Assembly (NCBI GenBank): GCA_018434325.1
Contig: JAHDPO010000024.1
Location: 1 to 64,000, forward strand
DNA: 64,000 bases
Origin: Clostridia bacterium
GTDB lineage: Bacteria; Bacillota; Peptococcia; DRI-13; UBA5745
Reading direction: 5' to 3'
The notes below the pieces were generated by a model that did no database searches, was not told where the DNA came from, and saw nothing but the letters and a program-made list of their open reading frames with translations. Of this stretch, positions 1-64,000 are shown in pieces. A program made the translations under genes and the position numbers. The number at the start of each line of letters is the position of its first letter. Position 1 is the first letter of the stretch.

Positions 1-54
1 ACCTGGAGACAGATTGTAGAATTGGCTGCTGAGGCAATGAGGTTTAATGGCTGA
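1..54 (+). CDS. C-terminal end of an unidentified protein (possible)
   Basis: An open frame enters from the left edge and ends at a TGA at 52-54 after 17 codons (TWRQIVELAAEAMRFNG). The tail looks protein-like, but it is too short to assign to a family and the frame could be chance. The sequence up to 183 holds no other convincing gene. Confidence 0.25.
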   Translation, partial: TWRQIVELAAEAMRFNG

Positions 55-124
55 AACGCCATGGACGGCGTGGAAAGCACTGTTGAGACAGGAGGTCGAA
101 TCAGTGCGGGCCATTAAACCTCGG
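39..124. repeat. 13 bp inverted repeat
   Basis: GAGGTTTAATGGC at 39-51 is matched by its exact reverse complement at 112-124. The left arm contains the stop of the short open frame at the window edge. There is no T-run after either arm, so this is not a typical terminator. It may be the end of a lost or degraded element. Confidence 0.5.
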
Positions 125-183
125 CAGCCGAAGGGCTACCGTTTCACAATCCGGCGACGGTGCAAGAGCCTTTTGCAGCAGAA

Positions 184-894
184 TCACCACTCGATTTCTT
201 CCACCGGCACAGGCTTGGGATTCATCTCCACTTTTGAAACCAGGCCCCCCCGGATATGGATTACTCTGTCGGCTGCCGGGGCAATAGCCAGGTTGTGAGT
301 AATGATAACCACCGTTTTCTTTAAACGGCGGCAGGTATCCTGCAAAAGGCCGAGCACCCTGCGGCCCGTGGCAAAATCCAAAGCGCCGGTGGGCTCATCA
401 CAGAGCAGGAGCTTGGGGTTTTTGGCAATGGCCCGGGCAATGGATACTCTTTGCTGTTCACCGCCGGAAAGCTGGGCGGGAAAATTATCCATGCGGTCAG
501 CCAAGCCTACCGCCTGCAAGGTCTCCACCGGGTCCAAGGGCTGCCGGCAAATTTGCAAAGCCAATTCTACATTTTCCAAAGCCGTCAGATTAGGCACTAA
601 ATTATAAAATTGAAAGACAAAACCGATATCATTGCGGCGGTAAGTCGTCAGTTCCTTCTGGTTATAGCTGCTGATCGTCTGCCCATCCACAATGACTTGA
701 CCGGCGGTGGGTGTGTCCATGCCTCCCAATATATTGAGAACAGTGGATTTACCGGCGCCGGAGGGCCCCACTACAGCGGCAAACTCACCCTCTTCAATGG
801 TCAGATTGATTCCTGCCGCCGCCGTCACCTCAACTTCACCAATACGGTAGATTTTCGTTAAATTTTCTATCGTAACAAAGGGTTTTCTTTCCAA
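184..894 (-). CDS. ABC transporter ATPase, MacB/LolD-like
   Basis: ATP-binding subunit of an exporter of the MacB/LolD/FtsE type, about 236 aa. Visible motifs are Walker [10 protein letters not shown], the Q-loop region [18 protein letters not shown], signature LSGGEQQR, Walker [13 protein letters not shown] and the H-loop ITHN. In this family the ATPase works with an FtsX-like permease that uses ATP to move lipophilic or peptide substrates or to remodel the envelope. The permease would be expected downstream, to the left, but the first 183 bases do not encode it, so the partner is missing or lies beyond the edge. I chose the TTG at 894 because GGAAGGGAAGA lies just upstream. The longer frame starts at TTG 915 without a ribosome binding site. 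A strong promoter with a large inverted repeat precedes it, so repression by a dimeric regulator is likely. Confidence 0.85.
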
Positions 895-918
895 GACCAG
901 TCTTCCCTTCCACAAAAA

Positions 919-965
919 TGACCAATAGTCATTCCCATTGTAAAAGAAAAATGACTATTGGTCAA
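919..965 (-). promoter_or_regulatory. Promoter overlapped by an operator-like inverted repeat
   Basis: On the minus strand TTGACC (965-960) and TACAAT (942-937) are 17 bp apart, a good vegetative promoter for the ABC ATPase. A perfect 15 bp inverted repeat, TGACCAATAGTCATT at 919-933 and its complement at 950-964, covers the -35 box and the expected start of transcription. Each arm is itself nearly symmetric (TGAC..GTCA), as in many TetR-type operators. I infer repression by a TetR-like protein. No such regulator is encoded in the window. Confidence 0.7.
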
Positions 966-1027
966 TATGCACTAAAATGAATTTGAGGTGAAGATCCTAT
1001 TTAAAAGATCCTATTTGATAAAGACCA

Positions 1028-2575
1028 TTAGCGTTCAGTTTGAACACCCAGGCCGAGTGCCCAGACGCCGTCGTATACTTCTTTTGCCTCTCTGGTTAAA
1101 GGAAAGACGTCCCTTTTGTTAATGTATTCCAGAGAAAATTTCCTGTTTAACGCAGCAAAATGCTTAAGCCCAAAGCTAAGGCGATTCAGATAAGAATACA
1201 CGCCAACGGCCCCCAGAGAAAACGTATCCGCCTTATTGCCATAGATCCCTCTTAATTCCGGCAGGTCCAGGAATATGTCATCGATACTCGTTCCATATTT
1301 AGTATAGGCATTGGGCACTGTCCCGGATTTGATCAATTCCCCGACTTTTTGGGCGCTCATTGCCGCAGCCATCACTCCCCGGCAGATGCCAACAACGGAA
1401 ATATAAGGGGCCCCCAAGGCAAGGGCTTTGTAAATTTGATCCTCCATTACCAACCCGCCGGTTATGGCCACTTTAGGAAGCTCCAGTCCTTCGTCTTTCA
1501 GTTTTTGCAATACCCTGACCAAAATACTTTCCATGCATACGGTAGGCAAGCACCATTCATTCATCATTTTACAAGGGCTATAACCGGAGCCGCCCCCGGC
1601 GCCGTCGAAAGTAACCATATCCACATCGCAGGTCACCGCCAGGCGTAAAACATGTTCCAGATCCTCCGGGTCATAGCCTGCCATTTTGAAATAGACATTC
1701 TTCATCCCTAAACTGCGCAGATATTCAATGCGTTCTGCCAAATAGGATTCCTTCCACATGGGCAAACGGCCGTAGGAATAAAAGGCCGGAGAAGCTTTTT
1801 GCTCATAAGCCTTTTGAACCATTGGATCTGAAGGATCCGGATGTACCAAAAAGCCCTTTTGCTGATGCTTTAAGGCGTCTTCGATAGTGTTTATTCTCAC
1901 CGCCGGCTGTGTTCCTTTGGCTGATTGGCCAAACTTAAATTCGATGGCCTCCGCACCGCATTCTTTGATTGCATACTCTGCAACGCCTTGCCGGTCATCG
2001 TCATAATTATTCTGCAATATAATCTGGCCATACCCGCGGTAATATTGCTGAAACGCTCCCAAAAACTCCTTTAGCTTGGGGGCATGAACCACTTTACCGT
2101 TTTCATAACGCAGCTGCGGGTCCTTGCTGATTGCGCTTTCGCCGATAACGGTCAGCACGCCGGCCATTGCCGCCCCGCCAAAATAATCCTGCCAATTCAA
2201 CTTGATCAGAGCAGGAAGCACTATCGGCAATTTTAGCTTTACCGGGTTTCTCTTCCCAATCGTTGTTTCTAAATTCACATGATAGATATTTGCTTTATCC
2301 GCATCCTCCGGAGCTCCCATGGCTCCGAAAACCCGGCCGTTGATATTAAAATGAGAATAGTCAAGAGGATAGTTTTTTTCCGAAGCAACTTGGTTATCTC
2401 CTGTGGTATTGGGATAGACAGCCCCCATTCCTAATACTGCCGACAGACCAATTTCGCATGTACCCAGGCAATCCGCAGTACACATGGCACACATTCCGGA
2501 AAAGGAGCAAAGATGTGAGGAATCTCTCATTTTAGTTTGATTGAACACGGAGCCTAATCCAGGACTAAAAGACAT
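1028..2575 (-). CDS. FMN-binding glutamate synthase family protein
   Basis: A 515 aa protein matching the FMN-binding (GltB central domain) part of glutamate synthase as a stand-alone protein. The N-terminus carries a Cys cluster around residues 23-41 (C..SGMCAMCTADCLGTC), suggesting an iron-sulfur site next to the barrel. The C-terminal half has features of the FMN/2-oxoglutarate barrel, such as VTFDGAGGGSGYSP and ALGAPYISVVGICRG. Stand-alone members in anaerobes and archaea either make glutamate from ammonia delivered by another subunit or have unknown oxidoreductase roles. No amidotransferase or NADPH subunit lies next to it, so the reaction here is open. AGGGGAT precedes the ATG. A promoter lies at 2658-2686. 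Confidence 0.8.
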   Translation of the reverse strand: MSFSPGLGSVFNQTKMRDSSHLCSFSGMCAMCTADCLGTCEIGLSAVLGMGAVYPNTTGDNQVASEKNYPLDYSHFNINGRVFGAMGAPEDADKANIYHVNLETTIGKRNPVKLKLPIVLPALIKLNWQDYFGGAAMAGVLTVIGESAISKDPQLRYENGKVVHAPKLKEFLGAFQQYYRGYGQIILQNNYDDDRQGVAEYAIKECGAEAIEFKFGQSAKGTQPAVRINTIEDALKHQQKGFLVHPDPSDPMVQKAYEQKASPAFYSYGRLPMWKESYLAERIEYLRSLGMKNVYFKMAGYDPEDLEHVLRLAVTCDVDMVTFDGAGGGSGYSPCKMMNEWCLPTVCMESILVRVLQKLKDEGLELPKVAITGGLVMEDQIYKALALGAPYISVVGICRGVMAAAMSAQKVGELIKSGTVPNAYTKYGTSIDDIFLDLPELRGIYGNKADTFSLGAVGVYSYLNRLSFGLKHFAALNRKFSLEYINKRDVFPLTREAKEVYDGVWALGLGVQTER

Positions 2576-2657
2576 AATATCCCCTACTTTCTTTGTGATA
2601 TTTATATTGATGGAAACACTTTAGCGCGAAATTGATAATATTTTCCACCTCGTAGCA

Positions 2658-2686
2658 AACTTATCACCGTAAGGAAATTTTGTCAA
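2658..2686 (-). promoter_or_regulatory. Promoter of the glutamate synthase-like gene
   Basis: TTGACA (2686-2681) and TAAGTT (2663-2658) on the minus strand with a 17 bp spacer. The start codon lies about 80 bp downstream. Confidence 0.6.
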
Positions 2687-2827
2687 GTTGACGTCTAACT
2701 CCTTAAGAATTCTTTAAGGATTTCTTAAAACTCTATTTGATGTATTGAATGTAGCTTGTGAATATAATGAATTCGGGCTACAATAACGTTTGTGCCTTGA
2801 GGATACGCAAAAGGAAAGGAGAAAAAA

Positions 2828-3622
2828 ATGAAGCAAAAAAGTATTATTGCTTTACTGGCTGCACTCTTTATTTTTTCGATAAGCGCTTGCGGCAGTGAAG
2901 CGGCCAGCGCTTTGGAGGTTTACAACAGCGCTCTGGCCAAAAACGAGGAACTGACCTCCGTAGATCTCAACATGAAATTGGATATGGATATGGTAGTCGG
3001 CGAGGAGAAAATGACCATTAACTCCAACTCTGCCATTAAACTCGAGAATCCTGAGTCAAATTTAAAAATGGACATGAAAATGGACATGAACCTCAGCGGT
3101 ATTGCAGACGCCGGCGCAGCCCCTGAGCAAATAACCATCCAGGCCTATTATAGCGACGGCTTTTACTACATGGATATGCTGGGCATGAAAGTCAAGCAGG
3201 CCATGGATTTGGAAGCCATTAGCGCCCAGACGGAAAATCTGGCAGGCATGGAGCCTTTGCCCGAGGAAATTCTGAAGGATATTAAGCTTGAACAATCAGG
3301 CGATTATCAGACCCTCACTTTCACCGGCAACGGTGAGGCATTGACCGAATATATCATGGGTTATATGGGCCAAATGAAGGATTTTGTCAATATCGGCGAT
3401 TCTCAAGGCATCACCATTAAAGAGGTTTCCGGTGTTCTTTATGTTAATAAAGAAGGGTATATTGACCGGCAGGAAATGAACATCTCCATGAACGTCACCG
3501 TCGAAGGCGAAAGCGTGGATATGGACATGAAAATGGATATGATCTATAACCAGCCCGGCAAGCAGGTAACCGTCGAATTGCCCGATGATCTGGATCAATA
3601 TGTGGAGATGCCCGCCCAATAA
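2828..3622 (+). CDS. Met/Asp-rich lipoprotein (DUF6612-like)
   Basis: A 264 aa exported lipoprotein. The N-terminus has Lys residues, a hydrophobic stretch and a lipobox ending ISAC at about residue 21, so it should be lipid-anchored on the outer face of the membrane. The mature part has repeated MDMKMDM-type runs (residues ~79-86 and again ~234-240) in predicted beta strands, and a length like LppX/LolA-like DUF6612 lipoproteins of Firmicutes. Their function is unknown; a lipid- or peptide-carrying role is only a guess. The start has a strong site (AAAGGAAAGGAG). A TATAAT at 2763-2768 may be its -10, but no good -35 is at the right distance. The gene stands alone and is followed by hairpins and a repeat. 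Confidence 0.75.
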   Translation: MKQKSIIALLAALFIFSISACGSEAASALEVYNSALAKNEELTSVDLNMKLDMDMVVGEEKMTINSNSAIKLENPESNLKMDMKMDMNLSGIADAGAAPEQITIQAYYSDGFYYMDMLGMKVKQAMDLEAISAQTENLAGMEPLPEEILKDIKLEQSGDYQTLTFTGNGEALTEYIMGYMGQMKDFVNIGDSQGITIKEVSGVLYVNKEGYIDRQEMNISMNVTVEGESVDMDMKMDMIYNQPGKQVTVELPDDLDQYVEMPAQ

Positions 3623-3688
3623 CCAAATGGCATAGCATTAAATTACGTATTGAAGTATAAAACCGCTTGTGATAGATGTAAATATAAA

Positions 3689-3723
3689 GAGGAGTTATCG
3701 CTTTTGATGGGCGGCAACTCCTC
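3689..3723. other. Hairpin upstream of a terminator
   Basis: GAGGAGTT (3689-3696) pairs with AACTCCTC (3716-3723). On the minus strand it is followed by TTTATATTT, so it could end transcription coming from the right. It sits 12 bp before the plus-strand terminator, giving a back-to-back pair. Confidence 0.55.
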
Positions 3724-3735
3724 AGCCTAGGGGAG

Positions 3736-3765
3736 ATAACCGCTTGCTTGCAGGCGGTTATTTTT
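3736..3765 (+). terminator. Rho-independent terminator after the lipoprotein gene
   Basis: ATAACCGC (3736-3743) pairs with GCGGTTAT (3754-3761) and is followed by a T-run to 3765. It lies 114 bp after the lipoprotein stop codon. Confidence 0.75.
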
Positions 3766-3824
3766 CTCTCTTGTTGTTCCGTACCCTCGGTTTGGAGGAA
3801 GCACTCGCTCGCTGCATCATTTTT

Positions 3825-3962
3825 GCGCAAAATTGCAAGTTTAAAGTGTCCGAACACTGCTTATCGGTTATATTTGGCTGTATTCAGCTATATTTAGTGT
3901 CGCAGTAAAGAGGCGCCTACTATCCTGAAGAAGCAGCACACTTTAAACTTGAAATTTTGCGC
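3825..3962. repeat. Interspersed inverted-repeat element, copy 1 (138 bp)
   Basis: Left arm at 3825-3849 (begins GCGCAAAATTGCAAG) and right arm at 3938-3962 (ends TTGAAATTTTGCGC) are nearly perfect 25 bp inverted repeats with AAGTTTAAAGTGT at the inner side. The 88 bp core contains TATTTAGTGTCGCAG and is alike in copies 1, 2 and 4. No reading frame is present. A further ~95 bp to the right (3963-4055, through GCTTTGCGACAGCC) is shared with copy 5 and, in reverse, with the left side of copy 3, so the transposed or duplicated unit may be longer. Confidence 0.9.
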
Positions 3963-4062
3963 ATTTTCTATCCCGTCTTACCTCAGGGGTCCCTACAAAC
4001 CTGCATAATTGAGCGGTCAGCTCGTCCAAACATAAATCAGCTTTGCGACAGCCCATTTTTTT

Positions 4063-4572
4063 CTATTGTTGTTTATACGAACTGACTTTCTTACTTCTAT
4101 ATTCCATCAACACAGTATTTCGCCAGTTCCCATAGCGATCCATTCCAATCTTTTCCCGATATCCTACCATGCGAAATCCGCATTTTTCATGCAATCGGAT
4201 ACTGGCTTCATTATCCTGCATAATTCCTGACTGTAGTGTCCAAATACCGTTTTTTTCAGCACTGTCTATAAGGGCTTTCATTAGTATTGTGGCAACGCCT
4301 TTATCTCTTTGAGATTCATCAATATAAATGCTAACTTCGGCTACACCTGAGTATACAGATCGCACTGAAACCGCTGTTAGAGCTGCCCAGCCAATTACAT
4401 TGTCATTTAGACCTATCACTAATCGGCTGTGCTTATGATGAGCTTCTTCCCAATCGCTATATTCGGGGCATTCTGTTTGAAACGTTGCCAGGTTTGTATT
4501 TATACCTTGTAAATATATTTTACTTATACTATCCCAGTCACTTTTCTGCATCTCCCTAACTAAATATGGCAT
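4063..4572 (-). CDS. GNAT N-acetyltransferase, Pat/Bar-like
   Basis: A 169 aa acetyltransferase resembling phosphinothricin/L-amino acid N-acetyltransferases. It starts MPYLVREMQKSDW and has the acetyl-CoA loop region DKGVATILMKALID (typically R/QxxGxG/A) and the C-terminal motif NEASIRLHEKCGF followed by VGYREKIG, which is typical of this subfamily. These enzymes acetylate a free amino group on small molecules such as methionine sulfone or glutamate analogues. The substrate cannot be told here. It lies just after repeat copy 1 and 11 bp downstream of a second GNAT gene on the same strand, so the two may be co-transcribed. Confidence 0.85.
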   Translation of the reverse strand: MPYLVREMQKSDWDSISKIYLQGINTNLATFQTECPEYSDWEEAHHKHSRLVIGLNDNVIGWAALTAVSVRSVYSGVAEVSIYIDESQRDKGVATILMKALIDSAEKNGIWTLQSGIMQDNEASIRLHEKCGFRMVGYREKIGMDRYGNWRNTVLMEYRSKKVSSYKQQ

Positions 4573-4583
4573 TAAAAATACCC

Positions 4584-5135
4584 CTATCGCAATTTATTGA
4601 AGTAAAGTTTCTCATACTCTTCTCGCGTCATGGAGTAGCAGACGATATCATGCACCCGGCCATCGTAAACCGCTTTGGCCTGCCGCAAGGTGCCTTCATA
4701 GACGAAACCGCATTTTTCGATGACCCGCCGGGACTGCGCATTAAAGGGAAAATGATAAATACTCACCAGATTAAGCAGCTGGGTGCAAAAGCCATAGTCC
4801 AGTAAAACCTTCACTGCCTCAGCCATGTAGCCCCGGCCCCAATAATGCCGGTTCAGGGCATAGCCCATGGCCTTGGCCCGGCTATTGTCCCGCCGCTCAT
4901 CCTTCGTCAATCCGATGGAACCGATGGCCTTGCCCTCAGCCAGATCCACGATGGCCATCTCCTCGGAATTATCGAGAAAATTTTGGAGGACTTCCCGGGT
5001 TTCTTCAATATCTTCATGAGGACGCCAGCCCGCCGCCGGTCCCACTTCCGGCTGCCGGGCATAGGCAAATAAATCCTCAAGATCACTCTGCTCAAAAGGC
5101 CGCAGCAAAAGGCGCTCTGTCTGCAGCAAAACCAT
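4584..5135 (-). CDS. GNAT acetyltransferase, RimJ/RimL-like
   Basis: A 183 aa GNAT protein that starts MVLLQTERLLLRPFEQSDL, the hallmark of the RimJ/RimL group (ribosomal protein N-terminal or small-molecule acetylation). Motif A is ALNRHYWGRGYMAEAVK and the C-terminal signature is NAQSRRVIEKCGFVYEGTLR. The chosen ATG at 5135 follows GAGGAGGAATAGCC and begins 2 bp after the stop of the methyltransferase gene. A longer frame from 5156 would overlap that gene and lacks a ribosome binding site. It is probably the last but one gene of the trmD transcript. The substrate is unknown. Confidence 0.85.
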   Translation of the reverse strand: MVLLQTERLLLRPFEQSDLEDLFAYARQPEVGPAAGWRPHEDIEETREVLQNFLDNSEEMAIVDLAEGKAIGSIGLTKDERRDNSRAKAMGYALNRHYWGRGYMAEAVKVLLDYGFCTQLLNLVSIYHFPFNAQSRRVIEKCGFVYEGTLRQAKAVYDGRVHDIVCYSMTREEYEKLYFNKLR

Positions 5136-5137
5136 GG

Positions 5138-5728
5138 CTATTCCTCCTCGTTCCACCAGGCCGGCCCCAAAAGCCGGTCTATTATAATGGCGGCGGCGCT
5201 GCGCACCGAGAGGTGGTTGTATGCCCCTCGGCCCAACACGGGAGCCAGCACATAATCTGCTTCCTCCATAATTTCCGCCGCTAAGCCATAGCCTGTACCA
5301 AAAAGCAGCAAATAATTACAATCCGTGTCTACCTGGATTTTTTGCCGCAGCCCCTGATAGGAAATACTGCGGGGAAAGGTGCGAGCGTCGGTGACGACGG
5401 TATAAACGGGGCCGCCGTACTGAGCCTCGATCTGCTCTTTTGCCGCCGCCAGGGAATCCACCAGGGCCAGCCTGGCTAAAGCCTCCTTGCGGTCGGGGTT
5501 GTAGGTTGCCCCAAAGCCCTCCTGCCAATAAGCCAGCAGCTCCGTCACCAGCTGCCTTTGACTGGGATGGGGATGAATAATGAAATATTTATTTAAATCA
5601 TAGGTGGCAGCCGCCCGGGAAATATCATGGATATCCAGATTCGTCACCGAGGTAGCCACCATCTCATTGTTTTTATTATAAATCGGATAATGAACCAGTC
5701 CTAAAAAAATTCGATTTTCTTTCGCCAT
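5138..5728 (-). CDS. SPOUT-type RNA methyltransferase (Methyltrn_RNA_4 family)
   Basis: A 196 aa protein of the uncharacterised SAM-dependent RNA methyltransferase family that often follows trmD. The N-terminus (IFLGLVHYPIYNKNNEMVATSVTNLD is its conserved region, residues 7-32) and the C-terminal LLLFGTGYGL near residue 142 fit a SPOUT knot that binds S-adenosylmethionine. The Asp/His-rich stretch around HDISRAAATYD is typical. The target RNA base is not known for the family. It begins 7 bp after the trmD stop and is part of the same operon, consistent with a role in tRNA or rRNA modification. Confidence 0.8.
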   Translation of the reverse strand: MAKENRIFLGLVHYPIYNKNNEMVATSVTNLDIHDISRAAATYDLNKYFIIHPHPSQRQLVTELLAYWQEGFGATYNPDRKEALARLALVDSLAAAKEQIEAQYGGPVYTVVTDARTFPRSISYQGLRQKIQVDTDCNYLLLFGTGYGLAAEIMEEADYVLAPVLGRGAYNHLSVRSAAAIIIDRLLGPAWWNEEE

Positions 5729-5735
5729 GTCCTCG

Positions 5736-6476
5736 TTATATGCCCTCCTCCCGGCAGATCTCCTCCAGGAATTTTTGATCCTCCCGGCTCAGCTCCGCCA
5801 CTTCCAGCAGCTCCCGCCGCCGCAGCCAGGTACGCCGCAAGGCTTCTTTTCGCCGCCAGCGGCGGATTTCTTCGTGATTGCCGGAAAGCAGCACCTCCGG
5901 CACGGCCATGCCCTGAAACTCCCTGGGCCGGGTATAATGGGGATGCTCCAGCAGCCCGTCGGAAAAAGAATCGGCCTCATGGGAAGCCGCTTCCCCCAAT
6001 ACGCCGGGAATCAGCCGGCAAAGGCTGTCGATAACCACCATGGCCGGCAGCTCTCCCCCGGTCAGCACATAGTCGCCGATAGAAATCTCTTCGTCGGCCA
6101 GCGTCCTGATCCGCTCGTCAAAGCCCTCATAATGGCCGCAGATAAAGATCAGCTCCTGCTCCCGGGCCAGCCTGGCCGCCGTCTGCTGCGTAAAAGGCGA
6201 CCCTTGAGGGCTCATCAGGACTATCTTGCCCTCATAAGCCTCTTTAGGCCCCCGCACTGCCTCCAGAGCCCCAAAGATGGGCTCCGGCTTAAGCAACATG
6301 CCGGCGCCGCCGCCAAAGGGCACGTCATCAACGTTTTTATGTTTGGATAAAGCGTAATCCCGGAAGTTCACCGTCTCAAAGGTCAAAAGCCCCTGCTCTC
6401 TGGCTCGTTTAAGAATGCTGGCGCTCAAAGGCCCCTCGAACATTTCCGGGAATATGGTCAATATGGTTATTTTCAT
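5736..6476 (-). CDS. trmD: tRNA (guanine-N1-)-methyltransferase
   Basis: TrmD methylates G37 next to the anticodon in tRNAs reading CNN codons and so prevents frameshifting; it acts as a dimer with a SAM-binding trefoil knot. The 246 aa protein has the expected length and motifs: [15 protein letters not shown] at the N-terminus, [25 protein letters not shown] and [15 protein letters not shown]. Its start codon overlaps the rimM stop by 4 bp (6473-6476), which implies translational coupling. It sits in the classic rpsP-khpA-rimM-trmD order. Confidence 0.97.
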
Positions 6477-6988
6477 TCGTATAGCTCCAGCAAACCCGCC
6501 GGCAATTCCACTTCCATGCGGCCTTGTTCCAGATCCACCGACTTGATTACCGTTTTCAACGCCGGGATCAAAATCTCCCGCTTGCCCTCCTTTACCACAT
6601 ACACATCATTGCTGCCGGGCTGCAGCACTTCGGCGAGCTTGCCGTAGCAAACGTCTTTTTCCCATACGGACAAGCCCTCCAGCTGATAAATGTAGTATCT
6701 GCCCTCCGGCAGCGGCGCCAGGTCCTTTTCCGGCACCTGCAAATAATAATTCTTCAGTTTTTCCGCCTGGGTAAGATCCGCTGTTTCTTTGAACGTCAGC
6801 ATGGCCATATCTTTATGGTAGCGAATACCGGTAATAGTCAATAGCTGTCCTTTCTCTCCCGCCTCGTCGGGGCTTGCGTAAACCTGCTCCACCCCTTCAA
6901 ACCTTTCCAGGCTGTCGCTGAAGACCTTCACCTTTACCTCGCCTTTTATGCCATGGGTATTGACAATTTTACCGATTGATATATACAT
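6473..6988 (-). CDS. rimM: 16S rRNA processing / 30S maturation factor RimM
   Basis: RimM binds the 30S head and ribosomal protein S19 and helps mature the 3' domain of 16S rRNA. The 171 aa protein shows the N-terminal RimM domain ([18 protein letters not shown], residues 3-20) and the C-terminal PRC-barrel with [12 protein letters not shown] and [16 protein letters not shown]. Its length is normal. It lies between khpA and trmD and overlaps trmD by 4 bp. Confidence 0.96.
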
Positions 6989-7054
6989 GGCTTCACCATA
7001 TCCTTAAAAATTTACAACCGGGAAGGCAATCACCTTTCCCGGCTGTTTGGTTGA

Positions 7055-7300
7055 TCAATCTTCATCCCGGGGGATAATATCCACCGCAATTTTTTTCTTC
7101 TCCTCCTGGCCTGCCGCAGCTTTTACCAGGGTGCGAATGGATTTGGCGATCCGGCCCTGTTTGCCGATCACTTTCCCCATATCTTCCGACAAGACTTTCA
7201 GCTCGATAACAATAGCCTCTTCGTCTTCCCGCTGGGTCACCAGCACCTGATCGGGATGTTCAACCAGTGCCTTGGCCAGGTATTCCACCAGATCCTTCAT
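7055..7300 (-). CDS. khpA: KH-domain RNA-binding protein KhpA
   Basis: A small single KH-domain protein (81 aa) that in Gram-positive bacteria pairs with KhpB/EloR and binds many RNAs, affecting cell elongation and division. The KH core VIGKQGRIAKSIRTLVKAA contains the GxxG loop (GKQG). The ATG at 7300 was chosen because AAGGAGGATAAA lies directly before it; the longer frame from 7327 has no such site. It is placed between rpsP and rimM as in most Bacillota. Confidence 0.93.
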   Translation of the reverse strand: MKDLVEYLAKALVEHPDQVLVTQREDEEAIVIELKVLSEDMGKVIGKQGRIAKSIRTLVKAAAGQEEKKKIAVDIIPRDED

Positions 7301-7352
7301 TTTATCCTCCTTATCCTTCAGACACACATTAGCTGCATCTTTTGCCGGGGGA

Positions 7353-7607
7353 TTAGACGGACTTGGTGATTACACCGGCTTTCACCAGCAGAGCCTTAAC
7401 CGTATCGGAGGGCTGAGCGCCGGTACCTACCCAATACTTGGCCCGCTCCTCATTGATATTGATCACAGCAGGGTTTTTCGTGGGATCGTAGTAGCCGATC
7501 TCCTCAATAAAACGACCGTCTCTGGGATAGCGGGAATCTGCCACTACCACCCGGTAAAAAGGGGCTTTTTTTGCGCCCATCCTTCTCAAACGAATTTTTG
7601 TTGCCAT
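7353..7607 (-). CDS. rpsP: 30S ribosomal protein S16
   Basis: Ribosomal protein S16, 84 aa from the chosen start. It begins [19 protein letters not shown], followed by [22 protein letters not shown], both diagnostic for S16. The ATG at 7607 follows AAGGAGGTGAATCAA, so the in-frame ATG nine bases earlier is unlikely. A TATAAT is present on the minus strand at about 7650-7645 in the 123 bp gap from ffh, so the gene may have its own promoter in addition to read-through. Confidence 0.97.
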
Positions 7608-7739
7608 TTGATTCACCTCCTTATTTTAATTTTATTTGCAAAAATTATACTGCTTTCTTAGGAATTGGCGGTTTAGCTTTGCAGTTTAGGTTTGCAGCTT
7701 GGCTTGCATCCTAGCCTTACAGCTTTCCGCAAAATTCTG

Positions 7740-9071
7740 CTAGAAAGGCAGCTTGAAACCTTTTTTGCCTTTGCCCATCTGGCCGAATTGCTTAATCAGC
7801 TTCTGGCTCTGCTCAAACTGCTTCAGCAGCCGGTTGACGTCGGCTATACTGGTGCCGCTGCCGGCGGCAATCCGCTTGCGGCGGCTGCCGTTGATCAACT
7901 GAGGCCGGCGGCGCTCCTCCGGCGTCATGGAACGGATGATAGCCTCCGTATGGGCCATATCCTTCTCGTCTACCTGCATATCCTTCAGGCCCTTGATCTT
8001 GCCGGCTCCCGGCAGCATCCCCAAAATCTGATCCAAGGGCCCCATATTTTTCATCTGCTGCATCTGCTCCAGGAAGTCGTCGAGGGTCATCTCGGCTTTG
8101 CGCAGCCGCTGCTCCATTTCCTGAGCTTTTTTCAGGTCAACATTGGCCTGAGCCTTATCGATCAGGGTCAGAATATCGCCCATGCCCAATATCCGGGAAG
8201 CCATCCGGTTGGGATAAAAGGGCTCCAAAGCGTCGGTCTTTTCCCCCATACCTACAAATTTAATGGGCTTGCCGGTAACGGCTTTGACGGATAAGGCGGC
8301 GCCACCTCGGGTATCGCCGTCCAGCTTCGTCAGAATCACGCCGGTGAGAGCCAGCCGCTCATTGAAGGTCTCGGTAACCTTCACCGCATCCTGGCCGGTC
8401 ATGGCGTCCACCACCAGCAAAGTCTCCTGGGGCTTCACGGCGGCGCAAATGGCGTCAAGCTCTTCCATCAACTGATCGTCAATATGGAGGCGGCCGGCGG
8501 TATCGATAATCAGCATATCCATGGCCTGGCGCTCCGCCTCAGCATAAGCGCCCTTGGCAATATCTACGGGATTGGCCTGATCACCCAGGGAAAACACCGG
8601 CACTTCCAGCTGCTGCCCCAAAACCTGCAGCTGCTTGATGGCGGCCGGCCGGTAAATATCGCAGGCTGCCAGCATCGGACGCCGGCCTTGTTTCTTAAAA
8701 TAACGAGCCAGCTTGGCGCTGGAAGTAGTTTTACCGGAACCCTGCAAGCCCACCATCAGGATCACCGTGGGGCCGCGGCCGGCATTGGTAATCTGCGTGG
8801 GATTATTGCCCATCAGGGCAGTCAACTCTTCATTGACGATTTTGATGACCTGCTGGCCGGGGGTGAGGCTTTCCATAACCTCTGCTCCCACGGAACGCTC
8901 CTTCACCGTGGCTACAAAGCTCTTGACCACTTTAAAGTTGACGTCGGCTTCCAGGAGGGCCATTCGTACTTCCCGCATAGCCTCGTCCACATCCTGAGGG
9001 GAAAGCTTGCCTTTACCCCGCAGCTTTTTAAATACATTTTGCAGTCTGTCTGCTAAACTTTCAAATGCCAT
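7740..9071 (-). CDS. ffh: Signal recognition particle protein Ffh (SRP54)
   Basis: The GTPase of the signal recognition particle: it binds 4.5S/6S RNA and signal peptides and docks with FtsY to deliver membrane proteins. The 443 aa protein has the N domain (MAFESLADRLQNVFKKLRGKG), G1 GLQGSGKTTSSAKLA, DTAGRLHIDDQLMEEL, TKLDGDTRGGAALS, and a Met-rich M domain (MEQRLRKAEMTLDDFLEQM onward, with GSGTSIADVNRLLKQF). It follows ylxM by 70 bp. FtsY is encoded three genes upstream. Confidence 0.98.
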   Translation of the reverse strand: MAFESLADRLQNVFKKLRGKGKLSPQDVDEAMREVRMALLEADVNFKVVKSFVATVKERSVGAEVMESLTPGQQVIKIVNEELTALMGNNPTQITNAGRGPTVILMVGLQGSGKTTSSAKLARYFKKQGRRPMLAACDIYRPAAIKQLQVLGQQLEVPVFSLGDQANPVDIAKGAYAEAERQAMDMLIIDTAGRLHIDDQLMEELDAICAAVKPQETLLVVDAMTGQDAVKVTETFNERLALTGVILTKLDGDTRGGAALSVKAVTGKPIKFVGMGEKTDALEPFYPNRMASRILGMGDILTLIDKAQANVDLKKAQEMEQRLRKAEMTLDDFLEQMQQMKNMGPLDQILGMLPGAGKIKGLKDMQVDEKDMAHTEAIIRSMTPEERRRPQLINGSRRKRIAAGSGTSIADVNRLLKQFEQSQKLIKQFGQMGKGKKGFKLPF

Positions 9072-9141
9072 AAGGCGCGCCTCCTTCCGACGCTTATTGT
9101 TTCGTCAGAGTGGTTGGCGGTTCTATTCCGCCAAAACTTTC

Positions 9142-9495
9142 TTATGCTTCCCGCAGCCGGCCAATCAAGGCCGCCAAAGCTTCCCTGGCTGCTGCTTCTA
9201 AGCTTCCGCCGTTTGCTGCCAGCCAGCCTTCAAAGCCGTTGGCCAATTCTTCCCTGGCCGCTTCCTGCTTCTCGTAGGCAGCAATCAGGCCCAGGGCCTT
9301 CTCATAGCGCTCCAGCTTTTCGTCGGTGCGGCTGACCAAATCATATACTGCATTGCGGGATACCTGGGCTACCTGGCTGATTTCTCCCAAAGAAAGATCC
9401 TGCTGGTAATACCACTCGTAGATATCCCTTTGCTTCTCCGTCAATAAGGGACCGTAAAAGTCCAATAAAAAAGCCCGCCGGGCCACGTCTTTCAT
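9142..9495 (-). CDS. ylxM: YlxM/p13-like helix-turn-helix protein
   Basis: A 117 aa member of the YlxM family, a sigma-70 region-4-like helix-turn-helix protein that stimulates the SRP pathway in streptococci. The pattern LLDFYGPLLTEKQRDIYEWYY then DLSLGEISQVAQVSRNAVYD (HTH, residues ~33-52) is characteristic. It is immediately upstream of ffh, its usual position. It has its own promoter at 9577-9605 and AGGAGG before the ATG. Confidence 0.92.
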   Translation of the reverse strand: MKDVARRAFLLDFYGPLLTEKQRDIYEWYYQQDLSLGEISQVAQVSRNAVYDLVSRTDEKLERYEKALGLIAAYEKQEAAREELANGFEGWLAANGGSLEAAAREALAALIGRLREA

Positions 9496-9576
9496 AATGC
9501 CTTAATGCCTCCTGTGTTAATCCATTTTCAACGGCGGCAATCAATCAGCCGACCGCTTAACACATCGACAAAAGTC

Positions 9577-9605
9577 ATTTTACATGGGCCCGCAGGCTTT
9601 GTCAA
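9577..9605 (-). promoter_or_regulatory. Promoter of ylxM-ffh
   Basis: TTGACA (9605-9600) and TAAAAT (9582-9577) on the minus strand with exactly 17 bp between. It explains how ylxM-ffh is transcribed although repeat copy 2 separates it from mtaD and ftsY. Confidence 0.8.
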
Positions 9606-9645
9606 GGATTTTTACTTGGCAGTTAAGGATTTTTACTTGGCAGCT
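9604..9645. repeat. 21 bp tandem duplication next to the ylxM promoter
   Basis: AAGGATTTTTACTTGGCAGYT occurs twice in direct tandem (9604-9624 and 9625-9645) with one mismatch. The first copy overlaps the -35 box. It may be a slippage product or a doubled binding site. Confidence 0.75.
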
Positions 9646-9705
9646 AAAAACAAAAGCATGAAGGTGACCAGCCAGACCTCCCCGCCTCTCTGCCTTAGTA
9701 TTTTT

Positions 9706-9843
9706 GCGCAAAATTTCAAGTTTAAAGTGTCCGAACATCGCTTATCGGCTGTATTTGGCTGCATTCGACTGTATTTAGTGTTACAGCCAGAAGAGAACCG
9801 CTATTTTTAAGGAACAGCACACTTTAAACCTGCAATTTTGCGC
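9706..9843. repeat. Interspersed inverted-repeat element, copy 2 (138 bp)
   Basis: Arms at 9706-9730 and 9819-9843 (GCGCAAAATTTCAAG ... CTGCAATTTTGCGC). The core closely resembles copy 1, including TATTTAGTGT, and the total length is identical. It lies between mtaD and the ylxM promoter and contains no gene. The right flank (9844-9900) holds only a weak, degenerate match to the flank of copies 1 and 5. Confidence 0.9.
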
Positions 9844-9914
9844 ATTTGGGAACCTTGCCAAATTGGCAGCGGTTAACACCTGCCATTTTGAGCAGTTAGT
9901 CATGCCCTACTCCG

Positions 9915-11258
9915 CTAATCCTTGAGTAGCTCATCAGCTTTCTTCTGCACCTCAAAAAGAATCCGCTCCTTATCCAGGGTCAGGAATTCTTTTTTGCGCA
10001 GCACCAGGCGGCCGTCGATCATCACCGTATCCACATTGGCGGGGCCGGCGCTGTAAACCAGCTGGGAAATCGGATTAATGAGGGGCCGCATATTGGGCTG
10101 ATCCAGATCCACTAAAATAATGTCGGCCTTCTGCCCTACCGCTAACGTGCCGCATTCCGGAAAACCGATGGCCTTGGCGCCGATGGGACCGGCCATTTGC
10201 AGTACCTGCGCTGCCGGCATCAGCGTGGGGTTGTGGCGCTCGCCCTTGTGAATCAAAGCCGCCGCCCGGATTTCTTCCCAAAGATCCAGGTTGTTGTTGC
10301 TGGCGGCGCCGTCGGTGCCCAGGGCCACCGGTACGCCGGCGGCCATCAGGGCCGGTATTTGGCCGATGCCGCTGCCCAGCTTTAAATTGCTCTGAGGATT
10401 GTGGACTACGCTGACTTGCTTTTCCTTGAAAATCCGGCGGTCGTCTTCCGTCAGCCAGACGCAGTGAACGGCTAAGACCGGCACCCGGGGAACCTGATCG
10501 AATAGACCCAGGGAATTCAGCCGCTCCACCGGGGTCATGCCATATTTGGCCAGGCTGTCGTTAAACTCCGTCCTGGTTTCCGCCACATGGATGTTCAAGC
10601 CCACCTGAAGCTCGGCCGCTTTCGCCAGAATCTCCTGCAAATACGCATCGGAGCAGGTATAGGGAGCATGGGGAGCCAGCCAAAATTTAATCCGGCCTTG
10701 GCCGGCGTTCTGCCATTTTTTAAATAACTCCTCGGCTTCCGCCAGCCGCCCGGCGCCGCTGCCGGGGCCTGCCGCATCGGTGAGCCCTCGGCCCAGATTG
10801 GCCCGGATACCGCTGTCCAGCATGACCTGAGCAACCTCATCCATGAAAAAATAAGAATCGCAGCAGCTGGTGGTACCGGAACCGATCATCTCCAGAACGG
10901 CGCTTTGGGCGCCGATAGCGGCAGCGGCCCCGTCCAGCTTATCCTCCAGGGGGAAAATTCGCTGAAAAAGCCAATCTTCCAGGCTCATGTCGTCGCCGGC
11001 TCCCCGAAAAAGATTCATGACGCTATGGCTGTGGGCATTGACCAGCCCCGGCATGGCAATGAAGCCCTGGGCCGGGATAGTCGTCAACTCGCCGTATTTT
11101 GCCGTCAACGCAGGGATATCTGCCGATAAATCCGCCGCCATGGCTACGATCTTATCCTCAGCCACCGCAATATCCCCGGTAAACCAAGGATTTTCCTCGG
11201 CCTCCCCTGCCAAGGGGCTCAAAGGTACGATCAGGGCTCCTTTAATCAGCCAACCCAT
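9915..11258 (-). CDS. mtaD: 5-methylthioadenosine/S-adenosylhomocysteine deaminase
   Basis: A 447 aa amidohydrolase of the MtaD/SsnA-like group that deaminates S-adenosylhomocysteine, methylthioadenosine or related adenosines. Metal and active-site motifs are visible: GLVNAHSHSVMNLFRG (HxH), HVAETRTEFND, LAVHCVWLTEDD and LGTDGAASNNNLDLWEE. The length is normal. The start lies 3 bp after the ftsY stop, so it is co-transcribed with smc-ftsY. It may recycle the product of SAM-dependent methyltransferases. The exact nucleoside preference cannot be read from sequence. Confidence 0.85.
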   Translation of the reverse strand: MGWLIKGALIVPLSPLAGEAEENPWFTGDIAVAEDKIVAMAADLSADIPALTAKYGELTTIPAQGFIAMPGLVNAHSHSVMNLFRGAGDDMSLEDWLFQRIFPLEDKLDGAAAAIGAQSAVLEMIGSGTTSCCDSYFFMDEVAQVMLDSGIRANLGRGLTDAAGPGSGAGRLAEAEELFKKWQNAGQGRIKFWLAPHAPYTCSDAYLQEILAKAAELQVGLNIHVAETRTEFNDSLAKYGMTPVERLNSLGLFDQVPRVPVLAVHCVWLTEDDRRIFKEKQVSVVHNPQSNLKLGSGIGQIPALMAAGVPVALGTDGAASNNNLDLWEEIRAAALIHKGERHNPTLMPAAQVLQMAGPIGAKAIGFPECGTLAVGQKADIILVDLDQPNMRPLINPISQLVYSAGPANVDTVMIDGRLVLRKKEFLTLDKERILFEVQKKADELLKD

Positions 11259-11261
11259 AGC

Positions 11262-12155
11262 CTATTCCTCCCCTTCCCCTATTTCAAACAGCCGGCGGCT
11301 GAAGCCTCCGGCATCAAAAGCCTGTAAATCCCCGATGCCTTCACCCCAGCCGGTAAACTTCACCGGCAAACCGTATTCATGTTGGATGCCCAGCACTACG
11401 CCTCCCTTGGCGGTACCGTCCAGCTTCGTCAAAACCACACCGGTGACGCCGGCAGCTTCCTTAAAGAGCTTGGCTTGGGAAAGGGCATTCTGCCCCGTGG
11501 TGGCGTCCAGCACCAGCAGCACTTCCCCCGGCTGGCCGGGGTGCTCCCTCTCGATAATCCGCCGCAGCTTCTTCAGCTCTTCCATGAGATTACTTTTGTT
11601 TTGCAGCCGGCCGGCCGTATCCACCAAAAGCACATCCACCTTGCGGGAATGAGCGGCGGCCATGGCATCATAAACCACGGAACCGGGATCGGCGCCCTCA
11701 TGATGGCGGATCAGGTCTACGCCTGCCCTGCCGCACCAGACTGCCAGCTGGTCGATGGCCGCCGCCCGGAAGGTATCCGCTGCCGCCACCAGCACTTTTT
11801 TGCCTTGGCCTTTTAATTGATGGGCCAGCTTGCCGATGGTGGTGGTTTTGCCTACGCCGTTAACTCCCAAAAACAGCACTACCGTCAAGCCCTCAGGCTC
11901 AAGCTGCAATTGATGATCCCCTTCTTCCAAAAGGGCGGTAATCTGCTGGCGGAAGCAATCGGCAGAAGCCTCTACGGAATCAAGTCCTTGCTTCTTGGCC
12001 TCCCGGCGCAGGTTCTCCACCAAATCCATGGCCGTCACAGCCCCTACATCCGCCAGAATCAATTGCTCTTCCAATTCCTCGAAAAAGCTTTCATCAATCT
12101 TCGTCAAACCCATGGCCTGACCGATTTTTTTAAATAGATTGCCAAACAAGCCCAC
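11262..12155 (-). CDS. ftsY: SRP receptor FtsY
   Basis: The membrane-associated SRP receptor GTPase. At 297 aa it is the short Gram-positive form without the acidic A domain; the N-terminus [19 protein letters not shown] is an amphipathic membrane-targeting helix. Motifs: [52 protein letters not shown] and [12 protein letters not shown]. It directly follows smc (adjacent stop and start), the standard rnc-smc-ftsY operon. Confidence 0.98.
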
Positions 12156-15100
12156 TTACTCGTCCTCCATTCGCACGCTCAATACCTTAGATACCCCGGA
12201 AAACTCCTGGGCGGAAATACCGTAAATCACATCGCCGATGGCCATAGTGCCCCGGCGGTGGGTAATGATGATAAACTGGCCGCCGCTGCCGCTGTATTCT
12301 TTGATCAAAGCCGCAAAGCGATCCACATTGGCCTCGTCCAGGTTCGATTCGATTTCGTCCAATATGCTGAAAGGGCTGGGTCTCACCCGCAGCATGGCCA
12401 TCAGCAGCGAAATAGCCGACAAAGCTTTTTCGCCGCCGGAAAGCAGAGATAAATGCTGCAGCTTCTTGCCGGGGGGCTGGGCGATGATATCCACGCCGGT
12501 TTCCAGAAGATTGCCGGGTTGAGTCAGCACCAGACTGGCCCGGCCGCCGGCAAAAAGCCGCTGAAAAACAATGTTGAACTGCTCATTGACCTCATCAAAA
12601 GTCTCTTTGAATTTGTTGGCCACCAAAGCGTCCATTTCCTGGATCACCGCTTCCAAATCGGCTTTGCCCCGCAGCAGATCCTCCGTCTGCTCCGTCAAAA
12701 AGGCCAGCCTTTCCACCAGCTTCTCATATTCGCTCACCGCCGCCAGGTTGACCTCCGGCATGGCCTCAATCAGTTCGCGGATCTCTTTTACCCGCAGCTG
12801 GCCTTTGCGTTTTTCCTGGATCGGTTCAATTTTTTCCAAGGCCACTTCCCAATCCAAAGCAAATTGCTGGGCCAGCCGGCCGGTCCATTCCTCTAAATTG
12901 GCGGAAAGCCGCCCCTCCTGAATCTGCAGCTGCTGCCGCCGTTCCTGCTTCGTCTCCAGCTCCTGGCTGATGGCCTTCTGGCTTTCATCCAGGCTGGCCG
13001 CCTCCGTTTGCAGCTTCTGCCGGCTTTCCTGAAGCTGCTTTTTGTCTATTTCTAAAACAGCCAGCTTTTCTTCCAAAGCCAGAATGCTTTTGCGATGCTG
13101 CTCCGCCCCTTGCCGGTACTGCCGGCTGCGGCTGAGACAAAGGCCGGCGTTTTCTTTCTGGGCCGTAATCATGCTCTTGACCTGCTCCATGCGGTTATGA
13201 ATGAAGCGGCCTTCTTTATCAAAAGAGTTCAGCTTTTCTTCGTCGCCGGCAAGGCCGATCCGCAGCTCCGTCAGCCGTCTTTGGCGGTTGGCCCGCTGGC
13301 TTTGCAGCAGCTGGATTTCCTGCTTCAGCAGCTCCATCCTTTGGCGGTTGGCGGCGATATCCCCGGTCAGGTGCTGACGCTCCAGCCCCAGGCCTTCCAG
13401 CAGGGCCTGGATCCTGGCCTGCTCCTGCTCGCCCTCTTCATGCTGGCGGTCCAGCATCTCCTGCTCTTCCGCCAGACGCTTTGCTTCCTGGCGACTGTGG
13501 CTGAGGCTGTTTTCAATGGCCGCCAGCTCTACGCCTCTTTGCTGCTGCTCTTCTTTTAAAGCCTCCAGCTGCTCTTTGGCGCCGGTCCATAGCCGATGCA
13601 GCTCCTCTTCTTCCCTTTCACCTGCTATTAAATCCTTGGAGAGCTGGCGGATATCCCGATCCAGCTCCTCCAGCTGCCGCCGCCGGCTGATAAAGCCGCC
13701 GCCGCTGAGCCGGACGCTGCCGCCGGTCAGGGAACCACCGGCATTGACCACCTGGCCGTCCAAGGTCACCATCCGGTGACGGAATCCACTTTCCCGGGCT
13801 CTGGCCACCGCATTGGACAGCTCATCCACCAGCCAGATACGGCCCAGCAGAAATTCCATGGCCGGCAGAAACCGGTCTTCAAAGTCCACCAAATCCACCA
13901 TTCGGCCGATAATGCCTTTGCCCTTGGGAAAGCCGCCGCTGTCCGCATTACGGTTCTTGATGGTATCCAGCGGCAAAAAGGTTACCCGCCCTTTATCGAA
14001 ATTCTTCAGCCAGCGAATGGCGTCCTGAGCGCTGCGCTCCGTTTCGGTGATCACGTTTTGGGCCTGTCCCCCCAAAGCGATCTCCACCGCCAGCTCATAT
14101 TCTTTATCCACCCGGATGCTTTGGGCCACTGTGCCCAGAATTCCCGGCAGCCGCTCCTTGCTGCGGCGCTGCAAGATTTCCCGTACGCCCTGGGCATAGC
14201 CCTGGCCTTCTTTTTCCATCTCGTCCAGCAGCTTATATTTGGAGTGGGCCTGGCCTCTTTCTGCCGCCAAAGTCCGGTTGGCCTGCTGCTTGCTCCGCAG
14301 CTGACCGGCAATCTCCTCCACCTTGGCCTGAGCTTGCTGAATGCTGTTATCCCGCTGAACTCTTTCCGCTATATGCAAATTGCGCCGGGCTTCCAAAGAA
14401 GCGATCTGCGCCTCGGTTTTTTGGCTATCCTGAGCCAGCCTCCTTCTGGTTTCCGCCAGCCGCTCTTTCTGCTTTTCGGCGGAGGTCAGCTGCTCTTTAT
14501 AACCCACCTCTTGATTTTGCAGGCCGCTGTCTTTGCGCAGCAGCTCAAAATGATCTTCTTCACCTTTTTCCAGAGCCTGGCTTTTGGTCTCGCCGTCAGC
14601 CTCGGCTTCTTTTTGCTGGCTCTCTTCTTCTGCCACCAAAGCCCTGGCCCGGTTGACCTGTTCCGCCAAAACGGCTTCCTGATCCTTGCGGGATTGCCAT
14701 TCTGCCGACAATCCCTGCCATTCCTCTTCCAACTTCGCCCCTTCGCCTGCCAGCTCTTTGGCCTGTTTTTCCAGGTCCTCGCTGCGCTCCAGCTCTGTAC
14801 GGCATTCGTTTTCCAGCTTCTCCCGCTCCAGGCTATGGCGGTAAATCTCTTCCTGAAGTCCGTTGATCTGCTCGTTTAACTGGTCCAAAGCCAGACGGAT
14901 GCTTTCCTCCTGGCCTTGAGCCGACAAAAAGCCGGTGCGCCGGCTTAAAATAGTCTCCGACAGCTCGGTCAGCTCTTGCTGCAAGCTTTGCAGCTTATCC
15001 TTGGCCTGGCGGATTTCTCCTACCATCATCCCCATTTCCAGGCCATCCAATTCTTCCTTTAACAGCCTGTATTCCTTGGCTTCTTCAGCCTGCCGGGCCA

Positions 15101-15713
15101 AAGGACCTTCTTGGGCCCGCAGCTCCAGCAGCAGATCCTCGATGCGCAAAAGGTGCTGGCCCGTCTCCTCCAGCTTCTTGACTGCCTCCTTCTTGCGGTA
15201 GCGGTATTTGATGATGCCGGCGGCGTCCTCCAGGATCATCCGTTTTTCTTCCGGCCGCGAAAGCAGTATTTCCTCCACCCGGCCCTGGCCGATCATGGAA
15301 AAGCCCTCCCGGCCAATACCCGTATCCATAAACAGCTCATGGATATCCCGCAGCCGGCAGGGAACCTTATTGATCAAATATTCGCTCTCTCCTGAACGAT
15401 AAAGCCTGCGGGTCACGGTGACTTCCTGAAAGTCCAGGGGAAAAGCGTGATCACTGTTGTCAATGGTCAGGGAAACCTCAGCCATGCCTAAGGATTTCCG
15501 CTTTTCACTGCCGGCGAAAATCACGTCCTCCATCTTGCCGCCCCGCAGGGATTTGGCGCTTTGCTCCCCTAATACCCAACGGATGGCGTCGGCCACATTT
15601 GATTTGCCGCTGCCGTTGGGGCCTACGACGAGCGTGACCCCGGGCTGAAACTCCAGGGCCGTTTTATCGGCAAAAGATTTGAAGCCATACAGCTCCAGCC
15701 TTTTTAGGAACAT
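12156..15713 (-). CDS. smc: Chromosome segregation ATPase SMC
   Basis: SMC forms the condensin core with ScpA/ScpB and compacts and separates chromosomes. The 1185 aa protein has Walker [19 protein letters not shown] near the N-terminus, long coiled coils with a hinge around residues 500-680, signature [17 protein letters not shown] and Walker [17 protein letters not shown]. The Walker B/D-loop is slightly unusual ([12 protein letters not shown] rather than the common DEVDAALDEANV), but the catalytic Glu remains. The ATG at 15713 follows AGAGGACTGG and gives the classic [18 protein letters not shown] start. An in-frame GTG at 15848 would add 45 Ala-rich residues and is doubted. Confidence 0.97.
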
Positions 15714-15875
15714 AGAACCAGTCCTCTTTCCCTCTACTTGTACGTTTTTCCGTGCGGCCACTGCGGCCGCTGCGGCTGCCGCGGCTACTGATTGCCGCCC
15801 GGCTGCTTTGCCCGCCGCTGACCGCTCCTCGGCTGCTATTGATTGCACCGGCCGTTACCCGACTGCCGCCGGCTG
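15714..15875 (-). other. GC-rich, Ala-codon low-complexity spacer between rnc and smc
   Basis: These 162 bases are rich in GCN triplets. In the smc frame they read as an Ala-rich stretch. No separate gene is seen. The smc ribosome binding site lies at its left end. It may be an expanded trinucleotide-like spacer. Confidence 0.5.
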
Positions 15876-16640
15876 CTACTGCCGTTTGCTGCCGGCCTCG
15901 CCAACCTCTTTCGTTCTGGACGGAGTCTTCGTCAGCCGCCTAAGGGCCAGCTTGGCCGCCTGCTTCTGAGCCTCCTGCTTCGTATTGCCCCAGCCCCGGC
16001 CGATTTCCTGCTCGTCCAGATAGGACGCCGCCAAAAACAGCTTGCGATGGTCCGGGCCTTTTTCTTCCAATATCTCATAGGACAACTTCTTGTCGTTGGT
16101 CTTCTGAACCCACGCCTGCAGCTGTCCTTTATAATCCTCATCCATATCATCGGCAATCAAATGACGGCTGGCCTCCAGAGACCGGAAAATGAAATTCTCC
16201 AAAGCCGGCAAAGTAGCGCCGCACAGATATAAAGCCCCTAGAAGGGCCTCAAAAGCATCGGCCAAAAGCGAAGGCTGACCGGCGCCGCCGGCGGCGGCAA
16301 TGCCTTTGCCCAGCTTCAGATGCTTGCCTAAGCCTAACACGGAGGCCGCGGCAGCCAGTGATTTTTCGCAAACCAAAGAAGCCCGCAGCTTCGTCAATTC
16401 CCCTTCCTGAGCTTGGAGATTATCCAGATATAATTTTTGGGCCGTCAAAAAGCCCAGGACGGCGTCGCCCAAAAACTCCAGCCTTTGGTTGCTGTCCAAA
16501 TAAGGATCCCCGCCTGAGTCAGCCGGGTTCTCCATACAATATGAAGGGTGACGAAAAGCCTGGGCAATAATATTATCTTGTATATGAATGCCCTCCAGAC
16601 TTGCCAGCCCAAGCCCTGCAACTATATCATGGATTTCCAT
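15876..16640 (-). CDS. rnc: Ribonuclease III
   Basis: RNase III cuts double-stranded RNA, including rRNA precursors, as a dimer. The 254 aa protein shows the catalytic signature NQRLEFLGDAVLG (residues ~55-67) and DAFEALLGALYL, followed by a C-terminal double-stranded RNA-binding domain (YKGQLQAWVQKTNDKKLSYE ... NTKQEAQKQAAKLALRRL). The ATG at 16640 follows GGAAGGAAACATA; the longer frame from 16682 lacks a site. The C-terminal tail after the RNA-binding domain is basic and probably disordered. Confidence 0.96.
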   Translation of the reverse strand: MEIHDIVAGLGLASLEGIHIQDNIIAQAFRHPSYCMENPADSGGDPYLDSNQRLEFLGDAVLGFLTAQKLYLDNLQAQEGELTKLRASLVCEKSLAAAASVLGLGKHLKLGKGIAAAGGAGQPSLLADAFEALLGALYLCGATLPALENFIFRSLEASRHLIADDMDEDYKGQLQAWVQKTNDKKLSYEILEEKGPDHRKLFLAASYLDEQEIGRGWGNTKQEAQKQAAKLALRRLTKTPSRTKEVGEAGSKRQ

Positions 16641-16843
16641 TATGTTTCCTTCCCGGCATAAGCCTATTGGCAGGTTGTACAAAAAATCAATTTGTATTCA
16701 TTTTTTACTCAAAAGCACTTTTTTAATCAAAATTGATTCCTATCAGTCGTGCATTATCTCAAATTTTGTACAGTTAGCTCACGCTTCAGGCTGCCGACTT
16801 CTTACTGTAGGCTGCCGGCTGCAAAACAGCTTTGCCGCTTATG

Positions 16844-16881
16844 AAAAACGCCTCCGGCACTGGTATACGGTGTCCGAAGGC
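16844..16881 (-). terminator. Rho-independent terminator after acpP
   Basis: On the minus strand GCCTTCGG (16881-16874) pairs with CCGGAGGC (16857-16850), extended by CAC/GTG, and TTTTT follows at 16848-16844. It lies 20 bp after the acpP stop. The remaining sequence up to rnc (16641-16843) holds no gene. Confidence 0.85.
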
Positions 16882-16900
16882 ATATAGAAGCTTAAAGCCA

Positions 16901-17131
16901 TTAGTTGATGCGTTCTTTGATATACTCCGTGATATCGCCAACCGTGCGGATTTTCTCAGAATCCTCGTCAGGGATCTCAATATCAAATTCCTCTTCCAAT
17001 GCCATAATCAGTTCCACAACATCCAAGGAATCTGCATTTAAATCGTCAAAACTCGTACTATCCGTCAAATCTGCCGGCTCAACACTCAATTGGGCAGACA
17101 ATATGCTTTTAATCTTATCGGACAGGTTCAC
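16901..17131 (-). CDS. acpP: Acyl carrier protein
   Basis: Acyl carrier protein of fatty acid synthesis, 76 aa, acidic. The phosphopantetheine attachment site is the Ser in [18 protein letters not shown]. Translation starts at a GTG (17131) behind GGAAGGGGGTGACC. It has its own promoter (17177-17205) and terminator, so it can be made in excess over plsX, as expected for an abundant carrier. Confidence 0.97.
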
Positions 17132-17176
17132 GTGGTCACCCCCTTCCGCCTCATGATGCCAATCTTGACGTTATTA

Positions 17177-17205
17177 AGGATATCAAGTTGCTCTGCATCG
17201 GTCAA
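17177..17205 (-). promoter_or_regulatory. Promoter of acpP
   Basis: TTGACC (17205-17200) and TATCCT (17182-17177) on the minus strand, spacer 17 bp, about 45 bp before the GTG start. Confidence 0.6.
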
Positions 17206-17294
17206 GACTTTTCCTTAAGATTTTTATCGAAGTTTTGGAATATCTTTTTTAAGCTCTTCTTAAACGAACCTTTTACGGCAGAATCCCTAAATCC

Positions 17295-18281
17295 CTAAAA
17301 CTTATGCTCTGCCAGCTTAACCATCAATCCCGACTCGATCCATTCCACGGTCTTTAAAATGGCCGCCCGGATAGCCTTGGCCTTGGAGCTGCCGTGGCAG
17401 ACGATGCTGAGGCCGTTGATGCCTAATAAGGGTGCGCCGCCGATCTCCTCATAATCCAGCTTTTTCTTTACTTCCTTTAAAGCAGGCTTCAAAAGCAGAG
17501 CGCCCAGCTTGCTGCGGCTGTCGGCGTAAAACGCCTCCTTCATCATCGTAAATAAGGCGTCGGCCGTACCTTCCATGGTTTTTAAAGCCACATTGCCGGC
17601 AAAGCCGTCGGTAACCACCACGTCGGCCCGGCCGCTGAAAATATCCCGGGCTTCAATATTGCCGCAAAAACCCAGCCCTTCCGCCGCCGCCAGCAGCTGA
17701 TGAGCCTTTTGGGTGCGCTCGTCGCCCTTCTCGGCTTCGGCGCCGTTGCTCAGCAGAAATACCCGGGGATTTTTAGCCTCCAAGGCAATCTCCGCATAAA
17801 TCTTGCCCATCCAGGCAAATTGCAGCAGGTTCTCCGGCGTGGAATCCAGATTAGCGCCGATATCCAGCACCACCCTGGGCCCTTCCAGGGTAGGTATGCA
17901 GCCGCCGATGGCCGGACGGTCCACTCCCGGCAGGCGGCCCAGGCCAAATAAAGCGGCAACCATTTGAGCGCCGGTGCTGCCCGCCGATACCACGGCTTCG
18001 GCCCGGCCTTCTTTCACCAGCTTAGTAGCCACACTGATGGAAGCATCCTTCTTTTTGCGGTAAGCCATAGCCGGATGCTCATCCATTTCAATGACCTGGC
18101 TGCAATGAACAATCTCGACTCTCGCTTCCGCCTCTGCTTGAGGCCAATGCTGCAAAATGGCCTCCTTGCCGCCCACTAAAAGCAGCTCCAGCTTTGGCGA
18201 AGCAGCCAAAGCCTGCCGGGCCCCTGCCAAAATCTCAGCCGGTGCGTGATCTCCTCCCATGACGTCCAAAGCTATTTTCAT
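17295..18281 (-). CDS. plsX: Phosphate acyltransferase PlsX
   Basis: PlsX converts acyl-ACP to acyl-phosphate, the first step of phosphatidic acid synthesis by the PlsX-PlsY route. The 328 aa protein starts MKIALDVMGGDHAPAEILAG and contains SAGSTGAQMVAALFGLGRL and VVVTDGFAGNVALKTMEG, all typical. It stands in the common order yceD-rpmF-plsX-acpP. No fapR repressor gene or fabHDGF genes are present here. Confidence 0.97.
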   Translation of the reverse strand: MKIALDVMGGDHAPAEILAGARQALAASPKLELLLVGGKEAILQHWPQAEAEARVEIVHCSQVIEMDEHPAMAYRKKKDASISVATKLVKEGRAEAVVSAGSTGAQMVAALFGLGRLPGVDRPAIGGCIPTLEGPRVVLDIGANLDSTPENLLQFAWMGKIYAEIALEAKNPRVFLLSNGAEAEKGDERTQKAHQLLAAAEGLGFCGNIEARDIFSGRADVVVTDGFAGNVALKTMEGTADALFTMMKEAFYADSRSKLGALLLKPALKEVKKKLDYEEIGGAPLLGINGLSIVCHGSSKAKAIRAAILKTVEWIESGLMVKLAEHKF

Positions 18282-18474
18282 ATTAATACCCCTAACTCAT
18301 AATAAGAAAAAACCCTCCCGCTCATTTTAAGCCAATGCCATACAAGCACAAGCCTCAAAAGAGTCCTTCCGCAAAGCCAGTCGAGAAGCCCCTACGGATA
18401 CAAGGAGAGTCCATCCATTAAACATTATTGATTGTCGTTGCCATAACATCCCATAGGCCGGGCGAACTAAAAAC

Positions 18475-18666
18475 TTAGTCCTCTTTCTTAGCCGGCGCAA
18501 TAGTGATGCTTTCGTTGTAATAGCCGCATGAAGGACAAATCCGATGAGGCATTTTGAACTCATGGCATTTGGGGCACTCCACATAATTGGGAGCTTCCAT
18601 TTTCATTGCCTCGGCACGGCTTCTCCGCACTCTGGCTTTGGAATGACGATGCTGTTGTACACCCAT
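18475..18666 (-). CDS. rpmF: 50S ribosomal protein L32
   Basis: Ribosomal protein L32, 63 aa. It begins [20 protein letters not shown] and has a zinc-binding CPKC ... CPSC pair, the Zn-type C+ form. The ATG at 18666 follows AAAGGAGGTGTGGATC; an in-frame ATG nine bases upstream lies within the ribosome binding site and is unlikely. It follows the yceD gene and precedes plsX, with a 193 bp gap that contains no recognised gene. Confidence 0.97.
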
Positions 18667-18701
18667 GATCCACACCTCCTTTATACTAACCGTGTAGTGT
18701 C

Positions 18702-19169
18702 TTATTTCTGGAATAAATCTTTTAATGCTGCTAACCGGGGATCCACTTCTTCTTTAGGGCAAGAACAATCACCTTCGTTTAAGTTCTTGCCGCACTGCAA
18801 GCATAAGCCCTTACAATCTTTCCGGCAAAATACCTGCATGGGAATGGAAGTGACCCATATCTGGCCGGCAATATCCCCCAGGTCAATAGAGGGGTCTATA
18901 TCCGGAAACTCATCATAGTCATAATCTTCTTCGACGTCCACAGCAAGATCTTGCTCCACAGGAGACAGGCAGCGGCTGCAAACCAGTTGAACCTTGGCCA
19001 CCAAACGGCCGGCCAGACGAAAGTCATTGCCGCCGTTGGTCAGCGTGCCTGTCACATGGATGGGTGTCAGCAAAACGTAATCTTCTTCTCCCCCTTCCGG
19101 GGAAAGAAAGAAATCAAAGGCTTCCACAGCCCCCGGCTCTTGTCGCAGCCGGCCGATTTCTATTTTCAT
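18702..19169 (-). CDS. YceD/DUF177 family protein
   Basis: A 155 aa DUF177 protein. In bacteria and plastids the family is linked to 23S rRNA accumulation and is encoded next to rpmF. It has two Cys pairs, CSRCL (residues ~64-68) and [13 protein letters not shown] ... CSC near the C-terminus, likely a zinc site. The ATG at 19169 follows AAGGTAGGG; the longer frame from 19208 has no site. It is driven by a near-perfect promoter at 19214-19242. Confidence 0.9.
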
Positions 19170-19213
19170 TGCATACCCTACCTTAAGGCTTTTTTGATAA
19201 AATACCAAAAGTC

Positions 19214-19242
19214 ATTATATCAGCAGCCCCAGCCTTTGTCAA
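19214..19242 (-). promoter_or_regulatory. Consensus promoter of the yceD-rpmF-plsX transcript
   Basis: TTGACA (19242-19237) and TATAAT (19219-19214) on the minus strand with a 17 bp spacer. Both boxes match the vegetative consensus exactly. Confidence 0.88.
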
Positions 19243-19274
19243 TGACGCGCCGCGAATAATCTCAGGCCATAATC

Positions 19275-20213
19275 TCAGGCCATCATTGTTGTTTTAGAAG
19301 CTTCGTAAAGCTGGCTGCCCTTGCCGCCGGAATTTATCCACTGGGAGGCATATTTGACGAAGACTTTAAGGGCGGGTGACATATTGACGTTTTTGGGTAT
19401 CGCCAAATGAATCCGTCTTTTTATGGTAGGCGTCAGATTCAGGATAGAAATCTGGTTGCTGTCATAGCCCATAGTTAAAGCAACCTTGGAAGAAAGCACA
19501 GAAATCCCCATATCTTCGACGGTTAAGTCCATAATCATTTTTACGGAAGAGCAGGTCATGATCACATTAGGTTTGAAACCCGCCGTGTGGCAGGCCTTGT
19601 CAAAATCGTGATAGTGGCCTGAAGTAGGCGGCGTAATAATGAAATTTTCCTCGCGCAATTCCTTCAGATCCACTGTTTTGCGAAAAGCCAGGGGGTGGTG
19701 CTTGCTGGTCAGCAAAACCATACTGTCAGCGTATAAAGGGAAATATTGAAAAGCCGAATCGTTATCTTCATGCTGGACAATAGCCACATCCAGCTTAGAG
19801 GAGCTGATCATATCAAGGAGCTCTTCATCCTGGCTCTCGACGAGGCTCAGCTTGACGCCGGGGAATTCTTTATTGAAATCCGCCAGCAGCTTAGGTATGG
19901 AATAATGGGCAACGACAGGTATAATGCCCACGGCAAGATAGCCCTTATCCATCGACACATATTCCTGGATGCATTGTTGAGCTACGCTGACTTCTTTCAT
20001 AATGCGCACAGCATGCTCCACAAACTCCTTGCCGGCAGCGGAAAGGTAAACGGACCGGGTGGTTCTTATAAATAAGTGCACTCCCAGCTCCTTCTCAAGA
20101 TTGCCTATTTGTTGAGAAAGAGAGGATTGGGCAACATTAATCTCTTCAGCGGCGCGGGTAAAACTATGATGCCTTGCGACAGCCAGAACGTATTCCAACT
20201 GATGTAATTGCAT
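19275..20213 (-). CDS. LysR-family transcriptional regulator
   Basis: A 312 aa LysR regulator: N-terminal winged HTH (MQLHQLEYVLAVARHHSFTRAAEEINVAQSSLSQQI is the region of residues 1-36) and a C-terminal periplasmic-binding-like effector domain. It resembles the CynR/CysB/BenM type that senses small aromatic or acidic ligands. The ATG at 20213 follows AAAGGGGGATATT; an upstream extension to 20270 is unlikely. It lies at the downstream end of the molybdenum hydroxylase cluster on the same strand, so it is the best candidate regulator of that cluster. The effector is unknown. Confidence 0.9.
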   Translation of the reverse strand: MQLHQLEYVLAVARHHSFTRAAEEINVAQSSLSQQIGNLEKELGVHLFIRTTRSVYLSAAGKEFVEHAVRIMKEVSVAQQCIQEYVSMDKGYLAVGIIPVVAHYSIPKLLADFNKEFPGVKLSLVESQDEELLDMISSSKLDVAIVQHEDNDSAFQYFPLYADSMVLLTSKHHPLAFRKTVDLKELREENFIITPPTSGHYHDFDKACHTAGFKPNVIMTCSSVKMIMDLTVEDMGISVLSSKVALTMGYDSNQISILNLTPTIKRRIHLAIPKNVNMSPALKVFVKYASQWINSGGKGSQLYEASKTTMMA

Positions 20214-20336
20214 AATATCCCCCTTTGTATCCACGAATAGAATTACAGCTTTAAATCGAATAGATGACACAATGCCTTTTCGCTAACCATAAGGCAAATT
20301 CCTCTTTACTGCCAAAAAATAAAAGTGATTTATTTC

Positions 20337-20780
20337 TCAAGCCGGCTGTTTTAAATATTTACAGAGCATGGCCGCCGCGATTATTCCGGAAAAATCTCCG
20401 TGGGGCCCCTGCATTTCATTGGCGGCCAGAGTTGCCGCCTCCTTATGGTTATCCACATAAACGGGCAGGTTAAAATGCCTTTCGATCTTATCCCTTTGGG
20501 AATCGTTGGGGAATTGGCAGCCGGTATGCCGGATAATATTCCCGCTATTCTTGTCTATATCGTCGGCGATGCCTATGCCTATTCCCTGAAGCTGGTCATT
20601 AAATAATTCCAGGGGCACCGTTTCCGACAAGCTTTTGATGATAAATATGATTTCCATGACTATAGCATCAGGGTTTTTTTGAGCGTCCACCGACAAAGAG
20701 CTATGGAAGGCCACCTTCCCCTGATCACTGACCAAACCTATGGCTACCATTGTTTCCTTTATGTCAACACCGACGTACAT
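20337..20780 (-). pseudogene. Truncated ROK-family kinase/regulator, internal deletion
   Basis: The 147 aa product begins like a ROK protein (MYVGVDIKETMVAIGLVSDQG, residues 1-21). It continues through the GIGIGIADDID segment and NLPVYVDNHKEAATLAANEM, which corresponds to the family's PVxxENDANaAalaE region but with altered residues. The text then jumps to DFSGIIAAAMLCKYL, which resembles the last residues of ROK proteins (AGIIGAAxL). About 150 residues of the usual ~300, including the catalytic and zinc-site region, are missing. I read this as an in-frame internal deletion and probably non-functional, although it keeps a good ribosome binding site (AAGGGGG). It lies in the 700 bp between the hydroxylase and LysR genes. 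Confidence 0.6.
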
Positions 20781-20915
20781 AGCCAACCCCCTTACCCCTC
20801 AGTTCTACAATGCCTTATAGCAGATTTTCTGATAAGCGCCGGGTGTTTCAGACAGGGAGTGTCCCTCCATGAAACTCATTTTGAGACACCCCCTTGCATC
20901 AGCATACCCGGGTTC

Positions 20916-23267
20916 TTACTTGGCCGCCTGTTCCTTTTCCTTCTTCTCTTTGATTGCCCGCCAGACCTTTTCATAAGACAAAGGCAAGGTAGCAATGTTT
21001 ACTCCTGTGGCGTCATAAATAGCGTTTCTCACCGCACCCATGGTGGGGTTGTTGGAGCCTTCGCCGATTTCCTTCAGGCCCCAGGGCGTGGCCGGTTCGT
21101 CGTTGCTGGGAATCAGATCATTGGTGAAATTAGGCATGTCTAAAGCCGTAATGATGCGGTAGCCGCCCACATCGGGATTGATGATTTTGCCATCCTTATT
21201 GAAGACAACCTCTTCCATAACCGTTTCACTGAAGCCCATGCCGAAAGCGCCATGAACCTGGCCTTTCATCAGAGCAGGGTTGATAATCTGGCCGGCGTCG
21301 TGAACGTCCCAGGCATGAAGAACTTCGATCTCACCGGTTTCTTCATCGACCTGCACTTCGGCAGCCTGGGTACAGAAGCTGTAAGAAGGCGATGTGGCAA
21401 CGGGAGCGCCCTTGTGGTATCCTCCCAGTCTGGGTACGGTGTAAACACCGGTGCCCACTAAAGGCCCTTTGATGATAAAGTATTTTTTGGCCGCCTCTTC
21501 AAAAGTTATGGGCTCAACCTTGGGACGGGATTTCGAGAAAATAATCCCCTCTTCGCATTCCAGATCCTCCGGCGGCAGATGCATCATAAAGCCTGCGGTT
21601 TCGAGGATCTTGGCCTTGATTTCTTCCCCTGCCCGCTTGCAGGCCCAGCCGCAATAGGCTGTCTGACGGCTGGAGTAAGCCCCAAAGTCCAGGGGCGCCG
21701 TTTCCGTGTCGCCGGTGACGATTTTCATATTCTCATAGCGATAACCCATAGCCTCGGCCGTCATCTGGCACAAAACCGTATCGGAGCCCTGGCCGATATC
21801 GATGGCATTGGCATAGAGGGTAGCGGAAGTACCGTCTTCATTCACCCTAACCATACAGGAGGAGGAAGGATAATCGTTGCGGTATATGGGATAACCGGCG
21901 CCGGTAACGAAAGAGCCTGTGGCCATGCCAATACCTCTGCCCTTGGGCAGGCCCTTTTCCTTCTTGGCTTTCCAATCGGTTATTTCTTCGATCTTGTCCA
22001 AAGCCTCTGACAGATAACAGGATTGTATGCCCATGCCATTGCAGGTATTGGTGTTTGCCTGTCGGGCATTTCTCTTGCGGATCTCAATGGGGTCAATGCC
22101 TAAATCCTCGGCCACATTATCCAAATGGCTCTCAAAGGCATATTTGGGCTGGGGAGCGCCGTGGCCTCTTTGGGCGCCGCAGGCCGGCAGGTTGGTATAC
22201 ATTCTCACCAGATCAAACTGGTAGTTCTCGAAATCGTAGGTCAAAGGCAGCAGGCCGCCGGCATAATAAGCCGTGGCGATGCCCAGGCTGGTATAGGCGC
22301 CGCCGTCCAGAACGAAATTGGCCTTGGCTGCCAGAATCTTACCCTCTTTGCTCACACCGGTGGTAATTTCATAATGACCCTGATGACGGCCCCGGTTATG
22401 GGCAAACATTTCCGCCCGGTCATAGAACATCTTTACCGGCCGGCCCGTAAGCCTCGATAACACTGCGCCGTTGAATTCCAGGCCCGTAGGCTCAAGCTTG
22501 CCGCCGAAGCCGCCGCCGACCAGAGGCCGGATTACCCTGACGTCGCCCATTTTCAATCCGAATTCCCGGGCAATGTAGTATTGGAAGTAATGGACCGACT
22601 GAGTGCTGGAATATACCGTCAGCTTATTATCCTTCCAGATGGAAATAGCGGAATGGGGCTCGATGGGGCATTGGTAAGTTCTTTGGCCTTCGAACACGTC
22701 GGTTCTTACGTGGTAGGCCTCTTCCAGAGCCTTATCCACATCGCCGAAGAGCTGGTGGATCTCCGTATTGATGTTCCGGGGATATTCCTCATGAATCTGA
22801 GGCATATCCTCATTCATGGCGGTCCGGTAATCCAGCACCGCCGGCAGCACTTCATATTCGACTTTTATAGCTTTCAAAGCCTTGTAGCAGGTTTCCTCGT
22901 CCACGCAAGCAACGGCTGCTACTTTATCGCCTACAAAGCGCACCTTATCTATACAAAGCACATTCTCATCCCAGCGGGCCGGGCTGATGCCGTATTTGAG
23001 GTCAGGCACATCCTTATGGGTGATTACCTTGATGACGCCCGGTATTTTTTCTGCTTCCGAGGTGTCAATGCTCAGAATTTTGGCATGAGCATGGGGGCTG
23101 GTCAGCATTTTGCCGTAAAGCATGTTGGGAAATTTCAGGTCGCCGCAGTATTTCCCGGCGCCGGTAGCCTTGGAAACCCCATCGATCCGGGGCTTACTCT
23201 GGCCGATTTGTGTATACTCTTTTTTCTTATATAAAGTATTTTCCTTAGGATATCTGATGCCTTCCAT
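20916..23267 (-). CDS. Molybdenum hydroxylase large subunit (xanthine dehydrogenase family)
   Basis: The molybdopterin-binding catalytic subunit (783 aa) of a xanthine dehydrogenase/4-hydroxybenzoyl-CoA reductase family enzyme. Visible are the a/b hammerhead start (GKYCGDLKFPNMLYGKMLTS), cofactor loop RPLVGGGFGGKLEPTG, ACGAQRGHGAPQPKYAFE, AIDIGQGSDTVLCQM and the catalytic Glu in LKEIGEGSNNPTMGAVRNA. The enzyme adds or removes oxygen at a carbon of an aromatic, N-heterocyclic or CoA-bound substrate, with electrons passing over 2Fe-2S clusters and FAD. It is transcribed last of three subunit genes (FAD, 2Fe-2S, Mo). The linked CoA ligase suggests a CoA thioester, but the substrate is not determinable from sequence. 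Confidence 0.92.
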   Translation of the reverse strand: MEGIRYPKENTLYKKKEYTQIGQSKPRIDGVSKATGAGKYCGDLKFPNMLYGKMLTSPHAHAKILSIDTSEAEKIPGVIKVITHKDVPDLKYGISPARWDENVLCIDKVRFVGDKVAAVACVDEETCYKALKAIKVEYEVLPAVLDYRTAMNEDMPQIHEEYPRNINTEIHQLFGDVDKALEEAYHVRTDVFEGQRTYQCPIEPHSAISIWKDNKLTVYSSTQSVHYFQYYIAREFGLKMGDVRVIRPLVGGGFGGKLEPTGLEFNGAVLSRLTGRPVKMFYDRAEMFAHNRGRHQGHYEITTGVSKEGKILAAKANFVLDGGAYTSLGIATAYYAGGLLPLTYDFENYQFDLVRMYTNLPACGAQRGHGAPQPKYAFESHLDNVAEDLGIDPIEIRKRNARQANTNTCNGMGIQSCYLSEALDKIEEITDWKAKKEKGLPKGRGIGMATGSFVTGAGYPIYRNDYPSSSCMVRVNEDGTSATLYANAIDIGQGSDTVLCQMTAEAMGYRYENMKIVTGDTETAPLDFGAYSSRQTAYCGWACKRAGEEIKAKILETAGFMMHLPPEDLECEEGIIFSKSRPKVEPITFEEAAKKYFIIKGPLVGTGVYTVPRLGGYHKGAPVATSPSYSFCTQAAEVQVDEETGEIEVLHAWDVHDAGQIINPALMKGQVHGAFGMGFSETVMEEVVFNKDGKIINPDVGGYRIITALDMPNFTNDLIPSNDEPATPWGLKEIGEGSNNPTMGAVRNAIYDATGVNIATLPLSYEKVWRAIKEKKEKEQAAK

Positions 23268-23281
23268 TTATACTCCCTCCT

Positions 23282-23788
23282 TTAATTCAGTACTTCTTGT
23301 CCCGACGCCGCCATGATTGCCTTGATGATGTTGATATAACCGGTGCAGCGGCAGAGGTTGCCGGAGATACCTGCCCGGACTTCTTCTTCCGTAGGCTTAG
23401 GGTTTTCTGTCAAAAGGGCTTTCGCCGACAGAATCATGCCTGCGGAGCAATAGCCGCACTGAATGGCGCCGTATTCCAGAAATTTCTCCTGAATATTATC
23501 TAAATTAGAGGTAGAAGCCACCCCTTCAATAGTCGTAACCTTCATGCCGTCGGCTTCAATGGCCAGGATCAGACAGGAGTTAACGGGCTTGCCATCCAAA
23601 AGCACCGTACAGGAGCCGCAGTCACCCAGCTCGCAGCCTTTTTTGGTTCCCGTCAGATCAAGCTCTTCTCTGAGGAAGTTGACCAGCAGAGTATTGGCCT
23701 TGACTACTTTGGTATACTCAATGCCGTTAACATTGATTGTTACGAGATAACGTTTTATTCCATTATTATCAACGATGAAATTTGACAT
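23282..23788 (-). CDS. Molybdenum hydroxylase small subunit, two 2Fe-2S clusters
   Basis: A 168 aa iron-sulfur subunit that carries electrons between molybdenum and FAD. The N-terminal plant-type ferredoxin fold has CELGDCGSC plus a later Cys (NSCLIL). The C-terminal helical domain has CGYCSAGM and CRCTGY. Both clusters therefore have all eight Cys. It starts 15 bp after the FAD subunit and ends 14 bp before the large subunit, a tight operon. Confidence 0.95.
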   Translation of the reverse strand: MSNFIVDNNGIKRYLVTINVNGIEYTKVVKANTLLVNFLREELDLTGTKKGCELGDCGSCTVLLDGKPVNSCLILAIEADGMKVTTIEGVASTSNLDNIQEKFLEYGAIQCGYCSAGMILSAKALLTENPKPTEEEVRAGISGNLCRCTGYINIIKAIMAASGQEVLN

Positions 23789-23803
23789 ATTCTCACTCCT
23801 TTC

Positions 23804-24673
23804 TTAGATGTGGCCATGATCAATGGCTTTGCGCAAAGCCCGTTTCGTATAAATTCGCACCAGATCCCGGCGGTATTCTTCAGAGGCCCGGAAGTCCGTA
23901 ATCGGCTTACACTCTGAGGCAGCAATTTTGCCCGCTTCCTCCAGCAGCTCATCGCTGATCTTTTTGCCAATAAGGAATTCTTCGGTCTTCTTCGCCCGCA
24001 TAGGTACAGGAGCCACTGCTCCCAAGGCTACGCGAGCGTCCTTAATTACATCGTTTTCAACCTGAACCGCTGCCGCAACGCCTACCACCGCTAAAGCTCC
24101 CGCCCGGCGCAGAGCAAATTTGAAATAGGTGCTGCCGGTCATGGCCTGATCGGGAATGATGATTTCCGTAATAATCTCACTTTTTTCAAGCAGGCACTTG
24201 CTGGGTCCGCAGAACACATCTTCTACGGGCAGCTGGCGCTGACCATTGGGGCCTTCGATAGTTGCAGTGGCATTAAGAGCCATCAGAATAGGCGGCATAT
24301 CGGCAGAGGGAACGGCGCTGACCAGGTTGCCGCCTACGGTGCCGCTGTGGCGTACCTGATTGGCCGCCATTGTGTGAGCCGCATTGGATACAGAGGGATA
24401 TTTCTGCTGTACAACCTCGGAAAACACGATGTCGTTGATGGTGGAGGCCGCGCCGATAACAACGCCCTTGCCCTGCACATATTCGATTTTTCTCAGTCCG
24501 GGAATTTTCTTGATGGACACCAGGATTTGCGGTGATAGCAGCCCATGCTTCATCTTGGGCAGCAAGTCGGTGCCGCCGCTAATAACCTTAGCGCAGTCAA
24601 TATTCTCCGCTAATAGCTGACAGGCTTCCGCTACGCTGGCAGGTACATAATAATCAAAATCCGGTAGATACAT
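23804..24673 (-). CDS. Molybdenum hydroxylase FAD-binding subunit
   Basis: A 289 aa flavoprotein subunit of the CoxM/XdhB type. FAD-binding motifs are VISGGTDLLPKMKHG near the N-terminus and RHSGTVGGNLVSAVPSADMPP around residue 108. The length matches ordinary CoxM-like subunits. It lacks the ~40-residue insertion with four Cys that gives true 4-hydroxybenzoyl-CoA reductase its extra 4Fe-4S cluster, which argues against that specific reaction. First of the three hydroxylase genes, 24 bp after the CoA transferase. Confidence 0.92.
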   Translation of the reverse strand: MYLPDFDYYVPASVAEACQLLAENIDCAKVISGGTDLLPKMKHGLLSPQILVSIKKIPGLRKIEYVQGKGVVIGAASTINDIVFSEVVQQKYPSVSNAAHTMAANQVRHSGTVGGNLVSAVPSADMPPILMALNATATIEGPNGQRQLPVEDVFCGPSKCLLEKSEIITEIIIPDQAMTGSTYFKFALRRAGALAVVGVAAAVQVENDVIKDARVALGAVAPVPMRAKKTEEFLIGKKISDELLEEAGKIAASECKPITDFRASEEYRRDLVRIYTKRALRKAIDHGHI

Positions 24674-24697
24674 GGTTTAGCCCCCTTTAATGTATTT

Positions 24698-26257
24698 TTA
24701 TTTCGCCTGCATAATATCTTTGAGCTTACCCCAGGAGGCTTCAAAGATTTCTTTCGGCATTTCTTTGAGATCCTTGGCGATTTTCGGCTTAAATTCCATG
24801 GCTGCCAAAACATCTTTTTCCAAATCGACGCCCGGCGCAATTTCTATCAAGGTCATTTCGCCATCATCCAAAGTAAAGACAGCCCGTTCCGTAACATAAA
24901 CCACTTGCCTGCCCGCTTTGCAGGCATAGGGTCCGCTGAAGGTAACGTGGTCTACCTGATTGACGAATTTTTTGATATTGCCTTCCTTAACGATATGAAG
25001 ACGGCCCTCTTTTACCTCATACTCGGCGCCGACGGTCATGGTGCCCACAAAAACCACCTTTTTGGCGCTGCTGGAAATGTTGATAAAGCCGCCGGGGCCT
25101 ACCACCTTTGGTCCAAACTTGCTGACGTTAAGATTGCCCTGCTGGTCGGTTTGGGCCAGGCCCAGAACACAGGCGTCCAGGCCGCCGCCGTCATAGAAGT
25201 CAAACATATAGGGGTGGTCGACGGTGCATTCGGCATTATAGGTGGACGGGAAATCCAGACCGCCGGCCGGCATGCCGCCGAAGTTACCTAACTCCGTGCT
25301 CATGGTCAGCATTTCCATAACGCCCTCTTCTGCCGCCACGCTGGCCACGCCGTCGGGCATGCCGATGCCCAGATTCAGGGTGGAGTTGGATCTCAGCTCC
25401 ATCGCCGCTCTTCTGGCGATAACCTTTCTCTCATCAAGGGGCAGGGGAGCCACGTTGTCAATGGGCACCTTGCTGTCGCCGCAAAGGGCGGGATTATAGA
25501 AGGTTTTCTTGGTTTGCATATGGTTTTCCGGCTGGGCCACCACGATGTAATCCACCAGGACGCCGGGGACCTTTACCCGCTTGGGATGGAGAGTAAAAGG
25601 TTTGGCCAGGTATTCCACCTGGGCGATGACTATGCCGCCATTGTTTTTTGCCGCCGTTGCCAGGGAAAGGGCCTCCAGGAACAAGGCTTCCCTATCCATG
25701 GTCATATTGCCTCTTTCGTCGGCGGTGGAGCCCCGGATTATCGCAACATCAATGGGGAAGGGCTTATAATACAGGTACTCTTCTCCTTCAAACTCGATCA
25801 GCTTTACTTTTTCATCCTTTGTTATCTCGGAGACCTTACCGCCTTGCAGACGGGGGTCAACAAAGGTTCCTAAACCGACCTTGGTGATTACGCCCACTTT
25901 TTTGCCGGCCATCTGCCGCCACAGATGAGTCATAACCCCCTGGGGCAACAAGTGACACTCCACTTTATTGTCGGCTACCAATTGTCCTAATTTGGGTGCC
26001 TCGCCGATATGGCCTGCTATTACCTTTCTTACCAGGCCCTCATGGCCGAAATGATTCATGCCTCTGGTTTTGTGGTCGCCGCAGCCGCAGCTGTGGGTCA
26101 TGGTCAGGTTTTTGGGAAATCCGCTTTCCAAAAACCGATTTTCAATAGCTGCCGCCACCTCTTCAGGAAATCCGCATAAACCGGCGGTAGTCCACGCTAT
26201 TGTAGAACCATCCTTGATCAGCTCAGCCGACTGTTTTGCCGAAATAACCTTTGACAT
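24698..26257 (-). CDS. Family I CoA transferase (propionate/acetate CoA-transferase-like)
   Basis: A 519 aa fused alpha-beta CoA transferase like propionate CoA-transferase (Pct) and YdiF. It starts with the SAKQSAELIKDGSTIAW pattern and has NLGIGMPDGVASVAAEEG at the beginning of the beta half. The likely catalytic Glu is in MSTELGNFGGMPAGG (family E-x-G-x-x-GG). It moves CoA from a donor such as acetyl-CoA to a carboxylic acid through a glutamyl-CoA intermediate. Placed between the CoA ligase and the hydroxylase, it probably activates the imported acid or releases the product. AGGGAGAGG-type site precedes the ATG. Confidence 0.9.
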   Translation of the reverse strand: MSKVISAKQSAELIKDGSTIAWTTAGLCGFPEEVAAAIENRFLESGFPKNLTMTHSCGCGDHKTRGMNHFGHEGLVRKVIAGHIGEAPKLGQLVADNKVECHLLPQGVMTHLWRQMAGKKVGVITKVGLGTFVDPRLQGGKVSEITKDEKVKLIEFEGEEYLYYKPFPIDVAIIRGSTADERGNMTMDREALFLEALSLATAAKNNGGIVIAQVEYLAKPFTLHPKRVKVPGVLVDYIVVAQPENHMQTKKTFYNPALCGDSKVPIDNVAPLPLDERKVIARRAAMELRSNSTLNLGIGMPDGVASVAAEEGVMEMLTMSTELGNFGGMPAGGLDFPSTYNAECTVDHPYMFDFYDGGGLDACVLGLAQTDQQGNLNVSKFGPKVVGPGGFINISSSAKKVVFVGTMTVGAEYEVKEGRLHIVKEGNIKKFVNQVDHVTFSGPYACKAGRQVVYVTERAVFTLDDGEMTLIEIAPGVDLEKDVLAAMEFKPKIAKDLKEMPKEIFEASWGKLKDIMQAK

Positions 26258-26287
26258 ATCCTCTCTCCCTTCAACTCCTATTTCATC

Positions 26288-27658
26288 TTACAACCTGCTT
26301 CCACAGGCCTGGCCTCTTCTGAGGTCCCGAAAGCGCTTTGCCTTCAGGTCAAATACCGGCAGAGTGCCCGGCGCTACTATCTCCACATCCATATTGATCA
26401 TAAAAGCGCCCCGCAGCTCCTCCGCAACTTGCCTGCGAATACTGTCCCAGCAGCCGGGATCCACATCTCTGTTCGGCTCCAGCCGCACCACGATTTTATC
26501 CTTTTCCCCATCCCCCAGGGCCATGTACTCATAATTATCGGAACAGCAGTCCAGGCCTCTGATTACGTTTTCAATCCCCGTGACGGAAACGCATACGCCT
26601 TTGACTTTGATGATATCGCCCACCCGGCCCGTGTAGCCTTTCAGGCGGCTTAAGGTCCGTCCACAGGCGCATTTGGTTTCCGAGTCAATGCCGGCAACAA
26701 TATCGCCGGTTTCAAACCTGACCACGGGATGAGTTTTTTGCATCAAATCGGTGACCACCAATTTTCCCGGTTCACCGGGCGCGACGGCTTCGTTGGTTTC
26801 CGGATCGAGGACTTCAAAATACAGCAAATCTTCGTTTAAATGAGCCGTCCCTTCTTCACAGGTCCAGGAAATATAGTTGGTCTCCTGGGTTCCGGAAAAG
26901 TCAAAGATTTTGCAGCCCCAGGCCTTTTCCAGCCGTACCCCTGTGTTGGTTACGGAAGCCGAACCGCACTCACCGGTAGTCAGCACCAGCCTGATCCCCA
27001 TGCTTGCGGGATCGATGCCGTTTTCGGCGGCTACAGAAGCCAAGTGCAAAAGATAGGTAGGCGTTCCCATCAATACCGTTACTTTAAACTTTTTGATCAT
27101 GCGCAGACGCAGCATACTGTCCCAGGCGCCGCCGGGCACCACCAAAGAGCCGATAAAATGTTCGCAGGCATCATAAACCCCATGTAAGCCGACGAAGGGT
27201 AAAAAGCCGAAGGCCACATGAACCACGTCTTCTTGTCTGACTCCTGCCGCCCACAGGCCCCTCACTCCCCCTTCACAGAAAACGCCAAAGTAGTCTTCTT
27301 CCGTAAAAGGGATCAGCACCGGCTCCCCGGTGGTTCCCGAGGTCATGGCAATTCTGGAAATCGGTCCGCAGCCGGGAACCTGCATCATGCCGTAGGGCGG
27401 CTCCTTTTCCTGGCTTATGCGGATCTCTTCTTTTTTTAAAAGGGGTATCTGCCTAATATCCTCGATGGTCCTTAACCGGTCCGGAGAAAAACCGGCTTCC
27501 TGCCATTTTTGCCGATAAAAGCCGCTTTTCTCCCATAGGTAGCCTACCTGCTCGACTAATCTGCCGAATTGAAGCCTTTGCAGCTCTTTTCTGGGCATCA
27601 GCTCCGCTACCGACCAATATTTATAATGAATATTGGATTTTTCTTTGGGTCTCCTCAT
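26288..27658 (-). CDS. Phenylacetate-CoA ligase-like (PaaK family) AMP-forming enzyme
   Basis: A 456 aa ANL-superfamily enzyme of the PaaK type that joins a carboxylic acid to CoA through an acyl-AMP. The N-terminus (LVEQVGYLWEKSGFYRQKW) and the ATP loop MTSGTTGEPVLIPFT are typical. FDFSGTQETNY corresponds to the acyl-AMP-binding core, and CACGRTLSRLKGYTGRVGDIIKVKG (residues ~360-385, two Cys) is the hinge to the C-terminal domain. I chose the ATG at 27658 because GTGAGGCG lies before it; an ATG at 27682 has no site. It starts 36 bp after the transporter gene. Aromatic or aliphatic substrate unknown. Confidence 0.88.
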   Translation of the reverse strand: MRRPKEKSNIHYKYWSVAELMPRKELQRLQFGRLVEQVGYLWEKSGFYRQKWQEAGFSPDRLRTIEDIRQIPLLKKEEIRISQEKEPPYGMMQVPGCGPISRIAMTSGTTGEPVLIPFTEEDYFGVFCEGGVRGLWAAGVRQEDVVHVAFGFLPFVGLHGVYDACEHFIGSLVVPGGAWDSMLRLRMIKKFKVTVLMGTPTYLLHLASVAAENGIDPASMGIRLVLTTGECGSASVTNTGVRLEKAWGCKIFDFSGTQETNYISWTCEEGTAHLNEDLLYFEVLDPETNEAVAPGEPGKLVVTDLMQKTHPVVRFETGDIVAGIDSETKCACGRTLSRLKGYTGRVGDIIKVKGVCVSVTGIENVIRGLDCCSDNYEYMALGDGEKDKIVVRLEPNRDVDPGCWDSIRRQVAEELRGAFMINMDVEIVAPGTLPVFDLKAKRFRDLRRGQACGSRL

Positions 27659-27694
27659 TTTACGCCTCACATGGTTTGTCATTAATTTGCTTGA

Positions 27695-29125
27695 TTAAAA
27701 CAAGCCTAAGGGGCGGGCCAGCACCATCATGGCCACGGTCATGACGATGGTCCATAACGCACAGACCGGCAGGCCTGCTTTGAAATATTCCCCCATTTTG
27801 TAATGGCCTGAAGAATAAGTGATCAGGGGAACGGGATCAAGAGGCAGCAAGAAGGCTGCCGATACGGTGAAGCCCATGGGGATAACCAGAAAAGCCGGAT
27901 TCATCCCCAAGCTGGTGGCAAAGGCCGCCAGGGTTGGCACCATAACCGACACGATAGCCGGATTGACGGGAACCAGTAAATGAATCAATATAGTGAATAT
28001 TACGACAAAAAGTATTACGGTTAGGGAGGAAGCTCCTTGAATACCGCTTAAGGCAGTTGTAGCTACCCAGGTGGCGGCTCCTGAATTCCATAGGGTAGTG
28101 CCCAGGGAACTGGAAGCGCCGATCAGCAGTATGGTGTCCCAGCCGACCCTGTTTTTGGCAGTATCCCAGGTCAGCAGATTGATGCCGGGAACAAAGAAAA
28201 GAGCTGCTCCAAGGGTGGCGGATATGGGCAAGGGAATCTTATGAATCGTTTCGGTAAACCAGGTAATCAGCATAAGGAGCATAATAACCATGAATTTCAT
28301 TTCATTTTTTGATACAGGCCCCAAGTCCTTGTATTCCTTATGCACATCTTCCATGCCCACCAGTTTATCCATCTCGGGAGGAAATACCATGGTGATCAGC
28401 TTCCAGGCCAAAGGCGTCGTCAGAATAACTACGGGAATCCCTACGGAGGCCCATTGGACAAAGCCGATGTCAATCTCGGAGGTAGACTTCAGCAGAGACA
28501 GGGTCAAGACATTCAGCGAGGAACCTGCCGGCGTGGCAACGCCGCCGATTAACGAGGCGAAGGGAATGCCGATCATCAGTGTTTTGGCAAAATTGCTGGA
28601 ACCCAGCTTGCAATTATTTTTGTCCAGAAGGGCAAGACCGATGGGAGCAAAGGCTGCCGCCGCCGGCACATCGGAAATACAGGTGGATAGAGTTGCCGTA
28701 GCCGCCATAAGGAAGAACACCGCTTTTTTGGGATTGCCTTCCGACATCATGGTTATTTTCATGGAGATTCTTTTGCTTAAACCGCTGGCCGATAAAGCGG
28801 CAGCCAGAAAAAATGAGGATAAAACAAAAAGTACCGTAGGGGTGGCAAAATTCTGAACCGCCGGCCCCATTTTCTCCGTCCCGATGATATGCTGCAAAAA
28901 CAGGAGCACAAGGGACGAAACCGCAATGGGTAAAATCTCTACTACCCAGGCAATAACGGCCACCACCATAAGGGCAATGGACTTCTGCCCGATGGGCGTC
29001 AATCCTTCGGGTGTGGGCAATGCGGTTATAGCGAAATAGATGAAAAATACAGCGATCAACCAAATACCTTTTTTCAATACCGGTGACATGTTCGTTTTCT
29101 CTTTCGATTCTGCTTTTACACTCAT
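27695..29125 (-). CDS. DASS-family anion:sodium symporter
   Basis: A 476 aa membrane protein of the divalent anion:Na+ symporter family (SLC13/CitT), which imports carboxylates such as succinate, malate or aromatic acids. About 11-12 membrane segments are visible. The signature substrate loops are around STCISDVPAAAAFAPIG with SLIGGVATPAGSSLN, and a second repeat around VPVNPAIVSVMVPTL. The ATG at 29125 follows TTGGAGGAAAAGCC. It is the first gene of the cluster and likely takes up the substrate that the CoA ligase and hydroxylase then process. Confidence 0.9.
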   Translation of the reverse strand: MSVKAESKEKTNMSPVLKKGIWLIAVFFIYFAITALPTPEGLTPIGQKSIALMVVAVIAWVVEILPIAVSSLVLLFLQHIIGTEKMGPAVQNFATPTVLFVLSSFFLAAALSASGLSKRISMKITMMSEGNPKKAVFFLMAATATLSTCISDVPAAAAFAPIGLALLDKNNCKLGSSNFAKTLMIGIPFASLIGGVATPAGSSLNVLTLSLLKSTSEIDIGFVQWASVGIPVVILTTPLAWKLITMVFPPEMDKLVGMEDVHKEYKDLGPVSKNEMKFMVIMLLMLITWFTETIHKIPLPISATLGAALFFVPGINLLTWDTAKNRVGWDTILLIGASSSLGTTLWNSGAATWVATTALSGIQGASSLTVILFVVIFTILIHLLVPVNPAIVSVMVPTLAAFATSLGMNPAFLVIPMGFTVSAAFLLPLDPVPLITYSSGHYKMGEYFKAGLPVCALWTIVMTVAMMVLARPLGLF

Positions 29126-29431
29126 AGGCTTTTCCTCCAAGTCTTTTTATTCGACAGAATAAGGCAAAATGGAACCGTTACCTTTGGCTCACCTCCTTAC
29201 TTCTTAAAAAATGCAGATTAATAGCCTACCTTGTAACAATTGTGAATTTTTTAACTAACTCCCGTAAAAAAAATACCCGCACCTTATTTACGCTTTGTTT
29301 GTAATAACAATAACATGAGTGAATCCATAAGTGAAATACACATTTGCGATAGGATTTATAGGCGATTCGAATAAACAAAACCTCACTGCCGCCGCTGCTG
29401 GCTGGTGCTGACTGGTGCGGGCTGGCTGACC
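29126..29431 (-). other. Leader region of the transporter-hydroxylase cluster
   Basis: This 306 bp stretch holds no gene. It contains the DASS ribosome binding site and an unused-looking AAGGAGGTGAGCC at about 29196-29184, and is AT-rich further upstream (29240-29330). I see no clear -35/-10 pair. A LysR-regulated promoter is expected here, but that is inference. Its right end merges into the flank of repeat copy 3. Confidence 0.4.
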
Positions 29432-29481
29432 GCTCAATTTTGCAGGTTTTTAGGGCTCCCCGGTAAGGCAGGGTAGAAAAT

Positions 29482-29619
29482 GAGCAAAATTGCAAGTTTA
29501 AAGTGTCCAAAATCATTTCAATAAGGCCGGGCACCGCTTTTTTGCTATGCCTAGCGTCTCCTTCTAGACCAACACCCTATCTTTTAGGAGCAACACACTT
29601 TAAACTTGCAAAATTGAGC
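29482..29619. repeat. Interspersed inverted-repeat element, copy 3 (138 bp)
   Basis: Arms at 29482-29506 (GAGCAAAATTGCAAG...) and 29595-29619 (...TTGCAAAATTGAGC) with the inner AAGTTTAAAGTGT conserved. The length equals copies 1 and 2, but the 88 bp core differs in sequence. The left flank 29393-29481 is the reverse complement of the right flank of copies 1 and 5 (GCTCAATTTTGCAGG, then a pyrimidine/purine block, then AGAAAAT). No coding capacity. Confidence 0.88.
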
Positions 29620-29664
29620 AAAGGTGACCGCTCAGCAGGCTAGCCACCCCTCGGTCCACGCCGC

Positions 29665-29698
29665 AAAAAGGAGCTGCCGCAAATTTGCGAACAGCCCC
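29665..29698 (-). terminator. Terminator after the vanX-like gene
   Basis: On the minus strand GGGGCTGTTCGCAAA (29698-29684) pairs with TTTGCGGCAGCTCC (29683-29670), followed by TTTTT (29669-29665). The inner GCAAATTTGC is identical to the terminator after the collagen-like gene. Confidence 0.8.
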
Positions 29699-29748
29699 TT
29701 ATAGCAGCGGTGAATTATCGATGCCCACCCCTTCGGCGGGATAAAAGC

Positions 29749-30714
29749 TTAGTCCTGATCAATGGTCTTCATGGGTATGCTTAAAAAATCCCGGTCCGTA
29801 GCTGGATAGGTCTTGGCGTCCTTGTCGTCGTAATGCCACCATTCACTCTTTATGGTGGTGAAGCCGCATTCCACCATGACCTTCGTTAAGTAATCCATAT
29901 TCTCCTTGGCAGCCTGGCTGCGGGGAGGCTGGCCGGGGCCTGGATTGTAAGCCCGGTGGGCGGTGGCGTCAAAGGTATCGATGGCCGAGGGCATTTCCAG
30001 CGGGTTGCCTTCACTATCCAGCAGCGTCACATCCACGGCCGCTCCCCTGTTATGATTGGAAGGGCTGCGGTGAGGGTTGGCCAAATAGGCGCTGTTGCCT
30101 ACCAGCTCAAACATTTTCAGCTGCACGGAAAAAGGCCGGTAAGCATCGGTCACCAAAAGCTGATAGCCGTCGGCGGTCACTATTTCCTGGGCTTTTTTCA
30201 ATTTTTCCGCCGTCCCTTTTTGGAGCAGGCATAAATCCAGGGGATAGAGAATCTGGCCAGTGAAATTATCTGCCGTGGCATAGAGCATATCCGTCTGAAT
30301 GCCGGGGATCACCAGCCGCAGATCCACCAATTCGTCATGGTAGGTCTTGCCGCCTTCAACAAAGGCCACAGGCTGGGGAAAGGCATAGAGTACGGCAGGC
30401 TCCGACGGAATATTTTCATCAGCTCCCCGGGCATCCGGCGCCCCTTGCTCTCTCTGATCCTCTGCGTTTTCCTGCCCTTTCATTTTCTGTCCCTCCTCAG
30501 CATTTGCATCAAGCCCCGCTCCTGGCCGGTCTGGCTGACCGACCTGCCCCAGGCCCCCCGGCAGGAGCGCCTGCATTTGGCCGCTATAAACCATAGCAGC
30601 CATAGCAGCCAGCGCCGCCACACCCAACAATATAACGAGGATTAAGCCCGGCCGGGGGTTTCGCTTGCGGTGGGGCCTTTCCTTTATATAATAAGCGGCA
30701 GGTTTCATTTTCAA
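29749..30714 (-). CDS. Membrane-anchored D-alanyl-D-alanine dipeptidase (VanX family)
   Basis: A 321 aa protein with one N-terminal membrane segment (residues ~24-45), a charged low-complexity linker (~50-105) and a C-terminal peptidase M15 domain. Zinc-site motifs are SNHNRGAAVDVTLLD (SxHxxGxAxD) and the late EWWHY; an Arg is placed as in TDAYRPFSVQ. VanX-type enzymes split D-Ala-D-Ala. Without vanH/vanA nearby this is more likely a cell-wall peptide recycling enzyme than glycopeptide resistance. The external placement suggests it works outside the membrane. Confidence 0.85.
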   Translation of the reverse strand: MKMKPAAYYIKERPHRKRNPRPGLILVILLGVAALAAMAAMVYSGQMQALLPGGLGQVGQPDRPGAGLDANAEEGQKMKGQENAEDQREQGAPDARGADENIPSEPAVLYAFPQPVAFVEGGKTYHDELVDLRLVIPGIQTDMLYATADNFTGQILYPLDLCLLQKGTAEKLKKAQEIVTADGYQLLVTDAYRPFSVQLKMFELVGNSAYLANPHRSPSNHNRGAAVDVTLLDSEGNPLEMPSAIDTFDATAHRAYNPGPGQPPRSQAAKENMDYLTKVMVECGFTTIKSEWWHYDDKDAKTYPATDRDFLSIPMKTIDQD

Positions 30715-30741
30715 ATACCCCTCGTCTTTTTTCCTTACCTG

Positions 30742-31590
30742 CTATTTTAGCGCAGCCCCTTCATAAGTGAAGAAGCCCTGGCCGGTTTTGCGGCCCAGAC
30801 GCCGGGCACGAACCATTTGGCGCAGCAGCTGGCAAGGCCGGTATTTATCTTCCCCGGTCTCCCCTTGCAGCGTCTCCATAATTGAAAGAACCACATCAAG
30901 CCCGATCAGATCCCCCAGGACTAAAGGACCCATGGGATGTTTTGCTCCCAGCATCATTGCCCTGTCAATATCCTCCGCCGAAGCCACCCCGGCCATCAAC
31001 AATTCTGCGGCCTCATTGATCATAGGAATCAGCAGCCGGTTTACCACAAAGCCGGGAGCCTCCTGCACAAGAACCGGTTTTTTCCCTAAATCCCGAGCCA
31101 GATCCCTTATCTGCTCAACCAGCTCCGGCGGAGTCAGCGGCCCGGCCACCACCTCTACCAGCTCCATGACCGGCGCCGGATTAAAAAAGTGCATCCCCAC
31201 CACCGGCCGGCCGGCTGCCGCCGCCAAAGCGGTAATGGAAAGGGAGGAGGTGTTGCTGGCAAACACTGTTTTTGAGGAACAAAGCTCATTCAGCCTTTGA
31301 AACAATTGATCCTTGACGCCTTGCTCCTCCTTGACCGCTTCCACTACCAGCTCACAGCCGGCGGCCAGCTCTATGGTCCCTGCCGTAAGGCGCTGAAGCA
31401 AAAGCTCCGCTTCCCCTGCCGTCATTTTTTCTTTGCCAACTAACCTAGCCAACTCCTTTTCGATGGCTGTACAACCTTTTTTCGCCAGCTCTGCCGTCAT
31501 ATCACAGAGCATTGTCTCATGACCGGCGGCGGCAAAAACTTGGGCGATACCGGCTCCCATAACGCCGGCTCCAACAATGCAAACCTTCAT
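30742..31590 (-). CDS. hbd: 3-hydroxybutyryl-CoA dehydrogenase
   Basis: Hbd reduces acetoacetyl-CoA to 3-hydroxybutyryl-CoA, or the reverse, with NAD(P)H. The 282 aa protein has the Rossmann start KVCIVGAGVMGAGIAQVFA, the catalytic His region VVGMHFFNPAPVMELVEVV, and the C-terminal domain PGFVVNRLLIPMINEA with GPLVLGDLIGLDV. It follows thl by 39 bp on the same strand. The two enzymes are consecutive steps of butyrate or beta-oxidation metabolism. Crotonase and acyl-CoA dehydrogenase are not in the window. Confidence 0.96.
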   Translation of the reverse strand: MKVCIVGAGVMGAGIAQVFAAAGHETMLCDMTAELAKKGCTAIEKELARLVGKEKMTAGEAELLLQRLTAGTIELAAGCELVVEAVKEEQGVKDQLFQRLNELCSSKTVFASNTSSLSITALAAAAGRPVVGMHFFNPAPVMELVEVVAGPLTPPELVEQIRDLARDLGKKPVLVQEAPGFVVNRLLIPMINEAAELLMAGVASAEDIDRAMMLGAKHPMGPLVLGDLIGLDVVLSIMETLQGETGEDKYRPCQLLRQMVRARRLGRKTGQGFFTYEGAALK

Positions 31591-31629
31591 GTTTCACCTT
31601 CTTATTACGATTTTGCTTGCAGCTCTATG

Positions 31630-32829
31630 CTAAGCGGTTCTTTCCTCTATCCTCTCAATAATTAAACTTATGCCCATACCGCCGCCAATGCAAAGGGCAG
31701 CTGCTCCCCTCTTTAGCCGCCGCCGGCGGAGCTCATGCAAAAGAGTGACCAAAATCCGGGCCCCGGAAGCGCCAATAGGATGGCCTAAAGCAATAGCTCC
31801 TCCATTTACATTGACCTTTGCCGGCTCCAGCCCCAGCTCTCTGATTACCGCTAAGGATTGTGCGGCAAAAGCCTCGTTGACCTCCGCCAGATCCAGATGA
31901 TCAATCGTCAGCCCCGCCTTTCTCAAAGCTCCCTGCAGGGCCGGCACCGGACCCATACCCATCAACGCCGGGTCGACTCCCGCTTCATGCCAGGAAACCA
32001 GGCGGGCCAAGGGCTGCAAGCCCAATTCGGCAGCCTTTTCCCCGCTCATCAGCACCACTGCCGCCGCCCCGTCATTAATACCTGAGGCGTTGCCGGCGGT
32101 CACGGTACCTTCTTTCCGGAATGCCGGCCGCAAGGCGGACAGCTTCTCCATTGTCGTATCCGGCCGGGGGTGCTCATCCTCATCGATAACCGTCACCTTG
32201 CCTTTCCCATCGGTAAAGGTTATGGGTTCTATTTCCTCCTTAAAATATCCCGCCTTTATAGCATCGAGGGCCTTCCTCTGGCTTTCGGCCGCAAATTGAT
32301 CCTGCTCCCGGCGACTGATGCCGTAGCTTTGGGCTATATTCTCGGCCGTGACGCCCATATGTATATCGTGGAAAGCATCGGTTAAGCCGTCTGTCAACAG
32401 GCCGTCTATAAGGGTTGTATCCCCCAGCCTGTTGCCTTTTCGCAGGGTTTTAAGGTAATGAGGAGCCTGAGACATACTCTCCGTCCCGCCGGCTACGATG
32501 ATATCGCTGTCGCCGCTTATAATGCTCTGAGCCGCCAGGATTATCGCCTTAAGGCCGGAACCGCATACCATATTGATGGTAGTCGCCGTTTTCTCCTGGG
32601 GCATTCCCGCCTTCATGGCCGCCTGCCGGGCTACGTTTTGGCCGGCCCCTGCCTGCAGGACGCAGCCCAGCAAAAGCTGCTCCGCCTGCTCCGGCTCAAT
32701 TCCCGCCCTTTGCAGGGCCGCCGCTGCCGCATGGCCGCCCAACTGAGCTGCCGAAAAAGATGCCAGGCTTCCCATCATTGTCCCTACGGCTGTGCGGCAA
32801 GCTGATACAATAACCGCTTCTCTGCCCAT
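31630..32829 (-). CDS. thl: Acetyl-CoA acetyltransferase (thiolase)
   Basis: Thiolase condenses two acetyl-CoA or splits acetoacetyl-CoA. The 399 aa protein has the acyl-enzyme Cys in [16 protein letters not shown], the His motif [20 protein letters not shown] and the second Cys in ALCIGGGMG. The length is typical. It is followed by hbd, 39 bp apart, forming a short C4 module. GAGGAAAG precedes the ATG. Confidence 0.96.
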
Positions 32830-32971
32830 TTTTCTTTCCTCACTATTCTCGCTGGATATCGATACCGGGGTATTTTACTAGCAGGCTCAAAAAGCGGCAC
32901 TCCCGCCTCCTGCTCCAAGCGGCAATCCTCTTGCTTTGCCGGGAAGGCGAGGCCACGCTTGTTCCTTTTCT

Positions 32972-33008
32972 TCCTCATCTGCTATTTTAGCGTAGCACTT
33001 TCCGCCTG
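32972..33008 (-). repeat. Short duplicate of the hbd 3' end upstream of thl
   Basis: The minus-strand text around 33008-32972 (TTCTTTAC ... GCTAAAATAGCAG) repeats the end of hbd and its stop region at about 30775-30738 (TTCTTCAC ... GCTAAAATAGCAG), with a small indel. It may be a scar of an hbd copy that once preceded thl. TTTACA-N17-TAAAAT within it (33004-32976 approximately) could also serve as the thl promoter. Confidence 0.45.
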
Positions 33009-33027
33009 TAAAGAATAATATAGGATA

Positions 33028-33052
33028 CCGGTTAGATGGTACCTCTAACCGG
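33028..33052. promoter_or_regulatory. 9 bp inverted repeat upstream of the Cys-rich gene
   Basis: CCGGTTAGA (33028-33036) and TCTAACCGG (33044-33052) are perfect inverted repeats with a 7 bp spacer, 33 bp before the start codon at 33085. It may be an operator or an mRNA 5' hairpin. No sigma-factor consensus is clear around it. Confidence 0.55.
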
Positions 33053-33084
33053 ATAAACGAAAAAAAGAAAGGACGCATGTCTAA

Positions 33085-33798
33085 ATGAAAGCCTTGAACG
33101 CATATGTGGAAACCTTCGGGACCATATTTGCCAACGGCCGCCCCGGCCGCCCCGGGAGATATCCAATCGACTGCACCCCCGTTAGAACCTGCAGGCCAGC
33201 TCCCTGCAACCTTCCCAGGCCCGTCTTAGGGGTCTCCACCTGTGGTGAAGGCAACCGTGTTTACGGCACCTCCATCAACAACATTCCCCATAATTGTGGC
33301 GGCGGCTGCGGCTCCTGTGGCTGCGGCAGGTCTTCGTGCAGCGGCTGCGGCCGCTGCCGCCGCTCCTGCCGGTCATGCCAAGGCTGCGGCTCCTCCAGCT
33401 GTTCCTGCCGGTCTATGCCCCTTTGCGGCACATCCTGGAACACATCCTGGAACACAGCCTGCTGCCCTCGGCCACTGCCGACCTGTGGCCCCTGCTTTGA
33501 TGGCGTCACCCAGCTCCATTGCAACCATAGAGGCTGCCGCACCGTAGGATATTCGTCCTTCTCCGCGGGCTGCTTCAATCCTTGCTCCTCTTGCGCTTGG
33601 CGCCAATCCTGCTGTCAGCCTTTCTGCTCTCCCACTTGCGCCCTGCCCTGTCAGCCCATGTGCCTTCCTGCTTGCACCCCTCGCCGCACCCTGGTGTACC
33701 GGCCTTTGCCGCCCACTATGGCAGCCTACGGCGAAAACGCCCAGCAGGATTGGAACCAGTGGGACTACAACGAAGTGCAAGGTGAATTGATAGAATAA
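33085..33798 (+). CDS. Cys-rich protein, putative spore coat or surface protein
   Basis: A 237 aa protein that I cannot assign to a named family. Cys makes up a large share: CGGGCGSCGCG, CSGCGRCRRSCRSCQGCGSS and more pairs (CSSC, CC) through residue ~210. Gly, Ser, Arg and Pro dominate the rest, and the last 25 residues are acidic and Cys-free. There is no signal peptide or membrane segment. Small Cys-rich proteins of this kind cross-link into spore coat or exosporium layers, and the neighbours (spoIVA, collagen-like gene) fit that, but it is inference. AAAGGA lies 11 bp before the ATG. An upstream ATG at 33077 opens a three-codon frame that ends at the start, a possible translation brake. 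Confidence 0.7.
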   Translation: MKALNAYVETFGTIFANGRPGRPGRYPIDCTPVRTCRPAPCNLPRPVLGVSTCGEGNRVYGTSINNIPHNCGGGCGSCGCGRSSCSGCGRCRRSCRSCQGCGSSSCSCRSMPLCGTSWNTSWNTACCPRPLPTCGPCFDGVTQLHCNHRGCRTVGYSSFSAGCFNPCSSCAWRQSCCQPFCSPTCALPCQPMCLPACTPRRTLVYRPLPPTMAAYGENAQQDWNQWDYNEVQGELIE

Positions 33799-33862
33799 AG
33801 GCAAGGGCATTGCCTTTATTCATCAGTTCACAGGCGGTGGTGTAGCGACATGACAACAATTT

Positions 33863-33909
33863 GGCCGTCCCCCCCGGGTTTGCGAACCTGCAGGGAGACG
33901 GTCTTTTTT
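33863..33909 (+). terminator. Terminator after the Cys-rich gene
   Basis: GGCCGTCCCCC (33863 onward) can pair with GGGAGACGGTC (33893-33903), with T6 at 33904-33909. A weaker hairpin AAAGGCA/TGCCTTT lies right after the stop codon (33797-33817). Confidence 0.7.
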
Positions 33910-33953
33910 ATGCTTTTTCAATTAAGACTTTTATGCCTCTGCCTTTTTATTCG

Positions 33954-33988
33954 TTGACAGAATAATAGTTTGATATTAAAATATTTTA
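33954..33988 (+). promoter_or_regulatory. Promoter of marR-degV with overlapping palindrome
   Basis: TTGACA (33954-33959) and TAAAAT (33977-33982) with a 17 bp spacer. A perfect 12 bp palindrome TAAAATATTTTA (33977-33988) covers the -10 box and is a natural site for autoregulation by the MarR protein. Confidence 0.75.
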
Positions 33989-34031
33989 TAGTTAAAATAA
34001 ATATGGAATTACTATCCAGAAGGGGCAGGCG

Positions 34032-34505
34032 ATGAATAATCAGCACAAAGCTGAGCTTAACCATTTTTTTGTTACGGTCTTCAACAATATCCTGATCTGG
34101 GAAGAGCAGACCTTGGCTTCCTGCGGAGCGCCGGGCCTCAGCGTCAAAGAATTTCATGTGCTGGAAGCCATTCACGGGTTACAGGCCAAAAACAAAAACA
34201 CCATGACTAATGTGGCCAAAGCTTTGTTCATCAGCGTGGGAGCCTTGACCACCGCCGTCAATGTGCTGGTCAGAAAAGGCTACGTCAGCCGTCAGCAAAG
34301 CCAAGAAGACAGGCGGATCATCAATGTCTTTCTGACCGAAAAGGGCCTGGCGGCCAATGATCTGCACCATCAGTTCCATGAGGAAATGATTGAGGAAGTC
34401 GTCTCCGGCCTGGAAGGGCCTCAGCTGGACATGCTGATTTTATCCCTTAATCATCTCCGCCGTTTTTTTATGAGCAAGATGAAAGCAAAAACAGAAAAAG
34501 AATAG
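34032..34505 (+). CDS. MarR-family transcriptional regulator
   Basis: A 157 aa winged-helix MarR repressor. The core NVAKALFISVGALTTAVNVLVRKGYVSRQQSQEDRRI is the recognition helix and wing (residues ~57-95, DxRxx motif visible as EDRRI). N- and C-terminal helices should form the dimer. It starts behind AGAAGGGGCAGGCG and ends 9 bp before degV, so the two genes are one operon. Since DegV proteins carry fatty acids, a role like FabT, sensing acyl groups, is conceivable. Confidence 0.9.
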   Translation: MNNQHKAELNHFFVTVFNNILIWEEQTLASCGAPGLSVKEFHVLEAIHGLQAKNKNTMTNVAKALFISVGALTTAVNVLVRKGYVSRQQSQEDRRIINVFLTEKGLAANDLHHQFHEEMIEEVVSGLEGPQLDMLILSLNHLRRFFMSKMKAKTEKE

Positions 34506-34514
34506 GAGCGTATC

Positions 34515-35372
34515 ATGAACATTGCCATTATAACAGACAGCACCTGTGATCTATCCATCAGCGCCGAAGCTGCTTACCAAATCGATATTGTGCCTTTGAT
34601 GGTCACCTTTGGCGAAAAGGCTTACCGCGACGGCGTCGATCTGACCAACAGCGAGTTTTACCTGCGGCTGGCCAAAGCCGATATCCTGCCTACCACTTCC
34701 CAGCCTACTCCGGCAGCTTTTCAGGAAGTTTTCCGCCGCCGTCTGGACGAGGGCAAGGACATCGTCGGTATCTTTATCTCCTCCGGCCTCAGCGGCACTT
34801 ATCAGTCGGCTATGATCGCCAGAAGCAGCTTCATCAACGAGGAGCAAAACCGGATTCATCTGGTCGACAGCCAGCAGGCTACCGGCAGCCTGGGTATTTT
34901 GGTTCATCAAGCCTGCAAAATGCGGGATCAGGGAGCCGGCGCCAAAGAAATTGCCGACAGTATTAACGAGCTGGTGCCACGTACCAGGCTTTATGCCTTC
35001 TTTGATACCCTCAAGTACCTCAAAATGGGTGGCCGCTTGTCCGCTGCCGCCGCCGCTGCCGGCGGTCTGCTCAATATCTCGCCGGTCTGCGCCCTGGTAA
35101 ACGGCAAACTGGTGCCGATAGCCAAGATCCGCAAACGGCAAAACGTGTTCCATCAATGGCTGCGGGAGAAGCTGCTCACCGACATTCCCGATCCCCAATA
35201 CAGCGGCGCTTTCCTGCACAGCGACGCCCCGGCTCTGGCGGCCGCCTTGCAAGAGGAATTTAAATATCTGCTGCCGCCCGATAAAACACTGAGCATCTCT
35301 CTCGGCGCCGTCGTCGGCACCCATACCGGGCCGAATGCCCAGGGTGTGGCCTACATCGCCAAAGAAAAGTAA
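34515..35372 (+). CDS. DegV-family fatty-acid-binding protein
   Basis: A 285 aa DegV/FakB-type protein that holds a fatty acid for phosphorylation by the kinase FakA. The N-terminus IAIITDSTCDLS and the motifs PTTSQPTPAAFQEVF, ISSGLSGTYQSA and LVDSQQATGSLGILV are family hallmarks. The C-terminal GAVVGTHTGPNAQGVAYI is also conserved. FakA is not in the window. It is co-transcribed with the MarR gene. Confidence 0.92.
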   Translation: MNIAIITDSTCDLSISAEAAYQIDIVPLMVTFGEKAYRDGVDLTNSEFYLRLAKADILPTTSQPTPAAFQEVFRRRLDEGKDIVGIFISSGLSGTYQSAMIARSSFINEEQNRIHLVDSQQATGSLGILVHQACKMRDQGAGAKEIADSINELVPRTRLYAFFDTLKYLKMGGRLSAAAAAAGGLLNISPVCALVNGKLVPIAKIRKRQNVFHQWLREKLLTDIPDPQYSGAFLHSDAPALAAALQEEFKYLLPPDKTLSISLGAVVGTHTGPNAQGVAYIAKEK

Positions 35373-35421
35373 CAGACGGCCGGATCGGCCTATAGGCCGG
35401 CAAAACAATACGCTTCTGCAC

Positions 35422-35471
35422 GGGTGTCCCAAAATGGACCTGAGGTCCTGGAGGGGCACCCTTTCGTTTTT
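35422..35471 (+). terminator. Terminator after degV
   Basis: GGGTGTCCC (35422-35430) pairs with GGGGCACCC (35453-35461), followed by TTTCGTTTTT. The long loop contains a second small palindrome (GGACCTGAGGTCC). Confidence 0.65.
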
Positions 35472-35521
35472 GCTTCTGCCGGTTTGGCTTTTGCCGGTTT
35501 GGCCGACGCTGCAGCGAAAAT

Positions 35522-35681
35522 GAGCAAAATTGCAAGTTTAAAGTGTCCTTGGCATGGGGTACACATCAGTACACATCAACATCGGCTGTATTTGACCGTA
35601 TTTTAGCTGTATTTAGTGTCGCAGTCAGGGGATCGCCGCTATTCCGAAGGAGGCGCGCACTTTAAACTTGCAATTTTGCGC
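35522..35681. repeat. Interspersed inverted-repeat element, copy 4 (160 bp)
   Basis: Arms at 35522-35546 and 35657-35681 (GAGCAAAATTGCAAG ... CTTGCAATTTTGCGC). The core matches copies 1 and 2 (TATTTAGTGTCGCAG) but carries about 22 extra bases near its left end, with ACACATCA repeated. It lies between degV and the end of spoIVA. The remaining bases to 35861 show no gene. Confidence 0.88.
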
Positions 35682-35861
35682 AAAAACGGCCGTGAAGGGG
35701 CCTTCGAAACTTAAATCAATGGCAAAGAGGCCGCCTCAAATCAAGCCTCAAACACTGTCTATAGCGCTGGCTTATGAAACCAGGCTATGCAGCCTTTTGC
35801 GTTGCTTTTGAGAAGACCCCTTTGTCTGCCGGATTCTTTCTAGTACTAGAAGTACGGATTC

Positions 35862-37334
35862 TCAGATGATGATGAAAATAATGCCGCCGCTGCCTTCGTT
35901 GACGATGCGCTTCATGGCTTCTCTCAACTTATGCTGAATGCTTTCAGGCATACTGGTCAGCTTGCTGCTGATTCCTTCGCCCACCAGGTCATGGAGCGAC
36001 TTGCCGAAAATATCGTAGCTCCAAATCTGAGAGGGATTCTCCTGGAATTTATCGGTGATGTAGCGGGCCAAATCGGCACACTGCCTTTCCGTGCCCATCA
36101 GCGGCGTGATTTCCGTATTGATATCGGTGCGAATCATATGGATGGCCGGGGCGCTGGCTTTCAGCTTAACACCGAACAGGCCGCCCTGCTTGATCAGCTC
36201 CGGTTCCTCCAGAGTCATCTCATCCATTAACGGATTGACTACGGCGTAACCGGAATCCCGGACGACGGCTAAAGCGTCTTTTACTTTATCGTAATCCTTT
36301 TTAATGGTAGCATACGACATTAAGAGCTGCAGCACATCCTGATTGCCATCCACGGCAAAGCCGGTAACTTCCTTCAGAACCTGATACCACAGGCCGTCCT
36401 GCACCGTCACACTGATGGAAGCCATACCGGTGCCCAGATCCATATCCTCCAGCACCACTTCTTCCACCACCGTGTTTTCGCTGAGCATTTCGATGGCTTT
36501 ATCAATGTCCCGCAAACGGCTTACCGGCTCAATGGCGTCGTTGACGGAGGTCTCCATCTGAACCCGCAGCCAGTAATCTTCCGGCAGCACCTCTACCCAT
36601 TTGGGCAGATTAACGTTGACTTCCGTCACGGGGAATTCAAAAAGGGCTTCCTCCAGAATTTTCGTAATACCTTCCGAATCCAGACCGGAAATATCCATGG
36701 CCATCACCGGAACCTCATAGCGCAGCTCCATGCTTTGGGCCAATTCCAGAGTCTCCAGTTCTTCGGGCCTGGAGGTGTTGAGGACCACCACGAAAGGACG
36801 GGAGAGCTGCTTCAGTTCCTCGATAACCCGGGCTTCCGGCTCTTCATAGTTTTCTCTGGGGATATCGGTAATGGAGCCGTCAGTAGTCACCACCACGCCG
36901 ATAGTGGAGTGATCGGCAATGACCTTTCTGGTGCCTATTTCTGCCGCTTCCTGAAAAGGCATAGGATCATCGGACCAAGGCGTATGCACCATTCTGGGGC
37001 CGCTTTCATCCTCATAGCCTTTTGCCCCTTCCACGCTATAACCTACGCAATCCACCACCCGCATTCTCACCGTCAGACCATCCTTGATTTCCACCTCCAC
37101 CGCTTCATTGGGAATAAACTTCGGTTCAGTGGTCATAATAGCCCGGCCGGCGGCACTTTGAGGCAGCTCATCAATGGTGCGCTGGCGGTCATATTCATCG
37201 GTAATGTTGGGTATCACCAATAAATCCATGACCTTTTTTATGAAAGTGGATTTTCCTGCCCTCACCGGGCCCACGACCCCTAAGTAGATATCGCCGCCAG
37301 TTCTTTGCGCAATATCCTGAAAAACATTCTCCAC
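35862..37334 (-). CDS. spoIVA: Stage IV sporulation protein A
   Basis: SpoIVA is the ATPase that polymerises on the forespore surface to form the basement layer of the spore coat. The 490 aa protein has the expected length, the N-terminal GTPase-like domain with Walker A GVVGPVRAGKSTFIKK, and DEYDRQRTIDELPQSAAGR. The C-terminus ends in hydrophobic IIFIII, consistent with the membrane-targeting tail that meets SpoVM in Bacillus. Translation starts at a GTG (37334) after GGAGGG. A sigma-E-like promoter lies at 37458-37486. Its presence shows the organism forms endospores. Confidence 0.97.
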   Translation of the reverse strand: MENVFQDIAQRTGGDIYLGVVGPVRAGKSTFIKKVMDLLVIPNITDEYDRQRTIDELPQSAAGRAIMTTEPKFIPNEAVEVEIKDGLTVRMRVVDCVGYSVEGAKGYEDESGPRMVHTPWSDDPMPFQEAAEIGTRKVIADHSTIGVVVTTDGSITDIPRENYEEPEARVIEELKQLSRPFVVVLNTSRPEELETLELAQSMELRYEVPVMAMDISGLDSEGITKILEEALFEFPVTEVNVNLPKWVEVLPEDYWLRVQMETSVNDAIEPVSRLRDIDKAIEMLSENTVVEEVVLEDMDLGTGMASISVTVQDGLWYQVLKEVTGFAVDGNQDVLQLLMSYATIKKDYDKVKDALAVVRDSGYAVVNPLMDEMTLEEPELIKQGGLFGVKLKASAPAIHMIRTDINTEITPLMGTERQCADLARYITDKFQENPSQIWSYDIFGKSLHDLVGEGISSKLTSMPESIQHKLREAMKRIVNEGSGGIIFIII

Positions 37335-37457
37335 GCCAATCCCTCCTATGTCTTATTGCAGCTGGAGCCTGCCGGCACAAACCCTTAATATTGCCATCCG
37401 CCTATTTCGGAATGTGTTAACGGGCTCACTTCGCCAAGCGGCACTGATTTGCTATAA

Positions 37458-37486
37458 ACTATATGGGACAGGTGGAGGGAATATAC
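37458..37486 (-). promoter_or_regulatory. Sigma-E-like promoter of spoIVA
   Basis: On the minus strand GTATATT (37486-37480) and CATATAGT (37465-37458) are 14 bp apart, close to the sigma-E pattern (KMATATT, then CATACANT). It lies about 120 bp before the GTG. spoIVA is a known sigma-E gene in Bacillus. Confidence 0.7.
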
Positions 37487-37530
37487 CTAAAATTTAAACC
37501 TGGATGATGTTTTTCTTGTCCTGATCCGGA

Positions 37531-38184
37531 TTAGTCCTGTTCCTGGCCGGCCTGAACAGCCGTCTCGTCCAGCTGGGCCGCCTTCTCCTCCAAATCCATC
37601 TGAAGAGAATTGGCCTTTTCCTTTTCCGACTCTTCGTTTTTTTTCAGCTGCTTTCTGATGCGGCTGATGCTGCCGGGATGGGCGCCTACGGCCATAGCCA
37701 TAACCACCTCGGAAAAAGAAGCATCCTTCGGCAGATTTTTTTGGGCGATCTGACCCTCGAAAGCCCGGATTCTGTCTTCCAGGGTACCCAGGGTATTGAT
37801 CTCCAGGTCGTTGAAGGTATCCAGGAGATTTCTGCTCAAATACAGCATGAAATAGTAGCAAAGCTGATTATCTTTTTGTAATAAGGCCAAGGCGTCTTTA
37901 ACCGGCACAAAACTGAGCACCGTCTTGCTCAACGTATAGGCCGTAATGTGCCTGGTTTCGTCGGTCAGACCGCCCACGCCGATCAGGGAACCGGCGTCGA
38001 AAATACCCAGAGCTTTATAGCGGCCGTCCTCCGTATTGCGCACGCTCATCATCAGCCCTCTGCGCACAATCCAGACATAGCCTCCCCGGCCAAAAGACAG
38101 GGTGCAAAAGTTCTTCTTTTTGATTTCCATTGTATGAAAAGGCAGTTCTTCCAGCAGCCGGCTGCATAATTCTTTTTTATCCAT
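37531..38184 (-). CDS. Crp/Fnr-like cyclic-nucleotide-binding regulator
   Basis: A 217 aa protein with an N-terminal cNMP-binding-type beta barrel (FGRGGYVWIVRRGLMMSVRN ... GIFDAGSLIGVGGL) and a C-terminal helix-turn-helix (SEVVMAMAVGAHPGSISRIRKQL). The tail after the HTH is acidic and charged. The effector residues of CRP (RxA) are not evident, so the ligand is unknown. The ATG at 38184 follows ACAGGAGGATACT; the longer frame to 38259 is unlikely. It is divergent from the permease gene at 38537 and could control it. Confidence 0.82.
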   Translation of the reverse strand: MDKKELCSRLLEELPFHTMEIKKKNFCTLSFGRGGYVWIVRRGLMMSVRNTEDGRYKALGIFDAGSLIGVGGLTDETRHITAYTLSKTVLSFVPVKDALALLQKDNQLCYYFMLYLSRNLLDTFNDLEINTLGTLEDRIRAFEGQIAQKNLPKDASFSEVVMAMAVGAHPGSISRIRKQLKKNEESEKEKANSLQMDLEEKAAQLDETAVQAGQEQD

Positions 38185-38536
38185 AGTATCCTCCTGTTTC
38201 GGGATCTTGTTGGTGTTTTCGTTAGAGTCGCATTTGTCTTCCGTTGATGTTATGTACAAGCATATATTATTCTATGCATTACAGCCGACTCCTTCCTGCT
38301 GCCTGATAGCGCAAAACAAAAAAATAGCAGCATTTGGAACCTCCGGCCGGGATTATTATTTATAAAATATAAAAGTTTTTTTATTTTCTAACCTGAGTTA
38401 TAAAAAGCGCCGTTTACTGCTTTTGCCGCCGCGGCGCCGCATTGTCATAAAAAATGAATTATGTTACCATAGCCTCATGCTGATGCCGTTGTATGACCCG
38501 GCCATCAGGAATACAACGCAGAAGGGAAAGATCAAA
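38185..38536. other. Intergenic region between the Crp-like and permease genes
   Basis: 352 bp with no gene. Its middle (38352-38402) is very AT-rich and would suit divergent promoters. I see no clear CRP-type palindrome or terminator. Confidence 0.4.
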
Positions 38537-39907
38537 ATGCCTGTCGCTCTGAGACAGATTCAGCCTGTCGCCGTAATTTTGTTTGCTGGCTTGCGTCTGT
38601 CGAATTACTTCATTAATAATACTCTGCTGGAATATCTCAGCGCCGCAGTATTGCTTTTTATCATCGTCCAGGCTATGCCCAAGCTGGATAAAAGCAGCCG
38701 TTGGGTGGTATCGGGCCTCTTTTTATTTGGAGCCGTCCTGCTTTTGACCAGCGGCGCCAGCCTCCGCCTCTGGATTGTGGCCTTCCTGAAAAACGCCAAC
38801 GTGGCTACCATGCTGATTTGTGTTCCTTTGATGTCGCTGCCCTTTTTTTATGAAGACTACCAAAGCGAACTGAAAGTGGTAGCTCAGACAAAAATGCAAT
38901 CCATGCTGGGCTTTTGCCTGCTGACTTCTCTATGTACCCATTTGCTGGGGGTGCTGATCAGCGTCGGCGCCATCGCCATTATCTATGAGCTGTTAAGCCC
39001 CCATGCCAAGCTTTATAAATCCGAGGATACTTTCCTGGCCACTATTATGCGGAGCTATTCCTCCTCCGGCTTTTGGTCGCCGGCCTGGGCCTCTATGGTG
39101 CTGATCAATTCCCAGCTGCAGGTATCCTGGCTTTCTCTGATCCCCATCGGCCTGGCCTTCTCCGCTATCTTTATGGGCCTGGATTTAAGCTTTATCGCGG
39201 TAAAAATCAAACGCAATCCCGAAAAATATCCCCGTCTCCAGGCCGAAGAAGGGACCGTCGTCAATTGGCGGAAAATCACTACCATGCTGATTTTGGCCTT
39301 TGCGCTCATCGGCTCCATCATTTTAGGCAATATCGTGACGCCCTGGGATCTTCTGATTATTATTTCCATTGTCGCCATCATCTTTCCTTTAGCCGCCGCC
39401 TTACTGCAAAATCACTTGCCGGCATACAAAAAAGGGATGGCCAATTTCTATGGCAAATCCCTCGTTAAAGTCCAAAGTCAGTGCGCTCTTTTCACCGCCG
39501 CCGGTTTTCTCGGCAAAGCTCTGGATGCCGCAGGCATCGGCGCTGTACTGCCTCGTTTTCTGCCGGACTGGCTTATCTCTTATCCGGTACTGATGATTGC
39601 CGCTATTATGCTGCTGCTGATCCTACCGGCTATGGTGGGCATCCATCCCGTAGCTACCGGCACAGCGCTTCTCAGCGCCGTGACTCCCGCCGCTTTGGGC
39701 CTGGATCTGATGTCGTTCACCCTGACCATTCTCACCGGCTGGCTCTTGGCCACTTTCCTTTCGCCGCTGACCTCCACATCGCTGATCCTCAGCGGCTGCT
39801 GTGGCCGGCCTTCCTGGAGCTTGCTGAATCTCAACAAGGTTTTCGGCCCCGTGGCTCTGGTGCTCTTCAGCGTCCTGATCGCTGTGGTCGGCCCTCTTTT
39901 AGGCTGA
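38537..39907 (+). CDS. Polytopic membrane protein, putative ion-transporter-superfamily permease
   Basis: A 456 aa integral membrane protein with about 11-12 hydrophobic segments. The second half has a re-entrant-like stretch with PAMVGIHPVATGTALLSAV and LATFLSPLTSTSLILSGCCG, reminiscent of ion transporter superfamily carriers that move organic anions. I cannot name the family or substrate. The ATG at 38537 follows AGAAGGGAAAGATC; the frame is open further upstream to 38423 but without a site. It is divergent from a Crp-like regulator, suggesting regulated uptake or export. Confidence 0.7.
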   Translation: MPVALRQIQPVAVILFAGLRLSNYFINNTLLEYLSAAVLLFIIVQAMPKLDKSSRWVVSGLFLFGAVLLLTSGASLRLWIVAFLKNANVATMLICVPLMSLPFFYEDYQSELKVVAQTKMQSMLGFCLLTSLCTHLLGVLISVGAIAIIYELLSPHAKLYKSEDTFLATIMRSYSSSGFWSPAWASMVLINSQLQVSWLSLIPIGLAFSAIFMGLDLSFIAVKIKRNPEKYPRLQAEEGTVVNWRKITTMLILAFALIGSIILGNIVTPWDLLIIISIVAIIFPLAAALLQNHLPAYKKGMANFYGKSLVKVQSQCALFTAAGFLGKALDAAGIGAVLPRFLPDWLISYPVLMIAAIMLLLILPAMVGIHPVATGTALLSAVTPAALGLDLMSFTLTILTGWLLATFLSPLTSTSLILSGCCGRPSWSLLNLNKVFGPVALVLFSVLIAVVGPLLG

Positions 39908-39920
39908 TGCGCCCGCAAGC

Positions 39921-40892
39921 TCAGCCTTTCTGGCGGAAGGTAATCAGCTTCAGCATCAAAAAGGTGACCGGCATACCGATGGCCGCCGCCAATAAAAAAG
40001 CCAGCAGCTTACTGAAGCCCGCCCAATAATAGACGACAAATACAATGATATTTTGGATGGCGAAATTCGGCAGATAAGACAAGCAGAAGCTGCCGTATCT
40101 TTTGAAGGAAAGGCTTTTTCTGAACGTAAACCTGCTGTTGAGCAGATAAGAAACCGTCAGGCTGCTGAGATAGCCGGCGACGAAGGCGGGGCTCACCGGC
40201 AAGATCAAGGAGTAAAGCAGCGAAAATATGACGCCGTTTACGGCATTGATCAGGCCGATGACGAAGAATAGGGCAAATTGGCGGCTAAAAAAATGTTGCA
40301 ACCAGCCCGGTTTTTTGGCGGCCGCCGGCGGCTGACTACCCCAAGGCAGCAGCGTTTCCCCCGCCACCAGATAGCTTTTCTTCGCTATAGCGGCCATCGG
40401 GCCGTCCGATAAAGAATCCGAATAAAAACCTTCAATCTCCTTGTGGGGATAGTCCGCCCTAAACCGGCGGACTTTTTCTTCGCCATAACAATTGCTGCCC
40501 TGATAATGGCCGGTCTGGGGATCCACCGGCGAAGCGATCAGGTTCACCACTCCCAGCCGGCGACAGGCCTCTTCCAATAGAAAAGCCGGCGAGGCTGAAA
40601 TGATCAAATCGTCGGGCCGCTGCCAAACCTTATAAAAATGCTTGATTTTTTTAATATTGCGGCGCCAAAAATCATAGACGAAATTCTCCATGTCCGGCAA
40701 TCCCTGAAAGAACACATAAAACCGCTGTTTGCACTGGGTCTTGTCGATGCGACCCAGGCGATAAAGCAGCAAAGCCCAGGCCTGCCTAGGCCAATATCTG
40801 GCCAGAGACCAGCGGTTTTGCAGACAGTACCAGTAAAAGTCCTTCGTACTGTCACCGTCATAGATGGTGTCATCAAAATCGTAAACGTTCAA
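39921..40892 (-). CDS. HAD phosphatase - GtrA membrane domain fusion
   Basis: A 323 aa two-domain protein. Residues ~1-195 are a HAD-IB (SerB-like) phosphatase: nucleophile motif VYDFDDTIYDGDST (DxDxT), motif II ISASP and motif IV YSDSLSDGPM. Residues ~205-320 form four membrane helices of the GtrA family, which flip or help use polyprenyl-phosphate sugars. Beside a polyprenyl-phosphate phosphoribosyltransferase, the phosphatase half would remove the 5-phosphate and the GtrA half would move the lipid-linked pentose outward (inference). A TTG start at 40892 after AAGAGGGCGAAGCG is preferred; TTG 40910 is an alternative. It starts 24 bp after the UbiA gene. Confidence 0.85.
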   Translation of the reverse strand: MNVYDFDDTIYDGDSTKDFYWYCLQNRWSLARYWPRQAWALLLYRLGRIDKTQCKQRFYVFFQGLPDMENFVYDFWRRNIKKIKHFYKVWQRPDDLIISASPAFLLEEACRRLGVVNLIASPVDPQTGHYQGSNCYGEEKVRRFRADYPHKEIEGFYSDSLSDGPMAAIAKKSYLVAGETLLPWGSQPPAAAKKPGWLQHFFSRQFALFFVIGLINAVNGVIFSLLYSLILPVSPAFVAGYLSSLTVSYLLNSRFTFRKSLSFKRYGSFCLSYLPNFAIQNIIVFVVYYWAGFSKLLAFLLAAAIGMPVTFLMLKLITFRQKG

Positions 40893-40916
40893 CGCTTCGC
40901 CCTCTTCCAAGCCTCA

Positions 40917-41801
40917 TTATAGAAAATACAACAATAAAAACACCAGGAGGGCAAAAAGCAGCAGCAAGCCGCAGAGAACCTTATCCCGCAAAACCACTTC
41001 TACCGGATCGCCGTCGGAATCCGTTTCAATATCCAAGCTGTACTTCAAACAAATCAGAATGGCCAGAGGCACCGTCCAGAGCATCCCCCCGCCTCTTTCC
41101 CCTTCCCCCCAAGCCAGACTATGACCGCCGCCGGCCCACAGGGAATAAAAAGCAATCGTCAGGGTAAGGCACATGCTCATGCTTTTTTCCAGAAAGCCCT
41201 GACTGTATTTCTTCAATACCTGTCGGGTTTCTTTTTGCCGTATTAGTTCCCCCCGGCGCTTGCCCAAGCCCATATAAAAAGACATGGTCAGCACCGTCAG
41301 ATAAAGCCAGCCGGAAACGGCAATGCCGGTGAGGGCCGCTCCATAAACCAGCCGCAGCAAAAAACCGGCGGCCAATATGGATACATCCAATAAAACCACA
41401 TGCTTCAGCCGCCAGCTGTAAGCCAGATTCATCAGCAAATAAGACAGCAGGAACAGCCAGGAAAAGTAATTAGTCAAACCGGCCAGCGCCTGGCAGGCAA
41501 AGCCAAGGATCAGCAGCACCGCTGCCAATATGGCGGCTTTATTCACCGGCACAGCCCCTGAAGCAATGGGCCGGCGGCACTTCTCACTATGCTGGCGGTC
41601 TTTTTCCGCATCCCGGATATCGTTATAGATATAAACCACGGAGCTGATCAGGCAATAAGCGAAAAAACCAATGAAGGTCTGACGGACTAACGGCCATTGC
41701 AGCAAACTGCCGCTAAAAAACAAGGGAAGAAAAATAAAAAAATTCTTCGTATAGTGATGGGGCCGCATTAATTTGATGTAGGGCTTCACTTGCGCAAACA
41801 T
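40917..41801 (-). CDS. Polyprenyl-phosphate phosphoribosyltransferase (DPPR synthase-like, UbiA family)
   Basis: A 294 aa UbiA-family membrane enzyme with 7-9 helices. The first Asp-rich motif reads YIYNDIRDAEKDRQHSEKCR followed by RPIASG, very close to mycobacterial decaprenyl-phosphate phosphoribosyltransferase (Rv3806c pattern NDxRDxExDRxHxxKxxRPIA). The later GFLLRLVYGAAL ... MGLGKRRGEL also fits that subfamily rather than menaquinone-type UbiA. The reaction would join PRPP to polyprenyl phosphate. The second ATG (41801) has the better spacing from GAGAGG; ATG 41807 is possible. Central gene of a three-gene operon. Confidence 0.88.
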   Translation of the reverse strand: MFAQVKPYIKLMRPHHYTKNFFIFLPLFFSGSLLQWPLVRQTFIGFFAYCLISSVVYIYNDIRDAEKDRQHSEKCRRPIASGAVPVNKAAILAAVLLILGFACQALAGLTNYFSWLFLLSYLLMNLAYSWRLKHVVLLDVSILAAGFLLRLVYGAALTGIAVSGWLYLTVLTMSFYMGLGKRRGELIRQKETRQVLKKYSQGFLEKSMSMCLTLTIAFYSLWAGGGHSLAWGEGERGGGMLWTVPLAILICLKYSLDIETDSDGDPVEVVLRDKVLCGLLLLFALLVFLLLYFL

Positions 41802-41816
41802 AAACATTTCCTCTCT

Positions 41817-43502
41817 TTAGCCCGGGTAATAAGCCAAGCCAAATTCGATCAGCTGCCGGATGCCGGCCATATTCATCCAGGCTATAATCAGCACCAGAGC
41901 TATGCCCAGCCCCCGCCGCAGCCGGGGCCGCCGGGCCAGCAGCTTCATCCACCCGCCATAAAGCAAGGAAAGCAGCGCCCAGGAAAAATACAGCGTATAA
42001 AGAATCATGCCTTGTTCTTTGGCGCCCCAACCCAGGCCAACCAAAAGGCAAAAGGAAAAAAGCAGCCAGGCCAGACAAAGCTGGAAATAGGGTTCTTTTT
42101 TATATAACAGAAAGGCTGCGGCAGCCAAGGCCAGCAATACAGGGCCCAGCCAGGCCAGTCCCTGCTCAGGAGCCAGCTGCCAGGAAATCTGATCGAAAAC
42201 ATTAGGGGTAACGACAGCCTCCGGCGCCATCAGACAGTTAGCGAGGAAGCCCCAATACTGCCGGAGCTTTTCGCTCAACGGCAGGCTGGTACCGGCAAAA
42301 CGCAAGATTCGGGGCAGGGAGGCTCCTGCCTCCCAAAGCAGCGGCAGCTGGCCGAAAACCGTCAGGCAGGCCAGAAAGACCAAGCCTGTGCGGATCATCG
42401 CCCCAAGGCCCTGGCGCAAGCCCTTACCTCTCAGGGTAAAAAGCAGGAAGAAACCGCTGGTCAGCATGCTGCCGGCAGCACCGGCAAAACAAAGGGGCTG
42501 CCACAGCCAAGGCTGCTCCCCAGCCTGCCGGACGGTAGAGTTTGCCCGGCCGGCCAGATTTTCCCGGCAGAGGGAATAAATAAAGAGCAAGAGCCAAAAC
42601 AAAGCAAAGATATATTGCTCTAAGTTTAGAATAAATAAAAGCGCAGGGTAACTGCCAAAGTATAGGCCCAAAAAAATCAGCTGATCAAGGCCTCTGAGCT
42701 TTAGCAGCCGGGAAGCCAGAATCATGGAAAAAGCCAGAGCCGCCGCCTGCAAAGAGGCTAAAGCCAAAGCATAGGCCGGCAAAGTGCCGCCAAAGCAATA
42801 AGCAATCCAGGAAGCAACGATTCCAAAGGGCAGGGCAAAAAGGCCAAAAAGCGGCTGCCGCAAATCATTTTCCGCCGCGTTAATATTGATATAGACATTG
42901 GTTTGCAGATGAATTCCCGTATCGCTGGTAAAAACGGTGTCATATTTATTGGCCTGGCCCGCCGCCGCCGGCTGGTAAAATAAATTTGTCCGACTATAAG
43001 CCGGAAAAATCAACAGCAAAGCAAGCACCACTGCCGCCAGCCAGAAGCCCTTCTCTCCACTCGTCATTTCCCGAATAAAAGGCAGGCCGTAAAGCCTGAA
43101 AACCTTAACCAGCCAGTAAAAAGCTATCCATAAGGCCACCATCGCCAAGACTGTCAGCAACGTTTTCGTCAAAGGCAGAAGCCGTTGCCATAAACCGGCA
43201 TCCAGCCCAGGGTAACGAGAAGTGTAGGCGATCAGCAGCTGCCAGAGCTTTTCAAAACGAAAATAGAAGTAGCTCATAAAAATTTTGGCCCCGCTATAAG
43301 CGAAAGCCAAAGCCAAGCCGGCAGTGATCCAGGAAAAAGGTCGGATCACTTGCTCCGGCAGTCCCCGTCGGAAGGCCAGCCAGACAAAAAGCAAAAAAGA
43401 TAATGCCACACCAAGAAACCCGGCTGCAACAGGGCCTCTCAGTGTGGTCAGAAGCGTCATCACAGTAACAGACAATACAAACAACAAGCGAAAAAAGGCC
43501 AC
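41817..43502 (-). CDS. Polytopic GT-C-like glycosyltransferase
   Basis: A 561 aa membrane protein with about 12-14 helices, first in the operon. Between early helices it has an outside loop, YDTVFTSDTGIHLQTNVYIN followed by AAENDLRQPLFG, with acidic residues of the kind that form the active site in GT-C enzymes using polyprenyl-phosphate sugars (ArnT, arabinosyltransferases). I do not recognise a characterised family. Co-transcription with the DPPR synthase-like and HAD-GtrA genes (10 bp gap, then 24 bp) suggests it transfers the lipid-linked pentose to an outside acceptor. GTG start at 43502. Confidence 0.72.
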   Translation of the reverse strand: MAFFRLLFVLSVTVMTLLTTLRGPVAAGFLGVALSFLLFVWLAFRRGLPEQVIRPFSWITAGLALAFAYSGAKIFMSYFYFRFEKLWQLLIAYTSRYPGLDAGLWQRLLPLTKTLLTVLAMVALWIAFYWLVKVFRLYGLPFIREMTSGEKGFWLAAVVLALLLIFPAYSRTNLFYQPAAAGQANKYDTVFTSDTGIHLQTNVYININAAENDLRQPLFGLFALPFGIVASWIAYCFGGTLPAYALALASLQAAALAFSMILASRLLKLRGLDQLIFLGLYFGSYPALLFILNLEQYIFALFWLLLFIYSLCRENLAGRANSTVRQAGEQPWLWQPLCFAGAAGSMLTSGFFLLFTLRGKGLRQGLGAMIRTGLVFLACLTVFGQLPLLWEAGASLPRILRFAGTSLPLSEKLRQYWGFLANCLMAPEAVVTPNVFDQISWQLAPEQGLAWLGPVLLALAAAAFLLYKKEPYFQLCLAWLLFSFCLLVGLGWGAKEQGMILYTLYFSWALLSLLYGGWMKLLARRPRLRRGLGIALVLIIAWMNMAGIRQLIEFGLAYYPG

Positions 43503-43536
43503 GTCACCAATCCTTTTTTAATTTTGATCTTACCAT

Positions 43537-43566
43537 ATTATATATGATAAATTTACACAGAATCAA
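43537..43566 (-). promoter_or_regulatory. Promoter of the glycosylation operon
   Basis: TTGATT (43566-43561) and TATAAT (43542-43537) on the minus strand with an 18 bp spacer, about 35 bp before the GTG start of the GT-C gene. Confidence 0.6.
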
Positions 43567-43752
43567 GTCATCCAGAACACTTTTGCTGTTTATTAGGCTA
43601 TCCGTCTTCACTAAGCCAATGAAAATATTATCGAAATTTTCTAGGTTCATGAATCTAAATAGACAAGCGGAACATTCTTTATTGGAAAGAATATAATGGC
43701 TAGTAGTACCTTCACTTTGAAGTACTATTTAATATAAATTGGAGGAAATACA

Positions 43753-45362
<1,610 letters not shown>

Positions 45363-45387
45363 CATGTAAGCTGGCATCGAGTAAAAG

Positions 45388-45416
45388 GCTGTCGCAAATT
45401 TGCGGCAGCTTTTTTT
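45388..45416 (+). terminator. Terminator after the collagen-like gene
   Basis: GCTGTCGCA (45388-45396) pairs with TGCGGCAGC (45401-45409), followed by T7. It lies 26 bp after the stop. The core is shared with the terminator at 29665-29698. Confidence 0.88.
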
Positions 45417-45576
45417 CGTGCGGGCCCCCTCATTTGTGCAAATCTGCAAGCTGCAAGATTGCACTCCATATCGGAAACCTTGTTCAAATTGTTGAAGGAT
45501 TGAAGGGTTGCGGGTGCGAAGAGCCTTAATCACCCCACCAGTAGGGGGGTGGTGAGCTTGTTGAGGGGCCAACTTT

Positions 45577-45832
45577 GCTCAATTTTGCAGCTTTTCCCCC
45601 AATATATGATTTAAACAGAAGCTATTTTAAGCAATTTTGCAAGTTTAAAGTGTGTTGCTCTTTTGAAATAGTGTTTTACCTCTATCCCCGACACTAAATA
45701 AAGTCAAAAAGTAGTGTTCAGCCTCATTAAAGCAGGTTTCAGACACTTTAAACTTGAGATTTTGCTTATTTTCTACCCCGCTTTGCTCCCGCCTTACCCC
45801 GGGGGGGTCCCTAAAAAGCTGCAAAATTGAGC
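45577..45832. repeat. Interspersed inverted-repeat element, copy 5, with outer inverted repeats
   Basis: The inner element is 45629-45767 (139 bp) with arms AAGCAATTTTGCAAGTTTAA... and ...TTAAACTTGAGATTTTGCTT. Its core is in the opposite sense to copies 1, 2 and 4 (ACACTAAATA). In addition GCTCAATTTTGCAGCTTTT at 45577-45595 is exactly inverted at 45814-45832, enclosing the element. The right flank continues to 45869 (GCTTTGCGACAGCC) as in copy 1. The region 45363-46292 holds no protein gene that I can support. Confidence 0.87.
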
Positions 45833-46090
45833 AGTCAGCTCGCTCACACCAGTCAGCTTTGCGACAGCCTCCCCTTCAAGCGAGCAGCAAAAGGGCCTTT
45901 CACACTAATCTTTCATAGAATCGTACATGAACCTCTTTTTCTTACTTGTCTCAGCCAATCTTCAGCTCTTCGCCTATGCCCGCGAAAATTCTTATACTTG
46001 CACATTGCCTATTTTACCGGTCTTCTCTGTATCAATGGTTAGTTCTTGGATATCCATGTCGTCACCGCCTGAAGAAACTTAACATTTTTC

Positions 46091-46275
46091 CAGCGCGTGG
46101 CCTGCACACGACGCAAACGCTATTCCTTTGGTTTGGTGCGATGGGCAACCCACGTCTCTCAGCGCGTGGCCTGCACACGACGCAAACGCTGCTCTTTTGG
46201 TCTGGTGCGGTAGGCAACCCACGTCTCTCCGCACGTGTCCTACACGCAATGCAAACGCTGTTCCTGCCGCTGAGA
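46091..46275. repeat. 69 bp tandem repeat, two full and one partial copy
   Basis: Copies at 46091-46159 and 46160-46228 are about 90% identical (CAGCGCGTGGCCTGCACACG ... CCCACGTCTCT). A third, diverged and partial copy runs from 46229 to about 46275. The unit length is a multiple of three, and the minus frame reads as a repeated FASCAGHALRDVGCPSHQTK, but there is no ribosome binding site, so translation is doubtful. It lies just after the chemoreceptor stop codon. Confidence 0.85.
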
Positions 46276-46292
46276 CCCGTAGTGTTGGAAAA

Positions 46293-48074
46293 TCAATATT
46301 TTCCAAACGAATTATCCGCGCTCAGCGCAAACTTTGTTTGCGGCCTTCTATTCGAATATTCGGACGGTGAAGCAAATTCCCCGGCAGCGACTTCCGCCAG
46401 TTTGAATTTTCCAACCTCCTGCCGCATCAGGGCGGCCTGTGCAGACATTTCCTCGCTGGTGGCGGAGTTTTCTTCCGCAGTAGCGGCGTTGGTCTGCACG
46501 ACGGCGGAAATCTGGGAAAGCCCATCCCTCATTTGCTCAATTGCAACAGCCTGCTCGGCGGAGGACTCTTCAACTTTAACCATGACGTCCATAACATGCT
46601 GGGCATTCATTCCCAATGCCTGCAAAACCTGCGCCGTCTCGGATGTGATTTGTGTCCCGCGAGATACTGTGGCAACGGAATTTTGAATTAGTTCACTGGT
46701 TTCCTTGGCAGCGTCCGCAGACTTTGCCGCAAGGCTCCTAACCTCGTCAGCCACAACAGCAAAGCCCTTTCCGGCGGCGCCTGCCCGGGCTGCTTCGATG
46801 GCTGCGTTAAGCGCCAGAATATTGGTCTGGAAGGCGATATCCTCAATGACCTTTGTAATGTGTGCGATTTGATTGGAGGCAGCATTGATATCAGCCATTG
46901 CACCGTCAAGCTGTCTCATATGCTCATTGCCGTTCTTTACGCCTTCCCCGGCCTGTTCGGTCTGCTTTCTTGCTGTTTTTATATGAGTGGAATTTTCCTC
47001 CGCCTGCCTGGCAATGGTTTCCGAGGTAGCAGTAAGTTCCTCGACGGAAGCAGCCTGCTCCGTCGAACCTGTCGCAAGGGCTTGCGCGCCGCTGGATACC
47101 TGATCGGAGCCTGTGGCTACCTGTCCGGCAATCGTATTGATCTGCAGCATTGTATTGTTGAGCGTAAAAACCGTATTCTCCATCGTCTGTTTTAGGATTG
47201 CATAATCTCCGGGATATTCTAAATCCATCCGAAGCCTCAGATCCCCTTGCGATATTTTTGTAAACTTCTCAATGACGTCCGAAACAATTTTGCTTTGCAG
47301 TAAATTGACTTCTTGGATGAGCATTGCCATCTGGCCAAGCTCATCGTGGCTCTTGTAGTTAATTGCGGTATGCATATTGCCCTTGGCCATTTCTCCGTAA
47401 GCGCCTACAATTTCCTTGACAGGGGTAAGGATGGATTTTCTGATATTCCTTGAGATGATAATTGTCCAGATAACGGATATAACCAGAAAGATAAGTGATA
47501 ATGTATAGGCCATAGCTGCGCTGGCTTGGGCTTCTTTGGCCTGCTGCTCGGATCGCGCAGTTGACGAATTGGTGAGTTCAACCGCGATCTTTTCTTCCTC
47601 CTCACAAATGGGAAGATATTGATTATAATAAAGGTCAAGGGCCTTTTGCTTATTTGTTTCTGATGGCGTTAAAAGCAAGCTTTCTATTTCTTGCCGGATA
47701 GGGGCGCCCTTATCCAACAATGATTCTAAATTTTTTATTTGTTCGTCACGGTCGTGGTTTCTCTGGGTATTTGCATATTCCTCAAAAGTATGCTTAAGCG
47801 CCTCTCTGTCTATATGAACCTGATCCAAGTTGTTTTGTACGCTCTGGATATCATCGGCAATGAAAGCTTGCAGAAGGTCTCTTTCCACCGACAGCAGATA
47901 GTGCTGCATGGCCCCGGTCTGAGCAATGTTGGGTGTTGTGTATTGTGAATAATACCCTATCTGCGTATTCATTGCCGTGATGCTGTAAAAGGATATCGCC
48001 GCAGATAAAATCATAAAAACAAGTATGCTCCCAAACCCGAGGAGAAGCTTTTTGCTGATTGAAAAATTTTTCAT
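46293..48074 (-). CDS. Methyl-accepting chemotaxis protein
   Basis: A 593 aa chemoreceptor. One membrane helix at residues ~10-30, an outside four-helix-bundle sensor (~35-185), a second helix (~187-208), a HAMP domain ([21 protein letters not shown]...) and a long cytoplasmic signalling coiled coil. The hairpin tip reads [39 protein letters not shown] (residues ~415-457). It passes ligand signals to CheA/CheW. The last residues do not end in a CheR-binding NWETF-type motif. The ligand is unknown. GGAGGCAAGTTAT precedes the ATG. It follows the GGDEF/HD-GYP gene by 53 bp. Confidence 0.95.
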
Positions 48075-48127
48075 ATAACTTGCCTCCGAATATTGTATTT
48101 CATGTTCTGCTTAGGAATTTTTGCTTC

Positions 48128-50323
48128 TCAGCCTTGCTTTATGATATTGTCAAGAAAAATGCGTGCAATTGCAGGATCAAACTGAGTACCAGAATTACTT
48201 TCAATTTCCTGCAAAGCTTCCTCTTGACTCATGCGCTGCCGGTACACGCGATCATTCATCATCGCATCGAAGGCATCCGCTACGGTTAGAATTCGGCTGA
48301 GCAACGGGATATCTTCTCCTTTGAACCCATAGGGATAGCCTTTCCCATCCCACCTTTCGTGGTGGGAGAGAACGAAATCCGCTATCATTGCAAGCTCAGG
48401 GGTGGCCTGCACGATCCGATAACCTATTTCAGGATGACGCTTCATTTCCTCCCATTCCTCAGCGGTGAGGGCTGCCGGCTTTTTCAGAATATGCGGGTCG
48501 ATGCCCACCTTTCCAATATCATGCAAGAGAGCCAGTAAGGAGAGCTCAGACATCTCAATGGACGAAATCCCCAGCGCTCTTCCAATTAAGTGGCAATACT
48601 CCTCCAGCCTTTTGGAATGCTCCGCTGTTTCATTGCTGTTTTCATAAAGAGCAGCCAGCAAGGTATTGATAATCGCATTGCGGTAACTCTTGCCATTGAG
48701 CAGCTTGTGGCGAAGCATGGATTCTTCGGCTTCCTGCAGAATGTCTGAGATGCTGCTGTCTAAAGAATTTTTCACGGAGCATCCAAGAGACAAACTGTAT
48801 TGCAGGTTGCTTACATGGCAGGGAATCGGGGCATCCATGATATTCCGGACAATCTTCTCCGCTTTCTCAAGATCCGTCCGAGGCATAAAAATAACGAATT
48901 CATCTCCACCCCAACGGGCGATCAGATGGTCCGGCTCACAATTCTCCCGCAGCAGGGCAGCCACATTTTTCAGCAGAGCATCTCCGTTTTTGTAGCCAAA
49001 GGCGTCGTTAATAATCTTCAGACCGTTGATATCGCCCATAAGGACAGCAATCGGCAGATTTTCGGGAAGATCAAATTGAGCGATTGCCTCCTCTAAATAA
49101 TGCCTGTTGTGAAGGCCTGTCAGGGCGTCGTGGGAGCTTAGAAATTCAATATGCCGGCTATACTCCTTTTCTGCACTGATATCGCGGAATGTCATGACAA
49201 CCCCCATGATTTTTCCATCCGCCGTTTTGATCGGCGCTATACTGCCGGCGATGGAAAAATAGTTGCCCTGACGATTGACTAGCTCTGTATTCTTGGCAAA
49301 TCTTACAATGCAGCCGGTTGCCAGCACCGCTTGTATGGAGTCTGCCGCAGGCAAGCCGTCGTCTTCACTTCTCAATATGAACACATCGGTAAAAGGCCTG
49401 CCAATCACCAGGTCTTGATCCCACCCGGTCAATTCCTGCGCCATAGCATTTAATCCGGTAATTCTGCCATGATTGTCTGTTGTGACCACGCCTTCGCCGA
49501 TGGATTGCAGCGTCGTCTTGAGCCATTCTTTTTCTTGCTGCAGTTCTTCCCGGTAACGTTCCCGGTCTGTCACATCAAAAAGTACGGTACAGAGTAATCT
49601 GTGTCCTTCCTCAAAAACTGCGGAGGGATAGACGTCAAAAAACCGTATTTCTCCATTTTTCAGCCGGTGGGGGGCGGCTGCATAGAGAATTCTGCTCATG
49701 AATTCTACCCGCATCTTATCAGCCTGCTGCTCCGGCGGCAAAAGATTGAATTCCTGAACCCTATGCCCCAGCATTTCCGCTTTGGAATACCCCAAATAAT
49801 CACACAGGGAGGAATTCACCCGTATGATTTCTCCATTGACGGTATCAATGGTCATTTTGAATGCACTGTGATCTTCAAACATGGCCTGCATGCGCTGAGT
49901 AAAAATCTCATTTTCATGCCGTATTCGTTTCAGTTCCGAGACGTCTCTGCTCAGCAGCAGGACATAGCGGATTTCCTTTCCATCCGTGACCGGTACCATC
50001 TCAGTCTGCCAGTGCTGTGTTCCGGTTTCAGCTTCATATTCCTGTTCAAAATTGACGGTTTTGCCGCTTTCAATGCATTGTGCCAGGTAATCGATCATGC
50101 TTTGGCAGGTCTTCCCGTCAACTACCTGCTCAAGCTTCATCCCCTGAATGTCTTTATGCCCTGTGAGCTCTTTATGTACCGTATTGTTTTGAAGATAGCG
50201 GTAGGTTCCGGTTCCGCTTCTGTATTCGAGAAGGCTGACCGCCTCCGGCATACGATTAAATAAATAATCAAATGCTTCCAACAGCTCTGCCGCGCGGCCG
50301 TGATAAATTTTCTGCTCCAACAA
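48128..50323 (-). CDS. PAS-GGDEF-HD-GYP cyclic-di-GMP signalling protein
   Basis: A 731 aa soluble protein: three PAS-like sensor domains (about 15-135, 145-260, 270-395), a GGDEF diguanylate cyclase domain (~400-550, intact RWGGDEFVIFMP) and an HD-GYP phosphodiesterase domain (~560-728: LLHDIGKVGI, HHERWDGKGYPYG, VADAFDAM). It could both make and break cyclic-di-GMP. The GGDEF signature is complete, and so are the HD and GYP motifs, so neither half is visibly dead. Translation starts at TTG 50323 after GAGGGTGAGGAAAC. An extended -10 (TGTTATAAT, 50363-50355) lies upstream. It is next to a chemoreceptor gene, which suggests motility or lifestyle control. Confidence 0.93.
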   Translation of the reverse strand: MLEQKIYHGRAAELLEAFDYLFNRMPEAVSLLEYRSGTGTYRYLQNNTVHKELTGHKDIQGMKLEQVVDGKTCQSMIDYLAQCIESGKTVNFEQEYEAETGTQHWQTEMVPVTDGKEIRYVLLLSRDVSELKRIRHENEIFTQRMQAMFEDHSAFKMTIDTVNGEIIRVNSSLCDYLGYSKAEMLGHRVQEFNLLPPEQQADKMRVEFMSRILYAAAPHRLKNGEIRFFDVYPSAVFEEGHRLLCTVLFDVTDRERYREELQQEKEWLKTTLQSIGEGVVTTDNHGRITGLNAMAQELTGWDQDLVIGRPFTDVFILRSEDDGLPAADSIQAVLATGCIVRFAKNTELVNRQGNYFSIAGSIAPIKTADGKIMGVVMTFRDISAEKEYSRHIEFLSSHDALTGLHNRHYLEEAIAQFDLPENLPIAVLMGDINGLKIINDAFGYKNGDALLKNVAALLRENCEPDHLIARWGGDEFVIFMPRTDLEKAEKIVRNIMDAPIPCHVSNLQYSLSLGCSVKNSLDSSISDILQEAEESMLRHKLLNGKSYRNAIINTLLAALYENSNETAEHSKRLEEYCHLIGRALGISSIEMSELSLLALLHDIGKVGIDPHILKKPAALTAEEWEEMKRHPEIGYRIVQATPELAMIADFVLSHHERWDGKGYPYGFKGEDIPLLSRILTVADAFDAMMNDRVYRQRMSQEEALQEIESNSGTQFDPAIARIFLDNIIKQG

Positions 50324-50354
50324 GTTTCCTCACCCTCTTATCCCGTTATATTTA

Positions 50355-50363
50355 ATTATAACA
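50355..50363 (-). promoter_or_regulatory. Extended -10 promoter of the GGDEF/HD-GYP gene
   Basis: TGTTATAAT on the minus strand, 32 bp before the TTG start. No strong -35 is present, which is acceptable for extended -10 promoters. Confidence 0.5.
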
Positions 50364-50392
50364 AAGCTTGCTAGATATATTCTGAACATGCA

Positions 50393-50439
50393 AAATAGAG
50401 GGGGTTTGCTTCTGCTTAGGAAGCAAACCCCCTCTATTT
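50393..50439. terminator. Bidirectional terminator after the SARP-type regulator
   Basis: A 20 bp perfect inverted repeat: AAATAGAGGGGGTTTGCTTC at 50393-50412 and its complement at 50420-50439. T-rich edges on both sides let it end transcription in either direction. Confidence 0.8.
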
Positions 50440-50471
50440 AGATTATCCAGGGAACCATGCCGGAACGGATA

Positions 50472-51596
50472 TCATAATTCCTTTACGCAGTCGAACAATT
50501 TCTGCATGGACATATTTGGCGTAATTCCCAGCTCCAATCGATATAATTCTTTAATTTTGTTGTAGTGTGCAACAATTGACGCTTTATCTTTTTTCATAAG
50601 ATACAGTTGCAGCAGCATTTCGTTCAATTCATCATCACAGGGGATGATGGCAAGGGCTTTTCGCAGAGTGTTCTCTGCAGCCGGATAGTCTAATTCATGT
50701 ATATAGTATCCGGCAAATTCAGAAACTACTCTACGATACCTCTTTGCATATTCTTCCGCTTTGCTCTGAGCCCAGTGATACACATTGTCCTCCAGGTAAT
50801 TCCCCTTATATAAGCCGATTATTTTTTTGAACCCTGCAATGGCTGCGGCGGAAACCGTAATTTCGGTATCTGTCAGCGCTTCAAACTCAGAGACGTCGAT
50901 ATATACATCCGAAAGCTCCAGCTTGTAGCTGCCATTGATAAATGAGAAATCAAATTTGATATTTGCTGACAACAGTGTTTTTTTTACATTATAGACAGTG
51001 GTATAGAGATTTGTTTTGAGCTGTTTTTCCACATCACATTCGGGCCAAATGGCCTCCATGATTTTCCACTTCGATACCACGTTATTTAAATTTTGCAGCA
51101 TAAAGGCAAAGAGTTCCTTCGTCTTTGCGGTACGCCATTTAATCGCTTCCCTGCATCCCGCTCCGTATACCGATAATCTTCCAAAGCAATAGATGCGACC
51201 TTTGTCCGCAGGCATTTGGGAAACGGCCGCCAACGGCTTCACTTTTTTCAGCCTTGTTATAACCTCTGCAATATCGTCTGGAGAAAAGGGTTTGAGTATG
51301 TAATCAATGGCGTTGACCCGAAAGGCTTCGAGAGCATATTTGTCATAGGCGGTAACGAATACGATCTCAATATCACTGCCTGCATCCATGATTTTTTCCG
51401 CAAGCTCCAAACCGGATATGTCGGACATTTCGATATCGAGAAAAGCGACGTCCGGCTTCAGGCTTCGCATTTCGGCAAGGGCGTCCGCCCCATTCGTAAA
51501 AGCCCCGACCACACAGACCTGGCCGGTCTGTTCAAGGAATATCCTTAGAATATCGAGTGCGGGCTTTTCATCATCAACAATCATTGCATGGAACAT
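50472..51596 (-). CDS. Response regulator with SARP/BTAD-type DNA-binding domain
   Basis: A 374 aa response regulator. Receiver domain at ~1-120: acidic pocket IVDDE, phospho-Asp in VAFLDIEM, Thr in FVTAYD and Lys in ILKPF. It is followed by a winged-helix OmpR-like DNA-binding domain (~140-225: GRLSVYG ... WRTAKTKELFAFML ... LKTNLYTTVYNVKKTL) and a C-terminal bacterial transcriptional activator (TPR-like) domain (~235-370). Such receiver-SARP proteins pair with LytS-type kinases in Clostridia. The ATG at 51596 lies behind AAGGAGG; the ATG at 51626 lies before that site and overlaps the kinase stop. Target genes are not visible. Confidence 0.88.
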   Translation of the reverse strand: MFHAMIVDDEKPALDILRIFLEQTGQVCVVGAFTNGADALAEMRSLKPDVAFLDIEMSDISGLELAEKIMDAGSDIEIVFVTAYDKYALEAFRVNAIDYILKPFSPDDIAEVITRLKKVKPLAAVSQMPADKGRIYCFGRLSVYGAGCREAIKWRTAKTKELFAFMLQNLNNVVSKWKIMEAIWPECDVEKQLKTNLYTTVYNVKKTLLSANIKFDFSFINGSYKLELSDVYIDVSEFEALTDTEITVSAAAIAGFKKIIGLYKGNYLEDNVYHWAQSKAEEYAKRYRRVVSEFAGYYIHELDYPAAENTLRKALAIIPCDDELNEMLLQLYLMKKDKASIVAHYNKIKELYRLELGITPNMSMQKLFDCVKEL

Positions 51597-51612
51597 ATAG
51601 TGCGGCGCCTCC

Positions 51613-52800
51613 TTATGCGACAGCATCCAATATTGTTATTGTTACAGCCGTTCCTTCGCCTTTTGCGCTTTGAATATCAAGCTGTGCGTTCCTCCAGCTT
51701 TTGATACGCCTGGTTACATTGGAAAAGCCGACTCCCTCGCTTGACGATGTGATATTTTTTAGCTGGTTGAGCTGTTCCGGCCCCATCCCAATTCCTGTGT
51801 CGCTGACCTTTATGATAACAGATCCCTGATCTTTTTCCGCGGATATCAGGATGGTTCCGCCAGCGTCTTTTTTGCACAGACCATGCTTGATGGCGTTTTC
51901 CACCAAAGGCTGGATGCAAAACGAAAGCACTTCCATTTTGAGCAGCTCCGGTTCAATATGATATGCAACGCTGATTTTCTCGCCAAAACGGGCCTTTTCT
52001 ATTTCAACATAGGCCTGAATCAATTCAAGTTCTCTCCCTAAAGGTATCATTATCGATTGATTATCAATATCAAACGTAAGCCTGAGATATTTACTGAAAT
52101 CGACAAGCAGGCTTGCAGCCCTTTCGCTGTCCGTGTAACAAAAGGATGAGATGGTGTTGATTGTGTTATACAAAAAGTGGGGCTTAATCTGTGCCTGCAG
52201 AAAAGCCAGTTCATTTTTGGCCGCTTCTTCGTGGGAATTGACAATTGCTGCGAGGTTATCGTGATAATGCTGTATCAAAATTTTAGACAGTGAATAGGAG
52301 GCCACAAGCATAACACATATATCATATATCAACAGAATCATATGGCCGTCCATCTTTTCTGTGATGAATTGTTTAACACTAAACAGCATCACGCATAAGA
52401 TACTAACAAGAAAAACCAAACGAGTGTTCGTTACGTTGGAAAAGACCGTGGAAACAAATATTGTAGCCATGAAAGCACATACTACAACGATTGAAGTATC
52501 ATGGACCATGACGAGGTAGAAGGAGATAATCACGAAAAGAAAACTGCACAAATATTCCTTTGAACGAATCGGAATCCTTTTAGAGCTAACGAATAAATCC
52601 GCTGATATAACTATAATGCAGTTAATGATTGTGGGTACAATGATAAAATCCTTCAAATACCTCTTAGGAATATCTACTGGGTACTGTTTTGCTGCAAAAT
52701 ACCAAACAATACGTGCGAGGGTAATTAAAGCAATACAAACATAGCCGGTCTTTACAATATACCAGCACCATTTGATGGAATCTATGGGTGTTTTAGTCAT
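51613..52800 (-). CDS. LytS-type sensor histidine kinase
   Basis: A 395 aa kinase with about six membrane helices in residues 10-190. It continues with a His_kinase domain with the phosphorylated His in QIKPHFLYNTINTISSF and an HATPase domain (N-box QPLVENAIKHGL, G-box DTGIGMG). The N-terminal sensor is not one I recognise. It overlaps or directly precedes the response regulator gene, its evident partner. The ATG at 52800 follows AGGGAGAAAATGG; a GTG at 52821 is an alternative. Confidence 0.9.
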   Translation of the reverse strand: MTKTPIDSIKWCWYIVKTGYVCIALITLARIVWYFAAKQYPVDIPKRYLKDFIIVPTIINCIIVISADLFVSSKRIPIRSKEYLCSFLFVIISFYLVMVHDTSIVVVCAFMATIFVSTVFSNVTNTRLVFLVSILCVMLFSVKQFITEKMDGHMILLIYDICVMLVASYSLSKILIQHYHDNLAAIVNSHEEAAKNELAFLQAQIKPHFLYNTINTISSFCYTDSERAASLLVDFSKYLRLTFDIDNQSIMIPLGRELELIQAYVEIEKARFGEKISVAYHIEPELLKMEVLSFCIQPLVENAIKHGLCKKDAGGTILISAEKDQGSVIIKVSDTGIGMGPEQLNQLKNITSSSEGVGFSNVTRRIKSWRNAQLDIQSAKGEGTAVTITILDAVA

Positions 52801-52878
52801 GGACCATTTTCTCCCTTGCACTTTACCCTTTTCTCCCCCCTCTCCTTGATTTTACAGCATGATCAGAGCAAAGTATAC

Positions 52879-52935
52879 ATATATAAAACAATAAAAAGCG
52901 TGAGGCAGCCTCACGCTTTTTATTGTTTTATATAT
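52879..52935. terminator. 28 bp perfect palindromic terminator
   Basis: ATATATAAAACAATAAAAAG... (52879-52906) is an exact inverted repeat of 52908-52935 around one base. The GC core GCGTGAGGC/GCCTCACGC is flanked by A-runs and T-runs, so it works in both directions. The right arm reaches the stop codon of the FMN reductase gene. Confidence 0.88.
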
Positions 52936-53579
52936 CAGCCCTTAACCATAGATTTTCCCAATTCATAGGCTTTTCGACAGTCCTCTGGAAAAACTTTTTC
53001 CCTACGTTCTTTCCGCTCTGCTTCATTAAAACTCGCCATATGATATTTGCTATAATCATTTACCTGCAGCGTTTCCGTTGCTGCAATGGTTTGCTCATAT
53101 CCGAAACGGCCGAACATCGTTTTATATTTTTCAAACAAGGCATTGTATCCAATTTTATCAGTCATACTCTCCGGAACATTCATCGTATAGATAAATGCCG
53201 ATTTTTTTATGTTGCCATTATAAAAAGTCTGAGAATAATCATCATATGAGAGATATTGAAATAGGAATCGTTCCAAAAAAGCCTTTGTCATGGCAGACAC
53301 ATCACTGAAATATATTGGTGAACCAAGAATCAGGCCATCACAGCTATGTATTGTTTCAAGCACCGGTTTAAGCTCATCGTTTAGATTACAACGTCCCAGA
53401 CTTTTGCCGTTTTTGAGCTTACAGGCCATGCAGCCAGTACAGCCTTTATAGGTTAAGTCATAAAGATTGATCAGCTCCGTCTCTGCGCCTTCGCTTTGTG
53501 CGCCTTCCAGCGCTTTATTCAATAGGACATGCGTATTCCAGTTTTTGCGAGGGCTTCCGTTTACAGCTACAATTTTCAT
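52935..53579 (-). CDS. NAD(P)H-dependent FMN reductase / iron-sulfur flavoprotein-like
   Basis: A 214 aa flavodoxin-fold protein. It begins MKIVAVNGSPRKNWNTHVLL (FMN phosphate-binding loop GSPRKxxNT) and has a Cys cluster CTGCMACK ... C near residues 47-64, as in iron-sulfur flavoproteins and related reductases of anaerobes, then the flavin loop LGSPIYFSDVSAMTKAFLER. It reduces flavin or quinone-like substrates with NAD(P)H or ferredoxin. It is divergent from an HxlR regulator, a common pairing for redox or electrophile stress genes. Confidence 0.87.
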   Translation of the reverse strand: MKIVAVNGSPRKNWNTHVLLNKALEGAQSEGAETELINLYDLTYKGCTGCMACKLKNGKSLGRCNLNDELKPVLETIHSCDGLILGSPIYFSDVSAMTKAFLERFLFQYLSYDDYSQTFYNGNIKKSAFIYTMNVPESMTDKIGYNALFEKYKTMFGRFGYEQTIAATETLQVNDYSKYHMASFNEAERKERREKVFPEDCRKAYELGKSMVKG

Positions 53580-53630
53580 TGGCTAGCCACCTTTACGAGA
53601 GATTTGAAGTAAAACAAATAGCTTTTTCAA

Positions 53631-53666
53631 TGTTGTTTATTATATAATACAAGAAACAAAACAACA
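53631..53666. promoter_or_regulatory. Inverted repeat between FMN reductase and hxlR genes
   Basis: TGTTGTTT (53631-53638) and AAACAACA (53659-53666) flank TATATAATAC, which has a -10-like core. It is a likely operator for the HxlR protein controlling both genes. Confidence 0.55.
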
Positions 53667-53709
53667 ATTACGCACATTTTTGTTCCTTAACATGTATAAT
53701 GGAGGATTT

Positions 53710-54111
53710 ATGGAAAATATAACATGCTCAGAGGGATCGGCTAAAGAAAAGGGTGGGGAATGCCCCATTCTCTATGCATTAAAGCTGATCGGTCAAAAAT
53801 GGAGACTCCCTATTTTATGGGAGCTTGTCAATCATGACGTACTGCACTACAATGAACTGAAGCGTCATATTCCCGGGATTACAAATACGGCGTTGACAAG
53901 ATGCTTACGGGAACTTGAGGGATTTGGTCTGGTTAATCGGCTTGAATATAGTACCATCCCGCCATCTGTAGAATATAGCTTAGCAGATCGGGGCAAAGCG
54001 TTGCTGCCAACATTAATTGAGTTGTATCGCTGGAGCGAGGAGCAAATGAAACTTAATACGGTATCCGTAATGTCGCTGCACAGGTCGCAGGCAGAGTCTA
54101 GTTTATATTAG
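53710..54111 (+). CDS. HxlR-family transcriptional regulator
   Basis: A 133 aa winged-helix regulator of the HxlR/HypR/YodB group. Typical text: CPILYALKLIGQKWRLPILWEL, ELKRHIPGITNTALTRCLREL (recognition helix) and PPSVEYSLADRGKAL. The Cys in ECPI matches the conserved sensing Cys of the group; another lies in NITCSEG. Such regulators react to diamide, quinones or aldehydes. The ATG at 53710 follows GGAGGATTT. Divergent from the FMN reductase it probably controls. Confidence 0.9.
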   Translation: MENITCSEGSAKEKGGECPILYALKLIGQKWRLPILWELVNHDVLHYNELKRHIPGITNTALTRCLRELEGFGLVNRLEYSTIPPSVEYSLADRGKALLPTLIELYRWSEEQMKLNTVSVMSLHRSQAESSLY

Positions 54112-54156
54112 AAATACACCCTCCAGCGAGCAAAAGTACGGTTGCGGGTGCTAACT

Positions 54157-54284
54157 GCGCAAAATTTCAAGTTTAGTGGTGTCAACCACATCATTTGACC
54201 TGTTTTTAGCCTGAAAACGGGGTAAAAGCGGGTCAAAATGTTGTTTTTACAACAACAGCACACTTTAAACTTGAAATTTTGCTC
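54157..54284. repeat. Interspersed inverted-repeat element, copy 6 (128 bp)
   Basis: Arms at 54157-54182 (GCGCAAAATTTCAAGTTTA, with a changed inner part GTGGTGT) and 54260-54284 (ACACTTTAAACTTGAAATTTTGCTC). The core is 10 bp shorter and unlike the others. The right flank begins ATTTTCTAC as in copies 1 and 5 but then stops. Between the hxlR gene and the tRNA. Confidence 0.82.
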
Positions 54285-54360
54285 ATTTTCTACGGTTTTC
54301 ATGCGCTAACCGGCGCCAACGGCGTCCGGCCGGATACCGCTCTGCTCCTCCGGCAATAAA

Positions 54361-54398
54361 AAAGAAAAACGCCTCAACTCCTGGGAGTTATCAGCGTT
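54361..54398 (-). terminator. Terminator after the tRNA gene
   Basis: On the minus strand AACGC..TAACTCC pairs with GGAGTT..GGCGTT across a CA loop and is followed by TTTCTTTTTT. Confidence 0.8.
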
Positions 54399-54411
54399 TC
54401 CTATTGTATTC

Positions 54412-54486
54412 TGGTGGGCCCACCTGGGATCGAACCAGGGACCGACCGGTTATGAGCCGGCTGCTCTACCGCTGAGCTATAGGCCC
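54412..54486 (-). tRNA. tRNA with CAU anticodon, probably tRNA-Ile2 (lysidine type)
   Basis: A 75 nt cloverleaf with encoded CCA. Acceptor GGGCCTA pairs with TGGGCCC, D-arm GCTC/GAGC, anticodon arm GCCGG-CTCATAA-CCGGT, T-arm CCTGG-TTCGATC-CCAGG. The anticodon CAT is at 54454-54452. The loop CTCATAA and the pairs C4-G69 and C5-G68 are the features TilS recognises, so it is likely the isoleucine tRNA reading AUA, although a methionine tRNA cannot be fully excluded. Confidence 0.92.
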
Positions 54487-54557
54487 GAAAATTTCGGGTT
54501 GGCAAAAGATTTTGCCCACCATCAACCCGTTTAGTATAACATAGGCAGGGCAGAAAT

Positions 54558-55688
54558 TCAATCCAAATAATCCTTTAATTTTCGGCTGCGGCTGGGGTGC
54601 TTCAGCTTTCTTAAAGCCTTGGCCTCAATCTGCCGGATGCGCTCCCTGGTAACGCCAAACTCCTGGCCCACTTCTTCTAAAGTCCTGGCCCGGCCGTCGT
54701 CTAAGCCGAAACGCAGCCGCAATACCTTTTCTTCTCTGGGAGCCAGCGTCTTAAGCACTTCCTCCAGCTGCTCTTTCAAAAGCAGGAAAGAAGCGGCTTC
54801 CGCCGGTGCCGGAGCGTCATCGTCTTCAATGAAATCGCCTAAATGGCTGTCTTCCTCTTCACCAATGGGCGTCTCCAAGGATACGGGCTCCTGGGCAATT
54901 TTCTGGATTTCTCTGACCCGTTCCACGGGAATATCCATTTCGGCGGCGATTTCCTCAGGACTGGGGTCCCGGCCCAGCTCCTGCAAAAGCTGACGGTTGA
55001 CCCGGATCAGCTTATTAATGGTTTCTACCATATGTACCGGAATCCGAATCGTCCTGGCCTGGTCGGCAATAGCCCTGGTAATGGCCTGGCGGATCCACCA
55101 GGTAGCATAGGTGCTGAATTTGAAGCCCTTGCGGAAATCGAATTTCTCCACGGCTTTAATAAGACCCAAATTACCTTCCTGAATCAGATCCAGGAAAAGC
55201 ATGCCTCTGCCCACATAACGCTTGGCAATGCTGACCACCAGACGCAGGTTGGCTTCCACCAGCCTTTTTTTGGCGATTTCGTCCCCTTCCTCCATCCGCA
55301 TGGCAAGAACCACTTCTTCTTCTGCGGAAAGCAAAGGCACCCGGCCAATCTCTTTCAGGTACATTCTGACGGGATCGTCAATACCAATGCCTTCGGGCAC
55401 GCTAAGATCGATGTCCACTTCCGTCTCTGCCGCTACGGCCTCATCTATATCCGCCTGATTATCCGGATCGTCAAGGGGCACCACATCCACGACCTCATCG
55501 GCCTGGATTTCGATGTTCAAGTTGGCGAGCATCTCATATACTTCATCTATTTGCTCGGGCGTCATCTCGATATTTTGCAGAGCATCCATGATCTCTGCAT
55601 AGGTCAGGATACCGCGCTTTTTGCCTTTTTGAATCAGTTCCTTGACCCTATCTATACGATTCTGCTCAGGATCTTTCTCGTTTTTCAA
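54558..55688 (-). CDS. rpoD: RNA polymerase primary sigma factor
   Basis: The housekeeping sigma factor (SigA), 376 aa. It shows a short region 1.1 ([15 protein letters not shown]), region 1.2 ([19 protein letters not shown]), region 2 ([20 protein letters not shown] and [17 protein letters not shown]), region 3 and region 4.2 ([20 protein letters not shown]). It follows dnaG by 17 bp, as in the macromolecular synthesis operon of many Firmicutes. Confidence 0.98.
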
Positions 55689-55705
55689 GTGGGTATTCCC
55701 CCCTC

Positions 55706-57505
55706 TCAGGGTTTTAATTTCTGCTTCTCTATATTCAGTCCGGACAAGGCTATCATAATTTCTTTGGCGGCGCTGTTATCCCCGGACCTCTCTGCTGCCG
55801 CTAATTTTGTCATTTTATCTTTGATTTGACGTTCTACTTTTTGCCGCCTTAACGTCAGCAGGCTATCTTGAAATACCCTTTCCTCATCGCCGGGGGGGCT
55901 GTCCTGAAGTAAAATTCCTGTCAGCCATTGGCGCTCTTCCTGACGGTCAATGAGGGTTACTAAGTCTTCCTCCTTCAACGCAACGTAGCCGGCCATCTGC
56001 AAAGCCTCCAAGGTCTGATAAAGACTTCTTGCCTGGGCATTGCCAAAAAGAGAAGCTCCTCCTCCTTCTTCAATAGCCGCTTGCCGGTGGGCATTCTGCA
56101 AAAAGCAGCGGATGACGATGCTCTGAGCCAGATCCTCGGCGCTTTGGCTCTTAAGCTCCGGCGCTTTAGACGGCGCCGTCTGGTCTTTCTTTTGATTGCC
56201 GGTAAAATAACGCCGTAATTCATCTTTAATGGCCGGCTCCGGAAAATGCAAGGTATCGGCCATCATCGTAATATAGCCTTGGCGGGCCACCGGGCTTTTG
56301 ATCTTGGCCAAGTCTGGCAAAGAAGCCTGGATAATCGCTACTTTACCGGACATCTCTTCTTTATCAAATTTTTCCATATTTAGCTGAAATTTATACTCGA
56401 ATAAGGAAAAAGCTTTTTCTGCCAGTTGAATAAAGGCTTCTTTTCCTTTAATCTTCAAAAAATCATCGGGATCCTTGCCCTCGGGAATCCGCATAACCCC
56501 TACCCGGCAGCCCTGCTGGTCAAGAATCTCCAGGCCCCTCAAGGTGGCTGCCTCGCCTGCACTATCGCCGTCGTAACAAATCAATGTGCGGTAAGTGTAC
56601 CGGGTCAGCAGCTTGGCTTGCTCTACCGTAAGGGAAGTCCCCAAAGAAGCTACCGCATTGGCTACTCCATGCTGGTGGGCCGCAATGACATCCATATAGC
56701 CTTCCATAATAATCGCCTGGTCTTGCTGCCGGATAGCGTTTTTCGCCAGGGAAAGCCCATAGAGTCCTTTGCCTTTATGAAACAGCGGCGTCTCCTGAGA
56801 ATTTAAATATTTGGGCTGGCCTTCACCGATGATCCGGCCGCCAAAACCGATAACCTGATCCCGCTCATCCAGGATGGGAAACATCACCCGTCCCCTGAAC
56901 TTGTCCACTAAGCCGCCCCGGCTGGAGGTAACGGAAAGCCCCAGCAAGAGTAGTTCTTGCTCGCTTACACCTTTAGCCGTAAGCTCTTTCGTCAGAAAAT
57001 CCCATTGCTCCGGCGCATAGCCCAAATGAAACTGCTTCAGTGTTTCTTCTGTAAGCCCCCGCCGGGAAAAATATTCCCGGCCGGGGCCGCCGGTCTTAGA
57101 CTTTAATGCCTGCTCGTAGAGCTCCATGGCCCACTGGTTGATCTGGCGGAGTTTTTTCATCCTGGCGTCCTGCTCTTTTTGGGCCGGAGTGCTATCTTTC
57201 TCCGGCAAAGCAATGCCATAGCGGCCTGCCAGCTTCTCCGCCACCTCCTGAAAAGTCAGGCCCTCCTGCTCCATCAGGAAAGTAAAAACATTGCCTCCCT
57301 TGCCGCAGCCGAAACAGTGAAAAATCTGTTTTGCCGGCGATACTACAAAGGAGGGCGTTTTTTCTTGGTGAAAGGGGCATAGCCCCGTATAATTCTGGCC
57401 CTGTTTCTTTAAGGTAACGTAGCCGGCCACGATTTCCACAATATCTGCCTGCTGCCGCAGACTTTCTACTATATCCTCGGGAATGCGCCCGTTCACTACC
57501 TTCAC
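55706..57505 (-). CDS. dnaG: DNA primase
   Basis: DnaG makes RNA primers for replication. The 599 aa protein has the N-terminal zinc finger [11 protein letters not shown] ... CFGCGKGGN, the catalytic core [11 protein letters not shown], the TOPRIM elements [16 protein letters not shown] and [11 protein letters not shown], and a C-terminal helicase-binding domain. Translation probably starts at GTG 57505; a GTG nine bases later is also possible. In operon with rpoD. Confidence 0.97.
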
Positions 57506-57584
57506 CGCCTTAGTCGATTTCTACATTTCGATACCAATAGGGGTTTTTCCTGCTATTTCACAAAGATTTAACAATCGAAGAGCA

Positions 57585-58184
57585 TTAACCTTTACGCAAA
57601 GCCTGGGTGGCTTCGGCCACTTCATAGATTCTGCGGGCCATAGCAATCATGTTCTTTTCGGCGACTTTGTTGCCCTGAGCGGGATCAGTTAAGCCAACAC
57701 CTCCGTGACCGGTACCAACTTCCGGATGGGTATTGCCGACGATAGTCATGCCATAAACCAGCATAGCATCCCGGATCGACGACATGGCCTGCTCTTCGCC
57801 GCCGTATTCACTATGCCCTACAGCCATGGCGCCGCCGACGATATTGCACAGGGCGTACTGGGCCCGCAAATGCCTCAGCTTATCAAAAAAGGCCTTGAGC
57901 TGGGCGCTCATTGTCCCGAAATAAACGGGGGTGCCAAAAATAATGCCGTCGGCCTTTTGGATCAACTCGGCTACATCCGCCATCGCCGTACCTTCGAGGC
58001 AAATACCGCCGCAAGGCTTGCTGCAACTGGTGCAGAAAGGAGTATCGCACGTATCCAGGGCTTCACTGGCATTAATAAATTTTGTCTCCGCGCCCAGACG
58101 AGCTGCTTCTGCCAGGCCCAGATTCAACATATAAGCTGTATTCCCCTGATTATTGGGGCTGCCGGATATTCCTAAAATTAACAT
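57585..58184 (-). CDS. Flavodoxin-family NAD(P)H-dependent oxidoreductase
   Basis: A 199 aa flavodoxin-like reductase. FMN loop GISGSPNNQGNTAYML, a Cys group CDTPFCTSCSKPCGGIC (residues ~46-62), FGTPVYFGTMSAQLKAF and a C-terminal GGVGLTDP. It resembles the WrbA/iron-sulfur flavoprotein type. The ATG at 58184 has AGGGAG at better spacing than the ATG six bases upstream. It stands alone between dnaG and the liv-linked CBS gene. Confidence 0.85.
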   Translation of the reverse strand: MLILGISGSPNNQGNTAYMLNLGLAEAARLGAETKFINASEALDTCDTPFCTSCSKPCGGICLEGTAMADVAELIQKADGIIFGTPVYFGTMSAQLKAFFDKLRHLRAQYALCNIVGGAMAVGHSEYGGEEQAMSSIRDAMLVYGMTIVGNTHPEVGTGHGGVGLTDPAQGNKVAEKNMIAMARRIYEVAEATQALRKG

Positions 58185-58266
58185 GACCATCTCTCCCTTT
58201 TTGAATTCTCTTAATGTAATTAGCTGTTGTCCGAAAAAATCCTGCTTAAAAAATAAAAAAGATAAG

Positions 58267-58284
58267 TATTAATGATAATGATAA
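58267..58284. promoter_or_regulatory. GATAAT-type repeats upstream of the flavodoxin-like gene
   Basis: The stretch TATTAATGATAATGATAAG has repeated GATAAT-like hexamers, similar to half of a Fur-type box. A metal-dependent control of the adjacent reductase is possible but weakly supported. Confidence 0.25.
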
Positions 58285-58286
58285 GT

Positions 58287-58324
58287 AAAAAAATGAAAAG
58301 CTGGGTATCCGATATGGACACCCA
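58287..58324 (-). terminator. Terminator after the CBS-ACT gene
   Basis: On the minus strand TGGGTGTCC (58324-58316) pairs with GGATACCCA (58310-58302) and is followed by a T-rich tract. It closes the liv-CBS transcript. Confidence 0.75.
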
Positions 58325-58400
58325 ACTGGCATGGTAAAGCCGAAGCATATTCCTGCACATTACGAGCAGCCGTCAGATTATCTCTTCAGGCCCCTTCCCG

Positions 58401-59048
58401 TCACACCGTCTCGTAGCTTACCCGGATGGCCATGGCCTCCAGCTCCTTGATAATGCTGTCGATATCCGCTTCCCGGTTAAAACGCAGCACCAGTTTGGCC
58501 AGATCCTTGTCGTTGACGTCGGCGCTGACGTGGGAAATATTGCCGCCGTTATTGCCGATAATGGTGGCCACCCGGCCCAGTATGCCGGGAGGATTGCCTT
58601 GAATGTAAGCCTGCAGGCGGTAACCCGGCACCCTCAGCCCCATGATATCGATAAAGGCGTCAAAAATCGTGGTTTCCGTGATAATACCGACCAGCTTGCC
58701 GTTTTTCAATACGGGAATGGCGCCGACTTTATGATTGCGCATCAGCACCGCCGCTTCTTCCAGCAGCTCCTCGGCATCGATAGTCACCAGCTTGCGTTTG
58801 GGCAGAATATCTCCTACCTTGGTTTTCATCAAAATATAATTCAGCTCGTGAGCGCTTAAGCTGGTGGCCTGCGAGGGCATGGCCTTCTGCAGCTCTTTAT
58901 CGGTGATGATGCCCACTAATTTGCCTTCTTTGTCCAGCACCGGCAGACGCCGGAAGCGGTTGTCCTCCAAGAGCTGGATGGCCTCAGTCACCGGCATATC
59001 CAGGGTAGCCGTCACCGGATGAGGCGTCATTCTTTCGCTTACCCGCAT
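58401..59048 (-). CDS. CBS-pair and ACT domain protein (AcuB-like)
   Basis: A 215 aa cytoplasmic protein. Two CBS domains (residues ~1-60 and ~78-135; MTPHPVTATLDMPVTEAI, FRRLPVLDKEGKLVGIIT, VGAIPVLKNGKLVGIIT) bind adenosyl nucleotides in related proteins. They are followed by an ACT-like domain (PPGILGRVATIIGNNGGNIS) that in others binds amino acids. It directly follows livF (52 bp) with its own AGGAGG, so it may sense branched-chain amino acids or energy state for the transporter. That role is inference. Confidence 0.85.
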   Translation of the reverse strand: MRVSERMTPHPVTATLDMPVTEAIQLLEDNRFRRLPVLDKEGKLVGIITDKELQKAMPSQATSLSAHELNYILMKTKVGDILPKRKLVTIDAEELLEEAAVLMRNHKVGAIPVLKNGKLVGIITETTIFDAFIDIMGLRVPGYRLQAYIQGNPPGILGRVATIIGNNGGNISHVSADVNDKDLAKLVLRFNREADIDSIIKELEAMAIRVSYETV

Positions 59049-59100
59049 AGACCATACCTCCTAATTTTTTAATCCCTGATCAATATCGCCATTGCCGTCA

Positions 59101-59805
59101 TCAGCCGCCTAAATAGGCTTTTTTAACTTCAGCACTGGCCGCCAGCTCTGCCGCCGGGCCTTCCAGAGTGATTTTGCCCGTTTCCAGCACATAGGCGTAA
59201 TCGGCAATCGACAGCGCCATATTGGCATTTTGCTCCACCAGCAAGACGGTGATACCGGCCTGATTTAATTCTTTGATGATGGTAAAGATCTCTTTTACTA
59301 AAAGCGGGGCCAGGCCCATGGAAGGCTCATCCAAAAGCAGCATCTTCGGATTGGACATCATGCCTCTGCCGATAGCCAGCATCTGCTGCTCACCGCCGCT
59401 TAACGTACCGGCCAGCTGGCTCACCCGTTCTTTCAGCCGGGGAAATTTTTCAAAGACCTTGATCTCGGTTTCTCTAAGCCAGGCTTTATCCTTTTGCAGA
59501 AAACCGCCCATCTCCAGATTTTCCTTGACGCTCATATCCGCAAAAATCCGCCGGCCCTCCGGCACGTGGATCAGGCCCTGTTCTACGATCTGCCGGCAGG
59601 TAGCCTGCTTGATGGACTGGCCGCTATAGGCAATTTCCCCTTCTCTGGCCCGCAATATACCGGAAATCGTCTTGAGGATCGTGCTTTTGCCGGCGCCGTT
59701 GGCCCCGATCAGCGTCACGATAGAGCCCTGCTCTACTTTTAAAGATATGCCTTTGATGGCATGAATAGCTCCGTAATAAACATGAAGATCCTTAATCTCA
59801 AGCAT
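59101..59805 (-). CDS. livF: Branched-chain amino acid ABC transporter ATPase LivF
   Basis: One of the two ATPases of the branched-chain amino acid importer, 234 aa. MLEIKDLHVYYGAIHAIKGI, Walker A GANGAGKST, signature LSGGEQQM, Walker B LLLDEPSMGL and the LivF-typical VPEGRRIFADMSVKENL. The ATG at 59805 has GAGGAGGTTTCCT before it and overlaps the livG stop by 8 bp. The frame is open to 59943, but that part is shadow of livG. Confidence 0.95.
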   Translation of the reverse strand: MLEIKDLHVYYGAIHAIKGISLKVEQGSIVTLIGANGAGKSTILKTISGILRAREGEIAYSGQSIKQATCRQIVEQGLIHVPEGRRIFADMSVKENLEMGGFLQKDKAWLRETEIKVFEKFPRLKERVSQLAGTLSGGEQQMLAIGRGMMSNPKMLLLDEPSMGLAPLLVKEIFTIIKELNQAGITVLLVEQNANMALSIADYAYVLETGKITLEGPAAELAASAEVKKAYLGG

Positions 59806-60571
59806 AGGAAACCTCCTCGCCCAGATAAGCTTCAATGACCTTGGGATTGCTCTTGATCTCCTCCGGAACGCCCTGGGCGATGATCCGGCCGTATTCCAGC
59901 ACATAAATGCGCTGGCAGCAGCCCATGACCAGAGACATGTCATGCTCGATCAGCAATATAGTCAAATCGAATTTTTCCCGTATTTCCTGAATCAACTGCA
60001 TCAGCTCCGCCGTCTCCTGGGGATTCATGCCTGCCGCCGGCTCATCCAGCAGCAAAAACTTGGGCTTTGAGGCCAGGGCCCGGACAATCTCCAAACGGCG
60101 CTGTTCGCCGTAGGGCAGGCTTTTGGCAATCTCTTTCTTCTTGTGATCGAGATTAAAAATCTTCAGCAGTTCTTCGGCTTTTTGGGCCATGCTTTCCTCT
60201 TCCTGATAAAAACCGCCGGCCCGGAGAATGGCTGAGGCCAGGCCGTATTTTACATGGCTGTGGTAAGCAATTCTCACGTTGTCCAGCACCGTCAGATTGC
60301 CGAAAAGCCGGATGTTCTGAAACGTTCTGGCCAGGCCCAGACGGTTGATAGCCGAAGGCTTGCGGCCGGCCAAATTCTCGCCGTCAAAAAGGATATCCCC
60401 CTCTGTGGTGGGATACACCCCCGTCAATAAATTGAACAGGGTGGTTTTGCCGGCGCCGTTGGGTCCGATCAGCCCCGCCAGCTCCCCCTTTTCGATTTTC
60501 ATCTTAACGTTGGTTACGGCGGACAAACCGCCGAAAACCTTAGACACATTATTTACTTCCAAGAGAGCCAT
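59798..60571 (-). CDS. livG: Branched-chain amino acid ABC transporter ATPase LivG
   Basis: The second ATPase, 257 aa: Walker A GPNGAGKTTLFNLLTGVYP, FQNIRLFGNLTVLDN, signature SLPYGEQRRLEIVRAL, Walker B LLLDEPAAGMNPQE. This is the classic LivG pattern. It overlaps the end of livM by 23 bp and has GGAAGGAGG before the ATG. Confidence 0.96.
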   Translation of the reverse strand: MALLEVNNVSKVFGGLSAVTNVKMKIEKGELAGLIGPNGAGKTTLFNLLTGVYPTTEGDILFDGENLAGRKPSAINRLGLARTFQNIRLFGNLTVLDNVRIAYHSHVKYGLASAILRAGGFYQEEESMAQKAEELLKIFNLDHKKKEIAKSLPYGEQRRLEIVRALASKPKFLLLDEPAAGMNPQETAELMQLIQEIREKFDLTILLIEHDMSLVMGCCQRIYVLEYGRIIAQGVPEEIKSNPKVIEAYLGEEVSYA

Positions 60572-61514
60572 TGCCGGACCTCCTTCCCATTTTCCGGAAA
60601 AGCTCCAGGCTGGCTTCTTTGCTGCCCATTAAGCCCTGGGGCCGGAATATCATGATCACGATCAGCAGTAAGGCGTACAAAATCATGCGGATGGCGCTGA
60701 ACTGCTGCAGCACCACGTTGATCAGGGTAAGCACCACGGCGGCCAAAATGGAGCCGGTAATGCTGCCCATGCCTCCCAGCACCACCATAACCAGATAGTC
60801 GATGGATTTCATGAAGCCAAAGGTTCCCGGCTGCAGGCCGTAGAAATAATGGGCGTAAATACCGCCGCCCAAACCAGCAAAAAAAGCGCCGACGCTAAAG
60901 GCCAGAACCTTGTAATGGGTAATATCGATACCCATCAGTTCGGCGGCCACCTCATCTTCCCTTATGGATATGCAGGCCCGGCCGTAGGAGGACCACAGCA
61001 GGTTGCGGATCACCACTACGGTAATGACGGCGGCAAAAAATACCCAGGTCCAGTTGACCAGCCGGGGTATGCCGAACAAGCCGGCAGCGCCGCCTACGTA
61101 CTTGGTATTGAGCAGCACAACCCGGATTACCTCGCCAAAGCCTAACGTAGCGATAGCCAGATAGTCGCCTTTCAGGCGCAGGGTAGGCAAACCGATGAGA
61201 ACACCGAAAACCGCCGCTAAAACTGCTCCGCTGAAGATAGAAACGGGAAAGAATACTCCCCATTTGACGGTCATCACAGCGGAAAAATAGGCGCCGACGG
61301 CCATGAAGCCGGCATGGCCCAAAGTGAACTGGCCGGTGAAGCCGGTGATCAGATTCAAGCTAACGGCCATAATCACACTAATGCAGATGGTAATAAGATT
61401 GACCTGATGAAAAGTCCGTAAAATGCCAAGACTGATCAGAGTCTGGATCACCCCGTACAGCAGAAGGATGCCCAGAAGGATGGCCAGATTTTTTTTGGAT
61501 AGTAATCGTTTCAT
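60549..61514 (-). CDS. livM: Branched-chain amino acid ABC transporter permease LivM
   Basis: A 321 aa permease with about 8-10 membrane helices. Family text includes NLITGFTGQFTLGHAGFMAVGAYFSA, GFGEVIRVVLLNTKYVGGAAGL and the coupling region ISIREDEVAAELMGIDITHYK. It pairs with LivH in the membrane. Starts 9 bp after livH and overlaps livG. Confidence 0.95.
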   Translation of the reverse strand: MKRLLSKKNLAILLGILLLYGVIQTLISLGILRTFHQVNLITICISVIMAVSLNLITGFTGQFTLGHAGFMAVGAYFSAVMTVKWGVFFPVSIFSGAVLAAVFGVLIGLPTLRLKGDYLAIATLGFGEVIRVVLLNTKYVGGAAGLFGIPRLVNWTWVFFAAVITVVVIRNLLWSSYGRACISIREDEVAAELMGIDITHYKVLAFSVGAFFAGLGGGIYAHYFYGLQPGTFGFMKSIDYLVMVVLGGMGSITGSILAAVVLTLINVVLQQFSAIRMILYALLLIVIMIFRPQGLMGSKEASLELFRKMGRRSGNGSLGSK

Positions 61515-61523
61515 CGGCCCCTC

Positions 61524-62417
61524 CTAAATCTTTTCCCGGACATTTGAACCTAAAATGCCCGAGGGTTTGATCAAAAGAATTAAGATCAGGATGGCAAAAG
61601 CCACCGCATCCCGGTAAGTGGATTGGCCGTAAGCAATGACGAAGGTCTCAATGAGCCCCATCAGCATGCCGCCTAAAGCTGCTCCCGGAATAATACCGAT
61701 GCCGCCCAACACCGCCGCCACGAAGGCCTTCAGGCCCGGGGTCATGCCCATCAGCGGATTGACGGCGCTGTAATAAACACCCACCAGCACCCCCGCCGCT
61801 CCTGCCAGGGCCGAGCCTAAGGCAAAGGTGGCGGAAATGGTATAATCGATATTGATCCCCATCAGCATGGCGGCCTCCCGGTCAAAGGCCACCGCCCGCA
61901 TGGCTTTGCCCGTCTTCGTCTTTCGGACGATAAACTGCAGCAGCACCACCAGAAACAGGGTAACGCCGTAAATCAATAATTCCTTGCCGGTAATGAATAC
62001 CTTGCCGCCAAAAAACTCGATGCGCAGGGCCGGCAGCACATTGGGGAAAGCCCGGGATTGGGCGCCCACAAAAAATACCATGACATATTCCAAAAAGAAG
62101 GACATGCCGATGGCCGTAATCAAAGCCGCTATCCTGGTAGCCCCCCGCAGCGGTTTGTAGGCGATTCTTTCGATCAGAACACCCAAAATCGTGCAGGCGG
62201 CCATGGAAACCAAGAGAGCGCTGAGAAAGCCTAAATGAAAATAGGAGACGGAAAAATAAGCGATAAAGGCCCCCATCATATAAATGTCGCCGTGAGCGAA
62301 ATTAATCAATTTTATAATGCCGTAAACCATGGTATAGCCCAGAGCAATCAAAGCATAAATACTGCCCAGGGATACGCCGTTGATCAATTGCTGAAGGAAT
62401 ACGTAAAACTGCTCCAT
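61524..62417 (-). CDS. livH: Branched-chain amino acid ABC transporter permease LivH
   Basis: A 297 aa permease with about 8 membrane helices. It has INGVSLGSIYALIALGYTMVYGIIKLINFAHGD at the N-terminus (residues 13-45) and the coupling region AVAFDREAAMLMGINID, as in LivH. It is separated from livK by 196 bp that contain three hairpins. Confidence 0.95.
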   Translation of the reverse strand: MEQFYVFLQQLINGVSLGSIYALIALGYTMVYGIIKLINFAHGDIYMMGAFIAYFSVSYFHLGFLSALLVSMAACTILGVLIERIAYKPLRGATRIAALITAIGMSFFLEYVMVFFVGAQSRAFPNVLPALRIEFFGGKVFITGKELLIYGVTLFLVVLLQFIVRKTKTGKAMRAVAFDREAAMLMGINIDYTISATFALGSALAGAAGVLVGVYYSAVNPLMGMTPGLKAFVAAVLGGIGIIPGAALGGMLMGLIETFVIAYGQSTYRDAVAFAILILILLIKPSGILGSNVREKI

Positions 62418-62435
62418 GCTTTCCGCGACCCTTTC

Positions 62436-62492
62436 TAGTGTCTAGTTGCATAAATTGATGAGGTTATTTCGGATTTGTGCAACTGGACACTA
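62436..62492. other. Hairpin A in the livK-livH gap
   Basis: TAGTGTCTAGTTGCA (62436-62450) and TGCAACTGGACACTA (62478-62492) are 15 bp inverted repeats with one mismatch, 18 bp before livH. It could control livH translation or mark an inserted element end. Confidence 0.7.
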
Positions 62493-62521
62493 TACATAAT
62501 TTTCCTGCCCCATTACGTTAT

Positions 62522-62557
62522 GCAAACAGGAATTTCCCGCAGGAAATTCCTGTTTGC
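62522..62557. other. Hairpin B in the livK-livH gap
   Basis: GCAAACAGGAATTTCC (62522-62537) and its exact complement (62542-62557) form a 16 bp stem with a 4-base loop. There is no T-run. It may stabilise the 3' end of a livK transcript. Confidence 0.75.
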
Positions 62558-62574
62558 CGCTATAACACAACCAG

Positions 62575-62604
62575 AAAAGGGCGGGCTAGACCCGCCCTTT
62601 TTCG
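62575..62604 (-). terminator. Terminator/attenuator right after livK
   Basis: AAAAGGGCGGG (62575-62585) and CCCGCCCTTTT (62591-62601) form an 11 bp stem just after the livK stop codon. On the minus strand TTTTC follows. Partial termination would give more LivK than permease, common for binding-protein genes. Confidence 0.8.
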
Positions 62605-62613
62605 CTATTTACT

Positions 62614-63825
62614 TTACTGAACCTTTTCTACTACTTTATATTGACCGTCGGCGGTGTAGCCGATCACCAGGGCGCTCTTAATGGGGTCGTGGTTCTCGCC
62701 CATGGCAAAGCTGCCGGTAATACCTTCAAAATTGGTGGTGCCGGCCATAGCCTTGTTGATCTCCGCGGGATCGGTGGTGCCGGCTCTTTCGATGGCGTCA
62801 GCTACAAAGTACATCAGGTCGTAGCCCAGAGCGGCAAAGGAAGGAGGAGCATCTTTATGCAGCTCCGTGTATTTCTTCACGAAGTTCTGATTCTTCTCCG
62901 TGGTGTCGCCGGGGAAATACTGGTTAATGAAGAAAGCTTTTTGCAGAGCGTCAGCGCCGGCAGTCTTGATCAGATGATCCAGGTTGTCCCAGCCGTCGCC
63001 GCCCAGCAGATAGCCGTCATAGCCCAGCTCCTGAGCCTGTTTGGCAATCAGAGCGTCGGGCTCATAATAGTTGGGGCAGAAGATCAGCTCGGCGCCGGAG
63101 GATTTGATCTTGGTCAAAGCAGCCTTAAAATCCAGATCGCCTTCCACGAAGGTGCTGTTCTCAAGGATTGTACCGCCTTTTTCTTCAAAGGTCTTCTTGA
63201 AAGCTTCGGCCATGTAAATGCTGTAATCGTCAGACTGGTTCACCAACATAGCCGCATTCTTCACCTTCAGCGTATCGGCGGCGTAGTTGGCGGCCAAAGT
63301 GCCCTGATAAGGATCGATGAAGCAGATCCGGTAGACGAAATCATTGACGGAACCGTCTTCATTAACCGTGATGCCGGCGGAAGTACCGGTACCGGTAACC
63401 ATGGGAATCTGGAACTGCTTGGCCACGTCAACGGAAGCCATAACCCGGCCGCTGGTGACAGGACCCATCATTGCCACAACTTTGTCTTCGCCCATGAGGC
63501 GGGTGCTGATGTTGACGGCTTCGGCATTATCGCCTTTATTGTCATACTCTTTCAGCACGATCTTTTTGCCCAGAACGCCGCCGGCGGCATTGATCTCATC
63601 CAAAGCGATCTTGAGGCCATTGATCTTGCTCTGGCCGTAAGCGGCCAAACCACCGGAAAGCTCGAAGTTGACGCCCAGCAAAATAGTCTCCTCCGCTCCG
63701 CCGGCAGCAGCTCCGCCGGCGCTGCCGCCTGCATTGCCCGCACTGCCGGAACTGCCGCAGCCTGCCAGAAGACCGAATACAAAGGTCATCACTAACAAGG
63801 CGGCTAACACTTTACGCATATTCAT
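62614..63825 (-). CDS. livK: Branched-chain amino acid ABC transporter substrate-binding lipoprotein
   Basis: The extracellular binding protein, 403 aa. Signal peptide with lipobox LLAGC (Cys ~23), a Gly/Ala/Ser-rich linker, then a type I periplasmic-binding fold (ILLGVNFELSGGLAAYGQSK, DKVVAMMGPVTSGRVMASV, MLVNQSDDYSIYMAEAFK). It captures Leu/Ile/Val or a related amino acid for LivHMGF. The family also takes other substrates, so ligand identity is inferred from the operon. A strong promoter at 63875-63903 drives it. Confidence 0.93.
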   Translation of the reverse strand: MNMRKVLAALLVMTFVFGLLAGCGSSGSAGNAGGSAGGAAAGGAEETILLGVNFELSGGLAAYGQSKINGLKIALDEINAAGGVLGKKIVLKEYDNKGDNAEAVNISTRLMGEDKVVAMMGPVTSGRVMASVDVAKQFQIPMVTGTGTSAGITVNEDGSVNDFVYRICFIDPYQGTLAANYAADTLKVKNAAMLVNQSDDYSIYMAEAFKKTFEEKGGTILENSTFVEGDLDFKAALTKIKSSGAELIFCPNYYEPDALIAKQAQELGYDGYLLGGDGWDNLDHLIKTAGADALQKAFFINQYFPGDTTEKNQNFVKKYTELHKDAPPSFAALGYDLMYFVADAIERAGTTDPAEINKAMAGTTNFEGITGSFAMGENHDPIKSALVIGYTADGQYKVVEKVQ

Positions 63826-63874
63826 TACCCGTTTCCCCCTATTTAATCATTTTGAATATTACCACTAGGGCTTT

Positions 63875-63903
63875 ATTTTATCTTTTTGCCGGAAGCTTGT
63901 CAA
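63875..63903 (-). promoter_or_regulatory. Promoter of the livKHMGF operon
   Basis: TTGACA (63903-63898) and TAAAAT (63880-63875) on the minus strand with a 17 bp spacer. The start codon is about 50 bp downstream. Confidence 0.82.
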
Positions 63904-63951
63904 TAATTGCGGTTAAGAGATCAGGCCAAAACAGCCTGCCAACTTCTCCGC

Positions 63952-64000
63952 CTATTCGACGGTGACGCTTTTTGCCAGATTCCGGGGCTTATCGATGTCG
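63952..64000 (-). CDS. glmS: Glucosamine-6-phosphate synthase, C-terminal end
   Basis: The last 15 residues DIDKPRNLAKSVTVE and the TAG stop (63954-63952) match the invariant C-terminus of GlmS (DxPRNLAKSVTVE), which makes glucosamine-6-phosphate from fructose-6-phosphate and glutamine. The rest of the gene lies beyond the right edge. Confidence 0.93.
   Translation of the reverse strand, partial: DIDKPRNLAKSVTVE

Follow-up and report, generated by a model that had tools for sequence, protein, structure and literature searches.

A HAD-IB phosphatase and a GtrA membrane domain are joined in one protein of a Clostridia bacterium, encoded behind a DPPR-synthase-like UbiA gene and a DUF6080 gene on contig JAHDPO010000024.1 (the whole 64,000-nt stretch analysed is called the window). 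Both domains are present, the catalytic residues of the phosphatase are invariant, the operon order recurs in other genomes, and the fusion is under purifying selection. The three genes probably form a compact extracytoplasmic pentofuranosylation system, whose reactions, sugar and acceptor we infer, and this reading is given a probability of about two in three; action of the fusion on the lipid product of the neighboring synthase is comparably probable. Cell surface decoration with five-carbon sugars is a pathway of a known kind, and the fusion of a phosphatase with a putative flippase is a new arrangement of the known three-component glycosylation pathway, tying trimming and export of a lipid-linked pentose together more directly than gene order alone. 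The host is a spore-forming bacterium.

The fusion protein and its operon

Table 1. Features of the three-gene unit, in window positions
Feature	Position	Strand	Basis
HAD-IB phosphatase (about residues 1-190) with four-helix GtrA domain (about 205-321)	39921..40892	(-)	Pfam, alignment, AlphaFold model and fold comparison, dN/dS
UbiA-family decaprenyl-phosphate phosphoribosyltransferase (DPPR synthase / PPPRS) homologue, 296 aa	40917..41807	(-)	NF008978, conserved residues
DUF6080 multi-membrane-helix protein, 561 aa, putative extracytoplasmic pentofuranosyltransferase	41817..43502	(-)	PF19558, hydrophobic segments, gene position
Sigma-70-like promoter match TTGATT-18-TATAAT preceding the unit	43537..43566	(-)	Consensus match only

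The fusion is a single open frame with a TTG start at 40892 and a stop at 39921, exactly where a preliminary description of this DNA had placed it; a further in-frame TTG lies upstream at 40910, and the start at 40892 is favored because homologues begin MNVYDFDD in the alignment. That description had also claimed a full HAD signature followed by four GtrA-like helices, and its account of the domains was borne out. The Pfam search places PF12710 at 9-173 (E 8.9e-21, 75.6 bits, cut-off 27) and PF04138, GtrA_DPMS_TM, at 215-325 (E 4.6e-13, 49.8 bits, cut-off 26.1), both numbered from 40910, and both folds are visible in the AlphaFold model (mean pLDDT 93.9). The HAD half scores above the cut-off of TIGR01488 (55.1 bits, cut-off 45) and below that of TIGR01490 (62.3 bits, cut-off 98.3), and every one of the 22 HAD rows has the catalytic residues D5, D7, T9, S101, K140, D159 and D163 (counting from 40892). 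By PF12710, TIGR01488 and the HAD motifs, the protein is assigned to subfamily IB of the HAD superfamily, and phosphatase activity is predicted. A PDB sequence search with the fusion gave no matches. Fold comparison of the model aligned residues 1-192 with HAD-IB structures (3fvv_A, Z 18.4, 3.3 A, 188 aligned), and the comparison also listed the polysaccharide ribofuranosyl transferase 7shg (Z 9.5, 4.4 A, 171 aligned). The profile of the window HAD family matched the HAD-UbiA protein of pNGR234a with 13 bits (E 1.7e-5 among six proteins). A kinship with the phosphoribose-phosphatase (PRP) domain of HAD-UbiA fusions that goes further than the motifs shared by all HADs is possible on these figures.

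Behind the phosphatase half come four membrane helices, both in the model and by hydropathy, and residues 199-321 are best matched in structure by a dolichyl-phosphate-mannose synthase, in its membrane domain (5mlz, Z 16.9, 2.1 A, 120 aligned). G213, N252 and F269 are invariant in 11/11 rows of the GtrA half, and K315 is kept in 10 of them. Profile, helix number and modelled fold assign this half to the GtrA family, with a putative flippase role. A simple hydropathy and charge count puts positive charge on the HAD half, the helix 2-3 loop and the C-terminus, and therefore, by the positive-inside rule, the phosphatase would lie on the cytosolic side.

Comparison of the window with its nearest relative (L031) gave dN and dS values of 0.035 and 0.727 for the HAD half, 0.077 and 0.795 for the GtrA half, 0.027 and 0.502 for UbiA, and 0.139 and 0.943 for DUF6080, and therefore both halves of the fusion and both neighbors are kept. 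A frameshift or stop-loss artefact is ruled out, as the fused frame is found again in two other genomes (G412 and G405), and purifying selection acts on each half.

The gene order on the minus strand is DUF6080, UbiA and fusion, with gaps of 9 nt and then 24 nt. The promoter-like site ahead of them belongs to a scan that found 5 such sites when 3.4 were expected by chance. The UbiA protein barely exceeds the cut-off of NF008978, the decaprenyl-phosphate phosphoribosyltransferase model (208.5 bits, cut-off 207), and is under those of the sister models NF008977 and NF008976. Its residues N62, D63, D66, D70, R184 and E187, which make up the N-D-x2-D-x3-D and R-x2-E motifs, are invariant in 13/13 aligned rows and are spaced like N247, D248, D251, D255, R366 and E369 of Citrobacter ORF15, the residues tested in PMC11127046. 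By equivalog model and motifs, the protein fits a predicted DPPR synthase / PPPRS.

The DUF6080 protein (PF19558, 28.8 bits, cut-off 27) has 12 hydrophobic segments and a conserved acidic loop, YDTVFTSD...ENDLRQP. It may be a GT-C glycosyltransferase. Its model, built from a two-sequence alignment, has a pLDDT of 38; alignment-based searches matched no PDB sequence up to E 1 and nothing in viral_contigs, and hhalign gave no profile link to PMT_2 proteins (Prob 0.6). Nothing on DUF6080 was found in openly licensed papers. A function as the transferase is plausible and would be the first testable role attached to this family. Together, a predicted synthase, a putative exporter and a putative multi-helix transferase are encoded side by side, as in a three-component pentofuranose system.

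Divergent from the operon lies a gene for a collagen-like repeat protein (PF01391, 43830-45362, plus strand). Its candidacy as the acceptor is unsupported, as L031 and L159 carry a 586-aa gene at the same place and have no collagen gene there.

Recurrence and origin of the fusion

All 46 genomes of the class were searched, and the fused protein was found in three of them (G000, G412 and G405) from two families, G405 belonging to another family of the order than the window genome. The order DUF6080-UbiA-[HAD-GtrA] is kept in 3/3, with the fusion directly after the DPPR-synthase-like gene each time; the preliminary description would have been refuted by fusions lying mostly away from DPPR synthase genes, and these genomes do not refute it. 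Among 36 related loci in genome_contigs, L031 alone is fused to GtrA, and because its contig (JAHDMJ010000013.1) appears to be the same as that of G412, each measuring 188,578 bases, the distinct fusion genomes number three. At four other loci of that set, where the alignment extended beyond the HAD, a stop codon follows the HAD immediately. Across the phylum set, 13 of 398 genomes match the fusion protein, and both halves are matched only in the window's own genome. No HAD-GtrA fusion was found described in the openly licensed literature on GtrA, HAD and polyprenyl phosphate or on DPPR synthase and UbiA; in PMC11127046, the words 'fusion' and 'fused' are absent and GtrA occurs once. Elsewhere, a UbiA-adjacent HAD gene (L036:9998-10807) runs into a membrane-like, non-GtrA tail that is cut off where the contig ends, and may represent a fusion of a different kind.

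Two relatives of the window genome lack parts of the unit. G411, a congener with an 83% complete genome, has DUF6080-UbiA beside a DegV-like gene (named by likeness to the window's own), with neither HAD-GtrA at that place nor any HAD match in the genome. G406, of the same family and 85% complete, carries, in the syntenic position beside a convergent membrane-protein gene, a HAD of 71% identity, with none of the UbiA, DUF6080 and GtrA modules. The window and L161 do not pair as sisters in the trees of the HAD half. A topology that groups the three fused proteins was not rejected for the HAD in one set (p-AU 0.15) or for the GtrA halves (p-AU 0.15); with G406 added it was rejected for the HAD (p-AU 4e-6), and with G406 kept inside the group it was not (p-AU 0.26). 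The history would thus comprise either two fusions, or one fusion followed by loss of GtrA in G406.

Separate-gene relatives and the specificity of the HAD family

The same modules are found unfused in other bacteria. Plasmid pF27D of Lactococcus cremoris (NZ_CP068515.2) encodes a GT-like protein, a DPPR synthase, a HAD-IB phosphatase and a GtrA protein in the window's order, beside polysaccharide genes, but with HAD and GtrA as separate genes. The synthase is 47% and the HAD 44% identical to those of the window, the 462-aa GT-like protein is 27.6% identical to the DUF6080 protein (E 8.6e-36), and the annotated GtrA, of 83 aa, covers positions 2-68 only of the Pfam profile. The G232 cluster reads UbiA-HAD-acyltransferase-DUF6080-like-GtrA, with all four modules separate, and L042 reads GtrA-UbiA-HAD. 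G066, G335 and G376 have UbiA-HAD, then two small EamA/SMR-size genes (109 and 106 aa, the former EamA-like), then DUF6080. Two DUF6080-UbiA pairs, one of them accompanied by GtrA, occur in G311, which has no HAD. Through the fusion, ribofuranosylation that has so far escaped recognition is suggested for Gram-positive bacteria, and also for a plasmid of dairy Lactococcus. Consecutive 109- and 106-aa genes, a possible paired flippase, are present with HAD and DUF6080 in the DPPR synthase clusters L109, L111 and L115, and the 109-aa gene of L115 matches EamA.

These arrangements bear on whether the GtrA half transports the lipid or only holds it. It has to be considered, as a rather unlikely alternative, that this half is a clamp or scaffold that holds the polyprenyl chain so that the phosphoribose comes within reach of the HAD, as in archaeal dolichyl-phosphate-mannose synthase, or docks partners, and that another protein does the flipping. 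The 5mlz match would suit such a role, as would the three other GtrA genes of the window genome and the conflicting evidence, discussed in PMC8035078, on Rv3789 as flippase or AftA anchor. However, GtrA is a separate gene within the L. cremoris and G232 clusters and is replaced by the two small genes in G066, G335 and G376, and separate GtrA genes or EamA/SMR-size stand-ins fit transport better than the anchoring of a phosphatase that is unanchored elsewhere. Flipping by the GtrA half is plausible, and the fusion, with a soluble half for assay and a membrane half for deletion, could be used to find out if GtrA proteins move lipids or only hold them.

Co-occurrence was counted on two scales. 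NF008978 had 63 matches in 62 of the 398 phylum genomes, and the test covered 61 UbiA loci on 60 stretches, leaving out two weak matches (G307 and G142). A family HAD lies within about 4.5 kb on the same strand at 5 of these loci and a DUF6080-like gene at 7; all five HAD-bearing loci are among the seven, compared with 0/54 of the others. The Fisher p of 3.5e-6 serves as a guide only, since the loci are related rather than independent and some of them had served to train the profiles: those for HAD and GT drew on loci including the window, L016 and L017 (for GT also L109, L111 and L115), so that presence there is partly by construction. At 54 of the 61 loci none of the three other modules is nearby. 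The GtrA counts are lower bounds, because the GtrA profile is narrow and did not pick up the L. cremoris GtrA, which Pfam recognised. PF19558 occurs in 4 of the 398 genomes, beside the synthase in each.

Within the class, four genomes have both HAD and synthase, three HAD alone, one synthase alone and 38 neither; of the seven with a HAD match, three carry the fusion. The HAD is thus present in 4/5 synthase genomes, each time adjacent, versus 3/41 others (Fisher p 0.001). These figures count against an unlikely alternative, namely that a different phosphate ester, such as phosphatidylglycerophosphate, phosphoserine or a phosphorylated sugar, is the substrate of the HAD half, whose place in the operon would be a coincidence of position or shared regulation. 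The occurrence of the fusion in two families and of separate HADs adjoining the synthase in several lineages also argues against it. It draws on phosphoserine phosphatases among the nearest solved structures, on the G406 HAD without a synthase, and on close relatives that adjoin unrelated genes, namely those for a pseudouridine synthase, a PTS permease, MBOAT, a phosphoribosyltransferase-domain protein and an acetyltransferase.

Such mixed contexts of standalone relatives rule out the HAD subfamily as a marker of the DPPR-synthase pathway. UbiA-linked HADs are clustered in the tree (4 label changes versus 10.4 in shuffles) but do not form one clade there, and a single clade was not rejected in two versions of the test (p-AU 0.094 and 0.167). 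Therefore, the family looks recruited to the pentofuranose pathway rather than specific to it. The preliminary assignment of the fusion as the 5-phosphatase of the phosphoribosyl lipid pathway accordingly stands in part: its link to the pathway is backed by separate HADs beside synthases in other Firmicutes and on the Lactococcus plasmid, whereas the subfamily itself is not pathway-specific.

Standalone HAD relatives lie directly beside a pseudouridine synthase gene in L015, L186 and L054, possibly a separate functional group (called by Pfam for L015 and L054, and by sequence judgement for L186), and in L044, L056, L058, L060 and L061 that place is taken by a gene of about the same length.

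The proposed pathway and known systems

As proposed, the UbiA protein would use PRPP to load polyprenyl phosphate with phosphoribose on the cytosolic face, where PRPP and the active-site loops of UbiA proteins lie, as established for the family (PMC11127046). The HAD half, on the same face, would strip the 5-phosphate to give polyprenyl-phosphate-ribofuranose, which the GtrA half would bind and move, or hand, across the membrane, and the DUF6080 protein would transfer the ribofuranose to a surface acceptor. A stricter version is possible but doubtful, in which the GtrA half takes the lipid from the HAD site so that only 5-dephosphorylated lipid exits, and DUF6080 represents a new class of lipid-dependent pentofuranosyltransferase dedicated to polyprenyl-phosphate-ribofuranose.

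The sugar is likelier to be ribose than arabinose, as judged from gene content. With the DprE1 from L108 as the single query, G000, G412, G411, G405, G232 and G311 yielded partial FAD-domain matches or none, and nothing of full length; polyprenyl-phosphate-ribofuranose is therefore proposed rather than the arabinose lipid. It seems improbable that the pathway yields an arabinofuranose or xylofuranose donor by means of epimerase genes elsewhere in the genome. DprE1/DprE2-like pairs or epimerases do stand beside the synthase at other loci, such as L108, L112 and L177, but the three-gene unit has no epimerase, and the DprE1 search speaks against this too. L108 has a FAD oxidase, an SDR and a DUF212 PAP2-like protein near its synthase.

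The closest published system is that of Citrobacter youngae O1 (ORF15/ORF14/ORF12, GT136), as described in PMC11127046. Both would combine a polyprenyl phosphoribosyltransferase of UbiA type, in which the same residues are conserved, with a 5-phosphatase of the HAD superfamily, an exporter of the lipid and a transferase with many membrane helices, the roles in the window being putative. The HAD is fused to the synthase in Citrobacter and to a GtrA domain in the window; the Citrobacter exporter is MATE-type and its transferase GT136, whereas the third protein of the window is DUF6080 and its genome gave no LpxC match, which fits a cell without lipopolysaccharide. According to the same paper, the HAD domain of ORF15 takes off the 5-phosphate in vitro, and the D18A variant yields farnesyl-P-ribose-5-P with a small residue of farnesyl-P-ribose. 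A HAD phosphatase for this step had thus already been demonstrated, and to call the fusion the 'missing' phosphatase, as was done at first, is too strong.

The mycobacterial DPR/DPA pathway (Rv3806c, Rv3807c, DprE1/E2 and Rv3789) shares a DPPR synthase homologue and a GtrA protein with the window. Its phosphatase is, according to PMC11127046, a separate protein unrelated to HAD, whereas the predicted one of the window is a HAD fused to GtrA, and the mycobacterial pathway includes DprE1, of which one query found no full-length copy in the window genome. Glycosylation systems of the CsbB/GtcA/YfhO type in Gram-positive bacteria resemble the window in having a lipid-linked sugar donor, a GtrA-type protein and a multi-helix transferase (PMC7389260), but there the donor is made from a nucleotide sugar by a GT-A enzyme without a phosphatase step.

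Other gene families also accompany DPPR synthases. DUF212 'divergent PAP2' proteins (L108:11675-12106 and L112:10199-10603) are candidate 5-phosphatases at those loci, and DUF362 and LPG_synthase_TM genes recur near Firmicutes synthases, in clusters of 15 and 14 loci (L127, L120 and others).
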